From: Flavobacterium nackdongense
GTDB lineage: Bacteria > Bacteroidota > Bacteroidia > Flavobacteriales > Flavobacteriaceae
Reading direction: 5' to 3'
DNA length: 64,000 bases
NCBI RefSeq assembly: GCF_004355225.1
Contig: NZ_CP037933.1
Location: 3,472,001 to 3,536,000, forward strand
In this document: piece by piece, positions 1 to 64,000 of the stretch
Numbering within the stretch: position 1 is the stretch's first letter
Layout of the letters: the number at the start of each line of letters is the position of its first letter
The notes under the pieces: generated by a model
Told to the model about the DNA's origin: nothing
The model's database searches: none
What the model saw: the letters and a program-made list of their open reading frames with translations, nothing else
Program-made: the position numbers and the translations under genes

Positions 1-1639
1 TTATCCGAAAGATTATTTTAGTCCGCCATTGGCTATTCCGATGCAGTTATCAGGAAATTTTGGGGAGTTACGTCCCAATCATTTTCATGCGGGCTTCGAT
101 TTTAAAACTTTGCAAAAAGAAGGTCTTGAAGTGTACTCCGTAGCCGATGGTTATGTGTCGCGAATTAAAATATCCACTTTTGGAAACGGAAAGACGATTT
201 ATATCACTCATTCTAATGGCTACACTTCAGTTTATGGACATTTGCAGCGGGCCGCAGGGCCAATTGAAGATTTCGTCAAAAAAATACATTATGAAGAACA
301 ATCTTTTGAAATTGAACGATATTTGAAGCCCGGAGAGATGGTTGTCAAAAAAGGCCAACTTATCGGATTATCCGGAAATACGGGAGCTTCTGAAGGACCT
401 CATTTGCATTTCGAATTTCGGGATAATATCACGGAGAATATTATAAATCCGATGCTTTTTGGGTTCGATAAATTTATGAAGGACACCAAGAAACCTATTA
501 TTTTCAATATTTATGCTTATCCTTTAGATAATGAATCTATCGTCAATCAATCCAAAAGACCTCTGTTGCTTAATCTTTCTTTGCAAAAGGATGGTACTTA
601 TTTGGCAGATAAAGTGGTGGCCAACGGTAAAATTGGTTTTGGTATCAATACTTTCGATTATGATGACGTTTCTTTCAATAGGAATGGGATATATAAAGTG
701 CAGACTTTTTATAACGGGAATCCTAATTTTGGCTATCAATTTGACACCTATTCTTTTGATGAAATGCGTTATGTAAATGCGCTAATAGACTATTCAATGT
801 ATAAAAAAACACAGCAAAGAGTGCAAAAGTTGTTTATGAAAAGCCCATACAATTTAAGTATTATCAAGACCGATGGCAGTAATGGAATCATAAACGTTGT
901 ACCTAATTTATCGGGGCAGTATCGAATAGAAGTTTCGGACTATTATGGTAATTTGACTACAGTTGCTATTCCGATTGTGGATGAAATTTTACCGGCAATC
1001 ATAGCCAAGGAGCCTGTTTCGAAATATTTTGTAAAAGCAAAAAATGAATCTAATTTTTCAAAAGGAAATATATCTGTTTTTTTTCCATCTAATACTTTTT
1101 ACGAGGATTTTAATTTGAATTTTGATGTAAAAAACGATACTTTGTATCTTCATGATGATTCTGTTCCTGTGAATTCCAATTTTACTATTGAAATAGAAGA
1201 TCATAAATTTACCGAAACTCAGAGAGAAAAATTATTTATCGCTTCAATTGGTGCCAAAAAGTTGAGTTACAATTACACTTTCCGAAAAGATAATATATTT
1301 AAAACCAATGTAAAAACCTTGGGCAAATATGCTTTGGTTTTAGATACAATTCCCCCAAAAATTACTATTGCGAAACCCATAGAAGGCAAATGGTTAACCG
1401 ATAAGAAGTCCATTCAATTCACCATTAGTGATGAATTGTCAGGTATTAAATCCTATAATGGCTTTCTGAATGGCAAATGGATTTTATTCGAATACGATAA
1501 TAAAACCAAGAAAATTACGCATAATTTTAGTGATGGTATTGTGGCTGAAGGAGCCAATGAATTAAAAATTATAGTAGTGGATAATTTAGGAAATTCTACT
1601 ATCTTTGAAACTCGGTTTTTTCGAAGTCAAAAACAATAA
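1..1639 (+). CDS. M23 family metallopeptidase (5' end outside window)
   Basis: Zinc peptidase of the LytM/M23 type, expected to cut peptidoglycan cross-links in the periplasm. The reading frame is open from the first bases (codons start at position 2), so the true start and any signal peptide lie upstream. Visible motifs are NHFHAGFDF (about 77-103), HSNGYTSVYGHL (about 209-244) and GPHLHFEF (about 395-418). These carry the H...D, Y-G-H and HxH residues of the M23 fold. About 350 residues follow the catalytic domain, probably beta-sandwich material, which I do not recognise. The gene ends 11 bases before a TonB-dependent receptor on the same strand, so the two are probably cotranscribed. The family assignment is firm. 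The substrate and any role of the C-terminal region are inference. Confidence 0.9.
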   Translation, partial: YPKDYFSPPLAIPMQLSGNFGELRPNHFHAGFDFKTLQKEGLEVYSVADGYVSRIKISTFGNGKTIYITHSNGYTSVYGHLQRAAGPIEDFVKKIHYEEQSFEIERYLKPGEMVVKKGQLIGLSGNTGASEGPHLHFEFRDNITENIINPMLFGFDKFMKDTKKPIIFNIYAYPLDNESIVNQSKRPLLLNLSLQKDGTYLADKVVANGKIGFGINTFDYDDVSFNRNGIYKVQTFYNGNPNFGYQFDTYSFDEMRYVNALIDYSMYKKTQQRVQKLFMKSPYNLSIIKTDGSNGIINVVPNLSGQYRIEVSDYYGNLTTVAIPIVDEILPAIIAKEPVSKYFVKAKNESNFSKGNISVFFPSNTFYEDFNLNFDVKNDTLYLHDDSVPVNSNFTIEIEDHKFTETQREKLFIASIGAKKLSYNYTFRKDNIFKTNVKTLGKYALVLDTIPPKITIAKPIEGKWLTDKKSIQFTISDELSGIKSYNGFLNGKWILFEYDNKTKKITHNFSDGIVAEGANELKIIVVDNLGNSTIFETRFFRSQKQ

Positions 1640-1650
1640 AAATAATATCC

Positions 1651-4116
1651 TTGGGTCAAAATAAAATATTACTCGTTTTCCTAGTTTTCTTTTTTGGATT
1701 GATAGCGTCAGGGCAATCTGCTCGCATTAAAGGAGTTATTCTGGATGTGAATAATCAAGCGGTTGCCAATGTGAATGTGACTTGCCAAGGCAAAGGCACA
1801 CAATCGAACGCCAACGGATTTTATGCATTGACGGTTCCGGCAAATCAGAAGCTAACAGTTGTTTTTTCACATATTTCATTAAAAAAATCTACGATTTCAG
1901 TTACTTTAAAACCAGACGAAGATTATGAATTCAATTTGGTGATGAATGATAAAGACGAGCAAATGGGCGAGGTCGTTATTACCGTAAATAACAAAAAACG
2001 AGTTCAAGGTGTTACTGTAATTGAACCAGAATTAATTCGTAAAATACCCGGAGCCAACGCTGGTGTCGAAAATATTTTGAAGTCCTTGCCGGGCGTCAAT
2101 TCTAATAATGAATTGAGTACTCAATATGCGGTTCGCGGTGGGAATTATGACGAAAATTTGGTTTATGTTAATGAAATTGAAGTCTATCGTCCGTTTTTAA
2201 TACGCTCCGGTCAACAAGAAGGATTGAGTTTTACCAACACCGATTTGGTTCAAAATGTCGATTTTTCTGCTGGAGGTTTTCAGTCGAAATATGGCGATAA
2301 ATTATCTTCGGTTTTAGATATTACGTATCGAAATCCAACCCAATTTGGAGCTGTAGCTGAAGCGAGTTTTCTGGGAGCTAGTGTCGCTGTTGATGCCGTT
2401 TCTGAAAACGGAAAATGGTCCACGGTCAATGGGATTCGGTATCGTAACAATTCCCTTTTAGTAGATAGTCAGGAAACACAAACGAATTATACTCCCGTTT
2501 TTGCCGATTTTCAGACCAACGTCAATTTCAAACCTTCGGACAAATGGGAATTTAGTTTTTTGGGAAATCTTTCTTCCAATGATTACAAATACCAGCCTCT
2601 GACTCGACAAACCAATTTTGGAACTATCGATGACCCGATGGCCTTGTTGATTTATTATGAAGGACAAGAAAAAGATAAATATACTACCGTTTTTGGTGCG
2701 GTCAAATCGACTTATACTGCTTCAAAAAATGCTACTTATAAATTGATCGCCTCGGCTTATCATACTCAAGAACAAGAATATTTTGACATTTTGGCGCAAT
2801 ACCGATTGGGCGAAGTAGATTCTAATTTTGGTTCGGAAAATTTTGGTGACGTCGCTTTCACCCGCGGGATTGGTTCGCAACTCAATCACGCAAGAAATGA
2901 TTTAGACGCCTTAATTATCAATACCGAATTAAAAGGTATTCACAATTGGAAAAAAAACCAATTTGAATGGGGAGCAAAATTTACTCGCGAATCGATTCGT
3001 GATCGAGTGATTGAATGGGAAGTTATCGATTCTGCTGGTTTTTCCATCAATCCGCCGATTAAATTTTTACCTAAAAACGATCAGCCGTATTCCCCGTACA
3101 CAGGGCCATTGGTTCCGTATCAGAATGTGAGAGCGACAAATTTTGTCGACATCAACCGATTTTCAGGTTATCTGCAATGGAGTCGGAAAGGCTATATTGG
3201 CAATAACGAAATTTGGATGAATGCAGGTGTTCGTTCCCAAAATTGGACTGTTTCTGGAGATAATATAACGAGTTCAACTCAAATTACCTTTAGCCCACGA
3301 GCACAATTTTCCTTAAAACCCAATTGGGATATGGATATGTTTTTCCGTCTTTCGGGAGGATTGTATCATCAACCGCCATCGTATCGAGAATTAAGAGATG
3401 CCAATGGTGTGGTACAACCCGATGTCAAAGCCCAACAATCGATTCATATTGTTTTAAGTAATGATTACAGTTTCAAAATATGGAATCGTCCTTTCAAAAT
3501 GGTTTCGGAGGTGTATTATAAAACCTTGTCAGACGTTAATACCTATACTCTGGATAATGTTCGAATTCGGTATGTTGCCAATAATAATGCGAAAGCCTAT
3601 GCCCAAGGTTTTGACTTTAGATTGAATGGTGAATTTGTCCCCGGAACCGAATCCTGGTTTAGTTTTGGATATCTAAAAACCGAAGAAAACAGCGATAACA
3701 GAGGATATATTTCGAGACCAACCGACCAAAGATTGAAATTTGCGCTTTTGTTCCAAGATTATATGCCCAAGATTCCAAGCATAAAATTGTATCTGAATTT
3801 GGTTTATAATACGGGTTTGCCAGGAGGCTCTCCGTCATATTCTGATCCTTATTTGTATCAAAGTCGATTGAATGATTACCGACGTGCGGATGTGGGCTTC
3901 TTCAAAGTTTTGATTGATGAGCAGAATCCATCGGATAGGAAATGGCTTCAACCTTTCAAAGAATTAGCTATTGGATTAGAAATTTTCAACCTTTTCGACA
4001 ATCAAAATGCGATTACCAATACTTGGGTTCGTGATGTGTATTCTAAAAATCAATACGCGATTCCGAATTATATGACCACACGAGTTTTTAATGTGAAGGT
4101 CAATATGAGGTTTTGA
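1651..4116 (+). CDS. TonB-dependent receptor with carboxypeptidase-like regulatory domain
   Basis: Outer membrane receptor/transporter of 821 residues. The start is TTG at 1651; no in-frame ATG lies between it and the preceding gene. A signal peptide (hydrophobic KILLVFLVFFFGLIASGQS) is followed by a CarboxypepD_reg-like beta-sandwich (about residues 24-100). The plug domain comes next (about 120-230, with the conserved IPGANAGVENILKSLPGV and RGGNYDENLVYVN). A 22-strand-type barrel then runs to a C-terminal phenylalanine (NVKVNMRF), as is usual for outer membrane proteins. It belongs to the large Bacteroidota TonB receptor group, but the substrate cannot be read from sequence. No SusD partner gene is adjacent, so polysaccharide uptake is not indicated. 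The tight coupling to an M23 peptidase gene is the only functional hint. Confidence 0.93.
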   Translation: MGQNKILLVFLVFFFGLIASGQSARIKGVILDVNNQAVANVNVTCQGKGTQSNANGFYALTVPANQKLTVVFSHISLKKSTISVTLKPDEDYEFNLVMNDKDEQMGEVVITVNNKKRVQGVTVIEPELIRKIPGANAGVENILKSLPGVNSNNELSTQYAVRGGNYDENLVYVNEIEVYRPFLIRSGQQEGLSFTNTDLVQNVDFSAGGFQSKYGDKLSSVLDITYRNPTQFGAVAEASFLGASVAVDAVSENGKWSTVNGIRYRNNSLLVDSQETQTNYTPVFADFQTNVNFKPSDKWEFSFLGNLSSNDYKYQPLTRQTNFGTIDDPMALLIYYEGQEKDKYTTVFGAVKSTYTASKNATYKLIASAYHTQEQEYFDILAQYRLGEVDSNFGSENFGDVAFTRGIGSQLNHARNDLDALIINTELKGIHNWKKNQFEWGAKFTRESIRDRVIEWEVIDSAGFSINPPIKFLPKNDQPYSPYTGPLVPYQNVRATNFVDINRFSGYLQWSRKGYIGNNEIWMNAGVRSQNWTVSGDNITSSTQITFSPRAQFSLKPNWDMDMFFRLSGGLYHQPPSYRELRDANGVVQPDVKAQQSIHIVLSNDYSFKIWNRPFKMVSEVYYKTLSDVNTYTLDNVRIRYVANNNAKAYAQGFDFRLNGEFVPGTESWFSFGYLKTEENSDNRGYISRPTDQRLKFALLFQDYMPKIPSIKLYLNLVYNTGLPGGSPSYSDPYLYQSRLNDYRRADVGFFKVLIDEQNPSDRKWLQPFKELAIGLEIFNLFDNQNAITNTWVRDVYSKNQYAIPNYMTTRVFNVKVNMRF

Positions 4117-4118
4117 TG

Positions 4119-4820
4119 TTATATCAAAATATCACTCTCCAAATCCGATTTTTCAATCTTAAAGTCAAATCCTAATTTCGAAACCAATTCGATAACCAGG
4201 TTTTTATACCAGTTTTCGGATTTAGGATGAATGTAGATTTTTTCGATTAATTGGTTGATGTCTACATTTATTTTTAGACCATCATTCAATTTTATATTGC
4301 TTTCAGTAACATCCGATATGATGCGAACTTCCCTTTCGTACTGGAAACTTTTTCGTTTGAACAAAAACGGAAAAAACATATCATCAAATGGAATGTATTC
4401 TTTCTTATAATCAATATAGTTGACTTCGCCAATGTATTGTTTGTGATTTTTTTCAGGAATTACGGCGTTTTGCAATCTACCAATAGTGGATTGAATGGCT
4501 AATCCTTCACTGTTTTGGGTGAAAATTTGCCACATAGCAAACGATTCGTATTCGTTGATGTGCCAGCTACTAACGGCTACTTTTTCGCGATGCGATTTGT
4601 AATGTTGTAAAAATTCAGGATTATTGACGGCAATTTTTTTTATCTCTTCGTAGGTTGGTTCACTAAAAGTACCTTCATATTGGTCTTCAAATTTATCCGA
4701 ACGCGACATAAACAATTTCTTCGAAAGCAATAAATCAAGAAATTTGGATAGGTCTAAGTATTTCCAAACAACTGTGTCAGGATCTTCGGGAAGTTTGATG
4801 TTGGGGTTGTTCAGGTACAT
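4119..4820 (-). CDS. DUF2971 domain-containing protein
   Basis: A 233-residue cytoplasmic protein without signal peptide or membrane segments. The N-terminal WKYLDLSKFLDLLLSKKLFM, the following FMSRSDKFEDQYEG and the central AMWQIFTQNSEGLAI are typical of the DUF2971 family, whose function is not established. Family members turn up both in defence islands and as isolated genes. The stop codon lies two bases from the stop of the convergent TonB receptor gene. The gene is last in a minus-strand series, about 40 bases after the ABC exporter. No function is proposed. Confidence 0.75.
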   Translation of the reverse strand: MYLNNPNIKLPEDPDTVVWKYLDLSKFLDLLLSKKLFMSRSDKFEDQYEGTFSEPTYEEIKKIAVNNPEFLQHYKSHREKVAVSSWHINEYESFAMWQIFTQNSEGLAIQSTIGRLQNAVIPEKNHKQYIGEVNYIDYKKEYIPFDDMFFPFLFKRKSFQYEREVRIISDVTESNIKLNDGLKINVDINQLIEKIYIHPKSENWYKNLVIELVSKLGFDFKIEKSDLESDILI

Positions 4821-4859
4821 TTAAAATAGATATCCGTCAAAAATCTGAAATTTTAATCA

Positions 4860-6689
4860 TTATTCAAAAGACTGCATGGTTACCAATTTGTTATAGTTTC
4901 CATTCAGCGCGATGAGTTCCTCGTGTGTACCTTGTTCTACGATTTTTCCTTTTTTCATAACCACAATTTTATCTGCTTTTTGAATGGTCGAAAGGCGGTG
5001 AGCAATGACAATAGATGTTCTGTTTTGCATCATATTTTCTAAAGCCACTTGCACAAATTTTTCGCTTTCAGTATCCAATGCGGATGTGGCTTCGTCTAAA
5101 ATCATAATCGGCGGATTCTTTAAAACCGCACGAGCAATCGACAATCGTTGTTTTTGACCGCCAGAAAGTTTATTGCCGCTGTCGCCAATGTTGGTGTCGA
5201 TTCCCATTGGCAAATCTTGGACAAACTCATAAGCGTTGGCAATTTTCAAAGCTTCGATGATTTCTTCGTCGGTTGCGTCAATTTTCCCTAAAGCAATGTT
5301 CGCTTTTATAGTATCGTTGAACAAGATGCTATCTTGTGTCACCAAACCCATCAAACTGCGAAGCGAATGTAAATTCATATCTTTAATATTGACACCATCA
5401 ATCACAATCGACCCTTCATTTACATCATAAAAACGGGTCAATAAATTCGCAATCGTACTTTTTCCACTTCCGGATTGACCAACAAGAGCAACAGTCTGTC
5501 CCTTTTTTACTTCAAGAGAAAAATCTTTTAAAACTGCTTCTTCTTCATATTTGAAGTTGACGTTTTGTAATGAAATTGCCGTTTCGAATGTGTCTTTTTC
5601 GACTGCATTTACTTTGGATGTGATTTCATTCTCAACCTCCAATACTTCAAAAACTCTTTGGGCAGCAGCTAATCCGTTTTTTACGGAATACGAAGCTTTC
5701 GAAATGGCTTTTGCTGGCGTGAGAATATTGTAGGCCAAGGTAAGGTAAACAATGAAAGCCGAACCATCTAGGGTTTTGTCTACTAAAACTAAATTCCCGC
5801 CGTACCAAAGCAAAGTAGCAATAGTGGTGATTCCCATAAATTCGCTCAAAGGCGACGCTAAATTGTTTTTATTTCCAATACTATTTGATAATTTTAATAA
5901 TCTTGTAATCGATTCGTTGAATCTGTTTTTGAAAGTGGTTTCGGCATTGTAACTTTTGACCACTTTCAAACCGCTAAGACTTTCTTCCACAATCGAAATA
6001 AGATAACCTCCTTCGTTTTGAGCTTTCAACGATTTTGCTTTGAGGCTTTTTCCAATTTTTGAAATGATAAATCCCGAAATGGGAATGAATATCAAAACAA
6101 ACATAGTTAGTTTTGCGCTAATGACAAACATAGTGATTAGTGCAAAAACAATGGTTAAAGGTTCTTTGATGACGAGTTCTAATATTGAAAAAAATGAATT
6201 TTGAACTTCGCCCACATCGCCAAGCATTCTTGCCATAACATCACCTTTTCTTTTTTCAGAATAATAGGAAATAGGCAATTCGATTATTTTGTCGTACATC
6301 GTTTTTCTCAAATCACGTAATACACCATTTTTCAAGTGCATAATGTGATAAGAAGCCAGATAATTGAATAAATTTTTTAGTAAAAAAGTGGTAATTACTA
6401 AGGTTACCACCAATAAAAGAGCAAATTGCGGCCCACTTCCTTTTGATAATTCCGATATTTGATAATACAAATACTCTTTTCCGAACCGCATTATACCTCC
6501 AATTCCTTCATAGACAGGGGCGTTTTCGATAACTTTATTTTTGCCAAAAAGCACTTCGAGCATTGGTAATAAAGTCAACATCGAAATGGTGCTAAATAAA
6601 GCATACAAAACATTGTAAGTCACATTCCAAATGATATGTGACTTATAGGGTTTTGTGTACGGAAAGAGTTTAATTAAGTTTTTATCCAT
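4860..6689 (-). CDS. ABC transporter, fused permease and ATPase (MsbA-like)
   Basis: A 609-residue half-transporter of the exporter type with six predicted membrane helices (residues about 20-330) and a C-terminal nucleotide-binding domain. ATPase motifs are Walker A GQSGSGKST (about 402), signature LSGGQKQR (about 506), Walker B/D-loop IMILDEATSALD (about 525) and the switch histidine in IAHRLST. The arrangement and length match MsbA-type lipid flippases and related multidrug exporters. It would act as a homodimer in the inner membrane. Flipping of lipid A core is plausible in a Gram-negative lineage, but the specificity cannot be told from multidrug export by sequence alone. The start codon immediately follows the stop codon of the upstream YhcG-type nuclease gene. 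Confidence 0.9.
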   Translation of the reverse strand: MDKNLIKLFPYTKPYKSHIIWNVTYNVLYALFSTISMLTLLPMLEVLFGKNKVIENAPVYEGIGGIMRFGKEYLYYQISELSKGSGPQFALLLVVTLVITTFLLKNLFNYLASYHIMHLKNGVLRDLRKTMYDKIIELPISYYSEKRKGDVMARMLGDVGEVQNSFFSILELVIKEPLTIVFALITMFVISAKLTMFVLIFIPISGFIISKIGKSLKAKSLKAQNEGGYLISIVEESLSGLKVVKSYNAETTFKNRFNESITRLLKLSNSIGNKNNLASPLSEFMGITTIATLLWYGGNLVLVDKTLDGSAFIVYLTLAYNILTPAKAISKASYSVKNGLAAAQRVFEVLEVENEITSKVNAVEKDTFETAISLQNVNFKYEEEAVLKDFSLEVKKGQTVALVGQSGSGKSTIANLLTRFYDVNEGSIVIDGVNIKDMNLHSLRSLMGLVTQDSILFNDTIKANIALGKIDATDEEIIEALKIANAYEFVQDLPMGIDTNIGDSGNKLSGGQKQRLSIARAVLKNPPIMILDEATSALDTESEKFVQVALENMMQNRTSIVIAHRLSTIQKADKIVVMKKGKIVEQGTHEELIALNGNYNKLVTMQSFE

Positions 6690-7724
6690 TTATTTTCTAT
6701 TGTTGTTTTCTGCTATTGCTATGGCTTTTTCTAATTTTTCTAGCAATAATTTTTTTTCTGGTAATTGCGTGAGGTATTCTGCAACCTTAATTTGTTCATC
6801 AGTATCAAGCATCAAATAATTGATTTGCTCCGGAGATTTTTCGCTACAAAGGATTAAGCCAATGGGTTTGTTTTCTCCTTCTTTTTGTTCGTTTTTCTCT
6901 AACCAACGAAGATACAGTTCCATTTGTCCTTTGTATTTGGCTTTAAATTTCCCCAATTTCAAATCTATGGCAACCAAACTTTTAAGACCTCGATGATAAA
7001 AAAGTAAATCGATGTAAAAATCTTCATTGTCTATAATTATCCTTTTTTGGCGGGCTAAAAAAGCGAACTCGCTACCCATTTCGGTAATAAAATATTGAAG
7101 TTGTGCCAATATAGAGCTTTCTAAATCTTTCTCAGAGTAACTATCGTGTAAACCTAAAAAATCTAAAAAATAGGGATCTCGAAAAGCTAAATCAGGACTT
7201 ATTTTCTTTTCCTTTTCTAATGTTTTTAATTCATTGACGATTGTTTGTTCCGGTTTTTTGCTAATGGCGGTTCTTTCAAAAAGCATACCATCTATTCGCT
7301 CCTGCAATGTTCGGACACTCCATCTTTCGTGAATTGTCATTTGGATATAAAATTCCCTTTTTATAGGGTTTTCTATGTAAATAAGATTTCTGATATGGGA
7401 CCAACTCAATTTTGCACACACTGTGTGCAAAATTGTAATATCTTCTATAACAGTGTTCAGTTTAACAAAACTTTGCAGATTTCTTTTATTAAAACCTACT
7501 CCATATTTGTTCGTAAGTGCTAAGCTCAACGTTGGAATCAATTTCTTTCCATAGTCCGCGCGGTCATTTTTTAGAATATCATCATTGATGGTTTTTCCAA
7601 TATTCCAATACAATAAAGTCAGTTCTTGGTTGACTGTTTTGGCAACAATATGACGTGTTTGATCTATTAAACCGATAATCGAATTTAATAGTTTTGGTTC
7701 ATCATTTGTGTCCAATTTGTTCAT
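6690..7724 (-). CDS. PDDEXK nuclease, DUF1016/YhcG family
   Basis: A 344-residue protein with the two-part YhcG architecture. The N-terminal DUF1016 helical domain (about 15-150) contains LLYWNIGKTI and the family motif AKLSWSHIRNL. The C-terminal PD-(D/E)XK nuclease domain (about 170-330) contains FYIDLLFYHRGLKSLVAIDLKLGKF, in which the aspartates and the lysine of DLK are the predicted catalytic residues. Members often sit beside type I restriction-modification genes or in defence islands. Here the gene stands alone between housekeeping genes. It overlaps the phosphoglucomutase stop by one base (TAATG) and abuts the ABC exporter start directly. A defence or DNA-repair role is inference. A perfect 29-base palindrome (7407-7435) lies inside the coding sequence. 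Confidence 0.88.
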   Translation of the reverse strand: MNKLDTNDEPKLLNSIIGLIDQTRHIVAKTVNQELTLLYWNIGKTINDDILKNDRADYGKKLIPTLSLALTNKYGVGFNKRNLQSFVKLNTVIEDITILHTVCAKLSWSHIRNLIYIENPIKREFYIQMTIHERWSVRTLQERIDGMLFERTAISKKPEQTIVNELKTLEKEKKISPDLAFRDPYFLDFLGLHDSYSEKDLESSILAQLQYFITEMGSEFAFLARQKRIIIDNEDFYIDLLFYHRGLKSLVAIDLKLGKFKAKYKGQMELYLRWLEKNEQKEGENKPIGLILCSEKSPEQINYLMLDTDEQIKVAEYLTQLPEKKLLLEKLEKAIAIAENNNRK

Positions 7725-9451
7725 TAGCTCAACTGCATGGCAGTAATGATGTTTTTGATTTTTTCATTTAATACCGCTTCCACTTCCGTGAAATTTTCTA
7801 CACTGTCTAATTCGGTGTTTACGCTGATGTAGAATTTGATTTTTGGTTCGGTTCCACTTGGTCTAGCACAAATTTTCGAACCGTCTTCCGTATAATAAAT
7901 CAAAACGTCCGATTTTGGCATATCCATCGTTTCTTCCTCACCAGTCAATAAATTTTTGGCAATCGAAGATTTATAATCTTCTAGCATCACCACACGTTGC
8001 CCGTTGATTTCTTTTACTGGATTATTACGCATATCGACCATCATTTGGTTGATTTCGGCTAAACCATCCATTCCTTTTTTGGTTAACGAAATCAAATGTT
8101 CTTTGTAAAAACCGTGCTCTACATACGATTGTTGCAATTCTTTGTAAACACTGCTACCATTGGCTTTCACTTGAGCCGCCAATTCGCAAATCAATAAAGT
8201 AGCTGCAACTGCGTCCTTATCGCGAACAGCGTCGCCTACCATAAATCCAAAGCTTTCTTCCCCACCGCCGATGAATTCCAATTCTGGGAAATCCTTGATC
8301 ATTTTGGCAATCCATTTGAAGCCAGTCAAGCCGACTTTGCATTCCACACCATAAGCTGTAGCCAATTCCATAATCATCGGAGTAGAAACAATAGTCGAGC
8401 CCACGAATTGTTTTCCGTTGATTTTCCCTGCTTTTTTCCATTCTTTTAATAGAAATGCAGTCATCAGAATCATCGTTTGGTTTCCGTTCAGTAAGATCAT
8501 TTGGCCTTCGTTATTTCGAACTGCAACACCCAAACGGTCGCAGTCAGGGTCAGTTCCCACAACAATATCGGCGTTTGTTTTATCTGCCAATGCCAATGCC
8601 AATGTCAAAGCTTCTGGCTCTTCAGGATTTGGAGATTTAACTGTTGGAAAATCGCCATTTGGAACTCTTTGCTCTTCAACGATATTTACATTTTTGTATC
8701 CCGCTTGGGCAAAAGTTTCGGGAATAGCAGTAATCGAGGTTCCGTGTAAGGATGTAAATACAATATTCAAATTGTCTTTGGCTTCTTGCGATGTTCCAAA
8801 GCTAGCATTTTCGATAGTCGATTTGATGAACGCTTGGTCAATTTCAGCATCAATGTATTGTATCAGATTTTCGTCGGCGTCAAATTTGATTTGGCTATAA
8901 TTTAGTTTTTCAATAGTTTCGATAATCGCGCCATCTTGCGGAGGTACGATTTGTCCGCCATCTTGCCAGTACACTTTGTAACCGTTGTATTCTGGCGGAT
9001 TGTGCGAAGCGGTCAATACAATTCCACATTGGCAACCTAAATATTTTAGAGCAAAAGACAATTCAGGGGTAGGGCGTAAATCCGAAAATAAATACACTTG
9101 AATTCCATTGGCAGAGAAAACATCGGCAACTGTTTTGGCTAATGTCTTACTATTATGACGACAGTCAAAAGCGATTACGGCTTTCAATGGTTGGTCTGGA
9201 AAAGCGATTTTCAAATAATCCGAAAGTCCTTGGGTACTTTTTCCTAAAGTGTATTTATTGATGCGATTGTTTCCAACGCCCATCACACCGCGCATTCCGC
9301 CAGTTCCGAATTCTAGATTTTTATAAAAACTCTCTTCCAAATCCTTGGGCGAAGAAGTCATCATTTCGATCACTGCCTCTTGTGTTGTTTTGTCAAATGT
9401 TGGCGTTAACCATTCGTTTACCGCGTCTAAAATGTGTTGTTTGATTTCCAT
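7724..9451 (-). CDS. phosphoglucomutase/phosphomannomutase
   Basis: A 575-residue alpha-D-phosphohexomutase that interconverts hexose 1- and 6-phosphates to supply sugar nucleotides and central metabolism. The catalytic phosphoserine motif is TASHNPPEYNGYK (about 147-159), the metal loop is DPDCDRLG (about 300), the sugar-binding loop is GGEESFG (about 394) and the phosphate-binding C-terminal motif is RPSGTEPKIKFY (about 530). The length fits the long phosphoglucomutase/phosphomannomutase group common in Bacteroidota and Firmicutes. Its stop overlaps the ATG of the nuclease gene by one base, so translation of the two may be coupled. A glycosyltransferase gene lies upstream, consistent with surface-sugar supply. 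Glucose versus mannose preference is not decided. Confidence 0.94.
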   Translation of the reverse strand: MEIKQHILDAVNEWLTPTFDKTTQEAVIEMMTSSPKDLEESFYKNLEFGTGGMRGVMGVGNNRINKYTLGKSTQGLSDYLKIAFPDQPLKAVIAFDCRHNSKTLAKTVADVFSANGIQVYLFSDLRPTPELSFALKYLGCQCGIVLTASHNPPEYNGYKVYWQDGGQIVPPQDGAIIETIEKLNYSQIKFDADENLIQYIDAEIDQAFIKSTIENASFGTSQEAKDNLNIVFTSLHGTSITAIPETFAQAGYKNVNIVEEQRVPNGDFPTVKSPNPEEPEALTLALALADKTNADIVVGTDPDCDRLGVAVRNNEGQMILLNGNQTMILMTAFLLKEWKKAGKINGKQFVGSTIVSTPMIMELATAYGVECKVGLTGFKWIAKMIKDFPELEFIGGGEESFGFMVGDAVRDKDAVAATLLICELAAQVKANGSSVYKELQQSYVEHGFYKEHLISLTKKGMDGLAEINQMMVDMRNNPVKEINGQRVVMLEDYKSSIAKNLLTGEEETMDMPKSDVLIYYTEDGSKICARPSGTEPKIKFYISVNTELDSVENFTEVEAVLNEKIKNIITAMQLS

Positions 9452-9496
9452 TTTATTTGAATTTTAAAAAATTTGTATGTCTTTATTTATAATCTT

Positions 9497-9521
9497 TTGA
9501 GGTCACAAATTGTGTCCTCAA
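9497..9521. other. imperfect intergenic palindrome
   Basis: Twelve-base arms (TTGAGGTCACAA and TTGTGTCCTCAA) match with one mismatch around a single base. They lie between the GT2 stop and the phosphoglucomutase start. T residues follow only on the plus strand, where no gene ends, so it is a poor terminator for the minus-strand genes. It could be an operator or a weak attenuator. Confidence 0.4.
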
Positions 9522-9525
9522 GTTT

Positions 9526-10479
9526 TTAATTCAGTTCCTTCCAAACCTTATATCGTTCCTCATTATTCTTGGTCCTTAAAATAATTTCGCCAAGAAAACC
9601 AGCCAAAAATAATTGCGTTCCCAATACCATCGTCGTCAATGAAATGTAAAACCACGGATTATCTGTTATTAAATGATAGGGCAAGTCATTATAAAGGTTG
9701 TATAACTTCATAAAACCAATGAATCCCGCCGCCAGAAAACCAATGATAAACATCACTGAGCCCATAGCTCCAAACAAATGCATCGGTCTTTTTCCGAATT
9801 TAGAAAGGAACCAAATCGTGATTAAATCCAAAAATCCGTTGACAAAACGATCCATACCAAATTTGGTTTCGCCATATTTTCGGGCTTGGTGCTGCACTAC
9901 TTTTTCGCCAATTTTACTAAAACCGGCATTTTTTGCCAAAACTGGGATGTAACGGTGCATTTCGCCAGAAACCTCGACGTTTTTTACCACTACATTTTTG
10001 TAGGCTTTCAAACCACAATTAAAATCGTTGAGTTGCACTCCAGATGTTTTTCTGGCAGCCCAATTGAATAATTTAGAAGGAAGATTTTTGGCTACTACAG
10101 AATCATAGCGTTTCTTTTTCCAACCCGAGACCAAGTCGTAATTTTGTTCTGTTATCATTTCATACAAACCTGGAATTTCTTCTGGACTGTCTTGCAAATC
10201 CGCATCCATTGTGATGATCACATCGCCTTGGGCTTTGGCAAAACCTGCATGCAAAGCCTGTGATTTTCCAAAGTTTTTCATAAAGCGAATGCCTTTTACA
10301 TTCGCATTTTCAGAGGCTAGATCTTCAATGATTGGCCAAGAATTATCTGTACTTCCATCATCAATAAAAATAATTTCGTACGAATAATTGTTGGATTTCA
10401 TTACCGAAATAATCCAAGTGTACAGTTCTTTCAGCGATTCGTCTTCGTTGAGAAGAGGAATTAGTAGGGATAAATTCAT
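9526..10479 (-). CDS. glycosyltransferase family 2, polyprenyl-phosphate sugar transferase type
   Basis: A 317-residue GtrB/DPM1-like enzyme. The GT-A domain has SLLIPLLNEDESL at the N terminus, FIDDGSTDNSW and the metal-binding region TMDADLQDSPEEIP (about 90-105). Two long hydrophobic helices follow (about 232-262 and 270-300). The family transfers a sugar from a nucleotide donor to undecaprenyl phosphate on the cytoplasmic face of the inner membrane, and the lipid-linked sugar is later used outside. It lies eight bases downstream of the DUF4199 gene and about 75 bases upstream of phosphoglucomutase. An imperfect palindrome separates it from the latter. The sugar is unknown. Confidence 0.9.
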   Translation of the reverse strand: MNLSLLIPLLNEDESLKELYTWIISVMKSNNYSYEIIFIDDGSTDNSWPIIEDLASENANVKGIRFMKNFGKSQALHAGFAKAQGDVIITMDADLQDSPEEIPGLYEMITEQNYDLVSGWKKKRYDSVVAKNLPSKLFNWAARKTSGVQLNDFNCGLKAYKNVVVKNVEVSGEMHRYIPVLAKNAGFSKIGEKVVQHQARKYGETKFGMDRFVNGFLDLITIWFLSKFGKRPMHLFGAMGSVMFIIGFLAAGFIGFMKLYNLYNDLPYHLITDNPWFYISLTTMVLGTQLFLAGFLGEIILRTKNNEERYKVWKELN

Positions 10480-10487
10480 TTATTTTT

Positions 10488-11015
10488 TTATTCTTGTGAT
10501 GGTTTGCTTTTAAAGATTAAAGCTAATAATAATCCAAAAAGAGCACTTCCTGCAATGCTAAACGCGGAACCTTTTAATAATTCTATAGTCGAATACGGAT
10601 TGTTTTCTTGCATTTTTTTAATGGCTTCGTTAACCGCAGCAGACGGAGCTCCAAATTTTTGCATCGTTTCGGCAGTATATTTAATAACTATTTCGTTTAT
10701 GGAATCTTTAGCCGATGGATCAATCACGTTAAACAAGAGAATGTTAAAGCCGACAGATATTGCTATTCCAATTACTGCAGAGATAAAATAAGTGGTAAAA
10801 GCTTCTTTAAAAGTAAACATACCTTTTAATTCTTTTTTTGTTTTGGTTAATAAAACGATACCAATGATGAGGTAAACCACTATAATAACTATTCCAAGCC
10901 ACCATTTTACAAAAAGATTTAAATCTATTGCATAAATTGAAGCCGTAATTAAAGCACTTAAAATACCGGTCATTACACCGAAAGAAACCCCATTTTTCTT
11001 GATAATCTCGTTCAT
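10488..11015 (-). CDS. DUF4199 domain-containing membrane protein
   Basis: A 175-residue inner membrane protein with four predicted transmembrane helices (about 12-32, 37-57, 72-97 and 145-168) and a polar stretch of about 45 residues between helices 3 and 4. This pattern matches DUF4199, a family seen mainly in Bacteroidota and often encoded beside GtrB-like glycosyltransferases, as here. Function is unknown. A strong promoter box (11043-11050) precedes it. This is therefore probably the first gene of a minus-strand operon continuing through the glycosyltransferase. Confidence 0.85.
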   Translation of the reverse strand: MNEIIKKNGVSFGVMTGILSALITASIYAIDLNLFVKWWLGIVIIVVYLIIGIVLLTKTKKELKGMFTFKEAFTTYFISAVIGIAISVGFNILLFNVIDPSAKDSINEIVIKYTAETMQKFGAPSAAVNEAIKKMQENNPYSTIELLKGSAFSIAGSALFGLLLALIFKSKPSQE

Positions 11016-11042
11016 ATTTGAAAGTTTTAGTTTAATAATCTA

Positions 11043-11050
11043 CAAATATA
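11043..11050 (-). promoter_or_regulatory. -7 promoter box of the DUF4199 gene
   Basis: Reads TATATTTG on the minus strand, a full match to the Bacteroidota TAnnTTTG box, with a TTTG -33 candidate at 11074-11077 and the ATG about 28 bases downstream. Confidence 0.6.
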
Positions 11051-11117
11051 GCAATTCCCAATTTATTCACAGACAAAAATCGGTTTTTGCGAATAGATAA
11101 AAAAAGTATTTCAAAGG

Positions 11118-11147
11118 TTTGTTTATTGAAAATTTTGTGTACATTTG
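11118..11147 (+). promoter_or_regulatory. promoter of rpmE2
   Basis: TTTG at 11118-11121 and TACATTTG at 11140-11147, separated by 18 bases, match the Bacteroidota housekeeping promoter. The start of transcription is expected near 11152, giving a leader of about 110 bases before the L31 ATG. The divergent DUF4199 promoter lies about 90 bases away. Confidence 0.75.
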
Positions 11148-11200
11148 CATCCTCAAATTGAGAAAAGAATTGTAAACAAAAAGAGTCGTTGCATTTACAC

Positions 11201-11221
11201 CTTTTTCGAAAGTCGAGAAAG
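11201..11221 (+). promoter_or_regulatory. stable hairpin in the rpmE2 leader
   Basis: Arms CTTTTTCGA (11201-11209) and TCGAGAAAG (11213-11221) pair over nine positions with one G-T wobble around a three-base loop. The hairpin sits mid-leader and has no T-run. It is a candidate ribosomal-protein leader element, but no known L31 leader family is recognised. Confidence 0.4.
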
Positions 11222-11261
11222 CTTCAAAATTAAAACGCTCAAAAAAATAAAAAAAATAAAG

Positions 11262-11513
11262 ATGAAAAAAGGAATTCACCCAGAAAATTACAGATTAGTT
11301 GCTTTTAAAGATATGTCTAACGAGGACGTTTTTATCACTAAATCTACTGCAGAAACAAGAGAAACAATCACTGTTGACGGTGTTGAATATCCAGTTGTAA
11401 AAATGGAGATCTCTAGAACTTCTCACCCTTTTTATACAGGTAAATCTAAACTTATTGATACTGCAGGACGTATCGATAAATTCAAAACTAAATACGCTAA
11501 ACACGTTAAATAA
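11262..11513 (+). CDS. rpmE2: 50S ribosomal protein L31 type B
   Basis: An 83-residue ribosomal protein of the large subunit. The sequence starts [19 protein letters not shown] and has the type B features: extra central residues and no CxxC zinc ligands, so it is the zinc-independent paralogue. In-frame codons extend upstream to 11145, but ATG at 11262 is the family start and follows a promoter with a 110-base leader. In many bacteria type B L31 is induced by zinc shortage through Zur. No zinc-box is evident here, and in Bacteroidota type B is commonly the only L31. A clear terminator follows at 11543. Confidence 0.96.
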
Positions 11514-11542
11514 TATTTTATTCGGTTTAAAGAAATATCACA

Positions 11543-11569
11543 AACTCTCCTTTTTGGGGAGTTTTTTTA
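11543..11569 (+). terminator. intrinsic terminator of rpmE2
   Basis: Stem AACTCTCC / GGGGAGTT (eight pairs, one wobble) with a T5 loop, followed by a run of T residues; it lies 30 bases after the rpmE2 stop. Confidence 0.85.
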
Positions 11570-11593
11570 TTTTTATCACTATCCAAAACTTTG

Positions 11594-11601
11594 TAACTTT
11601 G
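11594..11601 (+). promoter_or_regulatory. -7 promoter box of the GlmU-like gene
   Basis: TAACTTTG matches TAnnTTTG exactly. It lies about 70 bases upstream of the ATG at 11673 and just after the rpmE2 terminator. No convincing TTTG -33 element is visible. Confidence 0.5.
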
Positions 11602-11672
11602 GATTTTTAAAGTACAGACCTTGCAGTTCCGATGTTGCATTGCAAAGTCTCTAATAAATTAAAAATAAAACC

Positions 11673-12848
11673 ATGAATTATATCCTTTTCGATGGACCTG
11701 CCAGAAATGCTTTGCTGCCTTTTACTTTCACGCGTCCTGTTGCCGACATTCTAATCGGTATTTTGACCATTCGCCAGAAATGGGAAAAACGTTTGGGATC
11801 GACCACAACTACATTGACCGAGGAATATTTGTCCGAAAAATTTCCAATGATAGAAATGGAGGAGAATGTGATGATCAACGCATCCTTTTTGCCCAATTCG
11901 GTTTTGGCTGAAATGGTTGTAAACCTAAGTTCAAATCAAGCTATTTTTAAAGGAGAGGATGTCATTGCTTTTTACACTAGTGAGAATCAGGAAGAGGTTG
12001 ATTTCGATACTTATCAAATCATTGAATTTGAAGGAGAAGTTTTGAGAATAGAACGTACTTGGGATATTTTTTCGAACAATGATGCGGCTATTCGAGAAGA
12101 TTTTGAGCTTTTGACTGAAGGTAGAAAATCACAAAGTATTCCCAAAAGTGTTAATGTGATTGATAAAGAAAATATTTTTATCGAAGAAGGAGCAAAACTC
12201 GAATTTGTGACTCTAAATGCATCATCAGGTCCTATTTATATTGGAAAAAATACCGAAATAATGGAAGGTTCTGTTATTCGTGGTCCATTTGCTTTATGCG
12301 AAAACGCTTCTGTGAAAATGGGTTCTAAAATCTATGGTGCTACAACGGTTGGTTCGTATTCTAGAATTGGCGGTGAGGTAAAAAATGCAGTAATTTTTTC
12401 CTATTCTAATAAAGGGCACGAAGGATTTTTGGGCGATTCTGTGCTAGGCGAATGGTGTAATATCGGAGCAGATACCAATACTTCAAATCTGAAAAATAAT
12501 TATGACGAAGTAAAACTGTGGAGTTATGAAACCGAAGGTTTTGCCAAAACTGGACTGCAATTTTGTGGTTTAATGATGGGAGACCACAGCAAATGCGGTA
12601 TCAACACCATGTTCAATACTGGAACTGTGGTTGGGGTAAGTGCCAATATTTTTGGTGCTGGATTTCCCCGCAATTTTGTTCCGAGTTTTTCTTGGGGCGG
12701 AGCTGCTGGATTTACAACCTATCTAACCAAGAAAGCCTTCGAAACGGCTCGATTAGTAATGAGTCGCAGAAATATTCACTTTGACGAAAAAGAAGCAGCG
12801 ATTTTAGAACACGTTTTTGAGGAAACTAAAAAGTGGAGAAAGGAGTAA
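11673..12848 (+). CDS. GlmU-family putative sugar nucleotidyltransferase
   Basis: A 391-residue protein of the Bacteroidota GlmU-like family. The N-terminal half (about 1-170) is a variant nucleotidyltransferase domain starting NYILFDGPARNALLPFTFTR. It lacks a clear GxGTRM pyrophosphorylase loop. The C-terminal half (about 180-370) is a left-handed beta-helix of hexapeptide repeats (IYIGKNTEIMEGSVIRGPF, IGADTNTSNL and neighbours), as in acyltransferases. By family it is annotated as a bifunctional UDP-GlcNAc pyrophosphorylase/acetyltransferase. The weak loop leaves the transferase half uncertain. It has its own promoter and terminator and is probably monocistronic. Confidence 0.85.
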   Translation: MNYILFDGPARNALLPFTFTRPVADILIGILTIRQKWEKRLGSTTTTLTEEYLSEKFPMIEMEENVMINASFLPNSVLAEMVVNLSSNQAIFKGEDVIAFYTSENQEEVDFDTYQIIEFEGEVLRIERTWDIFSNNDAAIREDFELLTEGRKSQSIPKSVNVIDKENIFIEEGAKLEFVTLNASSGPIYIGKNTEIMEGSVIRGPFALCENASVKMGSKIYGATTVGSYSRIGGEVKNAVIFSYSNKGHEGFLGDSVLGEWCNIGADTNTSNLKNNYDEVKLWSYETEGFAKTGLQFCGLMMGDHSKCGINTMFNTGTVVGVSANIFGAGFPRNFVPSFSWGGAAGFTTYLTKKAFETARLVMSRRNIHFDEKEAAILEHVFEETKKWRKE

Positions 12849-12881
12849 CTTGAAAATAATTAATTTGAAAATTTTTAAATG

Positions 12882-12915
12882 ACCATGATTGCGAAAGCAG
12901 TTGTGGTTTTTTATT
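12882..12915 (+). terminator. intrinsic terminator of the GlmU-like gene
   Basis: Stem ACCATGATTGC / GCAGTTGTGGT (eleven positions, three wobbles) closed by a GAAA tetraloop and followed by six T residues. Confidence 0.75.
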
Positions 12916-12965
12916 TGTCTATTTTCTATCAAAACTATTGATTTCGTGATAAAGTTTTTTATTTG

Positions 12966-12973
12966 TAATTTTG
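12966..12973 (+). promoter_or_regulatory. -7 promoter box of mtaB
   Basis: TAATTTTG matches TAnnTTTG. It places the start of transcription near 12978 and leaves a leader of about 40 bases before the ATG at 13018. Confidence 0.6.
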
Positions 12974-13017
12974 CAAGCTCAATTTTTTGACAACGATTTC
13001 ATTAATTGAGTTATTTT

Positions 13018-14337
13018 ATGGAAAATAGAAAAAAAGTAGCGTTCTACACGCTAGGTTGTAAGTTGAATTTTTCGGAAACTTCAACTATTGCTAGGAGTTT
13101 TCAAGACGAGGGTTTTGACCGCGTCGATTTTGAAGAAGTGGCTGATATGTATGTGATCAACACGTGTTCAGTTACTGAGAACGCCGACAAACAATTCAAA
13201 CAAGTTGTGCGAAAAGCGATGAAACTCAATGACAAAGCTTTTGTTGCCGCCATCGGTTGTTATGCCCAACTCAAACCTGAAGAATTAGCCAATGTCGATG
13301 GAGTCGACTTGGTTTTGGGAGCCACCGAAAAGTTTAAAATCACCGATTACATCAACGATTTATCCAAAAATGATTTTGGCGAAGTGCATTCTTGTGAGAT
13401 TGAGGAGGCCGATTTCTATGTAGGCAGTTATTCTATTGGCGACAGAACTCGTGCTTTCTTGAAAGTGCAAGACGGTTGCGATTATAAATGTACCTATTGC
13501 ACGATTCCATTGGCGAGAGGGATTTCTCGAAGTGATGAACTGCAAAATGTACTTAAAAATGCTAAAGAAATCTCTGAACAAGGAATTAAAGAGATTGTCT
13601 TGACCGGTGTAAACATTGGCGATTATGGAAAAGGGGAATTTGGCAATAAAAAGCACGAACACACTTTCTTAGAACTGGTTCAATCGTTGGACCAAGTCGA
13701 AGGAATCGAAAGATTGCGAATTTCGTCTATAGAACCCAATTTACTGAAAAACGAAACCATTGAATTCGTTGCTAAAAGTCGCACTTTTGTGCCGCATTTT
13801 CATATTCCTTTGCAATCAGGAAGCAATGAAATCTTGAAGTTGATGAAACGCCGTTATCTTCGAGAAGTGTACACCGAACGAGTTGATAAAATTCGGGAAG
13901 TGATGCCCGATGCTTGCATTGGTGTGGACGTAATTGTTGGTTTTCCCGGAGAAACCGATGAGCATTTTCTAGAAACTTATCATTTTTTGAATGATTTAGA
14001 TATTTCATATTTGCACGTTTTTACGTATTCAGAACGTGACAATACCGAAGCTGCCGAAATGGAAGGCATTGTTCCTGCCAATGTACGGGCGAAACGGAGC
14101 AAAATGTTGCGTGGATTATCTGTAAAAAAACGTCGCGCTTTTTACGAAAGTCAAATTGGAACTAATAGGACTGTGCTTTTTGAAGCGGACAATAAAGAAG
14201 GATACATTCACGGTTTTACCGAAAACTACGTTCGAGTGAAAACTCCTTGGAATCCGGCATTGGCAAACACTTTGCAAGAAATCAATTTGACAAAAATTGA
14301 TGAGGATGGAAGTGTACGAATTGAATTCGCCCCCTAA
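13018..14337 (+). CDS. mtaB: tRNA (t6A37) methylthiotransferase MtaB
   Basis: A 439-residue radical-SAM methylthiotransferase that converts t6A37 to ms2t6A37 in ANN-decoding tRNAs. The N-terminal MTTase domain starts KVAFYTLGCKLNFSETS with Cys14, and further cysteines in INTCSV and AIGCYAQ bind one cluster. The radical-SAM CxxxCxxC is CDYKCTYC (Cys154, Cys158, Cys161). The LNFSETS context and length fit MtaB rather than MiaB or RimO. ATG at 13018 is chosen over an in-frame TTG at 13006 because it begins the conserved sequence. The last two residues and the stop (gcc ccc taa) lie inside a GC-rich palindromic repeat (14329-14353) also found near 42.8 kb. Confidence 0.94.
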   Translation: MENRKKVAFYTLGCKLNFSETSTIARSFQDEGFDRVDFEEVADMYVINTCSVTENADKQFKQVVRKAMKLNDKAFVAAIGCYAQLKPEELANVDGVDLVLGATEKFKITDYINDLSKNDFGEVHSCEIEEADFYVGSYSIGDRTRAFLKVQDGCDYKCTYCTIPLARGISRSDELQNVLKNAKEISEQGIKEIVLTGVNIGDYGKGEFGNKKHEHTFLELVQSLDQVEGIERLRISSIEPNLLKNETIEFVAKSRTFVPHFHIPLQSGSNEILKLMKRRYLREVYTERVDKIREVMPDACIGVDVIVGFPGETDEHFLETYHFLNDLDISYLHVFTYSERDNTEAAEMEGIVPANVRAKRSKMLRGLSVKKRRAFYESQIGTNRTVLFEADNKEGYIHGFTENYVRVKTPWNPALANTLQEINLTKIDEDGSVRIEFAP

Positions 14338-14353
14338 ACCCCCGAACGGGGAA
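14329..14353 (+). repeat. GC-rich palindromic element, copy 1
   Basis: CCCCCTAAACCCCCGAACGGGG with short flanks; a degenerate copy of the 26-base element at 42769 and 42931. It contains the mtaB stop codon. Confidence 0.7.
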
Positions 14354-14361
14354 TTTTAAAC

Positions 14362-14385
14362 TAAATACTAAAATTTTAGTATTTA
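14362..14385. other. 24-base perfect AT-rich palindrome
   Basis: A fully symmetric sequence whose half is TAAATACTAAAA, just downstream of mtaB and before the shared terminator. It has no T-tail, so it may be an operator, a cruciform site or part of the 3' processing region. Confidence 0.45.
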
Positions 14386-14387
14386 TT

Positions 14388-14426
14388 AAAGCTTCCAGTC
14401 TTTCAAAGGTTGGAAGCTTTAGTTTT
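14388..14426. terminator. bidirectional terminator between mtaB and the DUF gene
   Basis: Perfect ten-base stem AAAGCTTCCA (14388-14397) / TGGAAGCTTT (14411-14420). T residues follow on the plus side. The minus side overlaps the stop of the convergent gene and has A/T-rich flanks. Confidence 0.8.
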
Positions 14427-15243
14427 TTATAACAAGTTTAAAAATTTCAGTTTCCAAAAGGTCGGTGTCATTGTCTTCGCAAATCAGCAATTGGATTTGG
14501 CTTTCAGATTTGTAAAAAAGTGTCAATCCTTCAAATTTGTGTCTATCTGAGATTTTTTGGGTGAATTCAATTTCCAATGTTTTACTATTCATTCTTCCTA
14601 TAATAGTTCCAAAAATTTCGCCGTCATCATAAGTAGAAGTAGTATTTTCGGCTGTGGCCAAAAAATAAATTTTGTCATCTACTAAAATTGCATCGGTAAA
14701 CGAGGTTTCGATCTGCTTGATTTTGGGTAATGACACTTTCGTAAACACCGCAGTCGACTCATTTTCTAAAGAATTAAGAGTAAAAATGCCGTTTTTCGAA
14801 TGAAGACCGTTTCCTCTTTGAAATAATAGCCAATTTTCCTTGCAGAAAATAGCACCCTCGATATTTAGTTCATCATCCGAAATGGAGCAAGTCTGTCTTA
14901 GGTTTTGGTATAAAGCAGACAAATCGGTTTCGATTATTGACTTGTTTTCGAGCTGGTAAACTATTCTTTTTTCTCTTTTAGCGGTGGAACCCGAACCCAA
15001 AAGATGGAGCTCATTTCCTTTCAATGCAATCGATTCAAAATCGATTTTGTCTTTTTTTGGGATATTTTCTTCGGCGTTTTCTACTAGCTTTATTTTCGAA
15101 AGTTGGTTTTCAGCAATTTGATATTCGTATAAAAAGGAACTGTTGTCGGATATGACAAACAAGGAATTGTTCAGATAAATAAGCCCTGATGCTGAGCCAA
15201 TACCCTTAATTTTCAGGAAGTGTTCGAGTTTGATATTTTGCAT
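14419..15243 (-). CDS. conserved hypothetical protein, probably beta-propeller (DUF6929-like)
   Basis: A 274-residue protein without signal peptide or membrane helices. Repeated strands with small polar turns (SASGLIYLNNSLFVISDN, SIALKGNELHLLGSG, FTDAILVDDKIYFLATAEN) suggest a beta-propeller-like fold. It resembles a Flavobacteriia family annotated as DUF6929. That link is from memory and is not secure. It is convergent with mtaB and shares its terminator. Function is unknown. Confidence 0.6.
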   Translation of the reverse strand: MQNIKLEHFLKIKGIGSASGLIYLNNSLFVISDNSSFLYEYQIAENQLSKIKLVENAEENIPKKDKIDFESIALKGNELHLLGSGSTAKREKRIVYQLENKSIIETDLSALYQNLRQTCSISDDELNIEGAIFCKENWLLFQRGNGLHSKNGIFTLNSLENESTAVFTKVSLPKIKQIETSFTDAILVDDKIYFLATAENTTSTYDDGEIFGTIIGRMNSKTLEIEFTQKISDRHKFEGLTLFYKSESQIQLLICEDNDTDLLETEIFKLVIKN

Positions 15244-15340
15244 AAATAAGATTCAAGGGGTTGATGTATAATTCTACAACAGTATTTCTAAACTTTTCGA
15301 AATTAGTAAAATCAATCGAATTTGTGAGGGCTTTTTACTA

Positions 15341-15348
15341 TATCTTTG
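15341..15348 (+). promoter_or_regulatory. -7 promoter box of the MATE gene
   Basis: TATCTTTG, exact TAnnTTTG, with TTTG at 15321-15324 (spacing 16, slightly short). It supports the GTG start at 15368. Confidence 0.6.
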
Positions 15349-15367
15349 CCAACCTAAATTATTTGAA

Positions 15368-16750
15368 GTGAATTTATCCCAATATACAAAAGAGTTTTCT
15401 TATAATCTGCAATTGGCTTATCCTGTTATTTTGGGAATGCTGGGTCATACTTTGATAGGCATAGTCGATAATTTTATGGTAGGAAATTTGGGTTCAACGG
15501 AGTTAGCTGCGGTTTCTTTGGGTAATAGTTTTATCTTTATCGGTATGTCTTTGGGAATTGGATTTTCAACGGCGATTACGCCATTTATTGCCGAAGCCGA
15601 TGCTGAAAAAAATGATGAAAAAATCCGTACTACTTTTCATCACGGACTATTATTGTGTACCATATTGGGCCTTGCTATTTTTCTATTAATTGTTTTGGCT
15701 AAACCTATAATGGGTTTGATGAACCAACCTGAGGCTGTAGTCCGATTGGCTTCGCCTTATATCGATTGGGTTGCATTCTCGCTGATTCCTGTGGTAATTT
15801 TTCAGGGATACAAGCAATTTGCCGATGGATTGTCGCAGACCAAATATTCGATGTACGCCATTTATTTGGCCAATGTCGTTCACGTTTTCTTCAATTATGT
15901 GTTGATTTATGGTGTTTGGGGTTTTCCTAAATTGGGCATTATTGGAGCTGCATTGGGAACAGTTATTTCGAGGATAATGATGGTGGTTTTTATGCATTAT
16001 ATAATGAAACATAACGTTACCTTTAAGCGATATTTCAAAAATTTTACTTTCGAAGAAATCAAAAAATCCATTTTGAAAAAAATTATCAATCTGGGTTTTC
16101 CTTCCGCAATGCAGATGTTGTTTGAAGTAGCTTTATTCACCGCAGCAATTTGGCTTTCGGGTTCCTTGGGTAAGAATAGCCAAGCCGCAAATCAAATTGC
16201 CTTGACGCTGGCTTCTTCCACATTTATGGTAGCTATTGGGTTCAGCGTAACAGCGATGATTCGAGTGAGTAATTACAGAGGGTTAAAGGACTACAAAGAA
16301 TTGATTGTTGTGGCAAAATCCATATTTTTAATCACCATTATGGTCGAGCTTTTCTTCGGAACTCTTTTTGTGATTTCTCATAATTTTTTACCTCATTTAT
16401 TTTTGAATATGACCGATAGTACTCAACAGTTGGACAATACAGAAATAATACTGATAGCATCTAAATTGCTTTTGGTGGCAGCTGTTTTTCAAATATCAGA
16501 TGGAATGCAAGTGGTAGTTTTGGGTGCTTTGCGTGGATTACAAGACGTGAAAATCCCAATGTACATCACTTTTGTGGCATATTGGATTGTAGGATTTCCT
16601 ATTTCGTATTTTCTTGGAAAACACACTGAATTAGGTGCCACTGGGATTTGGATCGGACTTTTGGCAGGCTTAACATCGGCCGCTTTATTTTTGTATATTC
16701 GGTTTACAAGATTGACTAAAAAGTTGGTTTTGGAAAATGATAACTTTTAA
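15368..16750 (+). CDS. MATE family efflux transporter
   Basis: A 460-residue inner membrane protein with twelve predicted helices in two six-helix halves. The start is GTG at 15368, placed by the promoter 20 bases upstream. Family-typical sequence includes YPVILGMLGHTLIGIVDNFMVG in helix 1 and AANQIALTLASSTFMVAIGFS in the second half. MATE proteins expel cationic drugs or metabolites using a Na+ or H+ gradient. It resembles the NorM branch, but the substrate is unknown. It is probably transcribed alone or with the downstream SPFH gene 75 bases away. Confidence 0.92.
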   Translation: MNLSQYTKEFSYNLQLAYPVILGMLGHTLIGIVDNFMVGNLGSTELAAVSLGNSFIFIGMSLGIGFSTAITPFIAEADAEKNDEKIRTTFHHGLLLCTILGLAIFLLIVLAKPIMGLMNQPEAVVRLASPYIDWVAFSLIPVVIFQGYKQFADGLSQTKYSMYAIYLANVVHVFFNYVLIYGVWGFPKLGIIGAALGTVISRIMMVVFMHYIMKHNVTFKRYFKNFTFEEIKKSILKKIINLGFPSAMQMLFEVALFTAAIWLSGSLGKNSQAANQIALTLASSTFMVAIGFSVTAMIRVSNYRGLKDYKELIVVAKSIFLITIMVELFFGTLFVISHNFLPHLFLNMTDSTQQLDNTEIILIASKLLLVAAVFQISDGMQVVVLGALRGLQDVKIPMYITFVAYWIVGFPISYFLGKHTELGATGIWIGLLAGLTSAALFLYIRFTRLTKKLVLENDNF

Positions 16751-16825
16751 AGTTTTTTCTTAAAATAATTGTAACTTCCAATCGGATTTATCGTATAATC
16801 ATCGAACAAATTAATTTTCAAAAAA

Positions 16826-17734
16826 ATGATACTATTAATTATTATTGGGGTTATTTTACTGATTGTGAGTTTTGCTTTAAAAAGCAATGCTGGTAATCCA
16901 TTTTTTAAATTTTCAGGACCACTTAGGATTGCTGGACTTCTAGTTATTGTATTGGGTGTTTTCTCGTCGATGTTCAAACAAATTGATGCTGGAAAAGTTG
17001 GGGTAAAGTCGCTGTACGGAAGTGTACAGTCGGATGTTTTGGAAAGTGGTTTGCATTTAATAAATCCACTTCTTGAGGTGACTGATTTTGATATTCAAAC
17101 CCAAAATTACACCATGTCGGCCATTCATAACGAAGGCGCTCAGGAAGGCGATGACGCGATTCGAGTTTTGTCCAATGATGGACTCGAAGTGATTATCGAT
17201 TTGACAGTTTTGTACAAAATTACTCCTACTGATGCACCTAAAATTTTCAAGCAAATTGGGGTAAATTATACCGATAAAATTGTGCGTCCAGTCACTAGAA
17301 CCCGCATTCGCGACAACGCGGTTTATTATGATGCTGTGGCCTTGTATTCGACCAAAAGAAACGAATTTCAGCAACGAATTTTCAAAAGTATTGAAGAAGA
17401 TTTTAAATCCAGAGGTTTAATTTTAGAACAATTATTAATTCGGAATATTAATCTTCCGGCATCGGTCAAAGCGACTATTGAAAGCAAGATCAATGCCGAG
17501 CAAGAAGCGCAAAAAATGACTTTTGTACTTCAAAAAGAAAAACAAGAAGCCGAAAGAAAAAGAGTCGAAGCGCAAGGTATCGCCGATTATCAAAGAATTA
17601 TTTCGTTGGGATTGACCGACAAACAATTGCAATACGAACAAATAAAAGCACAGAAAGAAATCGCTACTTCACCCAACACGAAAATCATTTTTATGGGAAA
17701 AGGAAGTGCGCCAGTAATTTTGTCTGATAAATAA
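16826..17734 (+). CDS. prohibitin/SPFH domain protein
   Basis: A 302-residue membrane-anchored scaffold protein. Two hydrophobic segments at the N terminus (about 1-17 and 28-46) precede the SPFH/band 7 domain (about 50-220). The domain contains IDAGKVGVKSLYGSVQ and the conserved VRPVTRTRIRDNAV. A C-terminal alanine/glutamate-rich coiled coil follows (about 220-285, EAQKMTFVLQKEKQEAERK). Prohibitin-like proteins form ring assemblies in the membrane and modulate FtsH-type proteases or membrane domains. No nfeD partner is adjacent, so the prohibitin branch is favoured. Confidence 0.88.
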   Translation: MILLIIIGVILLIVSFALKSNAGNPFFKFSGPLRIAGLLVIVLGVFSSMFKQIDAGKVGVKSLYGSVQSDVLESGLHLINPLLEVTDFDIQTQNYTMSAIHNEGAQEGDDAIRVLSNDGLEVIIDLTVLYKITPTDAPKIFKQIGVNYTDKIVRPVTRTRIRDNAVYYDAVALYSTKRNEFQQRIFKSIEEDFKSRGLILEQLLIRNINLPASVKATIESKINAEQEAQKMTFVLQKEKQEAERKRVEAQGIADYQRIISLGLTDKQLQYEQIKAQKEIATSPNTKIIFMGKGSAPVILSDK

Positions 17735-17739
17735 TAACG

Positions 17740-17812
17740 GTTCGTAGTTTCTGGTTTGTAGTTTCGGGTTGAACTGCAAACCATAAACCATAAACCATAA
17801 ACCACAAACATA
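17740..17812. repeat. opposed heptamer arrays
   Basis: Four plus-sense units of the form GTTnnnn (17740-17767) face five tandem AAACnnn units (17778-17812: aaaccat three times, aaaccac, aaacata). The junction forms an eleven-pair hairpin (GGTTTGTAGTT / AACTGCAAACC, 17753-17782). The array fills the gap between the SPFH gene and the small downstream gene. Confidence 0.8.
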
Positions 17813-17814
17813 AA

Positions 17815-18045
17815 ATGGAATTACCAAAATTTTTACTAGGCGATAATACCGATTTTCCGGAAGATATTTTCATAATTCATCTTGACTATCCTCGATTCAT
17901 TATCAATCTCAAAGACGATGAAGTCGAATTTATGGAAGAAGCTGAAGATCTTGATGAGGGCGAACTGAATGCCGAAATGGAAGGTTTGATTGAACAAGCC
18001 AATGCCTTTTATGACCGCGAAATGGAGCGTTACGAGAAAGAGTAA
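17815..18045 (+). CDS. small acidic conserved hypothetical protein
   Basis: A 76-residue, strongly acidic protein (DLDEGELNAEMEGLIEQANAF) without signal peptide or cysteine motifs. Its N terminus ELPKFLLGDNTDFPEDIFII is conserved-looking and probably structured. I recognise it only as a small family seen in flavobacteria. Its ATG follows the heptamer array directly. Its stop abuts the stop of the convergent GT39 gene with no intervening base. Function is unknown. Confidence 0.65.
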   Translation: MELPKFLLGDNTDFPEDIFIIHLDYPRFIINLKDDEVEFMEEAEDLDEGELNAEMEGLIEQANAFYDREMERYEKE

Positions 18046-19680
18046 TTATTTTTTTGTAGCTAAATAATAAATTCTAAACAATCGGTCGTTGTGTTTCTTA
18101 GATTCCTTAGGAACACGATTCAAATCTACCGTTGATATTTTTTTTAAGTTGTAGTTTTCCAATTTCTTTTTAGATAAAATACTATCTTTTTTAGAAGCCA
18201 ATATGCCAAATTTTCTTTCTTTAGGTAAATTTATCATATTGGTTTTTTCATTTAGAACAACAGGAATGCTATGCCCGTAATCCCATACAATTTCTGGGGT
18301 AAAAGAACTCATTTCATAGGACTTGATTCCCAATTCTTTTTCCTTTTCTTTCAATTCTTTTGCGCTGTGATAATCTGGATTTATTAATACGGCATTGGTT
18401 AATGGTATTCCAAAAATAATTACGGCAACTTGTACACCAATAACGGCATAAAACACATTCAAAAAGTCTTTTTTTCTAAGATTTTGGAAGGCAATAAAAC
18501 CTAAACTAAACAGTGAAATAGTTAATCCAATTAGCCATAATTCAAATCCTGCGAACTCGTTTTTTATTTTAATAAATAATCCAATTGGAATGATCAAGCA
18601 AATAAGTATAATTAATCCGAAGGCAAAATAGAGTACACTTTTTTCTATTTTTAGATTGATGTTTTTGAAATTACGAATCAAATACTCAATATAAAAACCA
18701 GTATTTAATGCCATCGGAATAAGAACAGGCAAAAGGTATCTTGATTTTTTTTCAGGAATTATTGAAAGTAGCATTAATGAAGCTAGTGTCCAAATTAATG
18801 TGAATTGATAGGCTTTCAAATTGCTGACTCTAGTTTTTAAATAGGGATAAAAGAGCGCAATCAATGCGGGAACTGTCCAAATTCCGCTTTGGGTAAAAAA
18901 GCTCCAGTAGTAGTAAAACGGGCGAATATTATAACTTCCCCATCGGCTGCTTTCCAGTTTGGTGACTCTAGCAACTGTTTCCGGATCGACATAGCGAACA
19001 TATAAAGGCCAAGAAAGTCCGATGCAAAATCCGATGATTAAAAGTAAGAAAACATAAAATTTCTTGCCTCTTAAGTCAAATTTAAAAATGATTCCATACG
19101 CGATCAAAAACGGTAATAATAAGGCATATACTGAAATTGGGCCTTTACTTAAAAAGGAAAATCCAAAAAATAGCCCAGCCAAACAAGCATTGAGAAATGA
19201 ATGCTTTTTGTCGTTTAGAAATTTCCACAAAAAGACAATGCAAACCATCATAAAACTATGTGTGTACATATCCCATTGATTGTCTCTCCCTGCAAAATAG
19301 ATATAAAAAGAAGTAATTAAAATGAGTCCGTTGTGAAAATTCTGTTGTTTGGGTAACCCTAATTTTTCGGATAATTTATACGTACTGAAAACCAATAGTA
19401 GTGTGATAAAAACCACAGGTAATCGCAATCCAAAAACATTCCCGAAGCCAAAAATCATTCCTGAAACGGCAGTCAGCCAAGTTGGTAAAGGTGGTTTTTC
19501 GTAACGCGGCAAATCATTGATAGTGGTCAATATCCAGTTGTTATTACCTACCATTTCTCGCGCAGTAATAAAGTTTCGGGCTTCCATAATGTTCACTTCA
19601 ATTACACTTAAATGCGGTATAAGCACCAAGCAAGAAATCACTAAAAGCCAGAATTTGTGATTATGGATTAATTTTGACAT
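18046..19680 (-). CDS. ArnT-like glycosyltransferase family 39 protein
   Basis: A 544-residue integral membrane glycosyltransferase with about eleven to twelve predicted helices. The first periplasmic loop has EARNFITAREMV followed by DLPRYEKPPLPTW. This matches the acidic loop and substrate region of GT39/ArnT and protein O-mannosyltransferases. The family moves a sugar from a polyprenyl phosphate carrier to an acceptor (lipid A, protein or glycan) on the periplasmic face. The gene overlaps the LAB_N gene upstream by 20 bases, and that gene shares a base with a GT2 gene. The three together look like a GT2, flippase, GT39 cassette. The acceptor is unknown. Confidence 0.88.
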   Translation of the reverse strand: MSKLIHNHKFWLLVISCLVLIPHLSVIEVNIMEARNFITAREMVGNNNWILTTINDLPRYEKPPLPTWLTAVSGMIFGFGNVFGLRLPVVFITLLLVFSTYKLSEKLGLPKQQNFHNGLILITSFYIYFAGRDNQWDMYTHSFMMVCIVFLWKFLNDKKHSFLNACLAGLFFGFSFLSKGPISVYALLLPFLIAYGIIFKFDLRGKKFYVFLLLIIGFCIGLSWPLYVRYVDPETVARVTKLESSRWGSYNIRPFYYYWSFFTQSGIWTVPALIALFYPYLKTRVSNLKAYQFTLIWTLASLMLLSIIPEKKSRYLLPVLIPMALNTGFYIEYLIRNFKNINLKIEKSVLYFAFGLIILICLIIPIGLFIKIKNEFAGFELWLIGLTISLFSLGFIAFQNLRKKDFLNVFYAVIGVQVAVIIFGIPLTNAVLINPDYHSAKELKEKEKELGIKSYEMSSFTPEIVWDYGHSIPVVLNEKTNMINLPKERKFGILASKKDSILSKKKLENYNLKKISTVDLNRVPKESKKHNDRLFRIYYLATKK

Positions 19681-20293
19681 CGTTTTTTAAAATTATGATA
19701 TTTCTAGAATAAATGATTAAACCCATTGCATGACCTACCAATAAAACAGGATCTTTTCTAATTATCGCATAATTGAAAATGAGTGCCGAACCACCCAAAC
19801 TGATAATCCAAAAACCCATCGGCAAAACCGAACTTTTGCATTTTTCGGAATAAATCCATTGATAAATAAAACGAAGTGTAAAAAGAATTTGACCAAAAAT
19901 ACCTAAAAACAGAAGCCATTGCGGAATGTGTTCGTTCTTGAATAAATGATCTACATCGATGATGTTATTATTGTAACCGTACCAAACTATAAATGCAGGG
20001 AAAATTAATATAAACCAGCGCAATACTTTTGGAATTTTAGTCCAATCGTTTTGTAGTTGAATGTTTCTGATATAGATGTAATATGTTAGTGATTGCCCCA
20101 GCATTATCGAAAAATCGTGCCTTAAATAACCATAAACAAAGAGCAAAAAGGAGGCAAACAAACTGATTTCCCAAAACAAAACTGGAGTCAAAACTTTTTT
20201 GTTTTTTTCGGATATTATCCATTGCAAAATCATTCGGCTCGAAAACAATATTTGAGCAAGAAATCCTATAGAATATAGTAAGTATTGGTTCAT
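19661..20293 (-). CDS. membrane protein with two LAB_N (lipid A biosynthesis N-terminal) domains
   Basis: A 210-residue inner membrane protein built from two similar halves (about 5-80 and 118-200). Each has FLAQILFSSRMILQWIISEK- or FGQILFTLRFIYQWIYSEK-type helices followed by FWxISLxxSxLxFxYxxxRxD and a YxIYxRNI ending. This is the LAB_N domain found at the N terminus of some LpxB proteins, here duplicated and free-standing. Its fold resembles small PQ-loop or SMR carriers. Placed between a GT2 and an ArnT-like GT39, it may flip the lipid-linked sugar. That role is inference. Confidence 0.85.
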   Translation of the reverse strand: MNQYLLYSIGFLAQILFSSRMILQWIISEKNKKVLTPVLFWEISLFASFLLFVYGYLRHDFSIMLGQSLTYYIYIRNIQLQNDWTKIPKVLRWFILIFPAFIVWYGYNNNIIDVDHLFKNEHIPQWLLFLGIFGQILFTLRFIYQWIYSEKCKSSVLPMGFWIISLGGSALIFNYAIIRKDPVLLVGHAMGLIIYSRNIIILKNDVKINP

Positions 20294-21006
20294 TATCCCT
20301 GTTTTGCTACACGATAATTAATGTACTTTTTCTTCATCCACAAATAGGCAAAGCAATCTTGTAATGGTCCCAAAAGTCTATTCCAAAGATTGAATTTTGA
20401 TTCTCCGGCGACCCTAGGAAAATGTCTTACTGGAGTTTGCTTTATTTTACCATTTTGCAATAAAATCATCGCAGGTAAGAATCGGTGTAGACCATTGAAC
20501 ATAGGGATTTTCTTCGCCATATCGGTACGAATGATTTTCAATGGACAACCTGTATCGTCCATTCCGTCATCGGTAAAAGCTCTACGAATACCATTGGCAA
20601 TAGTCGAGGACATATTTTTTATAAACGAATCTTTTCTGTTCGAACGTACTCCAGTGACCAAGTCATATTCGGGAGTTAAATCGATTAAAATATTGAAATC
20701 TTCGGGAGCAGTTTGCAAATCGGCATCGATGTAGCCCACCCAAGGGGTATCGGCATAATCAAATCCTGCTTTGACGGCAGCACTTAATCCACAGTTTTTT
20801 TCGAAGGATATATAGGTAAATTCTTCGTTGTTTGTACTGATTTTTTCAATCAAAGATTGGCTGTTGTCTTTCGACCCATCGTTTACAAATAAAATTTTGG
20901 TTTTTTTCTTGGCAATCTTTAGAAAAATATTCATTTCATCGTGTACACGTTCAAGATTGCCTTCTTCGTTATATACAGGAATTATAATTGTTAATTCAAA
21001 GTTCAT
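20293..21006 (-). CDS. glycosyltransferase family 2 (DPM1-like)
   Basis: A 237-residue soluble GT2 enzyme with TIIIPVYNEEGNLERV, FVNDGSKDNS and GYIDADLQTAPEDF (metal-binding DAD). There are no C-terminal membrane helices. The type makes polyprenyl-phosphate sugars. ATG at 21006 is preferred to an upstream TTG at 21027 because the promoter box at 21025-21032 covers that codon. It is the first gene of the three-gene cassette with the LAB_N and GT39 genes; the stop shares its last base with the next start. Confidence 0.9.
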   Translation of the reverse strand: MNFELTIIIPVYNEEGNLERVHDEMNIFLKIAKKKTKILFVNDGSKDNSQSLIEKISTNNEEFTYISFEKNCGLSAAVKAGFDYADTPWVGYIDADLQTAPEDFNILIDLTPEYDLVTGVRSNRKDSFIKNMSSTIANGIRRAFTDDGMDDTGCPLKIIRTDMAKKIPMFNGLHRFLPAMILLQNGKIKQTPVRHFPRVAGESKFNLWNRLLGPLQDCFAYLWMKKKYINYRVAKQG

Positions 21007-21024
21007 GATACATATCTGTTTATG

Positions 21025-21032
21025 CAAAAGTA
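21025..21032 (-). promoter_or_regulatory. -7 promoter box of the GT2-LAB_N-GT39 operon
   Basis: Reads TACTTTTG on the minus strand, exact TAnnTTTG. It lies about 19 bases from the ATG at 21006 and excludes the alternative TTG start. Confidence 0.6.
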
Positions 21033-21108
21033 TTTTATTTTGAGAAGAAATAACTTAAGAACGTATTAAAATTTGCTAGTGACCAACAGAAAACGGAATA
21101 TTTATTTC

Positions 21109-21116
21109 TACTTTTG
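21109..21116 (+). promoter_or_regulatory. -7 promoter box of the epimerase gene
   Basis: TACTTTTG, exact TAnnTTTG, 20 bases upstream of the ATG at 21137. No clear -33 TTTG at the usual distance. Confidence 0.5.
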
Positions 21117-21136
21117 AACTGTAATATAATTTACTT

Positions 21137-22078
21137 ATGAAAATACTAATAACTGGGGCAGCCGGATACATTGGTTCACACGTGGCGGAACGTTTGCAAT
21201 CTAGCGGTAATGAAGTTGTAGGGTTGGATAATTTTTCGAATTACTACGATGTTTCCTTAAAAGAAATGAATGCTAGTGTCTTACACAAGAAAGGAATTAA
21301 AGTAGAAAAATTAGATCTTAGGTTTCCTGATCAACTACACGCTTTGCCCACGGATTTTGACTATATCTTTCATTTTGCTGCTCAACCCGGTATTTCTGCC
21401 ACTTCTAGTTTTGAGGATTATTTAGAAAATAATGTAATTAGCACAAAACACTTATTGGATTTTGCGCTAAAAAATCAAAATTTAAAACTTTTTGTAAATA
21501 TAGCGACCTCTTCTATTTATGGTATTCACGCTACTTTTGATGAGTCGGTTGTTCCAAGTCCCGCTTCTTTTTATGGTGTAACAAAATTGGCTGCCGAACA
21601 ATTAATTTTGGCTAGCAGTCGAGCAGGCAAAATCAAAGCTTGTTCCTTGAGATTGTATTCGGTTTATGGTCCGCGCGAAAGAACGGAGAAATTATATACA
21701 AAATTGATTGCTAATGCTTTTCACAACATTCCCTTCCCTTTATTTAAAGGAAGTGAGAAGCATTTACGAAGTTTTACTTATGTTCAGGATATTGTCGATG
21801 GTGTGGTAAGTGTAATTGGTAAAGAGGATTTGGTTAACAATGAAATCATTAATTTGGGTACTGAAATTGAGAATACGACGCTCCAAGGCATTGAAATTGT
21901 AGAACAGATTCTAAATAAAAAAATCGGTATTCAAGTTGTCGATGCAAGGGCTGGCGATCAAATGAGGACTAATGCGGTAATTGATAAAGCCAGAAAATTA
22001 TTAAACTATAATCCGCAAACTAGTTTGAAGCAAGGTTTAGAAGAACAAGTCAAATGGTATCAGGATAATTTCTTATAA
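21137..22078 (+). CDS. NAD-dependent epimerase/dehydratase
   Basis: A 313-residue extended short-chain dehydrogenase. The Rossmann motif GAAGYIGSH (residues 7-15) and the catalytic YGVTK (about 146-150) with an upstream serine are present, as is DNFSNYYD near residue 35. The family includes UDP-glucuronate 4-epimerase, UDP-glucose 4-epimerase and dTDP-sugar dehydratases. The [12 protein letters not shown] segment recalls UDP-glucuronate/galactose epimerases, but specificity is not settled. It is divergent from the GT2 cassette, which fits a supply of sugar nucleotides for the same envelope glycan. Its 3' end overlaps meaB on the other strand by 19 bases. Confidence 0.87.
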
Positions 22079-23160
22079 TTTTGGTACACATTCAATAATT
22101 CTTGAGCAGCTACAAATGGTGAAATTTCATCAGTTGAAACTGCTTTTTTTGTTGATTCTAAAAGTTTTTGAATTTCTGGATGATTGTAAAAATTGGTTTT
22201 CAATTGTTCATTAATGGTTTCCAGCATCCAATATTGATTTTGTTCAGCCCGTTTTTCAAAGTAATAATTATTGGTTTTGGTGAGTTTTAGAAATTTCTCT
22301 ATTATTTCCCAAACTCCCTTAATTCCCTCTTTGGTTAAGGAACTGCAAGTTGAAGTTGTTGGCGTCCAGCCCGATTTTTTAGTCGGAAATAAGTGCAAGG
22401 CGCGATTGAATTCTAGTTTTGCCAAATTGGCTTTTTTGATATTATCGCCATCCGCTTTGTTGATGACAATGGCATCGGCCATTTCCATAATACCGCGTTT
22501 TATGCCTTGCAATTCGTCGCCAGCGCCCGAAATTTTGAGCAATAGAAAGAAATCGACCATACTGTGAACGGCAGTTTCACTTTGGCCCACGCCCACAGTT
22601 TCTATCAGAATCGTATCGAATCCGGCGGCTTCGCAAAGGGTGATGGTTTCTCTTGTTTTTCGAGCCACTCCGCCTAGTGTTTCACCCGATGCCGATGGTC
22701 TTATGTAGGCATTGTGGTCTTTGACTAATTCTTCCATTCGGGTTTTATCGCCTAAAATGCTTCCGTGTGATATTGTGCTGGAGGGGTCAACTGCGAGAAC
22801 AGCCACTTTTTTCCCTAAGGAAGTCAATTGTTTTCCAAAAGCTTCAATAAAAGTACTTTTGCCCACGCCGGGAACACCTGTGATGCCTATTCGAACCGAG
22901 TTATTGGCATAAGGCAAACAAGCGTTGATTACTTCATTGGCTTTCGCCAAATGGCTTGCATTCGTGCTTTCGACCAATGTAATAGCGCGACTTAAAGCGG
23001 AAATGTTTCCGTTTAAAATGCCTTCAATCAATTCTTGCGAACTAGGTTGTTTTTTTCTGAAATTTTTAATGGTTTCCACAGCATTCGAACTGACAATTTC
23101 TGGTGGAGAAATTCCCTCTTTTTCGTGTAGTGCCGAGTTTTTTATTTTGTCGTTTTTCAA
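22060..23160 (-). CDS. meaB: methylmalonyl-CoA mutase-associated GTPase MeaB
   Basis: A 366-residue G3E-type P-loop GTPase that protects and reactivates adenosylcobalamin-dependent methylmalonyl-CoA mutase. Visible are Walker [14 protein letters not shown] (about 92-104), the switch region [27 protein letters not shown] and the base-specificity NKAD. A 40-residue N-terminal extension precedes the usual helix [11 protein letters not shown]. The mutase genes are not in this window. The convergent overlap with the epimerase gene is unusual but short. Confidence 0.95.
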
Positions 23161-23268
23161 AATGTAAATCGTAAAAACCTAAACTAAATTATTGTTTAAA
23201 AATGGAAATCTAACTTAGAATTGAAGTAAAATTAGTAAAATTTTGACTAATCTTTTGATTTAAATGTA

Positions 23269-23850
23269 TTAAACAAGTTTATTTATTTTAGCATATTGCA
23301 ATAAAATAATGGTTTTGGCATCTTTTATTTCACCAGTAGCAATCATGGCATAGGCTTCCTCAAAAGGCATTTCGATCACTTCTATTTCTTCTTGTTCGTG
23401 TTCTAATCCGCCGCCATCGTGGACCTTCATCGAAGTATCGTATTCGCCAACGAATAAATGTAAAATTTCGGTTACAGCCCCCGGAGACATAAAGGTTTCA
23501 AGTATTTTTTGAACCGATTTGATACGATAGCCAGTTTCTTCTTCGGTTTCCCGAATGATGCATTGTTCAGGATGGTCTTGGTCTAGAAGTCCTGCGCAAA
23601 CTTCGACCATCATTCCAGTTTTGTTGCCGTTGAGGTAGGAGGGAAGTCTAAATTGTCGGGTGAGAATAATTGTTTTTTGTTGTCTATTGTAGAGTAGGAT
23701 TCCCGCACCGTTGCCTCTGTCATACACTTCTCTTTTTTGGGTAATCCAAACGCCGTCTTTTCTCAGAAAATCGAAGGTGACTTTGTTTAATAAATACCAA
23801 TTGTCTGAAAGCAATTCGGTTTGTTGGATTTTTATGTTTGGGTTGTTCAT
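23269..23850 (-). CDS. nudK: Nudix hydrolase, GDP-mannose pyrophosphatase (NudK) type
   Basis: A 193-residue ADP-ribose/GDP-mannose pyrophosphatase-like protein. The Nudix box [22 protein letters not shown] (about residues 91-112) shows the E. coli NudK spacing. The conserved N-terminal strand pattern and GxxVEVCAG just before the box are also present. It hydrolyses nucleoside diphosphate sugars to sugar phosphate and NMP. It lies downstream of purA, from which it is separated by a terminator hairpin. Confidence 0.85.
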
Positions 23851-23864
23851 TTGATAGGTATGTT

Positions 23865-23893
23865 AAAAAAAACGTCCCGAATATCGAGACGTT
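23865..23893 (-). terminator. intrinsic terminator of purA
   Basis: Minus-strand stem AACGTCTCGA / TCGGGACGTT (ten pairs, one wobble) with a three-base loop and eight T residues. It lies just after the purA stop and before the nudK start. Confidence 0.88.
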
Positions 23894-23900
23894 GAGATTG

Positions 23901-25172
23901 TTATTTCAAAATGGTTTGCTTTCTATCTGGTCCAACAGAAACAATTTTGATTGGCACTTCGATGTAGTTTTCGATGAATTCGATATATTCTTTCAGTTCT
24001 TTTGGCAATTGATCGTAAGTGGTCATTCCTGTTAAATCTTGAGCCCAACCTTTTAATTCAGTATAAATTGGCGTTACATTTTCACTTTCGATATTGTAAG
24101 GGAAATGTGAAATCGCTTTGCCATTATAATTGTATTGTGTACACACTTTCAAAGTGGGGAATCCAGAAAGAATATCACCTTTCATCATCATCAGTTGTGT
24201 AACGCCATTGATTTGCACTGCATATTTCAAAGCAACTAAATCCAACCATCCGCAACGACGTTTTCTACCCGTAACAGAGCCGTATTCATTACCAACTCTA
24301 GCCATAGTTTCACCGTCTTCGTCATAAAGCTCTGTTGGAAAAGGACCACTTCCTACTCGAGTGACATAAGCTTTGAAAATGCCGTATACTTCTTTGATTT
24401 TGTTGGGTGCAATTCCAAGTCCGGTACAAGCGCCAGCAGCGGTAGTATTAGATGAGGTCACAAAAGGATATGTCCCAAAATCAACGTCGAGTAAGGATCC
24501 TTGTGCACCTTCACATAAAATAAGTTTACCTTCTTTTTGTGCTTGATTGATGTATTCTTCGCTGTCGATAAATGTTATTTTTTTTAATTCTTCAATAGAT
24601 TCGAAGAATTCTTTTTCCATTTCTTCTAAATTGTATTGAATGTTTACATCGTAGAATTTAATCATTTCTTCGTGCTTGTTGGCCAAGGCGCGGTATCTTT
24701 CTTCGAAGTCTTCTAATTCGATATCACCGACACGAATTCCATTTCTGCCTGTTTTGTCCATATAAGTTGGCCCAATACCCTTCAATGTCGATCCTATTTT
24801 TGCTTTTCCTTTTGATGCTTCCGAAGCTGCATCTAGCAGGCGGTGTGTAGGCAAAATTAAATGTGCTTTTCTTGAAATTAGCAGTTTACTTTTGATGTCT
24901 AGTTCGAACTTTTCTAATCCTTCTATTTCTCTTTGAAAAACAACTGGGTCGATAACTACACCATTGCCTATAATATTTACTGCTGTTTTATGAAAAATTC
25001 CTGAGGGAATGGTTCGTAAAACGTGTTTTATTCCATCAAATTCTAGCGTATGACCAGCATTTGGGCCACCTTGAAAGCGTGCTATAATGTCGTATTTAGA
25101 CGTAAGTACATCAACAATTTTTCCTTTCCCTTCATCTCCCCATTGCAATCCTAATAATAAATCTGCGGCCAT
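23901..25172 (-). CDS. purA: adenylosuccinate synthetase
   Basis: A 423-residue GTP-dependent ligase joining IMP and aspartate on the way to AMP. Motifs are GLQWGDEGKGKIVD at residues 8-21 (catalytic Asp and the glycine-rich loop), FQGGPNAGHT, GIGPTYMDKTGRNGIRV and VTGRKRRCGWLDLVALK near residue 300. It follows fur by 32 bases and ends in its own terminator. rel, fur and purA therefore form a likely transcription group. PurA is a known target of (p)ppGpp inhibition in some bacteria, which makes its position below rel noteworthy. Confidence 0.97.
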   Translation of the reverse strand: MAADLLLGLQWGDEGKGKIVDVLTSKYDIIARFQGGPNAGHTLEFDGIKHVLRTIPSGIFHKTAVNIIGNGVVIDPVVFQREIEGLEKFELDIKSKLLISRKAHLILPTHRLLDAASEASKGKAKIGSTLKGIGPTYMDKTGRNGIRVGDIELEDFEERYRALANKHEEMIKFYDVNIQYNLEEMEKEFFESIEELKKITFIDSEEYINQAQKEGKLILCEGAQGSLLDVDFGTYPFVTSSNTTAAGACTGLGIAPNKIKEVYGIFKAYVTRVGSGPFPTELYDEDGETMARVGNEYGSVTGRKRRCGWLDLVALKYAVQINGVTQLMMMKGDILSGFPTLKVCTQYNYNGKAISHFPYNIESENVTPIYTELKGWAQDLTGMTTYDQLPKELKEYIEFIENYIEVPIKIVSVGPDRKQTILK

Positions 25173-25204
25173 TCTGTTTTATAGTTTGTAGTTAGTGTGT
25201 GTAA

Positions 25205-25660
25205 TTATTTATTTCGTTTTGTCCCGTAAAAATAAAGGGAATGATTTGTAATATCGATATCAAAAATTTCTTCAAAAGTTTTTTTGATGGTTTGAATTCT
25301 TGGATCACAAAATTCGATTACTTCGCCAGTATCCGTCATAATGATGTGATCATGTTGTTTGTCGAAGTACGACTTTTCGTAATGCGCTTGATTTTGACCA
25401 AATTGATGTTTGCGCACCAAACCCGATTCTAACAAGAGTTCAATAGTATTGTAAAGTGTGGCCCTGCTTACGCGATAATTTTTGTTTTTCATCTTGATGT
25501 AGAGTGTTTCTATATCAAAATGTTCCTCACTTTCATATATTTCCTGGAGTATGGCATAACGCTCTGGCGTTTTGCGATGCCCTTTATTTTCAAGATATTT
25601 TGTAAAAACATTTTTTACAATTTCTTGATTGGTACTATTATCAACCGATATCTGTGTCAT
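25205..25660 (-). CDS. Fur family transcriptional regulator
   Basis: A 151-residue winged-helix metalloregulator. The DNA-binding domain (about 15-90) has [23 protein letters not shown] and [20 protein letters not shown]. The dimerisation domain retains the HDH metal motif (QHDHIIM). The usual CxxC of the structural zinc site is missing ([10 protein letters not shown]). Metal type (iron, manganese, zinc or peroxide sensing) is undecided. The ATG is only about eight bases from a full -7 promoter box, so the mRNA could be nearly leaderless. It lies between rel and purA. Confidence 0.9.
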
Positions 25661-25667
25661 AATCTTG

Positions 25668-25675
25668 CAAAGATA
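25668..25675 (-). promoter_or_regulatory. -7 promoter box immediately upstream of the fur-family gene
   Basis: Reads TATCTTTG on the minus strand. Only seven bases separate it from the ATG at 25660, so transcription would begin at or within a few bases of the start codon. Confidence 0.6.
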
Positions 25676-25688
25676 AATTATTATTTTC

Positions 25689-25721
25689 TAGTTTAGAAGT
25701 TTAAAAGTTTAAAAATTTAAC
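25689..25721. repeat. short eight-base tandem tract
   Basis: Degenerate units agtttaga, agtttaaa, agtttaaa, aatttaac in the gap between rel and the fur-family gene. AT-rich and of low complexity. Confidence 0.5.
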
Positions 25722-25756
25722 AAGAACTCTTACGCTTCAAAAAGACCAACCAATTC

Positions 25757-27976
25757 TTAATTACTGTATTCGCGTGTTACTTTATCGACGCCATCAATTT
25801 GTTTGATATTGTCAATTAATTTTTTCAAAATATTATTATTCTGAACGATGACAGCGATTTTTCCATTGAAAATTCCCGCCTCTCCGCTAAGTGAAATGCT
25901 TTGAATATTTACATTCATATTATCTGAAATTACTTTGGTCAATTTGTTAGTAAGCCCAATAGTGTCCATGCCGGTAATATGTAAAATAGCCTTGAATTCC
26001 TGTTGAGAAGAATCAATCCATTTGGCTTGCATAATGCGATAGGCATAATTCGATTGTAGGCTAATAGAGTTTGGGCAATCCCTTTTGTGCACTTTAATTC
26101 CTTCATTAATTGTGACAAATCCAAAAACTTCGTCGCCCGGAATCGGATTACAGCAGGTAGATAATTTATAATCCAATTTGTCTTGGTCTGCACCAAAAAC
26201 TAGCATATCGTAATTGCTGTTCAGAACTTGTTTGTGAATATCTTCGTTGGCGGTACTGGCCGAGCGTTTGATTTTATTTTTGAAGAAATTGATAAAAGTA
26301 TTGCTTTTTTGCGCAGCATAATCTTTCAATTGTTGGTTTTCGATGGCGCCAACTCCCACGCGATAAAATAAATCTAAACTGGTTTTTAATTTGAAAAAAT
26401 TGACTAATTCATTGACCACCGATTCACTCAAAGTGATTTTTAAGTGTTTCAGTTTTCGACTCAGTATTTCTTTTCCTTCTTCGGCAATTTTCTTGGTATT
26501 CTCGTTAAGAACGTTTTTTATTTTATTTTTCGCTCTCGACGTAGTGACATAATCCAACCAGTTGATGGTTGGTTTTTGATATTGAGACGTAATAATCTCT
26601 ATTTGGTCTCCACTTTTCAATTCGTGGTTCAAAGGGACTAATTTTCCATTAACTCTTGTTCCTCTGGTGCGAATCCCCACTTCGGAGTGGATGCTGAAGG
26701 CAAAATCGAGTGAAGTGGCTCCCTTGGGCAAGGATTTTATTTCGCCTTTTGGTGTAAAAACAAAAATTTCTTTCGAATAGAGATTCATTTTGAAATCCTC
26801 TACGAAATCTACTGCATTGGTTTCAGGATTTTCCAAAGCTTCTTTGAGGAGGTTGAGCCAAATGTCAAGACCGCTTTCTTCACTTCCACCTTGTTTGTAT
26901 TTGTAATGAGCAGCATACCCTTTTTCGGCAATTTCGTCCATACGTTCGCTTCGAACCTGCACCTCGACCCAACGACCTTTGGGGCCCATAACGGTAATGT
27001 GTAAGGCTTCGTAGCCCGTAGTTTTGGGTGAGGAAATCCAATCGCGTAGGCGACTCGGACTCGGACGATAATGATCCGTAACGATAGAATATATTTTCCA
27101 AGCCAAGAATTTTTCTTCTTGAGGCGATGATTTGTACACAATGCGAATGGCAAATTTGTCGTAAACTTCATCAAAGCCAACTCCTTGCGCTTTCATTTTC
27201 CTGTAAATAGAAAAAATAGATTTTGGACGTCCTTTGATGATGTATTCAAGGTTTTCCTTATCTAAAGATTTTTTTAAGACATCAGACACGTCTTTAATAT
27301 ATGCGTCTTGCTCTTCTTTGGTTTCTTTTATTTTACTGACAATGTCATCATAAATAACAGGTTCGGTATATTTTAGTCCTAAATCTTCGAGTTTGTTTTT
27401 AATTTTATAAAGTCCCAAGCGATGGGCGAGAGGAGCATAAATATATAAAGTTTCGGAGGCAATTTTGATCTGTTTGTAATCCTCCATATTGTCTAAAGTT
27501 TGCATATTATGCAATCTGTCGGCAATTTTTATCAGAATTACACGCACATCATCATTGAGTGTGAACAGCATTTTTCGAAAGTTTTCGGCTTGCATCGAAA
27601 CATTCATTTCTTTTTGAACTTTCGAGATTTTAGTCAATCCTTCGACAAGTTGAGCAACTTTTGCGCCAAACATTTTTTCGATATCTTCAATTGTTATTGG
27701 AGTATCTTCAACCACATCGTGTAGTAAGGCCGCAGCAATAGCAGTAGCACCTAAGCCTATTTCCGAAGCCACAATTTTGGCCACAGCAATAGGATGAAAA
27801 AAGTAAGCCTCACCCGATTTTCTACGCTGATCTTTGTGCGCATCCATAGCGACATCAAAAGCTTTACGTATGAGTTTTTTATCTTCGGCAGTTAAGGTTT
27901 GGTAACTGATGCGAAGTAACTCTTTGTATTCTTGTAAAATGGCTTTATTTTCTTTTTCAAAATCTATTTCTAGCAT
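25757..27976 (-). CDS. rel: bifunctional (p)ppGpp synthetase/hydrolase Rel
   Basis: A 739-residue RelA/SpoT homologue. The HD hydrolase domain (about 45-195) keeps LLHDVVEDTP. The synthetase domain (about 240-360) has KGRPKSIFSIYRKM and the conserved YEALHITVMG. TGS (about 400-460, VFTPKGEIKSLPKGATSLDFAF), a helical region, a zinc-finger-like segment with CCNPIPGDEV, and a C-terminal ACT domain (about 660-735) follow. It makes and degrades the alarmone at starved ribosomes. Both catalytic domains look intact. It is the only long RSH in the window and lies upstream of the fur-family gene and purA. Confidence 0.96.
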   Translation of the reverse strand: MLEIDFEKENKAILQEYKELLRISYQTLTAEDKKLIRKAFDVAMDAHKDQRRKSGEAYFFHPIAVAKIVASEIGLGATAIAAALLHDVVEDTPITIEDIEKMFGAKVAQLVEGLTKISKVQKEMNVSMQAENFRKMLFTLNDDVRVILIKIADRLHNMQTLDNMEDYKQIKIASETLYIYAPLAHRLGLYKIKNKLEDLGLKYTEPVIYDDIVSKIKETKEEQDAYIKDVSDVLKKSLDKENLEYIIKGRPKSIFSIYRKMKAQGVGFDEVYDKFAIRIVYKSSPQEEKFLAWKIYSIVTDHYRPSPSRLRDWISSPKTTGYEALHITVMGPKGRWVEVQVRSERMDEIAEKGYAAHYKYKQGGSEESGLDIWLNLLKEALENPETNAVDFVEDFKMNLYSKEIFVFTPKGEIKSLPKGATSLDFAFSIHSEVGIRTRGTRVNGKLVPLNHELKSGDQIEIITSQYQKPTINWLDYVTTSRAKNKIKNVLNENTKKIAEEGKEILSRKLKHLKITLSESVVNELVNFFKLKTSLDLFYRVGVGAIENQQLKDYAAQKSNTFINFFKNKIKRSASTANEDIHKQVLNSNYDMLVFGADQDKLDYKLSTCCNPIPGDEVFGFVTINEGIKVHKRDCPNSISLQSNYAYRIMQAKWIDSSQQEFKAILHITGMDTIGLTNKLTKVISDNMNVNIQSISLSGEAGIFNGKIAVIVQNNNILKKLIDNIKQIDGVDKVTREYSN

Positions 27977-28055
27977 AACCGAATTGTTGATTTTTTAAAA
28001 ATAGGTATAACAAATGAAATTTGCAAACTAGGACTGAATTTTATAGCAATGTAAT

Positions 28056-29612
28056 CTATTCTCTAACTCTAACAAAATCCAAATCCTGAAAATCATAACT
28101 AAAGTCTGTCAAATCAGATATAGGTTTCATTTTTATTCCAACAGATTTTCCTTTTTCGTCCATTGCAAAAAACAAAAACGCATCGGCATTGAAACTACGA
28201 GTTTTCCATTTTACGGTGAAAGTATTGTCTTTGTAAAAGAAAACTTCGCCAGCTAGCTGTGGCGAACGAATGGATTTAAAAAATAATTTTCCTTTTTTTT
28301 CTGAAAGTTCAATTTTTCCAAACCAATTGTCAATATAAATCCCTGTATAATTTTTTAGGTCAATTTTCTTTGTTTCTTTTAGGTTATTGGCAACAGTAGC
28401 CCAAACTTCAGCAGTTGTTTTATCGGCTTCGGCAATATTGTCTTTTTCCCGTTTGCTGTAAATTTCTACATAATTCGTGTACGGAATATTTAGATAACTG
28501 TCTTTGATGGTGTTTGTAATAGCTGTAAAAGCAGCTCCAGATTGCTGATTGGTCAATACAACAATTCCTAAATTTAGTTCTGGAAATAAGGTGGTTTGCG
28601 TCACAATTCCTTCTAGACCGCCCGTGTGGGTCACTTGTTTGTAGCCTTTCACATCACTCAAAAACCAACCCAATCCATATCCACTAAAATGGGTATTATA
28701 CGGAGGTCTTGTATTGGCAGGAATGATGGTTTGAAGGCTCCACATTTCGTTCTGTTCTTTTTTCGAAAACAATTGATACTGTTGCTCAGGACCGTATTTT
28801 CCGTTTTGCAATTGCAAAATCATCCATTTGCTTAAATCGTTTACACTCGAATAAATTCCGGCCGCAGCATCGAAGGTTTGATTTTTGTAACGTGAAATTA
28901 TTTTGAGTTTCCCGTCTGTTGGAACGTGTGGCGCAATAATATTAGTGGTGTCTTTCAGTCTTAAAAAGGATGAAGCACTATGATTCATTTCCAATGGTTT
29001 CATAATGCGTTCCTCGATGAAATCGCACCAGGTTTTACCACTTACTTTCGCGATGACTTCTCCTGCCACGATGTACAATAAATTGTCGTAATCGTATTTG
29101 GTTCTAAAAGCCGAAACAGGTTTCAGATACTGTAAATTATGGACAATATCATTCGGTTTGAAGTCGCTTCCGTCTGGCCAAATCATCAAATCGCCGGCGC
29201 CAAGTCCCAATCCGCTGCGGTGTGTCACTAAATCCCGAATGGTAAATTCATTCGTTACATACTCATTGTACATTTTGAAATCAGGAAGATATTGAATCAC
29301 TTTATCGTCCCAGTTTACTTTTTTTTCATCGACCAACATCGCCAAAGCGGCAGTGGTAAAAGCCTTGCTGTTCGAAGCAATTCCGAACAAAGTATTGGCA
29401 TCTACTTTCTCTTTAGTTAGAATCGATTTTAGTCCGTAACCTTTGGAAAGAATCACTTTTCCGTCTTTGACAATAGCTACGGCAATTCCAGGAACGTCAA
29501 AACTTTTCAAGGTGTTTTCTACTAATTCATCAACTTGTTTTTCGCTTATTTGGGCGAATGAGATACAAGTTATTAGCAATATCGATAAGGCAATTAATTT
29601 TCTCATAATCAT
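28056..29612 (-). CDS. serine hydrolase, class C beta-lactamase family
   Basis: A 518-residue secreted protein: the signal peptide (LIALSILLITCISFAQ) is followed by a beta-lactamase/penicillin-binding-like domain. The catalytic SxxK is SNSK (GIASNSKAFTTAALAML, about residue 80), the YxN is YDN (about 177) and the KTG-equivalent is HTGG (about 334). A C-terminal DUF3471-like beta domain (about 410-515) is typical of this group. Such proteins are usually D-aminopeptidases, esterases or peptidoglycan-related hydrolases rather than drug-resistance enzymes. ATG at 29612 or 29606 could be used. Confidence 0.9.
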   Translation of the reverse strand: MIMRKLIALSILLITCISFAQISEKQVDELVENTLKSFDVPGIAVAIVKDGKVILSKGYGLKSILTKEKVDANTLFGIASNSKAFTTAALAMLVDEKKVNWDDKVIQYLPDFKMYNEYVTNEFTIRDLVTHRSGLGLGAGDLMIWPDGSDFKPNDIVHNLQYLKPVSAFRTKYDYDNLLYIVAGEVIAKVSGKTWCDFIEERIMKPLEMNHSASSFLRLKDTTNIIAPHVPTDGKLKIISRYKNQTFDAAAGIYSSVNDLSKWMILQLQNGKYGPEQQYQLFSKKEQNEMWSLQTIIPANTRPPYNTHFSGYGLGWFLSDVKGYKQVTHTGGLEGIVTQTTLFPELNLGIVVLTNQQSGAAFTAITNTIKDSYLNIPYTNYVEIYSKREKDNIAEADKTTAEVWATVANNLKETKKIDLKNYTGIYIDNWFGKIELSEKKGKLFFKSIRSPQLAGEVFFYKDNTFTVKWKTRSFNADAFLFFAMDEKGKSVGIKMKPISDLTDFSYDFQDLDFVRVRE

Positions 29613-29615
29613 AAT

Positions 29616-29685
29616 CTATTTTCTTTATTCTATTTTCTTTATTCTAAAATCTAAAATCTAAAATCTACAATTTACAATCTAAAAT
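29616..29685. repeat. tandem 14-mer and heptamer array
   Basis: Two identical ctattttctttatt units (29616-29643) are followed by six heptamers (29644-29685: ctaaaat three times, ctacaat, ttacaat, ctaaaat). The stop codon of the trmH-family gene lies within the last unit. The array lies between that gene and the serine hydrolase gene. Confidence 0.8.
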
Positions 29686-30464
29686 CCTCTCTGTCTTTTG
29701 GCTTCGAATATCAATATGGCCGCAGCAACCGAAACATTCATACTGTCGATTTCGCCTTGCATCGGGATGATTATGTTTTGTGAGGCTGCATCACGCCATT
29801 CTTGGGTCAATCCTGTAGCTTCCGTTCCTACCACCAAAGCCGTTGGATTGGTGTAATTTTGGGTGTGATAGGAAGTTGAATTTTGCAAAGTGGCACAATA
29901 AATAGTAATATTTTGCTCTGTCAAAAACGCAATAATTTCCGTTGTGGTTCCTGTGGCGATTTGGTTGGTAAACAAGCAGCCCACGCTCGAGCGAACGATA
30001 TTCGGATTGTACAAATCACTTTTTGGGTTGGCAATAATCACGGCATCGAGATTCGCAGCATCGGCAGTACGCAATAATGCACCAATGTTTCCGGGTTTTT
30101 CAGGCGCTTCTGCAACTAAAATCAAAGGGTTTTCGGATAATTTTAAATCGGATAAATGTAATGATTTGGATTTGGCAATGGCCAAAACGCCTTCGGTAGT
30201 GTCACGATACGCTAGTTTTTGATAGATTTCTTTCGAAATTTCGATTAATTCAGTGCTTTTGGAAAGGTGGTGAGCTTCCGTTTCCGAAATTAATTCGGGT
30301 AAAAACAAAATCGTTTCCATTTCGTAACCGCCTTTCGTTGCAATTTCGATTTCTCTTTTGCCTTCAATCATAAAAGTACCGGATTGTTTGCGGGCTTTTG
30401 CTTTTTCCTGCAATAGTACTAAAGATTTTATGAATGGATTTTGGGATGAAGTGATTTGTTTCAA
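29679..30464 (-). CDS. TrmH family RNA methyltransferase (SpoU)
   Basis: A 261-residue SPOUT methyltransferase that 2'-O-methylates rRNA or tRNA with S-adenosylmethionine. The N-terminal substrate domain (about 1-95) includes ITSSQNPFIKSLVLLQ. The C-terminal knot (about 110-255) has the three SpoU motifs: PGNIGALLRTADAAN, LVVGTEATGL and IPMQGEIDSMNVSVAAAILIFE. TTG at 30464 is chosen because it begins the conserved sequence and an upstream TTG at 30497 lies inside the promoter box. The stop codon is part of a heptamer repeat. Confidence 0.9.
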   Translation of the reverse strand: MKQITSSQNPFIKSLVLLQEKAKARKQSGTFMIEGKREIEIATKGGYEMETILFLPELISETEAHHLSKSTELIEISKEIYQKLAYRDTTEGVLAIAKSKSLHLSDLKLSENPLILVAEAPEKPGNIGALLRTADAANLDAVIIANPKSDLYNPNIVRSSVGCLFTNQIATGTTTEIIAFLTEQNITIYCATLQNSTSYHTQNYTNPTALVVGTEATGLTQEWRDAASQNIIIPMQGEIDSMNVSVAAAILIFEAKRQRGF

Positions 30465-30494
30465 GGCTAACAGCAATTTAGTTATATTTGGTAA

Positions 30495-30502
30495 CAAAGA
30501 TA
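30495..30502 (-). promoter_or_regulatory. -7 promoter box of the trmH-family gene
   Basis: TATCTTTG on the minus strand, exact TAnnTTTG. It overlaps the upstream TTG and thereby favours the TTG start at 30464, with a leader of about 25 bases. Confidence 0.65.
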
Positions 30503-30604
30503 CACAGAGAAATGGCAGTTTTTTGTATTTGAATTCGAATATTTAATCGAAATGGATTTGTTCAACGCTATTTTATAGCATTCGGATGCTCCAGTATTTT
30601 TCTT

Positions 30605-30612
30605 TATTTTTG
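30605..30612 (+). promoter_or_regulatory. -7 promoter box of the YicG-like gene
   Basis: TATTTTTG, exact TAnnTTTG, 13 bases upstream of the ATG at 30626. Confidence 0.5.
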
Positions 30613-30625
30613 TCAAAATCTTCAA

Positions 30626-31234
30626 ATGAAAATGTTTTATCTATTAGAGATTATCGGTACAATGGCATTCGCTATGTCCGGAGCATTAACCGCGATGAAT
30701 AAGAAACTAGATCCTTTTGGTGTTTTTATTATCGCCTTTGTTACCGCTGTGGGAGGGGGAACTTTGCGCGATATTATGATTGGACGAACTCCAGTAGGAT
30801 GGATGCTTGAATTGAATTACGTTTACATCATCGTAATTGGATTTATTTTAGCGATTCTTTTCAGAAAGAAATTAGACCAATTGCGAACTTCTTTGTTATT
30901 ATTTGATGCCGTTGGGCTCGGAGTATTTACTATAATAGGACTTGAAAAAGGAATATTAGTGGGTCTTAATCCGATAATCTGTGTTGCTTTGGGGACAATT
31001 ACTGCCTGTTTTGGTGGGGTGATTCGTGATATTTTGTGTGGTGAAATTCCTGTAATTTTCAGAAAAGAAATTTATGCGACCCTCTGTATTTTTGGCGGAA
31101 TTGTTTTTTTTCTGCTCCGACATTTACAATTTGATAATGATATATTGTATTTGGTAACTTCTGTATTTATTATTTCATTTCGTTTAATGGCGGTAAAGTT
31201 TAAATGGTATTTGCCAACCGTAGAAAATAAATAA
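30626..31234 (+). CDS. trimeric intracellular cation channel family protein (YicG/UPF0126)
   Basis: A 202-residue inner membrane protein of two repeated UPF0126 halves. Each half has the glycine-rich signature (FVTAVGGGTLRDIMIG near residue 40; ITACFGGVIRDILCGEIP near 130). Seven helices are predicted. Prokaryotic TRIC-type proteins form trimeric cation channels, and YicG relatives have been linked to glycine uptake or stress resistance. Direction and ion are unknown here. It has its own promoter and is followed 35 bases later by the surface-polysaccharide locus. Confidence 0.9.
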   Translation: MKMFYLLEIIGTMAFAMSGALTAMNKKLDPFGVFIIAFVTAVGGGTLRDIMIGRTPVGWMLELNYVYIIVIGFILAILFRKKLDQLRTSLLLFDAVGLGVFTIIGLEKGILVGLNPIICVALGTITACFGGVIRDILCGEIPVIFRKEIYATLCIFGGIVFFLLRHLQFDNDILYLVTSVFIISFRLMAVKFKWYLPTVENK

Positions 31235-31269
31235 AAAATGCTTAATTTCACAAATTATAAATTCAAATA

Positions 31270-32247
31270 GTGAAGAATTATTACGTAAAACAATATCAAA
31301 AAATCGATTATTCCGATTGGAATTCCTTTATTGGCCAAGCCAAAAATGCCACTTTTCTGTTTCATCGTGATTTTATGGAATACCACCAAGACCGTTTCGA
31401 GGATTACTCTTTGATTGTTTTGGATGGCGAAAAATGGGTTGCCGTGCTTCCAGCAAATAGAGTTGGCAATGAAATTTTCTCACATCAGGGATTGACTTAT
31501 GGCGGATTGATTTATAACGAAAAACATAAATTAGCTTCGGTTATTGCAATTTTCAAAAGTGTTTTATCTTTTTTGAATGACAATTCAATCGAAAAATTGC
31601 AAGTAAAATTAATGCCTTCCATTTATCATCAAAAACCAGCCGAAGAATTGAATTATGCTCTGTTTTTAGTGGGAGCCCAATTAATACGAAGAGATACATT
31701 GGCTGTTTTGGATTTGTCTCAAGAAAATAATTTGTCAAAACTCAGAAAAAGGAGCATTCAAAGAGGAATTTCGAATGATTTTACGATAAGAGAAGTGGAT
31801 GATTTTGAAGATTTTTGGAACGAAATATTAATTCCGAATTTAGCTCAAAAACACCAAGCCAAACCTGTTCACAGTTTGGAAGAAATTATAAAATTGAAAG
31901 CCTTGTTTCCAAAAAATATCCGACAATTTAATGTCTATGAAAATGGAATTATTGTTGCTGGAACCACCATTTTCGGAACTTCAACCGTTGCTCATTGTCA
32001 ATATATTTCTGGCAAAGAAGACAAAAATGAATTGGGTGGATTGGATTATTTATTTCAACAATTGATTTCAGAAACTTTCAAAAACAAGTGTTTCTTTGAT
32101 TTTGGAATTTCCAACGAAAATCAAGGGCGAAAGTTAAATAATGGTTTGTCGTATTGGAAAGAAAGCTTTGGAGCGAGTACGATTGTTCAGGATTTTTATG
32201 AGGTGGAAACTTCAAATTATGGTTTACTAGACACCGTTTTGCTATGA
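31270..32247 (+). CDS. FemAB/GNAT-like acyltransferase in the polysaccharide locus
   Basis: A 325-residue protein with a GNAT-type aminoacyl/acyl transferase fold of the FemAB group. It starts at GTG ([21 protein letters not shown]), with the conserved [15 protein letters not shown] and [21 protein letters not shown] in the N-terminal half. The C-terminal GNAT half contains [20 protein letters not shown]. FemAB proteins usually add amino acids to peptidoglycan precursors. Here the gene overlaps the fdtB-like aminotransferase by four bases (ATGA). It may therefore acylate or aminoacylate the amino sugar made by FdtA/FdtB, in place of an FdtC acetyltransferase. That is inference. Confidence 0.8.
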
Positions 32248-33365
32248 TACAATTCCTCGACTTAAAAAAAATAAACGCTCCCTATGAAACGGCATTTCAA
32301 GAGAAATTGAAATCGGTTTTAGAAAACGGTTGGTATATTTTGGGCAATGAAGTCAAAACATTCGAAAACAATTTTGCCCATTATTGCGGTGCAAAAAATT
32401 GTATTGGAGTTGGCAATGGATTTGATGCCTTGGTTCTGATTTTTAAAGGATATATTCAGCTCGGGAAACTGCAAAAAGGGGATGAAGTGATTGTTCCTGC
32501 GAATACGTATATTGCCAGTATTTTGGCAATTTTAGAGGCGGATTTGGTGCCAGTTTTAGTTGAGCCAAAGTTGGAAACCTATAACCTCAATCCCAATTTA
32601 ATTTTAGAAAAAATCACGTCCAAAACCAAAGCAATTCTTGTGGTTCATCTATATGGACAATTAGCCGAAATGGATCGAATAAACGAAATTGCGATACAAA
32701 ATAATTTGATTGTTGTGGAAGATGCCGCTCAGGCGCATGGTACAATTAGAAATCAAAAATCAGAAATCAAAAATCTGCAATCAAGCGCAGCGTATAGTTT
32801 TTACCCAGGAAAAAATCTCGGTGCTTTGGGTGATGGTGGCGCGGTTGTTACCAATGATTCGGAATTGGCAAAAGTGATTCAATCGCTAAGAAATTACGGT
32901 TCTGAAGCCAAATATCAGAATGAATTTATTGGTCTCAATTCAAGATTAGACGAAATTCAAGCGGCTTTCCTAAATGTGAAACTACCTCATTTAGACGCAG
33001 AAAATGCGATTCGAAAAGCAATCGCTACACGCTATTTGTCCGAAATAAAAAATGATAAAATTACTTTGCCAGCTCCGTCATTGCGCGGCACGAAGCAATC
33101 TCACGTTTTTCATTTGTTTGTCATTCGAACCGAAAACCGAGAGCAATTGCAACAGTATTTATTAGACAACGGAATTCAAACAATGATTCATTATCCCATT
33201 CCACCGCATAAGCAAAAAGCTTTTAGTCCCGAGACTTCGGGATGGAATCATTTGTCTTTTCCAATAACCGAAAAAATCCACAATGAAGTTTTGAGTTTGC
33301 CCATAAGTCCGGTATTGACAAAGGAGGAAGTTGATTTTGTTGTTTCAATTTTAAATCAGTATTAA
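32244..33365 (+). CDS. sugar 3-aminotransferase, DegT/DnrJ/EryC1/StrS family (FdtB/QdtB-like)
   Basis: A 373-residue PLP enzyme that aminates a dTDP-3-keto-6-deoxyhexose. Conserved sequence includes [15 protein letters not shown], the PLP-stacking and aspartate regions [10 protein letters not shown], and the Schiff-base lysine in [15 protein letters not shown] (Lys190). Two segments look foreign. Codons for [14 protein letters not shown] (32749-32783) are a tract of five 7-base units just before the active-site loop. Codons for [10 protein letters not shown] (33074-33106) contain a sequence like a widespread bacterial palindromic repeat. Both leave the frame open. FdtA lies 3.3 kb downstream, which supports synthesis of a 3-amino-3,6-dideoxyhexose such as Fuc3N or Qui3N. 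Confidence 0.9.
32749..32783 (+). repeat. coding heptamer tract inside fdtB-like gene
   Basis: Five units gaaatca, aaaatca, gaaatca, aaaatct, gcaatca in exact seven-base register. The sequence resembles the intergenic heptamers at 29644. It is translated and sits between the QAHG motif and the lysine loop. Confidence 0.75.
33077..33103 (+). repeat. palindromic-repeat-like segment inside fdtB-like gene
   Basis: GTCATTGCGCGGCACGAAGC followed by AATCTCA. It resembles a repeat commonly seen in diverse bacterial genomes, translated here as [10 protein letters not shown] genome search is needed to prove further copies. Confidence 0.6.
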
Positions 33366-33366
33366 T

Positions 33367-34641
33367 TTGGAATTTATAAAAGAAATAGTGCGAACCAACC
33401 TATTTAAAATCACTTCTTTAAATAGTGTAAGCGTTCTGATTAAAATTGGAATTGGTTTGGTGACTTCAAAATTATTGGCAATTTTTGTAGGACCAAGCGG
33501 AATGGCTTTGGTCGGGAATCTAAGAAATTTTTCAAATTCATTAGAAAGTATCGCAACTCTAGGATTTCAAAACGGAATCGTAAAATATGTGGCTGAAACT
33601 AAGGACGACAGACCACAATTTCAGAAGTTAATTTCCACTGTTTGTATCAGTTTGTTAGTAGTAGCCATTCTTTTGAGTGGAATTCTGTATTTTTTTGCAG
33701 CATTTTGGAACCAGCAAATTTTCGGAACTCATTTCGAATATGAAATTGTTATTAAAGCCATGGCCTTGGCTTTGCCGTGGTTTGCTATTGCTGTTTTTTT
33801 TCTTTCAATAATCAATGGTTTAGGGAAATTCAAGTCAGTTATTTATGTTAACATTATCGGAAATCTGATAGGATTATTGGTTTCAATGAGTATGATTTTG
33901 CAATACAAAACTCTGGGAGCATTGCTTTCTATCGTAATTACGCCAGCATTATTGTTTTTGGTGACCTATTATTTTATTGCCAAAGAGTTTCAATTTTCAA
34001 AACTTGTTCAATATCAATCATTTGATTTTCATGTGATAAGGAATTTATCTTCTTACTCACTAATGGCTCTGGTATCTTCTGTTTTGGGACCGTTGGTTTA
34101 TTTAGCCATTCGAAAAAATGTAATTTTTGTAGTTGGTATTGAACAGGCTGGATTTTGGGAAACAATGACTCGAATTTCGACCTATTATATGCTGTTCATT
34201 TCTACAATATTGACCGTTTATTTTTTGCCAAAATTGGCTGTTGCCAAAGATAATTTCGAAACCAAAAAAGTCTTTTGGAGTTTTTACAAAAATATTTTAC
34301 CCCTTTTTATTATCGGTTTGATTTTTATTTATTTCTCACGGACTTTACTCATAAAATTACTTTTTACCAAAGAGTTTCTTCCAGTAACGAACTTGTTTTT
34401 TTGGCAATTATCGGGCGATGTTTTAAAAGTGGCTTCCTTGATTTTAGGCTATCAATTTTTCGCCAAAAAAATGACTCTAGCCTTTATTTTATCGGAATTA
34501 GCTTCTCTTGGTGTTTTGTATTTTTCGAGCATTTTTCTAATTAAATTTTTTGGAATTCAAGGAATAGTAATGGCACAAGCTTTAGATAATTTTACTTATT
34601 TATTGGTTTTAGCAATCTATTTCAGGAAAAGTTTATTTTAA
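33367..34641 (+). CDS. wzx: O-antigen translocase (Wzx-like flippase)
   Basis: A 424-residue polysaccharide transporter of the MOP superfamily with about twelve predicted helices. The N terminus (NLFKITSLNSVSVLIKIGIG, then TSKLLAIFVGPSGMALVGNL) is typical of the WzxE/O-antigen translocase group. It flips undecaprenyl-pyrophosphate-linked repeat units across the inner membrane. The start is TTG at 33367, one base after the fdtB stop, so the genes are cotranscribed. The 3' end overlaps the convergent GT4 gene by four bases. No wzy polymerase is visible in the window. Confidence 0.88.
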   Translation: MEFIKEIVRTNLFKITSLNSVSVLIKIGIGLVTSKLLAIFVGPSGMALVGNLRNFSNSLESIATLGFQNGIVKYVAETKDDRPQFQKLISTVCISLLVVAILLSGILYFFAAFWNQQIFGTHFEYEIVIKAMALALPWFAIAVFFLSIINGLGKFKSVIYVNIIGNLIGLLVSMSMILQYKTLGALLSIVITPALLFLVTYYFIAKEFQFSKLVQYQSFDFHVIRNLSSYSLMALVSSVLGPLVYLAIRKNVIFVVGIEQAGFWETMTRISTYYMLFISTILTVYFLPKLAVAKDNFETKKVFWSFYKNILPLFIIGLIFIYFSRTLLIKLLFTKEFLPVTNLFFWQLSGDVLKVASLILGYQFFAKKMTLAFILSELASLGVLYFSSIFLIKFFGIQGIVMAQALDNFTYLLVLAIYFRKSLF

Positions 34642-35792
34642 TTTTTGTTTGATATTTGAGACCAAACCTCCAAGTATTTCTCGGCTATTTTACTATAGTT
34701 ATGTTCCTGCTCAACAAATGCTCTCGCTCGTTTGCTAATGGCTTTAAGTTCTTCGGGATTTTCTATCAAAAAAGACAGTTCTTCGACTAAAGATTTTACA
34801 TTTGGTAAAGCATTGATAGCTACTTTTTCGGTCAAATAGTATTGTTTCATAAATTCATTTTCTGCTCCTGTAAAAACCACTTTCCCTTTCGCCATCGCTT
34901 CAAGCGCATTGTAACCTTGGTCGTAACTATATACTTGATCTAGTAAAATATGGGCTTTGTTGTACGCCCCGATATATTGTTTATAAGGTATGCTTCGGGT
35001 AACAATGATTTCAACTTGATTGGGATATTTTTCTGTAATTATTTCTACAGCTTTTTCAAAAAAATGGCTTCCTTTTTTAACCGCACTACGGTTGTTAATC
35101 CCCAGAAAAATGATAATTTTATCTTCAATAACCAACGGTTTATATTCAATAGTGTCTGTATTTATAGGATTTGGAATGAAATGCGAATGGTACCCCATTG
35201 CTTCCATCGGGATTTTATAATCTAAGTCTGAGGTGATAAAAGAAGTGCAGTTTTTGTACAAACTGTCAAAAGTTTTTCGATAGCTTTTTGTTCTGTATTT
35301 AAGCGTAAATTGCAATTGTTTTTCTAACGACTTTTCCTCGAAGTACGGACTTAGAATCGAGTATTTCATTTTTTGTTGCAGTAGATAATCTACAACTGGG
35401 GTCTCGTCACCACAAATTAGTAAGCTACGACTTTTGATAGTTTTAAATAGTTTTTTATACAGAATTCTGGACAAAAAGGGGTAGGATTCAATAGCATCAG
35501 AATTGATGAACTGAACGTGATCAAACTCTTTTTGTTTTAGAATAAAACTGTAAAAACGAATAGCTCGTTCAATTTTTTCTAAATCAATTGTTGTTATTTT
35601 AAAAATACCATTTTTCACTCTTTGAATGAACCAAAAATCGGAAACAAAAGCCGAATGTAGGGAGTAATCTACATCATATTTTTTAAAATTGTCGCCAGAA
35701 GCAACAAGAAGGACTTCGTGTCCTAAAGCTTGTAAGCCTTCTTTTAGTGAGTTGTGTAATCGACTGTATTCTCCTATCAAAAGTATTTTCAT
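34638..35792 (-). CDS. glycosyltransferase family 4-like protein
   Basis: A 384-residue GT-B fold glycosyltransferase. The N-terminal KILLIGEYSRLHNSLKEGL and the C-terminal donor domain with GYNALEAMAKGKVVFTGAENEF (E-x7-E type region, about 295-315) support GT4/GT1 assignment. It adds one sugar of the surface glycan on the cytoplasmic side. It runs opposite to its neighbours in the locus, convergent with wzx and divergent from the GT2 at 35837. The start region of the latter lies directly upstream. Confidence 0.82.
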   Translation of the reverse strand: MKILLIGEYSRLHNSLKEGLQALGHEVLLVASGDNFKKYDVDYSLHSAFVSDFWFIQRVKNGIFKITTIDLEKIERAIRFYSFILKQKEFDHVQFINSDAIESYPFLSRILYKKLFKTIKSRSLLICGDETPVVDYLLQQKMKYSILSPYFEEKSLEKQLQFTLKYRTKSYRKTFDSLYKNCTSFITSDLDYKIPMEAMGYHSHFIPNPINTDTIEYKPLVIEDKIIIFLGINNRSAVKKGSHFFEKAVEIITEKYPNQVEIIVTRSIPYKQYIGAYNKAHILLDQVYSYDQGYNALEAMAKGKVVFTGAENEFMKQYYLTEKVAINALPNVKSLVEELSFLIENPEELKAISKRARAFVEQEHNYSKIAEKYLEVWSQISNKN

Positions 35793-35810
35793 TTCTCAGG
35801 CATAAATTGC

Positions 35811-35818
35811 TATATTTG
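35811..35818 (+). promoter_or_regulatory. -7 promoter box of the GT2-fdtA pair
   Basis: TATATTTG, exact TAnnTTTG, 18 bases before the TTG at 35837. It rules out upstream in-frame starts that overlap the divergent GT4 gene. Confidence 0.65.
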
Positions 35819-35836
35819 TGTAAATATACTAACAAA

Positions 35837-36682
35837 TTGATTACCGATTTTAAAAACCCTGATTTAGAAATACTGGTTGCAACCTTGAATCGGAACTCGC
35901 TAGATTTTTTGATTCCGATGTTTCCTTTTTGTCATTTTTCGGAATACTCTATTTTGGTTGTCAATCAAACGCAAGCATCTAATTTGCTGGTTTCAGAATT
36001 TGATTCGGTTCGAGTGATCAATTCTTTTGAAAAGGGATTGTCTAAAAGTAGAAATTTGGCACTAGAAAATACAATCGGAAAAATTGTTTTAATTGCTGAT
36101 GATGATGTGGTTTTTTTGCCGGACTTTCAACAAAATATTTTGGAGGAATACAAACAAAATCCTAGTGTTGCCGCTATTTGTTTTCAAACAATTACTAATG
36201 AAGGTTTTTTGTATAGTAAATATCCTAAATCTGCAAAGGAATTAAGTTTTACCAATTTAAGAAAGGTATTGTCGATAGAAGTGACGTGTAGGGTTGGAAA
36301 TTTAAATATGAAAAATTGCAGATTTAATGAGTTTTTTGGTTTGGGAGCCCAATTTCAAGATTCTGAAACGTTTTTTTTTCTCCGAAATATCAAGCATAAG
36401 GGATTGAAAGTTGTATTTGCACCAAAAAGTATTGTGGTCCACAAGCCTTTTTCATCCAGTGATGATGCGAGTTCTGATCGAGTAATTTATGCGCGAATGG
36501 CGGGATTTTACAAACGATATAGTTGGATTGCTTATGTATTACTACTGAAGTATATATTTTTTGTGTTTAGAAAATATGATTTTCCTGCTAAGGAAATTAA
36601 AAATAAATTTAGTATTGGATTAGCGGGTATTAACGATTATAAAGTAATTTTGAATAAAAAATTAGATTCATCTTATGAATAA
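35837..36682 (+). CDS. glycosyltransferase family 2
   Basis: A 281-residue GT-A glycosyltransferase with DLEILVATLNRNSLDFL, the donor region GLSKSRNLALENTIG and the metal-binding DDDVVFLPDF (about residue 85). The start is TTG at 35837. The open frame extends upstream to 35747, but that part overlaps the divergent GT4 gene and precedes the promoter box. The 3' end overlaps fdtA by eight bases, giving probable translational coupling. The sugar transferred is not known. Confidence 0.85.
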   Translation: MITDFKNPDLEILVATLNRNSLDFLIPMFPFCHFSEYSILVVNQTQASNLLVSEFDSVRVINSFEKGLSKSRNLALENTIGKIVLIADDDVVFLPDFQQNILEEYKQNPSVAAICFQTITNEGFLYSKYPKSAKELSFTNLRKVLSIEVTCRVGNLNMKNCRFNEFFGLGAQFQDSETFFFLRNIKHKGLKVVFAPKSIVVHKPFSSSDDASSDRVIYARMAGFYKRYSWIAYVLLLKYIFFVFRKYDFPAKEIKNKFSIGLAGINDYKVILNKKLDSSYE

Positions 36683-37094
36683 AGCAGCTTTTTATGAGCT
36701 TATCCATCTTCCAAAAATTCACGATACCCGTGGAAATCTCTCGGTTATTGAAGGTGACACAATACCTTTCGAAATAAAAAGGGTGTATTATTTATATGAC
36801 GTTCCTAGTGGAAGTGAACGCGGCGGACATGCCCATATCGAACAATTGGAATTTCTTATTGCGCTAAGTGGCAGTTTTGATGTGGTATTAAAGAACGGCA
36901 CTTCCGAAACAATTATTACACTCAATAAACCTAATATAGGGCTTTTGATTCCCATTGGAATTTGGAGAGAATTGCAAAATTTTTCTTCTGGTTCGGTTTG
37001 CTTAGTCCTGGCATCGGACGTTTTTGCTGAGGAAGATTATATCCGTGATTTTGAAGATTTTGAATTATTTAAAAAAGGAATTTCCAAAACCTAA
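36675..37094 (+). CDS. fdtA: sugar 3,4-ketoisomerase, WxcM-like cupin (FdtA/QdtA)
   Basis: A 139-residue single-domain cupin that converts dTDP-4-keto-6-deoxyglucose to a 3-keto isomer, the substrate of FdtB. Conserved motifs are IHDTRGNLSVIEG, RVYYLYDVPSGSERGGHAH (the catalytic histidines) and LLIPIGIWRELQNFSSGSVCLVLAS. FdtA and QdtA differ in the C4 configuration of the product and cannot be distinguished by eye. It overlaps the upstream GT2 by eight bases and the convergent GT2 by 30 bases. Its pairing with the aminotransferase at 32244 defines a dTDP-3-amino sugar pathway. Confidence 0.9.
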   Translation: MNKAAFYELIHLPKIHDTRGNLSVIEGDTIPFEIKRVYYLYDVPSGSERGGHAHIEQLEFLIALSGSFDVVLKNGTSETIITLNKPNIGLLIPIGIWRELQNFSSGSVCLVLASDVFAEEDYIRDFEDFELFKKGISKT

Positions 37095-37991
37095 ATTAGC
37101 CCAAAATAGCTGAAATGCAATAAGCAGTTTTAACATTGAAGTTGGTAATTGGAGTAATAATCTTTTTTTTAAAGTCAAATTTTCGAAATCAATAGCTTTG
37201 TAAAATTGCTGAAATGAATCTTTGTCGCCAATTATTTTTGATTTTATAGCCAACGAAAACCGATTTAAATCCAGAAATTTTTTCAAACCCAGATTCGATT
37301 TTTCTAATAAATCATATTTAGAAAAATCCAGTGACTCAATACTGATTTTATGATTTTTAGAAAGACTTTTGTCGTCATAAACATAGCGTGCTAGTATTTT
37401 CCAAGAAAACAAAATGGGGTAAACCAATCCAATTCTAATCCACATATCAGTATCTTCACCGCTTTTTAAACGGAGGTCAAAGTGGCCTATGTGTTCAAAA
37501 ACACTTTTGTGAAAAACGGCTGAAGAAGAGCAAAGTACGGTTCTTTTTTTACTAGCTGAAAAGTAATTTACGATCTCAAAACTGGCTGTTTTTTGGATAG
37601 AATATGTCGCTGGAATAATTTTTTTTGAAGTTTCAATTTCTATTGCCGATGAAAATACGTTTAGTTTAGTATGGAGTTTGATATTTTGAAACATTTCCTC
37701 TAAAAAAGTGGGATACCAATAATCGTCAGCATCAATAAAGGCTAGATATTCGGAATTAGCTTTTTTAATTCCAAAATTTCTTGCCGAGGAAACGCCTCCA
37801 TTTTCTTTGTAATAATATTGTATTCTTGCCTCTTTGTTTTGAAGCACTTTTTCTTCGCTTTTGTCGGTTGATCCATCATTGACAATTATAATTTCAAAAT
37901 CAGTAAAAGTCTGCGAAAGAACACTTTTCAATGTCTTTTGAATAAATTTTTCTTTATTGTACAAAGGGATGATTATCGAAAAGTAGGACAT
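37065..37991 (-). CDS. glycosyltransferase family 2
   Basis: A 308-residue GT-A enzyme: FSIIIPLYNKEKFIQKTL, IIVNDGSTDKS, YLAFIDADDYWYPTFLEEM and the C-terminal half with GEDTDMWIRIG. ATG at 37991 is favoured over an upstream start at 38012 that would run into the preceding gene. The final 30 bases overlap fdtA on the opposite strand. It follows another GT2 gene with five bases between them. Confidence 0.87.
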   Translation of the reverse strand: MSYFSIIIPLYNKEKFIQKTLKSVLSQTFTDFEIIIVNDGSTDKSEEKVLQNKEARIQYYYKENGGVSSARNFGIKKANSEYLAFIDADDYWYPTFLEEMFQNIKLHTKLNVFSSAIEIETSKKIIPATYSIQKTASFEIVNYFSASKKRTVLCSSSAVFHKSVFEHIGHFDLRLKSGEDTDMWIRIGLVYPILFSWKILARYVYDDKSLSKNHKISIESLDFSKYDLLEKSNLGLKKFLDLNRFSLAIKSKIIGDKDSFQQFYKAIDFENLTLKKRLLLQLPTSMLKLLIAFQLFWANLGFGNSFFK

Positions 37992-37996
37992 AAGTA

Positions 37997-38875
37997 TTAT
38001 TTTAATGTACAAAAATAACCTAGTCGGTAAAGATCAAAACAGATTAAATTTGGATTTTTATTTAGAATCAATTTCTTTAAAATAGGTTCTGAAATGCTGA
38101 AAATATGCTTCGTTAGTGACAATAACCCGTATTTTTTTAGTGTTTTATACTGTTTTATTAAAGGACTTATGAGTTCAATTTTTTCACCCTCAATCAGAAA
38201 ATATTTTCTGCTTTCGACCGCTTTAAGACTTTTAGCAAAGAATATTTCGTTCGTATCAAGGCCTAAATGGTAAATAGGATTTTCTATATGAAAAACATCT
38301 ATTTTATGGGTGAAAAGCTGGTATGCAAAGAAGATGTCCATTCCATAAAAGGAATTTTCATTGGCATAATTAGTAGTTAAAAAAGTCTTTTTTTGGATTA
38401 ATATATTCCCTGAAAATACATATTGATATGGGTTTTGATTTCTTTCTGAAGCTGTTTTCTCTTCTCGCTCTTTGCCGTATTTGTATCTCAAAATATTTGG
38501 ACTATTGTGTTTGCTATTTTCATAACAATAACCCCCTAAAATAACTTGATTCTCAGGTTTTATACTTTCTAAATAACTAAGAATAAAACTTGAATTTACT
38601 GGAATCACATCTGCATCTAAAAACAAAAGCCATTCGAAGCGAGCCTGATGAGCCAACTTATTTCTGGTATAAGTGCGTCCTGAATTTTTAGATTCTGTAT
38701 TAAAGTGGCAATTTTCCCAATTATTTATAATTTGATTTTCTTTTAAGCAATCGGTAGAGGCATCGTCGAGAACCAGAATTTCGAACTCAATTTCACATTC
38801 CAAACATTGCTTCCGCAATTCCAAAACCAATGGAACTACATTATAATTATAAGTCGGAATGAGAATAGAAAGCAT
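37997..38875 (-). CDS. glycosyltransferase family 2
   Basis: A 292-residue GT-A enzyme: [49 protein letters not shown] and the acceptor-side NENSFYGMDIFFAYQLF. Its stop is five bases before the next GT2 gene, and its start touches the stop of ftsE. It is thus probably transcribed from the ftsE promoter into the sugar locus. Confidence 0.87.
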   Translation of the reverse strand: MLSILIPTYNYNVVPLVLELRKQCLECEIEFEILVLDDASTDCLKENQIINNWENCHFNTESKNSGRTYTRNKLAHQARFEWLLFLDADVIPVNSSFILSYLESIKPENQVILGGYCYENSKHNSPNILRYKYGKEREEKTASERNQNPYQYVFSGNILIQKKTFLTTNYANENSFYGMDIFFAYQLFTHKIDVFHIENPIYHLGLDTNEIFFAKSLKAVESRKYFLIEGEKIELISPLIKQYKTLKKYGLLSLTKHIFSISEPILKKLILNKNPNLICFDLYRLGYFCTLK

Positions 38876-39558
38876 TACACTGTTTTTTGAACCACTTCAA
38901 AAAGGCTCGAATCCTCACATTTCAAAGTTTTTGAAGGGAATTTCATCAATAAAGCATAATCGTGAGTAGCCATAATAACCGTTTTACCAGCTGCGTTTAT
39001 TTTTTTCAAAACTTCAAGTACTTCAACACTAGTTTGTGGATCCAAATTTCCAGTAGGTTCATCGGCAAGAATTATTTCCGGATTATTGAGCAAAGCACGT
39101 GCGATTGCAACACGTTGTTGCTCACCTCCAGAGAGTTGATGCGGCATTTTATTAGCATATTCTTTTACGCCTACTTTTTCTAAAACCTCGTCAATTTTGT
39201 TTTGAATCTCGGTTTCGTCTGTCCATCCCGTTGCTTTGAGTACAAAATGCAAATTGTCTTTTACATTGCGATCGGGCAATAATTGAAAATCTTGGAAAAC
39301 AAAGCCTATTTTTCGTCTCAAAAACGGAATATCATCCTCTTTTAATGTCACTAAATCAAAATCCATAATGTTGCCTTCGCCTTCAGACAGCGGCAAATCG
39401 GCATAAAGTGTCTTCATAAAACTACTTTTTCCAGTTCCCGTTTTTCCGATGATATAGATAAATTCTCCTTGTTTTACTTCAAGATTTACGTTGGATAAAA
39501 TGGTTCTTCCTCCTTGAACTATGGTTACATTTTTTAAAGACAATACAGATTGTGACAT
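38875..39558 (-). CDS. ftsE: ABC transporter ATP-binding protein, FtsE type
   Basis: A 227-residue ATPase with Walker [11 protein letters not shown] (about residue 38), Q-loop [11 protein letters not shown], signature [16 protein letters not shown] and Walker [13 protein letters not shown]. The [13 protein letters not shown] and DEPTGNLDP contexts match FtsE, which with FtsX activates cell-wall hydrolysis at division. No ftsX lies nearby, as is common in Bacteroidota. ATG at 39558 ([12 protein letters not shown]) is preferred to an in-frame start 15 codons upstream. The upstream gap holds a heptamer tract. Confidence 0.88.
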
Positions 39559-39595
39559 AAGGCAATTTATTTTATTTGGTAAAAGTAAGGAAATA

Positions 39596-39649
39596 AATTC
39601 CAAAATTTAAATTCCAAATTCCAAAACCAATAAATAAATTCCAAAATCT
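39596..39649. repeat. degenerate heptamer tract
   Basis: Units aattcca, aaattta, aattcca, aattcca, aaaccaa continue in seven-base register from 39596, with a one-base slip before another aattcca at 39637. They lie between ftsE and the TPR gene. Confidence 0.65.
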
Positions 39650-39735
39650 TAATTTCAGTCTTATACTCTTTGTAATGTTAAAAAGATGTTTATAATAAAA
39701 CCCAAAAGCATTTCGTTATACCCTACAGAATACAA

Positions 39736-39743
39736 TACATTTG
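39736..39743 (+). promoter_or_regulatory. -7 promoter box of the TPR gene
   Basis: TACATTTG, exact TAnnTTTG, 20 bases upstream of the ATG at 39764. It lies inside the longer open frame and so fixes the start downstream. Confidence 0.65.
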
Positions 39744-39763
39744 ACTACTTTAATAGAAAAAAA

Positions 39764-42700
39764 ATGCAAAAAATTTCAAGACTCTTATTTATACTTTTTT
39801 TTATAAGTCTTTCCACAATTTCAGCCCAAAAATCAGCAATTTATACTCAGGAATCCAAAGATTTTGACAAAGCACTTTCGTTATATAACGAACATCAATA
39901 TGCCTCTGCACAGCTTATTTTCGAAAAAGTTAAGTCGGCTGCAGCCAATGAAGAACTCAAATCCGACTGTTCGTATTATGTTGCCAACTGCGCCATTCGC
40001 ACCAATCAACCCAATGCCGACGTTTTGATGGAACGTTTTGTGACCGATTATCCTACGAGCCGAAAACAAAATCAGGCTTATATCGAAGTGGCTCATTATT
40101 ATTTCAAACAAGGCAGTTATCCTCAGGCTTTGAAATGGTTCGAAAAAGTAGATGAATCCTATTTGAGTTATAGTGAACAAGACAAATTCAATTTTCAAAA
40201 AGGCTACAGTTTTTTTAGTTCCAAAAACAAAAAGGAAGCCACAACCTATTTCAATAAAGTAGCCAATTCCCCAGAATACGGTTCGCAAGCCAAGTATTAT
40301 CTCGGTTTTATGGCCTATGAAGGCGACGATTACAAGCAAGCTACAAAGTATTTCGACGAAGTTTCGGGCGAAGAAAAATACAAGGAAAAATTGTCCTATT
40401 ACCAAGCCGATATGAATTTCAAGCTTGGGAATTTCCAAAAAGCGATTGATTTAGGATTAAAAGCAATGCCCAAATCGAATGCCATAGAACAATCGGAATT
40501 GAACAAAATCATTGGCGAAAGCTATTTCAATTTGAAACAATACGCCAAATCCATTCCGTATTTGGCTTTATATAAAGGCAAAAAAGGAAAATGGAACAAC
40601 ACCGATTTCTACCAATTGGGTTATGCTTATTTTATGCAAAAGGATTATGAAAACGCTATTTCACAATTCAATAAGATCATCAACGGTAAAGATTTCGTAG
40701 CCCAAAATGCCTATTATCATTTGGGCGAAAGTTACCTGAACTTGGACAAAAAACAACAAGCCTTGAACGCTTTCAAGAATGCTTCTGAAATGGAATTTGA
40801 TGCCGCCATTCAGGAAGATGCAAGCTTGAATTATGCCAAATTGAGTTACGAAATTGGGAATTCTTACCAAAGTACACCAGCTGTTTTGATGGCTTTTATT
40901 AAAAAATATCCAAACAACGCCAACAATTCGGAGATTGAAAGATTGTTGATTGATTCCTATATCTCATCAAGAAACTACAAGGAAGCCTTGATTTTATTAG
41001 AGAAAAATAAATCTCCCGAAAATAAATTGGCCTACCAAAAAGTAACTTTTTATCGTGGATTGGAATTATATACTGACGGGAAATATCAGGAAGCGGCAAC
41101 CCAGTTCGAAAATTCGTTAGACCAACAAAAAGATGCCAAATTCACGGCTCGTGCCACGTTCTGGAAAGGCGAAATCCAATATGTTTTGGGCGATTTCAAA
41201 AATGCTTTGTTGAGTTATAAACAATTTCAAGGTTTGGCTGCTGCCAAGGAAACGCCAGAATACAAAAATGTTAATTATAATGTTGCTTATTCGTATTTCA
41301 AGTTGAAAGAATACGATCAAGCGGGCAATTATTTCCAAAACCAAATTGATAATTTAAAAGACGACAAAGTACGTTTGAATGATTCCTACTTGCGTTTGGC
41401 GGATTGTCGATTCGTGACTTCAAAATATACGGCGGCTCTCGAAGCATACAACAAGGTAATCGAATTGAAAAGCGTCGATGCCGATTATGCCTATTTTCAA
41501 AAAGCCTTGTGCTATGGATTTAATTCCAAAAACGATAAAAAAATTCAGGAACTTAATGCTTTCTTGCAATTGTATCCCAAATCGGAATACAGAGACGACG
41601 CCTTTTTTGAACTTGGAAATACCTATGTTGCCGAGAACAAACAAGACCTTGCCATAAAAACCTACGATAAATTGAATGCTGAATTCAAAAACGGTTCGTT
41701 CACTTCCAAGGCGATTTTGCGCCAAGGTTTAGTCTATTATAATGCCGACAAAGATGAGCAAGCCTTGGTAAAATTCAAGAAAGTGGCCGCCGATTTTCCT
41801 AAAACTCCCGAGGCTCTCGAAGCAGTTTCTACAGCTAGATTGATTTATGTCGATAACGGAAAAGTAGATGAATACGCCACTTGGGTTCGCACTTTGGATT
41901 TTGTTGCCGTAACCGATGCCGAGTTGGATAACGACACTTACGAAGCGGCTGAAAAACAATATTTGCAAAACAATACCAAGCAAGCCATTTCGGGATTTAG
42001 CGGTTATGTTTCTAAATTTCCAAACGGAATTCACTCTTTAAAGGCTAATTTTTATTTGGCACAACTATATTTTTCGGATGGACAAGAAAGTAAATCCATT
42101 CCTAATTTTGAGTATGTTATCGCACAGCCACGTAGCGAATTTACGGAACAATCTTTGGCTCGATTAGCACAAATTTTCTTGAAAAATGAAGAAATTTCGA
42201 AAGCGATTCCTGTATTGACGCGATTAGAAAACGAAGCCGATTTTCCACAAAACAAAACTTTCGCCCAATCCAATTTGATGAAATCCTATTATGACAACAA
42301 GGATTATCCCAATTCGGTGGTGTATGCCGAGAAGGTTTTGGCAAATCCAAAAACCGATGATAATGTGAAAAGTGATGCACAAATTATTATTGCTCGTGCG
42401 GCAATTCAAACAGGAGATGAGACTAAAGCACGTTCCGCTTACGCCAAATTACAAACTATTGCCAAAGGAGAATTGGCCGCCGAAGCCTTATTTTATGATG
42501 CCTATTTCAAAAATAAAGATGGAAAATTTGAAGCTTCGAATGAAGTTGTTCAAAAACTAGCCAAGAATTATTCTGGTTACAAATATTTTGGAGCCAAAGG
42601 TCTAATCTTGATGGCAAAGAATTTTTATGGTTTGAAAGATAGCTTTCAAGCGACTTATATTTTAGATAGTGTCATAAAAAACTTCACCGATTTCCCTGAT

Positions 42701-42778
42701 GTAGTTTCGGAAGCCCAAACAGAATTGAATGCCATCAAAAGTGAAGAGGCCAAAACAAATTCATCAGTAGCCCCCTAA
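39764..42778 (+). CDS. large periplasmic tetratricopeptide repeat protein
   Basis: A 1004-residue exported protein: the signal peptide (ISRLLFILFFISLSTISAQ) is followed by about 20 degenerate TPR units, for example AKYYLGFMAYEGDDYKQATKYFDE and NTYVAENKQDLAIKTYDKL. ATG at 39764 is chosen over an open frame from 39686 because the promoter box falls between them. TPR solenoids of this size act as assembly platforms in the cell envelope. It is followed by an outer membrane beta-barrel gene, which suggests a joint function. The last residues and stop (gcc ccc taa) belong to a GC-rich palindromic repeat at 42769. Confidence 0.85.
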   Translation: MQKISRLLFILFFISLSTISAQKSAIYTQESKDFDKALSLYNEHQYASAQLIFEKVKSAAANEELKSDCSYYVANCAIRTNQPNADVLMERFVTDYPTSRKQNQAYIEVAHYYFKQGSYPQALKWFEKVDESYLSYSEQDKFNFQKGYSFFSSKNKKEATTYFNKVANSPEYGSQAKYYLGFMAYEGDDYKQATKYFDEVSGEEKYKEKLSYYQADMNFKLGNFQKAIDLGLKAMPKSNAIEQSELNKIIGESYFNLKQYAKSIPYLALYKGKKGKWNNTDFYQLGYAYFMQKDYENAISQFNKIINGKDFVAQNAYYHLGESYLNLDKKQQALNAFKNASEMEFDAAIQEDASLNYAKLSYEIGNSYQSTPAVLMAFIKKYPNNANNSEIERLLIDSYISSRNYKEALILLEKNKSPENKLAYQKVTFYRGLELYTDGKYQEAATQFENSLDQQKDAKFTARATFWKGEIQYVLGDFKNALLSYKQFQGLAAAKETPEYKNVNYNVAYSYFKLKEYDQAGNYFQNQIDNLKDDKVRLNDSYLRLADCRFVTSKYTAALEAYNKVIELKSVDADYAYFQKALCYGFNSKNDKKIQELNAFLQLYPKSEYRDDAFFELGNTYVAENKQDLAIKTYDKLNAEFKNGSFTSKAILRQGLVYYNADKDEQALVKFKKVAADFPKTPEALEAVSTARLIYVDNGKVDEYATWVRTLDFVAVTDAELDNDTYEAAEKQYLQNNTKQAISGFSGYVSKFPNGIHSLKANFYLAQLYFSDGQESKSIPNFEYVIAQPRSEFTEQSLARLAQIFLKNEEISKAIPVLTRLENEADFPQNKTFAQSNLMKSYYDNKDYPNSVVYAEKVLANPKTDDNVKSDAQIIIARAAIQTGDETKARSAYAKLQTIAKGELAAEALFYDAYFKNKDGKFEASNEVVQKLAKNYSGYKYFGAKGLILMAKNFYGLKDSFQATYILDSVIKNFTDFPDVVSEAQTELNAIKSEEAKTNSSVAP

Positions 42779-42794
42779 CCCCCGAAGGGGGAAC
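42769..42794 (+). repeat. GC-rich palindromic element, copy 2
   Basis: Core CCCCCTAACCCCCGAAGGGG. Its reverse complement occurs at 42931-42956 with three differences in 26 bases. It contains the stop codon of the TPR gene. Confidence 0.85.
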
Positions 42795-42868
42795 CTAAAA
42801 TAATAATGTATAAATACTAATTTCTAAGCCTTCAAAAACTTTTTTAGGCAGGAATAAAAAATTATAAA

Positions 42869-44698
42869 ATGAATTTAAAGAACATATTTGATTTACATAT
42901 GAGTACCAAGTTACCCGCAATATCTTTTTTGCTCCCCCTTCGGGGGCTGGGGGGCTTTTGGCTTTTACTTTTACTAGTCCAGGTTTCATTTGCCCAAAAA
43001 AAAGATTCTAAAAAGGACGAAAACATTGGAACAGAAGTTGTGAATGTCGTGAAACCATACACGCCAACTATTTCGGATGCTTTTAAAGTCAGCGAGACTC
43101 CTGTGCTTGATGATGCTGAAAACACCAAAAAAGAAATTATTAAATATAATATTTTCTCTTTTCCGGTAGCTTCGACTTTTACACCTTCCAAAGGGAAAGC
43201 TGAAGGAGTTGAGAAAGAAAAATCAACCCATTTGTTCAACAATTACGCCACCTTTGGGGTTGGAAATTACACCACTTTGAATGCCGAATTATTCGTCAAT
43301 CAAGAACTCAATAACAATGATTATGTGGGTGGAATGTTTCGCCATCTTTCGTCGCAAGGAGGCATTAAAGAGGTAGAATTGAATGATTCCTTTTATGATA
43401 CTTCTATTGATTTGACTTATGGAGTTCGCGAGAAGGATTTGTCTTGGAATGTCGATTTGGGTCTCCAAAATCAAATCTATAATTGGTATGGTTTACCAGC
43501 CGATTTTGGTAGTGCTTTAGCGCCAAGCGACAGAGCTATTTTGATAGATGGAATCAATCCAAACCACAGTTACAACAACTTGTATTTAGGTAGCAAAATA
43601 GAACTTGAAGGAAGTTTTATTAAAGAAGCGAGTGCCAAATTCAATCATTTTTCGGATAATTATGGTTCTTCAGAAAACCGATTTTATGTGAAGCCTTCTT
43701 TCGAATTCAATATCAGTGACAAAGCCATAAAAACAAATGTGATTGTCGATTATTTAGGAGGAAGTTTCGAGAAAGATTATTCGAACACCAACGCAATAAA
43801 ATATGGTTTTACCAATTTTGGAATTGCGCCAAGTTTTGTGATGAATGAAGACGATTGGACTATAAATATTGGCGCGGCCTTATTTTATAGTTTGGGTACT
43901 AAAAACAGCAGCAATACTATTTATGTTTATCCGCAAGTCAATGCCTCGTTGAAAGTCGTTGGCGATTTGATGATTTTCTACGCTGGAGCCGAAGGGAATT
44001 TGGAGCAAAACACCTATTCAGATTTTGTAAATGCAAATCCTTATTTGTCACCAACATTAGACATCAAGCCAACAGATAAACAATTTGATGCTTTTGCAGG
44101 TTTGAAAGGGAAGTTGACTAATACCATAAGTTATAATCTTCGCGCTTCTTATGTAGCCGAAAAAGATAAAGCCTTGTTCAAAAGCAATGATTATACGGTA
44201 AATAATTCCAATGAAGATTATGCTTTTGGGAATTCTTTAAAAGTGGTTTACGATGATGTAAAAACCATTAGTTTTTACGGCGAATTAAAAGCCGATATTT
44301 CTGAGGATGTGGCTTTTGGCATCGACGGAACTTTTAGTAGTTATACTACCGATTTTCAAAGGGAAGCTTGGAATTTACCAGCCATAAAATTGAACGCCAA
44401 AGTCGATTTCAATATTACTGAAAAATGGTATGCGGGAGCTAATGTGTTCTTTGTGGGAGAACGAAAAGATCAAAAAATAAATATGGATATTGTTTATATT
44501 GTGGTTCCGGATTTAGTACCTACGACTTTAGATAGTTATTTTGATATCAATGCCCATTTGGGATACCAATACAACGATCAATTTTCAGCATTTTTAAGAG
44601 CCAATAATATTGCAAACCAAGCCTATCAAAAATGGATGAATTATCCCGTTCAAGGATTTCAAGTAGTTTTGGGAGCGAATTATAAATTTGATTTTTAA
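42869..44698 (+). CDS. TonB-receptor-like outer membrane beta-barrel protein
   Basis: A 609-residue outer membrane protein. The N-terminal signal sequence is split by a foreign-looking segment: residues about 21-30 (LLPLRGLGGF) come from an inverted copy of the GC-rich element, followed by WLLLLLVQVSFAQ. After cleavage, KPYTPTISDAFKVSETPVLDD recalls the start of a plug-less TonB-like barrel. The rest is beta-strand rich and ends in ANYKFDF. No CarboxypepD_reg or plug domain is seen. It pairs with the upstream TPR protein and is probably translated from the same mRNA. Function is unknown. Confidence 0.8.
   Translation: MNLKNIFDLHMSTKLPAISFLLPLRGLGGFWLLLLLVQVSFAQKKDSKKDENIGTEVVNVVKPYTPTISDAFKVSETPVLDDAENTKKEIIKYNIFSFPVASTFTPSKGKAEGVEKEKSTHLFNNYATFGVGNYTTLNAELFVNQELNNNDYVGGMFRHLSSQGGIKEVELNDSFYDTSIDLTYGVREKDLSWNVDLGLQNQIYNWYGLPADFGSALAPSDRAILIDGINPNHSYNNLYLGSKIELEGSFIKEASAKFNHFSDNYGSSENRFYVKPSFEFNISDKAIKTNVIVDYLGGSFEKDYSNTNAIKYGFTNFGIAPSFVMNEDDWTINIGAALFYSLGTKNSSNTIYVYPQVNASLKVVGDLMIFYAGAEGNLEQNTYSDFVNANPYLSPTLDIKPTDKQFDAFAGLKGKLTNTISYNLRASYVAEKDKALFKSNDYTVNNSNEDYAFGNSLKVVYDDVKTISFYGELKADISEDVAFGIDGTFSSYTTDFQREAWNLPAIKLNAKVDFNITEKWYAGANVFFVGERKDQKINMDIVYIVVPDLVPTTLDSYFDINAHLGYQYNDQFSAFLRANNIANQAYQKWMNYPVQGFQVVLGANYKFDF
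42931..42956 (-). repeat. GC-rich palindromic element, copy 3, within a signal peptide
   Basis: On the minus strand it reads AGCCCCCCAGCCCCCGAAGG plus GGGAGC, matching copy 2 at 23 of 26 positions. It is read in frame as LPLRGLGG in the signal peptide of the beta-barrel gene. Confidence 0.85.
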
Positions 44699-44700
44699 TA

Positions 44701-44798
44701 TTGCCACGAAGACGCTAAGGCGCAAAGTTTTATTTGTTCTTTTGTGATAAAACGAATATTATTTTCTTTTTCTTTGTGACTTAGCGCCTTTGTGGCAA
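44701..44798. repeat. inverted repeat with 27-base arms
   Basis: The arm at 44701-44727 begins TTGCCACGAAGACGCTAAGG. The arm at 44772-44798 is its reverse complement with four differences. The 44-base loop has its own GTTTTAT/ATAAAAC stem. It fills the gap between the beta-barrel and GreA-like genes and resembles a ccacgaag-type repeat seen in many bacterial genomes. Confidence 0.8.
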
Positions 44799-44805
44799 TA
44801 AAAAT

Positions 44806-45255
44806 ATGACTTTCAAACAAAAAACACACCAATATTATCAGCAACTGGTTCAGGACCGGGAAGATGCTTTTCGAGATATGATTGCCGCTTTGACCGAAGA
44901 TTCTAAGAACGATGCCAAAGGTTCGGCTGGCGACAAACACGAAACCGCTTTGTCGATGATGCACATCGAGCAAGAAAAACTCAATCATAAATTGAAGGAA
45001 GTCTTGGCACAAAAAGCCATTTTAGACAAAATTGATTCCACTACAATTGCCAAAACTATTATTGTCGGCAGTTTAGTCAAAGCCAATGGAATTTATCTTT
45101 ATTTGAGCGCAGCGCTTCCTAAAATTGCTATTGAAGGAATCAATGTTATTGCCCTTTCTCCGCAATCCCCCTTGGGAAATAAACTGATGGGAAATGAAGT
45201 TGGTTTTTCGTTTGAGATTAATGGAACGAAATATTTGATTGAGAGTATAGAGTAA
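44806..45255 (+). CDS. GreA/GreB-like protein
   Basis: A 149-residue protein. A coiled-coil N-terminal half (about 1-75, with the acidic tip TEDSKNDAKGSAGDKHETAL) is followed by a small beta-rich domain ending ALSPQSPLGNKLMGNEVGFSFEINGTKYLIE. This ending resembles the C-terminal domain of GreA (S-P-xG-L-GK-xGD pattern). GreA factors rescue backtracked RNA polymerase. This protein is shorter and its tip lacks the standard ENAEY motif, so function may differ. Related flavobacterial sequences are sometimes labelled 3-oxoacyl-ACP synthase, which the sequence does not support. Confidence 0.7.
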   Translation: MTFKQKTHQYYQQLVQDREDAFRDMIAALTEDSKNDAKGSAGDKHETALSMMHIEQEKLNHKLKEVLAQKAILDKIDSTTIAKTIIVGSLVKANGIYLYLSAALPKIAIEGINVIALSPQSPLGNKLMGNEVGFSFEINGTKYLIESIE

Positions 45256-45257
45256 AA

Positions 45258-45310
45258 AATCCGTTTTTTATCTGTTATGCTTGCATCCGTTTCATCTGTG
45301 TGCTCTTCTG
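45258..45310. repeat. degenerate direct repeat with atccgttt units
   Basis: Two units beginning atccgttt and containing atctgt start about 26 bases apart in the gap before the gat operon. They resemble intergenic repeats common in this family of bacteria. No gene is seen in this gap. Confidence 0.5.
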
Positions 45311-45385
45311 TTAATTCGACATCTTCTTTCACAAAAAACTATTGAATTCATTAAAATAAAACACCATTCCCTAATAAAACTTTCG

Positions 45386-45393
45386 TAAATTCG
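45386..45393 (+). promoter_or_regulatory. near-consensus promoter box of the gat operon
   Basis: TAAATTCG differs from TAnnTTTG at one position and lies 37 bases upstream of the gatC-like ATG. Weak evidence. Confidence 0.4.
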
Positions 45394-45430
45394 CGACCTT
45401 AAAAGTTTGACTTTAAAACGAAACGAAATT

Positions 45431-45700
45431 ATGAGCAAAACAATGACAGTCGACATCTTGTCGAGTATTAAAGGAGCACAGCCCTCTGAGAGCGTGAACC
45501 AATTATTTGAGGTGATTAAAAATGCAATTCCATCAAATGCTACTACTGCCAATGCTGTCAATTCCAATTGTGTGTCTGTAAATGATTTAAGAGAAGATGT
45601 GGTGGTGGAAAGCTCAGCAATTGAGCGTCAACTCATCATCGAAAACTTCCCGAACAAGAAAAATGGTTTTTTAGTCGTTGCAAAAGTGATAGAAGGATAA
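45431..45700 (+). CDS. gatC: divergent GatC-like subunit of the aminoacyl-tRNA amidotransferase
   Basis: An 89-residue protein usually left as hypothetical. Its C-terminal half has VNDLREDVVVESSAIERQ and NFPNKKNGFLVVAKVIEG, which follows the GatC pattern LREDxVxxS...NAPxxxDGFFxVPKVIE. The N-terminal half (DILSSIKGAQPSESVNQLFEVIK) does not show the usual GatC helices and is rich in asparagine, serine and threonine. It lies two bases before gatA and heads an operon with gatA and gatB/aspS. GatC tethers GatA to GatB, so the position fits. ATG at 45431 is chosen over an open frame from 45407. The assignment is by motif and context. Confidence 0.7.
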   Translation: MSKTMTVDILSSIKGAQPSESVNQLFEVIKNAIPSNATTANAVNSNCVSVNDLREDVVVESSAIERQLIIENFPNKKNGFLVVAKVIEG

Positions 45701-45702
45701 AA

Positions 45703-47100
45703 ATGGAATCTCAAATAAAAAAAATACACCAACAATTGGTGTCAAAACAAATTACTTGTACCACTTTGATACAAGAAAAGTTAGACTTGCTAAAACAAAA
45801 TACCTTTAACTCTGTAAACTCTTTGTTAGACACTTTGGCGTTAGAATTAGCGGCTAAAGTCGATGCGAAAATTGCAAATGGAGAAACGATAGGTTTGTTA
45901 GAAGGGATTCCTTTTGGGATTAAAGATGTCTATATGGTGCAGGGAACTTACACTACGGCAAGTTCTGATTTATTGAAAAATTATAGATCACCTTACACCG
46001 CCACTGCCATTCAAAAATTGTTGGATGCAGGTGCCATCCCCTTGGTTAAAGAAAACTGCGATAGTTTTGGTCACGGGTCATCCAGTGAAAACACCATTTT
46101 TGGCGCTGTAAAAAATGCGATAAATCCTGACTTAGTAGCGGGAGGATCAAGCGGTGGATCGGCTGTTAATGTTGCTAAAGACTACACCGTGTTTTCTATT
46201 GGTGGAGATACGGGAGGTTCGATTCGTCAGCCTGCTGGGTACAATCATATTTATGGTTTTAAACCAACTTACGGTAGAATTTCTCGATATGGATTGATGG
46301 CTTATGCGTCTTCTACTGATTGTGTTGGACCATTGGCAAAATCTATCGAAGATATTCGAATTGTGTTAAATGTAATGAGTGGAAAAGATCCAAAAGATCA
46401 AACCTCCATCGCTTCATCACAAATCAGTGAAGAAGCAATTGCAACTTCCATAGTAAAAACTGTTGGTTATTTCAAGAATTTTATCGAAAGCGAGGCGATA
46501 GATACTCAAGTAAAAGCTGATTTCTTGGCCAGTATCGAAAAGATAAAAGCCAAAGGCATTGCTGTAAAAGAATTGGATTTCTTTAAATCGGACATTTTAG
46601 TTTCAACTTACTATACGCTAGCAATGGCGGAAACGGCTTCGAATTTATCTCGTCTAGACGGAACCAATTACGGAAACCGAATTGAAGCGGAAAATTTAAT
46701 AGAAACCTATGCGGTGACTCGTTCTGAAAACTTTTCAGAAGAAACAAAACGCAGAATTGTGGGTGGAAACCAAGTATTGTCGCAAGGTTTCTCCGATGAA
46801 ATATATTTAAAAGGATTGGCTGTTAGAGATCAGATTTCTGAAAATTTCAGTAAAGATTTCAAGGAAGTCGATATTGTTTTATCGCCAGTTACGCCAAGTA
46901 CTCCACCTAAAATTGGAGACAGTTTAAAAGATCCTTTGGCGATGTATTTGTCGGATGCTTATACGGTTGGTTTTAGTTTAGGGCAATTACCCACTTTGAC
47001 CGTGCCACAAGGAACGAGCACCGGATTGCAAATTACGGCAGCAAAAAATAATGATGAATTAGTGTTGCAATTCGCAAACTTTTTAAAAGATACAATATAA
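45703..47100 (+). CDS. gatA: Asp-tRNA(Asn)/Glu-tRNA(Gln) amidotransferase subunit A
   Basis: A 465-residue amidase-signature enzyme that releases ammonia from glutamine or asparagine for tRNA-bound Asp or Glu. The Ser-cisSer-Lys triad is visible: Lys in GIPFGIKDVYM (about 75), the cis-Ser in the glycine/serine loop GGSSGGSAVNVA (about 150) and the nucleophile in GGDTGGSIRQPAG (about 175). It starts two bases after the gatC-like stop, and its stop overlaps the gatB/aspS ATG by one base. The operon therefore encodes A, B and a probable C subunit together with AspRS. Confidence 0.93.
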   Translation: MESQIKKIHQQLVSKQITCTTLIQEKLDLLKQNTFNSVNSLLDTLALELAAKVDAKIANGETIGLLEGIPFGIKDVYMVQGTYTTASSDLLKNYRSPYTATAIQKLLDAGAIPLVKENCDSFGHGSSSENTIFGAVKNAINPDLVAGGSSGGSAVNVAKDYTVFSIGGDTGGSIRQPAGYNHIYGFKPTYGRISRYGLMAYASSTDCVGPLAKSIEDIRIVLNVMSGKDPKDQTSIASSQISEEAIATSIVKTVGYFKNFIESEAIDTQVKADFLASIEKIKAKGIAVKELDFFKSDILVSTYYTLAMAETASNLSRLDGTNYGNRIEAENLIETYAVTRSENFSEETKRRIVGGNQVLSQGFSDEIYLKGLAVRDQISENFSKDFKEVDIVLSPVTPSTPPKIGDSLKDPLAMYLSDAYTVGFSLGQLPTLTVPQGTSTGLQITAAKNNDELVLQFANFLKDTI

Positions 47101-50100
47101 TGGAATTGGAGCAATTAACTGCGGCCTTAAAAGCCCACGATTTAGAATTGGTAATTGGACTGGAAACACACGTTCGATTGAATACCAAAACCAAGTTGTT
47201 TTGTTCTTGTCCCAACCAAGAAATAGAAACACCTAACGAAAATATATGTTCCGTTTGTACGGGACAAATGGGCGTTTTGCTTGCCTTGAATAAAGAAGCA
47301 ATCACAAAAGCAATTTATTTTGGAAAAGCGGTGGATTCGTCTTTCAGTAATGAAATTATCTCTTGGGATAGAAAGCATTACGAATACCCGGATAACCCGA
47401 AAAATATTCAAATCACGCAATTTCACAATCCGATAATTCCAGACGGACACGTGTCTTGTTACCGAAATGACGGTACGCAGTTTACCGTGAATTTAACTCA
47501 GGTTCATATCGAGGAAGATGCTGCGAAATTGATGCACGAAAAGAAAATTTCGCTAGTCGATTTTAACAAAGCAGGTGTTCCGTTGATTGAAATTGTTACG
47601 GAGCCTTGCATCAGAAATATCGAAGATGCTTCAACTTATGCGCAATACATTCAGCGTATTGTTCAAAACTTGGGAATCTCGGAAGCGAATTTGGAAAAAG
47701 GAGAATTCAAATCGGATGTTTCGGTGTCTTTGCGCAAAAAACATTCTTACGAATTGAATCCAAGAACCGAAATCAAAAACTTGAACTCGTTTAAGTTTAT
47801 GGTGGAGGCTTTGAAAGAAGAAGTGGAGAAGCAATTCAATTATTTTGTTGAAAATGCTGCTTTTAGACCAGATCAAACGACAGTTTTATGGGATGCCGAT
47901 TTGAAGCAGACCAAAACAATGCGTAAAAAGGAATTCGAAGCGGATTACCGTTTTATTTCGGAACCGGATTTGCCATTTGTAAATATCAAAGCGGAGATTG
48001 AAGCCATCAAAGTCGATACAAGTGCTTTGCCTTATGCTGTCGAATCTATTTTGATTAACGGTGGTGTTTTGCCGCAAGATGCTAAATTTTTTACGGCCGA
48101 TAAATTGCGTTCGCAAACCTTTGTGGAAATCAATAACGAAATCAAAGATCCTTCATTTGTTGCAAAAACTTTGGCAAACAATATAAAGGCTGAAGATTAC
48201 GCCAAAATAAATAGTATTGGTCAATTAACTGATATTTTTAAACTTTTTAAAGCAGAGAAAATCACGGCGGTTTTAGTTCAAAATGCAATTACAGGCTATT
48301 TGAAAGATCGAACTTTTGACTACAACAAGTATTTTGAAGAAAATACCATTTCAGAAGATACAATACAAGAAGTTATTGCTAAAGTGCTTTCAGAAAATGA
48401 GGCGGTTGCCAATGATATCAAAGCCGGTGATCAAGGGAAAGCAGGTATTTTAGTGGGTAAAGTTTTAGCTATTATCGGAAAAGGAGCCAATGGAAAAGTA
48501 ATCCGTCAAACGATTATTGATGCTTTAGGCGCTGCAGCTATTTCAGATAAAAAGAATTCATTTGAAAAAACTGCAACCGAAGCAGTGGTCGAGGATAAAG
48601 AGACGCAAGAAGAATCCCTTCCTGAAATTCCAATTATCATAAAAGACACCTACAGAACACATAAAATTTCACAATTATCAGAAGAAAGCATCCAAGAAGA
48701 AGTGGTTTTGTCGGGTTGGGTTGCGAGTGTTCGTGATCACGGCGAATTGATGTTTATCGATTTGCGTGATTCCAGTTATGAGATTTTTCAAGTGCGAATT
48801 AGCAGGGAATCATTTCCTAATATTGATGAGTTGGTGAAATTGAAACCAGAATCAGTGATTTCGGTAAAAGGGATCGTTGTTGGTCGAAATGAAGATGATT
48901 TTAATGCAGGTTTGAGGACCGGTCAGATAGAATTGGAAACTTCGGTTTTGGAGATTTTAAACTTATCGAAAACCTTGCCTTTTGAAATCAAGAGAGCAGC
49001 GAAAACGAACGAAGCTATGCGTTTTCAATACAAGTTCTTAGATCATAGAAATGAGGAAGTACGAAGAGCAATTGTCAACCGTCATAAAGTCATTAAATTG
49101 TTGCGTGACATTTTGGATGAAGAAGAATTTTTAGAAATTGAAACCCCAATTCTTAGTGCAGGAACCGATGAAGGAGCAAGAGAATTTATAGTTCCAACAC
49201 GCAAACAAGCCGGTTTCTTTTATACCTTGCCACAAGCGCCACAGCAGTTCAAGCAGATGTTGATGGTGAGTGGTTATGAAAAGTATTTCCAAGTGGCACG
49301 TTGCTTTAGAGATGAAGATTCTCGTGGAGACCGTCAGCCCGAGTTTACGCAATTGGATATGGAAATGGCTTACGCTAGTATGCAGCAAATTATCGATTTG
49401 AACACCAAATTGTTTAATGAAGTAGTCAAAAAAGTATATGGCAACAAATGGATTTTACGTCCCTTTGAAGTGATTACATATAAAGATGCAATGGATTTCT
49501 ACGGTTGCGACCGACCTGATTTGCGTTACGGCTTGAAAATGCAAGACATTACCGATATTGTAAAAGAGACTACGTTCCAAGTTTTCTCTAAACCAATTGA
49601 AGAGGGTGGAATTGTAAAATGCATCAAGGTATCGGCCAAAGAGCAAGGAAACAAGCGAATGTCTAAAGGCCAAATCGAGAACCTTACCGCGATTGCGCAA
49701 CAGCACGGATTGGGAGGATTGGCTTATATTATTGTCAATGAAGACGAATTGCAATCGCCAATTATTAAATTTTTAGGCGAAGATATTGCGGCAGGAATTA
49801 TCAAGGCTACCAATGCGCAAGTGGGTGATATTGTATTCTTTTCAGCGGCGGATTACGCCACTGCCAATAAAGCTTTGGATGCGGTTCGTCAGGAATTGGG
49901 CAGAATATTGCACTTAATCAATCCGAAGGAATTATGTCCGGCTTGGGTAGTTGATTTTCCAATGTTCGAAAGAACTGACGAAGGAAGATGGACATTTACA
50001 CACAATCCATTCTCAATGCCTGCGGTTTACGACTTAGAAAAGCATATGAAGGGCGATGATAATGAAATCGGAACTATCATTGCGCAACAATACGACATCA

Positions 50101-50432
50101 TCTTAAACGGTTACGAAATAGGCGGAGGATCGGTTCGGGCACATAAATCGGAGATTCTGGAAGCGACGTATAGAAATATGGGTTACAACAAAGAAGAGAT
50201 GATAAAAAGCGTAGGAACGATGTACAAAGCATTTCAATACGGCGCACCGCCTCACGGAGGAATTGCTTGGGGAATCGATCGGTTGATGATGATTTTGGAG
50301 AAAAAAGCATCTATTCGTGAAGTAATGGCATTTCCTAAGACTGGTTCAAGCGAAGATTTATTATTTGGCGCACCGTCTCATTTGTCAGATAAAAAGGTAG
50401 AAGAAATGAATGTGAGGATAATGAGAAAATAA
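47100..50432 (+). CDS. gatB/aspS: fused amidotransferase subunit GatB and aspartyl-tRNA synthetase
   Basis: An 1110-residue fusion. Residues 1 to about 480 are GatB: LVIGLETHVRLNTKTKLFCSCPN with zinc cysteines, SYRN, HIEEDAAKLMH and a C-terminal YqeY-type tail (KAGILVGKVLAIIGKGANGKV). A charged linker (about 480-516) leads to a full AspRS (about 517-1110). This part has an OB-fold anticodon domain (LSGWVASVRDHGELMF), motif 2 FRDEDSRGDRQPEFTQLDMEM and motif 3 GIAWGIDRLMM. His547 in RDHGEL is the residue type found in AspRS enzymes that charge both tRNA(Asp) and tRNA(Asn). The fusion would hand Asp-tRNA(Asn) directly to the amidotransferase. Such fusions are known in flavobacteria. Confidence 0.94.
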   Translation: MELEQLTAALKAHDLELVIGLETHVRLNTKTKLFCSCPNQEIETPNENICSVCTGQMGVLLALNKEAITKAIYFGKAVDSSFSNEIISWDRKHYEYPDNPKNIQITQFHNPIIPDGHVSCYRNDGTQFTVNLTQVHIEEDAAKLMHEKKISLVDFNKAGVPLIEIVTEPCIRNIEDASTYAQYIQRIVQNLGISEANLEKGEFKSDVSVSLRKKHSYELNPRTEIKNLNSFKFMVEALKEEVEKQFNYFVENAAFRPDQTTVLWDADLKQTKTMRKKEFEADYRFISEPDLPFVNIKAEIEAIKVDTSALPYAVESILINGGVLPQDAKFFTADKLRSQTFVEINNEIKDPSFVAKTLANNIKAEDYAKINSIGQLTDIFKLFKAEKITAVLVQNAITGYLKDRTFDYNKYFEENTISEDTIQEVIAKVLSENEAVANDIKAGDQGKAGILVGKVLAIIGKGANGKVIRQTIIDALGAAAISDKKNSFEKTATEAVVEDKETQEESLPEIPIIIKDTYRTHKISQLSEESIQEEVVLSGWVASVRDHGELMFIDLRDSSYEIFQVRISRESFPNIDELVKLKPESVISVKGIVVGRNEDDFNAGLRTGQIELETSVLEILNLSKTLPFEIKRAAKTNEAMRFQYKFLDHRNEEVRRAIVNRHKVIKLLRDILDEEEFLEIETPILSAGTDEGAREFIVPTRKQAGFFYTLPQAPQQFKQMLMVSGYEKYFQVARCFRDEDSRGDRQPEFTQLDMEMAYASMQQIIDLNTKLFNEVVKKVYGNKWILRPFEVITYKDAMDFYGCDRPDLRYGLKMQDITDIVKETTFQVFSKPIEEGGIVKCIKVSAKEQGNKRMSKGQIENLTAIAQQHGLGGLAYIIVNEDELQSPIIKFLGEDIAAGIIKATNAQVGDIVFFSAADYATANKALDAVRQELGRILHLINPKELCPAWVVDFPMFERTDEGRWTFTHNPFSMPAVYDLEKHMKGDDNEIGTIIAQQYDIILNGYEIGGGSVRAHKSEILEATYRNMGYNKEEMIKSVGTMYKAFQYGAPPHGGIAWGIDRLMMILEKKASIREVMAFPKTGSSEDLLFGAPSHLSDKKVEEMNVRIMRK

Positions 50433-50579
50433 GTTTTTCAATATCAATTTCAATTATAATATCAAGTGTAATGAGCTCTGAGAGAATAATCGAAATTATT
50501 TCAGTTTTTAAATTTCCAAAGTGGGCATTTCGGTGTTTGTTTTGGAAATTTTTGTTTTTAGTTTAATTTATCTTCGTTA

Positions 50580-50676
50580 GAAATTGATATTGTCATTGAC
50601 ATTATCATTGCTATTGAAATTGATTTTTGCCATTGGCATTGAAATTGACTTTTATCAATGAAATTGCTATTAAAAT
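50580..50676. repeat. degenerate hexamer array upstream of gyrB
   Basis: About fourteen units of the form nnnATT in mostly six-base register (gaaatt, gatatt, gtcatt, gacatt, atcatt, gctatt, gaaatt and so on), with a few slips. It ends about 70 bases before the gyrB promoter. Confidence 0.75.
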
Positions 50677-50745
50677 TCACACGTTTTTGTTAATAACTTA
50701 ACGACTTAACGCTCAATATTGTCCTTAAATTCTCTTGCGTTTTCA

Positions 50746-50753
50746 TATATTTG
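50746..50753 (+). promoter_or_regulatory. -7 promoter box of gyrB
   Basis: TATATTTG, exact TAnnTTTG, 38 bases upstream of the gyrB ATG. Confidence 0.6.
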
Positions 50754-50785
50754 CGAGTGATAAAAAAAATACATTTTTAGAGTAA

Positions 50786-52735
<1,950 letters not shown>

Positions 52736-52746
52736 AAAAGTTTCGT

Positions 52747-52831
52747 GTTTGTTGTTTATAGTTTGTAGTTCGCTAAAACCATAAACCACAAACCATAAAC
52801 CACAAACGATAAACAACAAACAACAAATAAT
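52747..52831. repeat. opposed heptamer arrays between gyrB and mdh
   Basis: Four GTTnnnn units (52747-52774) face eight tandem AAACnnn-type units (52776-52831: aaaccat, aaaccac, aaaccat, aaaccac, aaacgat, aaacaac twice, aaataat). Same design as the array at 17740. Confidence 0.85.
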
Positions 52832-52847
52832 AATTAAATTAAAAAAA

Positions 52848-53783
52848 ATGAAAGTTACAGTAGTAGGAGCGGGAAATGTAGGAGCATCTTGCGCAGATGT
52901 GATTTCTTATAGAGGAATTGCAAGTGAAGTAGTATTATTAGATATTAGAGAAGGTTTTGCAGAAGGTAAAGCTATGGATTTGATGCAATGCGCAACAAAT
53001 ACAGGTTTTAATACCGTAATCACTGGTGTTACCAACGATTATGCAAAAACAGCCAATAGTGATGTAGTGGTTATTACATCAGGAATTCCAAGAAAACCAG
53101 GAATGACAAGAGAAGAATTAATAGGAATCAACGCAGGAATCGTGAAATCGGTTGCTGATAACGTATTAACACATTCTCCAAACGCAATCATCGTGGTGGT
53201 TTCAAATCCAATGGATACGATGACGTATTTGACATTGAAAGCTACAGGTTTGCCAAAAAACAGAGTAATCGGTATGGGTGGAGCTTTAGATAGTTCTCGT
53301 TTTAGATACTATTTGTCAAAAGCTTTAGACAAGCCTTCAAATGATGTTTCGGCGATGGTTATTGGTGGTCACGGTGATACCACAATGATTCCATTGACAA
53401 GATTAGCGTCTTATAATGGTATTCCAGTATCTCAATTTTTATCAGAAGAAGAATTGGCTAAAGTAGCTTCGGCAACAATGGTTGGTGGTGCTACTCTTAC
53501 AGGTTTGTTAGGAACTTCAGCTTGGTATGCGCCAGGAGCTTCAGTGGCGTATTTGGTAGATAGTATTTTGAATGACCAAAAGAAAATGATAGCTTGTTCT
53601 GTTATGCTTGATGGCGAGTACGGACAAGATGATATTTGTATTGGTGTTCCTTGTATCATTGGAAAAAATGGTGTGGAGCAAATACTGGATATTAATTTAA
53701 GCGATTCAGAAAAAGAGGCTTTTGCCAAAAGCGCCGATGCGGTTAGAAATATGAATGGCGACTTAAGTTCTATTTTAGGATAG
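52848..53783 (+). CDS. mdh: malate dehydrogenase
   Basis: A 311-residue NAD-dependent enzyme of the lactate-like malate dehydrogenase group, oxidising malate to oxaloacetate in the TCA cycle. Visible are the Rossmann start MKVTVVGAGNVGASCADVI, the substrate-binding arginine pattern RKPGMTREEL, NPMDTMTYL and the catalytic histidine in GGHGDTTMIPL (about residue 175). It lies between a heptamer array and a strong terminator, so it is probably a single-gene transcript. Confidence 0.97.
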   Translation: MKVTVVGAGNVGASCADVISYRGIASEVVLLDIREGFAEGKAMDLMQCATNTGFNTVITGVTNDYAKTANSDVVVITSGIPRKPGMTREELIGINAGIVKSVADNVLTHSPNAIIVVVSNPMDTMTYLTLKATGLPKNRVIGMGGALDSSRFRYYLSKALDKPSNDVSAMVIGGHGDTTMIPLTRLASYNGIPVSQFLSEEELAKVASATMVGGATLTGLLGTSAWYAPGASVAYLVDSILNDQKKMIACSVMLDGEYGQDDICIGVPCIIGKNGVEQILDINLSDSEKEAFAKSADAVRNMNGDLSSILG

Positions 53784-53803
53784 GAATATTTGGGTAAAAA
53801 ATG

Positions 53804-53833
53804 AAAAGACTGCACTTTTGCAGTCTTTTTTTT
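53804..53833 (+). terminator. intrinsic terminator of mdh
   Basis: Perfect stem AAAAGACTGCA / TGCAGTCTTTT with a CTTT loop and a run of T residues; 20 bases after the mdh stop. Confidence 0.92.
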
Positions 53834-53876
53834 GACATTAATCAATAAATTAATTGGTTAATCTTAACGTTAATTA

Positions 53877-53884
53877 TATATTTG
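53877..53884 (+). promoter_or_regulatory. -7 promoter box of secDF
   Basis: TATATTTG, exact TAnnTTTG. It gives an unusually long leader of about 115 bases before the secDF ATG. Confidence 0.6.
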
Positions 53885-53904
53885 CTCGGTTTATAGAAAA
53901 CGCT

Positions 53905-53949
53905 GTAGTTGCCACTGTTTTGATTTTATTGCAAAATGGTTATAACTGC
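53905..53949 (+). promoter_or_regulatory. extended hairpin in the secDF leader
   Basis: Paired segments GTAGTT/AACTGC, CCA/TGG and TTTTG/CAAAA stack with small internal loops around a nine-base end loop. A short open frame of ten codons (MVITASFIIV, 53936-53968) starts on the 3' side of the stem. Confidence 0.35.
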
Positions 53950-54005
53950 TTCTTTTATAATTGTTTAAATAAATAAATACAATAAATAATTAATTTTTAG
54001 TAATA

Positions 54006-56969
54006 ATGCAGAATAAAGGACTTATTAAATTTTTCGCAATTTTATTTGCACTGGTAAGCATTTACCAACTTTCTTTCACTTTCGTTTCAAATAAAGTAAA
54101 AAACGATGCTAAATCTTTTGCCAAGGGTAATCCGGAAGCAGAATTTAAATATCTTGACTCCATTGGAAAAGAAAATGTTTTCAATCTTGGCTTTACAAAA
54201 TTCACTTACAACGAAGTAAAAGACAAACAAATCAATAAAGGTCTTGACTTAGAAGGTGGTATCAATGTGATATTGCAAATTTCTGTAAAGGATGTTTTAA
54301 AAGGATTGACTAATAATTCTAAAAATCCGGTTTTCAATAAATCTTTGGCTGATGCTACGGCTAACCAAAAAGGAAATCAAACTTATATCGATGCATTTTT
54401 CGAAGCTTTTGAAGCCAATTCAAAAGGAACCGTAAAATTAGCTTCTCCTGATATTTTTGCAAATAGAACATTGCAAGGGGAAATTGATTTTAAAATGACG
54501 GATAAAGAAGCCCAAAAAGTGATTCGCAAAAAAGTGGATGAATCAGTGGATAGTGCTTTTGGAGTATTAAGAAAACGTATCGATAAATTCGGAGTTACAC
54601 AACCTAACATTCAAAAATTAGGTGAATCTGGAAGAATTCTTGTAGAACTTCCAGGTGCGAAAGATGTAGATAGAATTAAAAAATTATTACAAAGTACCGC
54701 TCAATTAGAGTTCTGGGAAACGTATAAAATTGATGAAATAGGTAATTTCTTAATGGCTGCTAACGAGGCATTGAAAAAAACCGAAATCAAAACTCCAGAA
54801 GTTAAAGCTGTTGCAAAAGATACTTTAAGTGCTTTATTGACGGATAAAACTGATTCAGTCGATGCAAAAAAAGGAAATAATCCTATACTAGACAAGATAA
54901 TTCAACAAGGAGGTGGGCCGGTTTTGGGAATGTTCTCTCCGAAAGATACCGCTGTAGTTGGAGGGTATTTGAGAAGAGCAGATATTAGAGTTTTATTAGC
55001 TCCAGACCAGCATTATGCCAAATTTGTTTGGGGAAAACCAACCACATTGACAGATGCTAAAGGAAAAGAAGTTGATGCAGTAGAATTATATGCATTAAAA
55101 GGGAACAGAGACAATGCTGCTTCAATGGGTGGCGGAGTTGTTACTGATGCAAATGATACATTCGATCAATTGGGAAAACCTGCAGTTTCTATGCAAATGA
55201 ATGGGCAAGGGGCAAAAGCTTGGGAAGAATTGACAGGCAGAGCTTATGCTCAAAAAAGCAATATCGCTATTGTTTTGGATAATGTGGTTTATTCTGCTCC
55301 GGGTGTTTCTAGTGGCCCAATTTCGGGTGGAAGATCTGAAATTTCAGGAAATTTTGAAATTGCAGAAACTAAAGATTTAGCCAATGTACTACGTGCAGGT
55401 AAACTTCCTGCAGCAGCCGATATCATTCAATCAGAAGTAGTAGGACCATCCTTAGGTCAGGAAGCTATTGATAACGGAACAAATTCAGCACTTTTAGGTT
55501 TGTTATTAGTGTCACTTTGGATGATGGTGTATTACGGTCGTTCAGGTTGGTATGCTAATATTGCCTTAGCAGTCAATTTATTATTCTTATTCGGAATTTT
55601 GGCGAGTTTAGGTGCGGTACTTACTTTGCCTGGAATTGCCGGTATCGTTTTGACAATGGGTACTGCAGTTGATGCGAACATCATTATTTATGAAAGAGCT
55701 AAAGAAGAATTGCGTTCTGGCAAAACATTGGAAGAGGCTGTTGTAGCTTCGTACAGTTGGAAAGGTGCTATGCGTTCTATTGTAGATGCAAACGTAACTC
55801 ATATTTTAACAGGTGGTGTATTGTTTATTTTTGGTTCAGGACCAATCAAAGGATTTGCTACCACTTTATTAATTGGTATTGTAACTTCGTTATTTACCTC
55901 AATATTTATTGCAAGAATATTTATTGATAGAAGAATTCAACAAGGCGGAAAATTATCATTTGTAACTAATTTTTCTAAAAACTTCTTTACTAATTTCCAC
56001 TTCGATTTCTTGAGCATCAAAAAATGGACGTATGCTTTTTCAGCCATCGTTACTATTGTGAGTGTGTATTCATTAGCTACTAATGGACTGGATCAAGGGG
56101 TTGATTTTGTTGGAGGAAGAACGTTTCAAATTCGTTTTGAAAAACCAGTTGTAGCCGAAGAAATAAAAGAAGATTTAACAAAAGTATTTGGTAGCGCCGA
56201 AGCAAAAGTTTTTGGTAACGACAATCAGTTGAAGATTACTACAAAATATAAAGTGAAAGATCACGGAATTCAGGCCGATGAAGAAGTGAACAAATTATTG
56301 TTTGATAATTTGAAAAAACATTATTCTGCTGGATTGACTTATGATAAGTTTGTAAATGCTTATGATGGGAAAAAATTAGGGATTTTACAAGCTTCTAAAG
56401 TAGGACCAACAGTAGCTGAGGATATCAAAACCAATGCGTACTGGGCTGTTCTTGGAGCCATGCTTATCGTAGGATTGTATTTGATAATCAGTTTTAGAAA
56501 ATGGCAATACAGTTTAGGTGCGATTGCTGCGGTGGTACACGACGTAATATTTGTTTTGGGTATTTACTCCTTGTGTTATAAATTCATGCCTTTCGGTATG
56601 GAAATTGACCAGCACTTTATCGCTGCGATTCTTACTGTTATCGGGTACTCTATGAATGATACCGTAATTGTATTTGACAGAGTACGTGAATATTTGGGTA
56701 GTAAGAAAGCCAAAGGAAACTTCAACAGTATCGTCAATCAATCGATTAACAGTACCATGTCAAGAACAATTAATACTTCATTGACGATGATTTTAGTATT
56801 ATTGATTATGTTCGTATTTGGTGGTGAGTCGATTCGTGGATTTATTTTTGCGATGTTAATCGGTATTATTGTGGGAACATATTCGTCATTGTTTATCGCA
56901 ACACCAGTTTTGTGTGATACAATGTCTGAAGAAGAACATAAAAAAATCGAACAAGAACACAATGCATAA
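54006..56969 (+). CDS. secDF: protein translocase subunit SecDF (fused)
   Basis: A 987-residue fusion of SecD and SecF, inner membrane proteins that use the proton gradient to help Sec-exported proteins leave the translocon. SecD part (about 1-640): the D1 motif GLDLEGGINVILQIS, a long periplasmic domain and LGLLLVSLWMMVYYGRSG with GTAVDANIIIYERAKEELRSGK. SecF part (about 660-987): GVDFVGGRTFQIRF and GYSMNDTVIVFDRVRE. Fused SecDF is normal in Bacteroidota. The SecD half has an insertion of about 150 residues relative to the E. coli protein. A terminator follows directly. Confidence 0.95.
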   Translation: MQNKGLIKFFAILFALVSIYQLSFTFVSNKVKNDAKSFAKGNPEAEFKYLDSIGKENVFNLGFTKFTYNEVKDKQINKGLDLEGGINVILQISVKDVLKGLTNNSKNPVFNKSLADATANQKGNQTYIDAFFEAFEANSKGTVKLASPDIFANRTLQGEIDFKMTDKEAQKVIRKKVDESVDSAFGVLRKRIDKFGVTQPNIQKLGESGRILVELPGAKDVDRIKKLLQSTAQLEFWETYKIDEIGNFLMAANEALKKTEIKTPEVKAVAKDTLSALLTDKTDSVDAKKGNNPILDKIIQQGGGPVLGMFSPKDTAVVGGYLRRADIRVLLAPDQHYAKFVWGKPTTLTDAKGKEVDAVELYALKGNRDNAASMGGGVVTDANDTFDQLGKPAVSMQMNGQGAKAWEELTGRAYAQKSNIAIVLDNVVYSAPGVSSGPISGGRSEISGNFEIAETKDLANVLRAGKLPAAADIIQSEVVGPSLGQEAIDNGTNSALLGLLLVSLWMMVYYGRSGWYANIALAVNLLFLFGILASLGAVLTLPGIAGIVLTMGTAVDANIIIYERAKEELRSGKTLEEAVVASYSWKGAMRSIVDANVTHILTGGVLFIFGSGPIKGFATTLLIGIVTSLFTSIFIARIFIDRRIQQGGKLSFVTNFSKNFFTNFHFDFLSIKKWTYAFSAIVTIVSVYSLATNGLDQGVDFVGGRTFQIRFEKPVVAEEIKEDLTKVFGSAEAKVFGNDNQLKITTKYKVKDHGIQADEEVNKLLFDNLKKHYSAGLTYDKFVNAYDGKKLGILQASKVGPTVAEDIKTNAYWAVLGAMLIVGLYLIISFRKWQYSLGAIAAVVHDVIFVLGIYSLCYKFMPFGMEIDQHFIAAILTVIGYSMNDTVIVFDRVREYLGSKKAKGNFNSIVNQSINSTMSRTINTSLTMILVLLIMFVFGGESIRGFIFAMLIGIIVGTYSSLFIATPVLCDTMSEEEHKKIEQEHNA

Positions 56970-56994
56970 ATTGGTTTGATTGTATAGTATTTAA

Positions 56995-57026
56995 AAGACT
57001 CGAATTTGATTCGGGTCTTTTTTTTT
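56995..57026 (+). terminator. intrinsic terminator of secDF
   Basis: Stem AAGACTCGAAT / ATTCGGGTCTT (eleven pairs, one wobble) with a three-base loop and eight T residues. Confidence 0.9.
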
Positions 57027-57160
57027 ATGACTGTTTTTTAGATTTCGAAATCGTTCATTTATACATAATTTCTGAATTATATTTTATTGAAGAGTCAAAT
57101 TTTATATATTTACAAAATATTGCTTTAATTCCCAAATTCTAAGCGACCTAAAACCTATTC

Positions 57161-58744
57161 ATGATGAAAATTGTAATCAAGTCGTTTGTCTTTCTACTTT
57201 TGATCAGTTCTTTATCAAAAGCGTCTGTTTTTGCTAAAATTAGTGTCAATAGTTCTGTCAGCAAAACTCTTATAACATCTCCACCAACGGTATATTCGCC
57301 AGTAACCTATTGGCAAAATTGTACTACTCCTTTAGTAGCTATTCCCTCAGTAGGAGCAACATTGAATTGGTATCTCACAAATGCACCAACAGAAATTCCA
57401 ACTGCTGTTGCTCCGATTCCTAACACGACTATAATTGGCACAGCAATAGCAACATATTATGTGAGTCAGACTATTGCTGGTGTGGAGAGTATTCGTGTTC
57501 CGATTGTTGTAAATGTAGCAGTTGATAATGGTGCTGCTATTCTAGGATTGAGGTGTGATGCGTCACAAATTCCAAATTATTCTTCTGGCTACACGCCTCC
57601 AGCTACAATTAATAATTCTGTCTTTTTTGATTGGGGAAACAATTCATTAATTTCTAATTCCTATAATTTTTCATATACTATTCAAGGAGGGGCGCCAGTG
57701 ATAGGAACAACAGGTACCTCCCATTGGTTAGTGCCTAATATGTTGCCAGGGCAATCAGCTACTTTGATATTGACATCAGCTTCACATCCTTGCGTACCAT
57801 CACAAACTATGAAATGTAGCGTTCCCTGCGGGTCATCTACAACAACTCCTACCTTTACTTCAACACCCACTACCTACTGTTTGAATGATGTGGTAGTGTT
57901 GCCTACAACTTCAACGAATGGAATAACCGGTGCTTGGAGCCCCTCAAGTGTCGACACTTCGTCTATGGGGACCATAACCTACACTTTTACGCCAGATCCA
58001 ATAGTATTTCCTTGTGCGCTGAAAACCACGCTAAGTATTTCTGTCGAACCTATTGAGCCTGATTTTAGCGATTTTTCTATTTGTTCAGGTGATGTAGCAC
58101 CAGTTTTAAGTTCAGTTTCCCCAAATGGAATAACGGGATCCTGGAATCCAGCAACAGTGGATAATTTGGCTGACGGCGCTTATGTTTTTACTCCAGATCC
58201 AGGACAGGCCTGTACGCCATCCGTTAAAATCATTAACGTAACAGTCAATCCGTCCAATACAATCAATACGTTGAATTGGACGACAACCGATGATTTTACT
58301 AAAATTCAAATAGTGACCGTTACGGACCCATTAGGGGCTAATTTTGTATACCAAATGGATGATGGCCCACTGCAAACAAGTACCATTTTTGAAAAGGTCT
58401 CCCCTGGACTTCATTCTATCACTGTTAAAGATGTAAATGGTTGCAGTGCATTGACAAATAACAATGTCCTAATTATTGGTTATTCAAAATATTTCACACC
58501 AAATGGGGATACGTATAACGATTCTTGGAATATCAATACCCTAAGTGATTTGTCTCCAAATTCTAGGATTTATATTTTCGATCGTTACGGAAAATTATTG
58601 AAAGATATTAGTCCGGGTGGTTCTGGCTGGGATGGAACCTACTTGGGCAGGCCAATGCCTGCAGATGACTATTGGTTTACGGTGGAATATTCGGAACAAA
58701 ATAGTGTCAAAAAATACAAATCGCATTTTTCTTTAAAGCGATAA
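57161..58744 (+). CDS. T9SS type B sorting domain-containing protein
   Basis: A 527-residue surface or secreted protein. The signal peptide (IVIKSFVFLLLISSLSKASVFA) leads to threonine/proline-rich Ig-like material. Two similar modules (about 230-300 and 305-370) each carry NGITGxWxPxxVD and a YxFTPDP ending. The last 90 residues form the gliding-motility-associated C-terminal domain used by type IX secretion: YFTPNGDTYNDSWNI, IYIFDRYGKLL, GWDGTYLGRPMPADDYWF and a C-terminal FSLKR. It is therefore a T9SS cargo, probably an adhesin-like surface protein. A weak box TATATTTA lies at 57105. It shares a bidirectional terminator with lgt. Confidence 0.9.
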   Translation: MMKIVIKSFVFLLLISSLSKASVFAKISVNSSVSKTLITSPPTVYSPVTYWQNCTTPLVAIPSVGATLNWYLTNAPTEIPTAVAPIPNTTIIGTAIATYYVSQTIAGVESIRVPIVVNVAVDNGAAILGLRCDASQIPNYSSGYTPPATINNSVFFDWGNNSLISNSYNFSYTIQGGAPVIGTTGTSHWLVPNMLPGQSATLILTSASHPCVPSQTMKCSVPCGSSTTTPTFTSTPTTYCLNDVVVLPTTSTNGITGAWSPSSVDTSSMGTITYTFTPDPIVFPCALKTTLSISVEPIEPDFSDFSICSGDVAPVLSSVSPNGITGSWNPATVDNLADGAYVFTPDPGQACTPSVKIINVTVNPSNTINTLNWTTTDDFTKIQIVTVTDPLGANFVYQMDDGPLQTSTIFEKVSPGLHSITVKDVNGCSALTNNNVLIIGYSKYFTPNGDTYNDSWNINTLSDLSPNSRIYIFDRYGKLLKDISPGGSGWDGTYLGRPMPADDYWFTVEYSEQNSVKKYKSHFSLKR

Positions 58745-58790
58745 AATACAAAAGCCTCACAATTTTGCGAGGCTTTTGTATTTTTTGGTG
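58743..58790. terminator. bidirectional terminator of the T9SS cargo gene and lgt
   Basis: Perfect 16-base arms AAAATACAAAAGCCTC (58743-58758) and GAGGCTTTTGTATTTT (58769-58784) with a ten-base loop. T residues follow on the plus side, and an A-rich flank serves the minus side. Confidence 0.92.
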
Positions 58791-58803
58791 TAGGTTTAGT
58801 TGT

Positions 58804-59757
58804 TTATAAATGCACTGGTTTTTCGGCAGTGAAAACAAAATACAATCCAATTAATATAAAAGGAATACTGAGCCATTGTCCAGTTGAAAATAATCCTAAA
58901 GCACTTTCGAAACCACCTTGACTTTCTTTTACATATTCCACTACGAATCGTACCGACCACAAAAGCACCAGAAAAAGACCAAATAAATAGCCTGATTTTT
59001 CTCTAACATCTGTTTTCCAATATAAAAAGAAAAGAATGGCAAATACAAAAATATAGCAACCAGCTTCGTATAATTGGGCTGGGTGTTTGGCAGGGACTTG
59101 TTGCAAAAGATCTGAAAATTGTGGATTGGTTGCAATAGCATGATAAGCCTCTTTTGGCGAAGCCAATTGCGTTGCGTTTACCGCTTCACGTGCACTAAAT
59201 TGATCTCGAACAAATCGAACCCCTAATGGAGAGGTTGTCACGTTTCCGACTATTTCAGAATTGAAAAAATTGCCAAAACGAACAAAGATTGCCCCACTTG
59301 CCACAGGTATTACTATTCTGTCTAAAATCCACATTTGTGATCTTTTAAGTATGTTTTTACTATAAAAGTACATGGTTATTATTATTGAAATTGCTGCTCC
59401 GTGGCTTGCCAAACCAGTATAGCCGGTAAATTCCCATCCACTAATAAAATGAAAAAGCGTTCCCTCTGGATTTTCTCTTATTGGCAGCAAAATTTCAATA
59501 AAATGATTGCTGTAATATTCCCAATCGTAAAAGAATACATGCCCTAAACGAGCGCCAACCAAGGTGGCTAAAACGGTCCAAATAAAAAGTGTATCTAATT
59601 TTTCTACGGGCTCGTTTTCTCGTTCGAAAATGTTTTTCATAATGTACCAACCGAGTCCAAAAGCAATTACAAACATTAAACTGTAATAGCGAATTACGAA
59701 AAATCCTAAATCAATTCCTTCTGATGGATTCCAAATTAAATTTGAAGATGGTGTCAT
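58804..59757 (-). CDS. lgt: prolipoprotein diacylglyceryl transferase
   Basis: A 317-residue inner membrane enzyme that attaches diacylglycerol to the cysteine of prolipoproteins, the first step in lipoprotein maturation. It has about seven predicted helices. Family motifs are DLGFFVIRYYSLMFVIAFG, GARLGHVFFYDW (catalytic arginine and histidine region), HGAAIS with the conserved histidine, and the signature RFGNFFNSEIVG. A segment of about 40 residues between the signature and PAKHPAQLYEA is longer than in E. coli. It ends at the shared terminator and follows yidD. Confidence 0.95.
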   Translation of the reverse strand: MTPSSNLIWNPSEGIDLGFFVIRYYSLMFVIAFGLGWYIMKNIFERENEPVEKLDTLFIWTVLATLVGARLGHVFFYDWEYYSNHFIEILLPIRENPEGTLFHFISGWEFTGYTGLASHGAAISIIITMYFYSKNILKRSQMWILDRIVIPVASGAIFVRFGNFFNSEIVGNVTTSPLGVRFVRDQFSAREAVNATQLASPKEAYHAIATNPQFSDLLQQVPAKHPAQLYEAGCYIFVFAILFFLYWKTDVREKSGYLFGLFLVLLWSVRFVVEYVKESQGGFESALGLFSTGQWLSIPFILIGLYFVFTAEKPVHL

Positions 59758-59801
59758 ATTTTATTTATTTATGTAAAAATACATTTTTTTGTTTTTGTTC
59801 A

Positions 59802-60059
59802 CTAATTTTCTCCGTGCTTATCATTGCATTCTTTTGATGGAACAGGATCATAGCCCGTTTTGCCCCAAGGATGACAACTCAAAATTCTTTTTAACCCTAA
59901 ATAACCACCATACAACAAACCGTGTTTTTGTAGCGCTTCAATCATATAGCTAGAGCAGGTGGGCTCAAATCGGCAGGACGACGGAGTAAAAGGCGAAATT
60001 GCACCTTGATAAAACCGAACAAGCAGTACAAAAGGATATATGAGGATTTTGTTGAGCAT
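59802..60059 (-). CDS. yidD: membrane protein insertion efficiency factor YidD
   Basis: An 85-residue amphipathic protein of the YidD (DUF37) family, associated with the inner membrane and the YidC insertase. Conserved are [20 protein letters not shown] with paired cysteines, [14 protein letters not shown] and the ending [12 protein letters not shown]. In many bacteria it sits beside rnpA and yidC. Here it lies between cysS and lgt instead. Confidence 0.95.
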
Positions 60060-60068
60060 ATTTTAAAT

Positions 60069-60175
60069 AAGTGTTCGGTCTTTAGTGTTCAGTTACTATG
60101 CGTAACCTTCTTCTGAAAGCTATCTTGGCTTCGACTTAATAACTGCGTACTAATTACGGACTACTGAACACTAAA
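60069..60175. repeat. inverted repeat at the 3' end of cysS
   Basis: Arms TTTAGTGTTCAGT (60081-60093) and ACTGAACACTAAA (60163-60175) are exact reverse complements 69 bases apart. A second gtgttcggt unit precedes the left arm 14 bases earlier. The right arm encodes the last four residues (FSVQ) of CysS. Confidence 0.75.
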
Positions 60176-61645
60176 AGTAGTCCCTTCTTTTCCGTCTTTC
60201 AACTGAATTCCTAACGTAATCAATTGATTTCGTATCTGGTCTGACAAGGCAAAATCTTTATTGGCACGAGCCTCATTTCGCATCTGGATAAGCAGGTTGA
60301 CTACACCCTCGAGTTTTTCGTTATTGTTTTCTATTGATTTCTCGTCTTTAAGTCCCAAGACCTCAAAAAGAAATTGATTTACGGATTGACTAAACGACTT
60401 TAAATCCTCGGCATTGAGTGTTGCCACATTGTCATTCAATAAATTGATGTAACGAACGCCTTCAAATAAATTGGCAATAAGAATTGGGGTGTTGAAATCA
60501 TCGTTCATTGCTTCGTAGCAGCTCGTTATCCAGTCGTTTACTGAAAAAGAGGAGCTGGATTTTGGCTGGATGTTATGTAATAGTTTTACCCCTTCCAACA
60601 ATCGATTCAGCCCTTTTTCGCTGGCAATCATCGCCTCGTTCGAAATGTCTAAAACGCTTCGGTAATGGGCTTGCAAGAAGCAAAAACGGACGACATTCGG
60701 TTGGAATTTCTTTTCGAAAAAAGTGTTTTCACCCGAAAGTAATTCCATTGGTAAAATATAATTTCCTGTCGATTTACTCATTCGTAAACCATTCATAGTC
60801 AGCATATTGGTATGCATCCAGATATTGACTGGGGTAGTGCCGTTGCACGCTTTGCCTTGAGCTACTTCACATTCGTGATGTGGGAATTTTAAATCCATCC
60901 CACCTCCGTGAATGTCAAAATGTTCTCCTAAATATTTGGTACTCATAGCGGTACATTCTAAATGCCAACCCGGAAAACCTTCGCCCCAAGGAGAATTCCA
61001 ACGCATAATGTGAGCCGGAGAAGCATTTTTCCATAAGGCAAAATCTTGCGGATTTTTCTTTTCGTTTTGACCGTCTAAATCTCGGGTGTTAGCAAATAAT
61101 TCATCAATATTTCGGTTGCTTAGTTCACCATAATTCAACCCTTTTTTGTTGTATTCAAAGACATCGAAATAGACAGAGCCCTCTGTTTCATAGGCAAAAC
61201 CATCAGTAATCAATTTTTGAATCAATTCTATTTGTTCAATAATATGTCCCGTTGCGGTAGGCTCAATGGTGGGAGCCAAAAAATTAAACTTATCTAAAAC
61301 TTGATGAAAATCGACGGTATATTTTTGAACCACTTCCATAGGTTCTAATTTTTCCAGTCGTGATTGTTTTACAAAGCGGTCGTTTTCTACATTGCCATCA
61401 TCGGTCAAATGCCCTGCATCGGTAATATTGCGAACATAACGGGTTTTGTAACCCAAGTGCAAAAAATACCTAAAGATGACATCGAATGACATAAAAGTTC
61501 TCACATTTCCTAAATGGACATTGCTGTAAACTGTTGGCCCACAAACGTACATTCCAACGTTGCCGTCGTGAATGGGCTTGAAAACTTCCTTTTCACCCGA
61601 AAGTGTATTGTATATTTTTAAGGTTTGGGATTTGAATTGAGGCAT
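60161..61645 (-). CDS. cysS: cysteinyl-tRNA synthetase
   Basis: A 494-residue class I synthetase. Zinc-binding and nucleotide motifs are present: [20 protein letters not shown] (HIGH variant HLGN), [10 protein letters not shown] and HHECEVAQ (zinc ligands), and RMSKSTGN (KMSKS loop). A C-terminal DALR domain follows. The last four residues come from the right arm of an inverted repeat. The start region is separated from folE by a heptamer array of about 80 bases. Confidence 0.96.
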
Positions 61646-61656
61646 TCTTGTCTGCT

Positions 61657-61745
61657 GTTTGTGGTTTATTGTTTGTGGTTCATTGTTTGTGGTTTGTTTT
61701 TTGTTAGTTTATAAATAGAAAAACTAAAAACAGCAAACCATACAC
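61657..61745. repeat. heptamer array upstream of cysS
   Basis: Six GTTnnnn units in exact register (61657-61698: gtttgtg, gtttatt, gtttgtg, gttcatt, gtttgtg, gtttgtt) face a more decayed AAAC-type stretch (about 61721-61745). It covers the whole cysS leader. Confidence 0.8.
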
Positions 61746-61755
61746 CCTAAACTTT

Positions 61756-62427
61756 TTAAAACTTAGTATCTAATTTTATATATTCTAAAAGTTCTCTGCG
61801 AGTCTGTTCATTTTTGAATTTCCCACCAAATTCCGAGGTGACGGTACTACTTTCGATATCTTTTATACCGCGGGAGTTGACGCATAAATGTTTGGCATCA
61901 ATGATACAAGCCACGTCTTCTGTCCCAAGTGCCATTTGAAGTTCTTGCACAATTTGCATGGTTAATCGTTCTTGTACTTGAGGTCTTTTGGCGTAAAATT
62001 CAACAATTCGATTTATTTTAGACAGTCCTACCACACGACCGTTCGAAATATAAGCTACGTGTGCCCTTCCGATGATGGGCAATAAGTGGTGCTCGCAAGT
62101 AGAATAAACAGTAATGTTTTTTTCCACCAACATCTCTCCATATTTATAACTGTTTTCGAAAGTGGAAGCATTCGGTTTCTTGTTGGGATTTAATCCGCCA
62201 AAAATTTCTTTTACAAACATTTTCGCTACGCGATTCGGCGTTCCTTTCAAGCTATCGTCTGTCAAATCCATACCTAGGGTAAGCAGCATGTTTTCTACAT
62301 CTTTCTTAATTCTTTCAATTTTTTCATCGTCAGAAATAGCAAAAGCATCTGGTCTTACTGGGTTTTTTGCTGATGAACTGATATGATTGTTTCCTATTTC
62401 GTCCTGAAATTCTTCGTTGTTGATCAT
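61756..62427 (-). CDS. folE: GTP cyclohydrolase I
   Basis: A 223-residue zinc enzyme that makes dihydroneopterin triphosphate for folate and queuosine pathways. The catalytic part (about 50-220) has TPNRVAKMFVKEIF, the zinc ligands in STCEHHLLPIIGRAHVAYIS and the third cysteine in DAKHLCVNSRGI, and QVQERLT. An N-terminal extension of about 40 residues (rich in Asn, Ser and Asp) is typical of the FolE type I group. A near-consensus box TATCTTTA lies at 62466-62473. Confidence 0.95.
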   Translation of the reverse strand: MINNEEFQDEIGNNHISSSAKNPVRPDAFAISDDEKIERIKKDVENMLLTLGMDLTDDSLKGTPNRVAKMFVKEIFGGLNPNKKPNASTFENSYKYGEMLVEKNITVYSTCEHHLLPIIGRAHVAYISNGRVVGLSKINRIVEFYAKRPQVQERLTMQIVQELQMALGTEDVACIIDAKHLCVNSRGIKDIESSTVTSEFGGKFKNEQTRRELLEYIKLDTKF

Positions 62428-62465
62428 TAAAAGTTACAATTATGGTGTAAATAAAATTTAGGGGG

Positions 62466-62473
62466 TAAAGATA
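62466..62473 (-). promoter_or_regulatory. near-consensus promoter box of folE
   Basis: Reads TATCTTTA on the minus strand, one mismatch to TAnnTTTG, about 38 bases upstream of the folE ATG. Confidence 0.4.
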
Positions 62474-62559
62474 ATTAATTAAAGCCAAAGAATTTCTAAA
62501 GCTTTTGATAATTAATTCGAATAAATTGTATTTGAAAAAATGAAAATAAATGAATTTTT

Positions 62560-63756
62560 CTATCTCAAATTGTAAACTTCAATGGCTTTCTTTAGGATTT
62601 GAACAGCGCGAACCAAATCTTCCTTTTTCAATACATAAGCAATGCGAACTTGATTCAATCCAACTCCCGGAGTCGAATAAAAACCGCCAGCTGGCGCAAC
62701 CATTACAGTTTCGCCGTTTAAATTGTAGTTTTCGAGCAACCATTGGGCAAAGTCATCGGTATTGTCAACGGGGAGTTGAGCAATGCAGTAAAAAGCAGCT
62801 TTTGGAGTAGTAACTATTACACCTTCAATTGTATTCAATTCGGCTATTAGCGCATCTCTTCTCTCTTTGTATTCTGAAATCACTTCGTCAAAATAGCTTT
62901 GTGGAGTATCAATGGCAGCTTCACAAGCGATTTGTTCTATGGTTGGTGGACATAAGCGCGCTTGTGCAAATTTCATCGAAGCAGCGATTACTTCTCTGTT
63001 TTTGGTAACCATACAGCCAATTCGTGCGCCACACATACTGTATCTTTTGGAAACAGAATCAATCATTATGACGTTTTGCTCAATTCCTTTTAGGTTCATC
63101 ACCGAAAAGTGTCTGTCTCTCTCGTCGTAAATAAATTCGCGATACACTTCATCTGCGATTAAAAATAAATCGTGTTTTCGAACCAATTCTCCCAATTGAT
63201 TAATTTCAGATTCTGAATACAAATAGCCCGTCGGATTATTGGGATTACAGATTAAGATTGCCTTGGTTTTGGGAGTAATTGCTTTTTCAAATTCTTCAAT
63301 TGTTGGTAGTGTAAAACCGCTTTCTATAGTTGAAATAACGGGCACCACTCTAGCGCTTGATTCAGCTGAAAAGGCACTGTAATTGGCATAAAAGGGTTCT
63401 GGAATAATAACTTCGTCCTCGGGATCCATAATGCTGCCTAAGGCGAACAAAAGCGCTTCAGAACCACCGGTGGTAATCATTATGTCTTCAAACGAAACGT
63501 TTACATCTTGTCTGGTATAAAATTGGGCCAATTTTTTCCTATAACTTTCATAACCCGCCGAAGGACCATATTCTATGATGTCTAAGTCCATATTTTTGAT
63601 AGCTTCAATCGCTATTTCGGGACTTTTTATATCAGGTTGACCTATGTTTAAATGGTATACTTTATGGCCTTTTAATTTAGCCATATCAGCATAAGGAGCC
63701 AACTTTCGAATTGGCGATTCGGGCATTTTACGACCTCTAATAGAAATACTAGGCAT
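62560..63756 (-). CDS. pyridoxal phosphate-dependent aminotransferase (class I)
   Basis: A 398-residue fold-type I aminotransferase. PLP motifs are CNPNNPTGYLYSE (about 170), DEVYREFIYD (about 200) and the Schiff-base region DSVSKRYSMCGARIG (lysine about 233). R-x-SG-type C-terminal sequence is replaced by QVRIAYVLKKEDL. Length and motifs fit the aspartate/aromatic aminotransferase I-gamma group common in Bacteroidota. The substrate is not determined. It is divergent from the partial gene at 63880. Confidence 0.9.
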   Translation of the reverse strand: MPSISIRGRKMPESPIRKLAPYADMAKLKGHKVYHLNIGQPDIKSPEIAIEAIKNMDLDIIEYGPSAGYESYRKKLAQFYTRQDVNVSFEDIMITTGGSEALLFALGSIMDPEDEVIIPEPFYANYSAFSAESSARVVPVISTIESGFTLPTIEEFEKAITPKTKAILICNPNNPTGYLYSESEINQLGELVRKHDLFLIADEVYREFIYDERDRHFSVMNLKGIEQNVIMIDSVSKRYSMCGARIGCMVTKNREVIAASMKFAQARLCPPTIEQIACEAAIDTPQSYFDEVISEYKERRDALIAELNTIEGVIVTTPKAAFYCIAQLPVDNTDDFAQWLLENYNLNGETVMVAPAGGFYSTPGVGLNQVRIAYVLKKEDLVRAVQILKKAIEVYNLR

Positions 63757-63879
63757 GTTTTGAAAATTTGCTGCAAATTTGCGACTTTTTTTTCGAAAAA
63801 AATCGCTTCAAATTTCTTAATTTGTTAATAAAAGGAGATAATTCTTCATTATTTCACTAACTTTATCAAAATATTTCAA

Positions 63880-64000
63880 ATGAAACAACTCCTCTTTTTG
63901 TGTTTTTTGATTGTTTTTGCTTTGCCAATTTCGGGACAAGATGGATTTCGCTTTGATAAAGGTGTCGATAGAGTGGCTGTACCTTTCAAAAACATCAATA
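63880..64000 (+). CDS. exported protein, 3' end outside window (possible aspartyl protease)
   Basis: Forty codons are visible from ATG at 63880. A signal peptide (QLLFLCFLIVFALPISGQ) is followed by DGFRFDKGVDRVAVPFKNIN. This resembles the start of the retropepsin-like aspartyl protease/PDZ proteins of flavobacteria, where a VPF..INN..IP segment precedes the DTG motif. The catalytic region is outside the window, so the call is tentative. A near-consensus TAACTTTA box lies at 63858-63865. Confidence 0.5.
   Translation, partial: MKQLLFLCFLIVFALPISGQDGFRFDKGVDRVAVPFKNIN

Follow-up and report, generated by a model that had tools for sequence, protein, structure and literature searches.

In Flavobacterium, one short site within a sugar aminotransferase gene of the FdtB/QdtB type has again and again come to hold translated arrays of seven-base units. 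The arrays recur at this one site, belong to many unit families, have abrupt edges, change in length by exactly 21 bases, avoid stop codons, and are nearly absent elsewhere in coding DNA. This combination is probably due to a tolerant fdtB loop acted on by a genome-wide heptamer process, which copies and expands repeats and whose products are filtered for an open frame. The example from which the analysis started lies in the window, that is, the whole 64,000-nucleotide stretch of Flavobacterium nackdongense DNA analysed here, where the tract would be a translated stretch of the same arrays that fill noncoding DNA, lodged in a loop of the aminotransferase.

The host gene (32244-33365, forward strand) encodes 373 amino acids. 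A full-length PF01041 domain (2.1e-100, residues 17-370) places the product in the DegT/DnrJ/EryC1/StrS family, and by sequence comparison its nearest solved relatives are PDB entries 7n63 (1.2e-129), 5u1z (1.5e-128) and the QdtB structure 3frk (1.3e-108); no NCBIfam model matched at its own cut-off. The protein is thus classed by similarity as a DegT/FdtB-QdtB-type sugar aminotransferase, with a putative 3-keto-sugar transaminase activity and a putative Fuc3N or Qui3N product. Its closest named homologues come from Flavobacterium and from Bacteroidetes metagenome bins. Because a WzxE-like flippase (33367-34641, forward strand; NF011679 at 1.3e-61, below the curated cut-off) and glycosyltransferases (34638-38875) adjoin it, followed by an ABC ATPase (38875-39603), the gene probably belongs to a polysaccharide cluster. 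The variable site, as defined by alignment columns, spans 57 nt (32739-32795, forward strand; codons 166-184) between the QAH and SFYPGKN motifs. Base-by-base reading of the ORF bore out the initial annotation in placing five heptamers (gaaatca, aaaatca, gaaatca, aaaatct and gcaatca; 32749-32783, forward strand) in perfect register inside the reading frame. Tandem Repeats Finder (TRF) reports them with period 14 at 32744-32784 (score 61) and with period 7 at 32750-32775 (score 45), and in 200 mononucleotide shuffles its lag-7 score was never equalled. The tract thus consists of five imperfect units, or 35-41 nt of direct repeats. Shortly downstream, codon 190 (32811-32813, forward strand) encodes the lysine of FYPGKNLG, within an SFYPxKN motif in which this lysine is invariant in 37 of 37 alignment rows; it is replaced by alanine in the PDB sequence 5u21 and retained in the near-identical 5u1z. 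From what is known of the DegT family, we take K190 to be the PLP lysine.

The unit length of the tract is that of the principal class of tandem repeat in this genome. In a 464-kb sample, 33 tandem arrays had period 7, 31 had period 14 and 10 had period 21, while every other period from 2 to 25 yielded 0-3 arrays and a Markov control 0-1 per period. Across the whole genome, AAATCARAAATCARAAATC has 101 matches at two or fewer mismatches, with overlapping matches in one array counted several times, versus 7 for the reversed pattern. The arrays are therefore what is meant by heptanucleotide tandem repeats, tandem 7-nt units dispersed through a genome. Within the window, the initial annotation had pointed to three noncoding arrays of the same type. 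One of them, a mostly noncoding TCTAAAA array (29643-29686, by TRF, overlapping the last bases of ORF 29679-30497), does belong to the same family as the fdtB tract; the other two share its unit length and have a different unit, namely AAACCAT at 17778-17814 (noncoding, by TRF) and AAACCAT/AAACCAC at 52776-52827, between ORFs 50792-52735 and 52848-53783 and overlapped by a mechanical 125-aa reverse ORF. Two more arrays were found in the window, a heptamer-like one around AAATTCC (39594-39656), which overlaps the start of the reverse-strand ORF 38875-39603 and otherwise lies between ORFs, and a noncoding TTGTTTG / TGTTTGTGGTTTAT array (61648-61710, by TRF). A larger 864-kb sample of the genome held 65 period-7 arrays of score 11 or more, 56 of them outside ORFs of at least 100 aa, the ORFs being mechanical calls rather than annotation. 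Six of the nine arrays inside ORFs are no more than 14 codons from the start of the ORF and are likely start miscalls, which leaves three internal cases: fdtB, a pabB-like gene and MnmE. Individual arrays at the 5′ ends of called ORFs were seen at L158:13128, L156:15515, L151:1488, L150:19548 and L274:6866; these are probably start miscalls, and some may extend real N-termini. One 20-kb stretch (L157, G000:C1:3200001-3220000) is very rich in TTGCAGG, GAAGTTA, TACGATA and GAGTTTA arrays, far above the other sampled stretches.

The recurrence at fdtB becomes apparent once homologues from the genus are aligned. An fdtB homologue at E<=1e-80 occurs in 175 of 199 genus genomes, and the alignment comprises 110 genes, the best 30 from the genus search and the best 80 of 272 from a second homologue set, from which 11 with identical DNA were dropped. 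Among the resulting 99 distinct homologues, which are the top matches of a query that itself bears a tract, 76 carry a lag-7 array between QAHG and SFYPGKN (shuffle p<=0.01) and 49 an array with a score of 11 or more. Lag-7 identity, taken as a mean across the 99 genes, is highest at residue 172 (0.61, versus a gene mean of 0.28); apart from 14, no other lag between 3 and 14 is highest at this residue. Nine unit families, assigned by eye, can be told apart at the site: AAATCAR/AATCTAA, AATTAAC, AATTACG, AAAGTCR, AAATTCC, AGTNTTC, AAAACCC, AGCAGTC and TTTCAGA. The last, found in L076, is AAATCTG reversed and thus lies in the opposite orientation. Outside the 99, three of 25 further genus homologues reach a score of 11, with the additional units AACCGAC (L199) and AAGTTGG (L195 and L170); no array of this score was found in 14 and 18 more distant homologues. 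A subgroup within the genus (L164, L171, L172, L174, L175 and L180) has the site cut to 36 nt, of the HGLTFKGSHARAFSF type, and holds no arrays. The confinement of arrays to the site is pronounced. Over the 80 named loci among the 99, 39 arrays of score 11 or more fall within the 5.6 kb of site sequence; the rest of fdtB (84 kb), ORF interiors (304 kb) and ORF ends (53 kb) hold none, and the surrounding noncoding DNA (31 kb) holds 5. Arrays account for 22.5% of site bases, as against 0.8% of noncoding bases at these loci and 2.2% in the own-genome sample, a difference by which tolerance alone may be insufficient as an explanation. The expectation of the initial annotation that the process making intergenic heptamer arrays can also act within genes is borne out, repeatedly at fdtB and at one pabB-like site.

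The same gene contains two further translated dispersed repeats, identified by own-genome and homologue matches. The second repeat, TCATTGCGCGGCACGAAGCAATCTCA (33078-33103, forward strand), encodes SLRGTKQS and has 10 own-genome matches at three or fewer mismatches and none reversed; a related 24-mer stands at its site in 19 of the 99 homologues (0 reversed), five of them exact to the 24-base consensus. The third, CCCGAGACTTCGGGA (33228-33242, forward strand), encodes part of SPETSG; its 40 own-genome matches at one mismatch or fewer (0 reversed) are partly counted twice, the repeat being near-palindromic, and it recurs in 8 of 99 homologues (0 reversed). Two related observations concern other such sequences. 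The 24 bases of TCATTGCGAGGAACGAAGCAATCT are identical in the fdtB genes L064, L068, L081, L083 and L085, which belong to different species and have diverged elsewhere. The hairpin NNCTGAGCGAAGTCGAAGNN is dispersed in G015, G057, G052, G056 and others, in 12 of 13 genome handles (0 reversed), of which G052 and G496 show the same places and are one genome. Its outer bases vary yet stay complementary (CC..GG, GA..TC, CA..TG, CT..AG), as in a small family with covarying arms.

In the wider family, 112 of 249 genomes have a match at 1e-100. In the 28 best other-genus genes no array was found (best score 5), and a KAGNLGDAAGF-type segment occupies the site, which measures 57 nt in 22 of them, 54 in 3 and 60 in 3. 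As the own site is also 57 nt long, the window tract, to judge by the alignment, stands in place of this conserved segment with no net change in length. The proposal of a strain-specific insertion with a net gain of length is thereby ruled out, the more so because similar tracts occur in other Flavobacterium species (L034 and L073, with 88% identical tracts). Twenty more other-genus genes, five of them picked for unusual length, brought one array, for a total of 1 in 48. This gene, L358 (G290:C2:277633-278972), has AAATTCC x3 and 45 additional nt preceding an intact KAGNLGDAAGF, likely a fresh insertion, and is an independent case in another genus. L359 and L362, also from other genera, have longer inserts with weak period 7; together the three indicate that the site is also hit outside the genus, rarely, by insertion. 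The residues of the window tract appear in none of the 48 other-genus genes, nearly all of which keep the KAGNLGDAAGF-type segment, so the refuting observation named in the initial annotation, homologues with these residues in genomes lacking such repeats, was not made.

Equal length raises the possibility of replacement in place. Sites of 57 nt make up 47 of the 99 fdtB homologues, and the corresponding site of the pabB-like gene is 60 nt in 33 of 40. Such constancy could come from a mechanism that conserves length or from selection acting on it. On the former reading, a few loops would record short-patch copying of heptamers and small hairpin repeats from other parts of the genome, in place and without change of length, followed by 7-base extension, and the fdtB site would be a hotspot for it. 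Short-patch double illegitimate recombination (SPDIR), known from Acinetobacter transformation, would account for the exchange of a short stretch for unrelated DNA of the same genome. A passage of PMC7192050 mentions SPDIR and refers to work by Harms in 2016. Selection could equally keep the length constant, L358 shows a simple insertion, and the AATC and AATT families, the two largest, supply 37 of the 47 fdtB sites that measure 57 nt; these two may be a single array drifting from one origin. Given L358 and this family make-up, length-conserving replacement is a possible but rather doubtful account.

Several changes of length amount to 21 bases, or three units. Compared with six genes that share its downstream end, L076 is longer by exactly 21 nt, made up of three TTTCAGA; L067, one of these six, holds a 12-nt seed. 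The difference between L034 and L138 is exactly 21 nt, and four AAAGTCR genes have 78-nt sites, 21 above the common 57. The origin of the units can be approached through their occurrence elsewhere: 8 of the 21 distinct fdtB and pabB units (38%) are found as consensus units among 62 other own-genome arrays, the two own genes being left out; the corresponding figures are 6.9% for shuffles of the same composition and 8.5% for random 7-mers from coding sequence. Because of this excess over shuffles, copying from a common pool is favoured over purely local slippage; the remaining 13 units are absent from the pool, which represents one sampled genome. A surplus of AAAGTCG arrays in genomes with AAAGTCR at fdtB was not clearly seen (totals 2, 8, 11, 8, 2, 0, 3), AAAGTCG arrays being present in 50 of 69 genome handles, and a genome's repertoire did not predict the unit at the site for AAAGTCR, the one family tried. 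Were their units perfect, 14 of 50 arrays would contain an in-frame stop; the real arrays avoid the stop, as any intact gene must. Taken as a mechanism, the combination of a tolerant loop with a genome-wide process would run as follows. The Flavobacterium loop would tolerate very different sequences, and a process with a 7-base step, active throughout the genome, would write heptamers into it. In one mode, a short local seed would grow by three units, 21 bases, with the frame kept; in the other, units already common elsewhere would be brought in, sometimes without net change of length. Selection would then remove changes that break the frame. The copying step itself, which we infer together with the loop character of the segment and its tolerance as opposed to selection for variation, could proceed by recombination with arrays elsewhere or by short-patch substitution. 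Intragenic arrays would survive at few such loops, because proteins offer few places that would tolerate them.

How often the site has turned over was gauged on a gene tree from which the three variable sites were excluded. The 74 rows with a unit family (25 rows without one left out) call for 30 or more changes of family, and all ten groups together require 46 changes, a count as low as which occurred in none of 200 shuffles (mean 54.6); these counts go with modest tree support (13 of 96 inner branches starred) and with unit families assigned by eye. The closest pair, L071 and L077, is 94% identical outside the variable sites, and its tract similarity of 0.51 compares with a mean of 0.56 for random pairs and 0.45 for shuffled ones. 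Tract edges in aligned close pairs are abrupt by eye. Kinship still shows in the tracts, as the nearest tract lies at a median rank of 7 of 98. Nonetheless, for 44 of the 99 genes the most similar tract is found in a gene that does not rank among their ten closest, and tract exchange between lineages probably takes part. Could a few old tract alleles, passed among species by homologous recombination, account for most of the pattern, with few arrays new? L031 has a tract 88% like those of L034 and L073 and 51% like that of its sister L091, and L077, L081, L114 and L116 share one tract type while L071 and L061, the closest relatives of L077 and L081, have another. Against so large a part for exchange, the flanks do not switch with the tract in aligned pairs (by eye), several unit families are limited to one to four genes, and the 21-nt change in L076 is local, which together render this account unlikely.

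An alternative driver is selection for change itself, related to substrate, partner or phage, with heptamers serving as raw material only. The density of arrays above that of noncoding DNA would fit such selection, as would the behaviour of fdtB paralogues in three genus genomes (L240-L242), which keep the conserved segment, without arrays, alongside the variable gene. Two observations make it quite improbable: many of the changes swap one Asn/Gln/Lys/Ser-rich stretch for another, and a similar pattern is seen in the pabB-like gene, by family not a surface-sugar enzyme. This gene (L258:14084-15367, or G000:C1:114084-115367) contains ACACCCA x4 at residues ~144-153. It is a weaker second case, with arrays at the site in 7 of 40 homologues (six with 60-nt sites, one with 57), built from the units ACACCCA, AAGAGCC, AAATTCC, AAAGTCA, AAAGGGA (twice) and AGTGTTC. 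Four other pabB-like genes have the hairpin repeat CTGAGCGNAGTCGAAG at the site (reversed control 0), and, the own copy aside, the pabB genes (39) have no array outside the site; unlike that of fdtB, the mean lag-7 profile of pabB has no peak at the site. In fdtB, CTGAGCGNAGTCGAAG was found in 2 of 99 genes versus 2 for the reversed sequence, not above control. The third internal array, of AATCTGA type, lies in MnmE, a tRNA-modification GTPase (L261:4140-4164; gene G000:C1:703015-704469), and some relatives differ by 12 nt. As a further case MnmE looks weak: two close relatives have similar residues, and the stretch is otherwise variable with no clear array.

Given the setting of the gene, a contingency locus also comes to mind, in which gain or loss of a single 7-base unit would switch the sugar enzyme, and thus a surface glycan, as in NeuO of Escherichia coli K1. 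Seven is not a multiple of three, the gene adjoins a flippase and glycosyltransferases, from which neighbours a surface role is inferred, and the neuO gene has a translated heptanucleotide array, AAGACTC, of 3-53 repeats in its 5′ region, as an excerpt of PMC13001214 describes. The likeness ends there. In that excerpt the neuO array switches, and NeuO is OFF in 42 of 64 genomes, whereas the fdtB arrays are short, imperfect (five units in the own tract) and mid-gene, with no OFF copies in the matched genomes: no internal stop was found among the genus matches listed (175 of 199 genomes with a match at 1e-80), nor in 12 and 18 further genomes. Four candidates for frameshift-split fdtB genes (G096, G108, G183 and G059) all proved to be single open frames with longer tracts. 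Phase switching is accordingly very improbable. Chance low-complexity, A-rich coding sequence, for all that the tract is A-rich and the arrays are short, is hardly credible and is refuted, as far as these controls go, by the shuffle tests, the reversed-pattern control and the lack of any rise at lags 5, 6, 8, 9 and 10.

Several known repeat systems resemble parts of what is seen at fdtB. PMC4679880 deals with TAACTGA heptanucleotide repeats, which occur in Beggiatoaceae, Cyanobacteria and some Bacteroidetes, and PMC4692102 with the GGGAATC and GGGGAYT repeats of Xanthomonas and Nostoc; heptamer-derived satellites in bacteria in general are reported in PMC6749651. As cited in the first of these, heptamers outnumber every other class of such repeats in the majority of genomes, and an idea holds that 7 nt is the length of polymerase contact. 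The fdtB arrays share with these repeats their dispersed, tandem seven-base units and over-representation in noncoding DNA. They differ in that the repeats of PMC4679880 and PMC4692102 are, in the parts available, single units and chiefly intergenic, whereas at fdtB many units appear in turn at one coding site. Rickettsia palindromic elements, 105-146-bp blocks within protein-coding genes (work by Ogata in 2000, related in PMC2229807), are likewise dispersed and translated in frame in conserved enzymes, a resemblance to which TCATTGCGCGGCACGAAGCAATCTCA and CCCGAGACTTCGGGA contribute. As outlined there, they are insertions of a palindromic block, while the fdtB tract consists of 7-bp direct repeats with no net gain. 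In a library search that covered few subscription papers, no title or opening of an abstract was found that describes the rewriting of a Flavobacterium coding site by heptamer arrays.

These results bear on the abundance of seven-base repeats in bacteria and on the spread of a given unit, matters for which noncoding arrays serve poorly, being hard to align between species. The fdtB site has an alignable gene on both sides, on whose tree births, swaps, 21-base changes and losses can be placed; the rate, donor and step size of heptamers therefore become measurable. The site also shows the extent to which a segment of an enzyme can be rewritten by repeat DNA with the frame kept open. On the length-conserving reading, the density of arrays at fdtB, above that in noncoding DNA, would make the site a real hotspot, beyond a tolerant loop.
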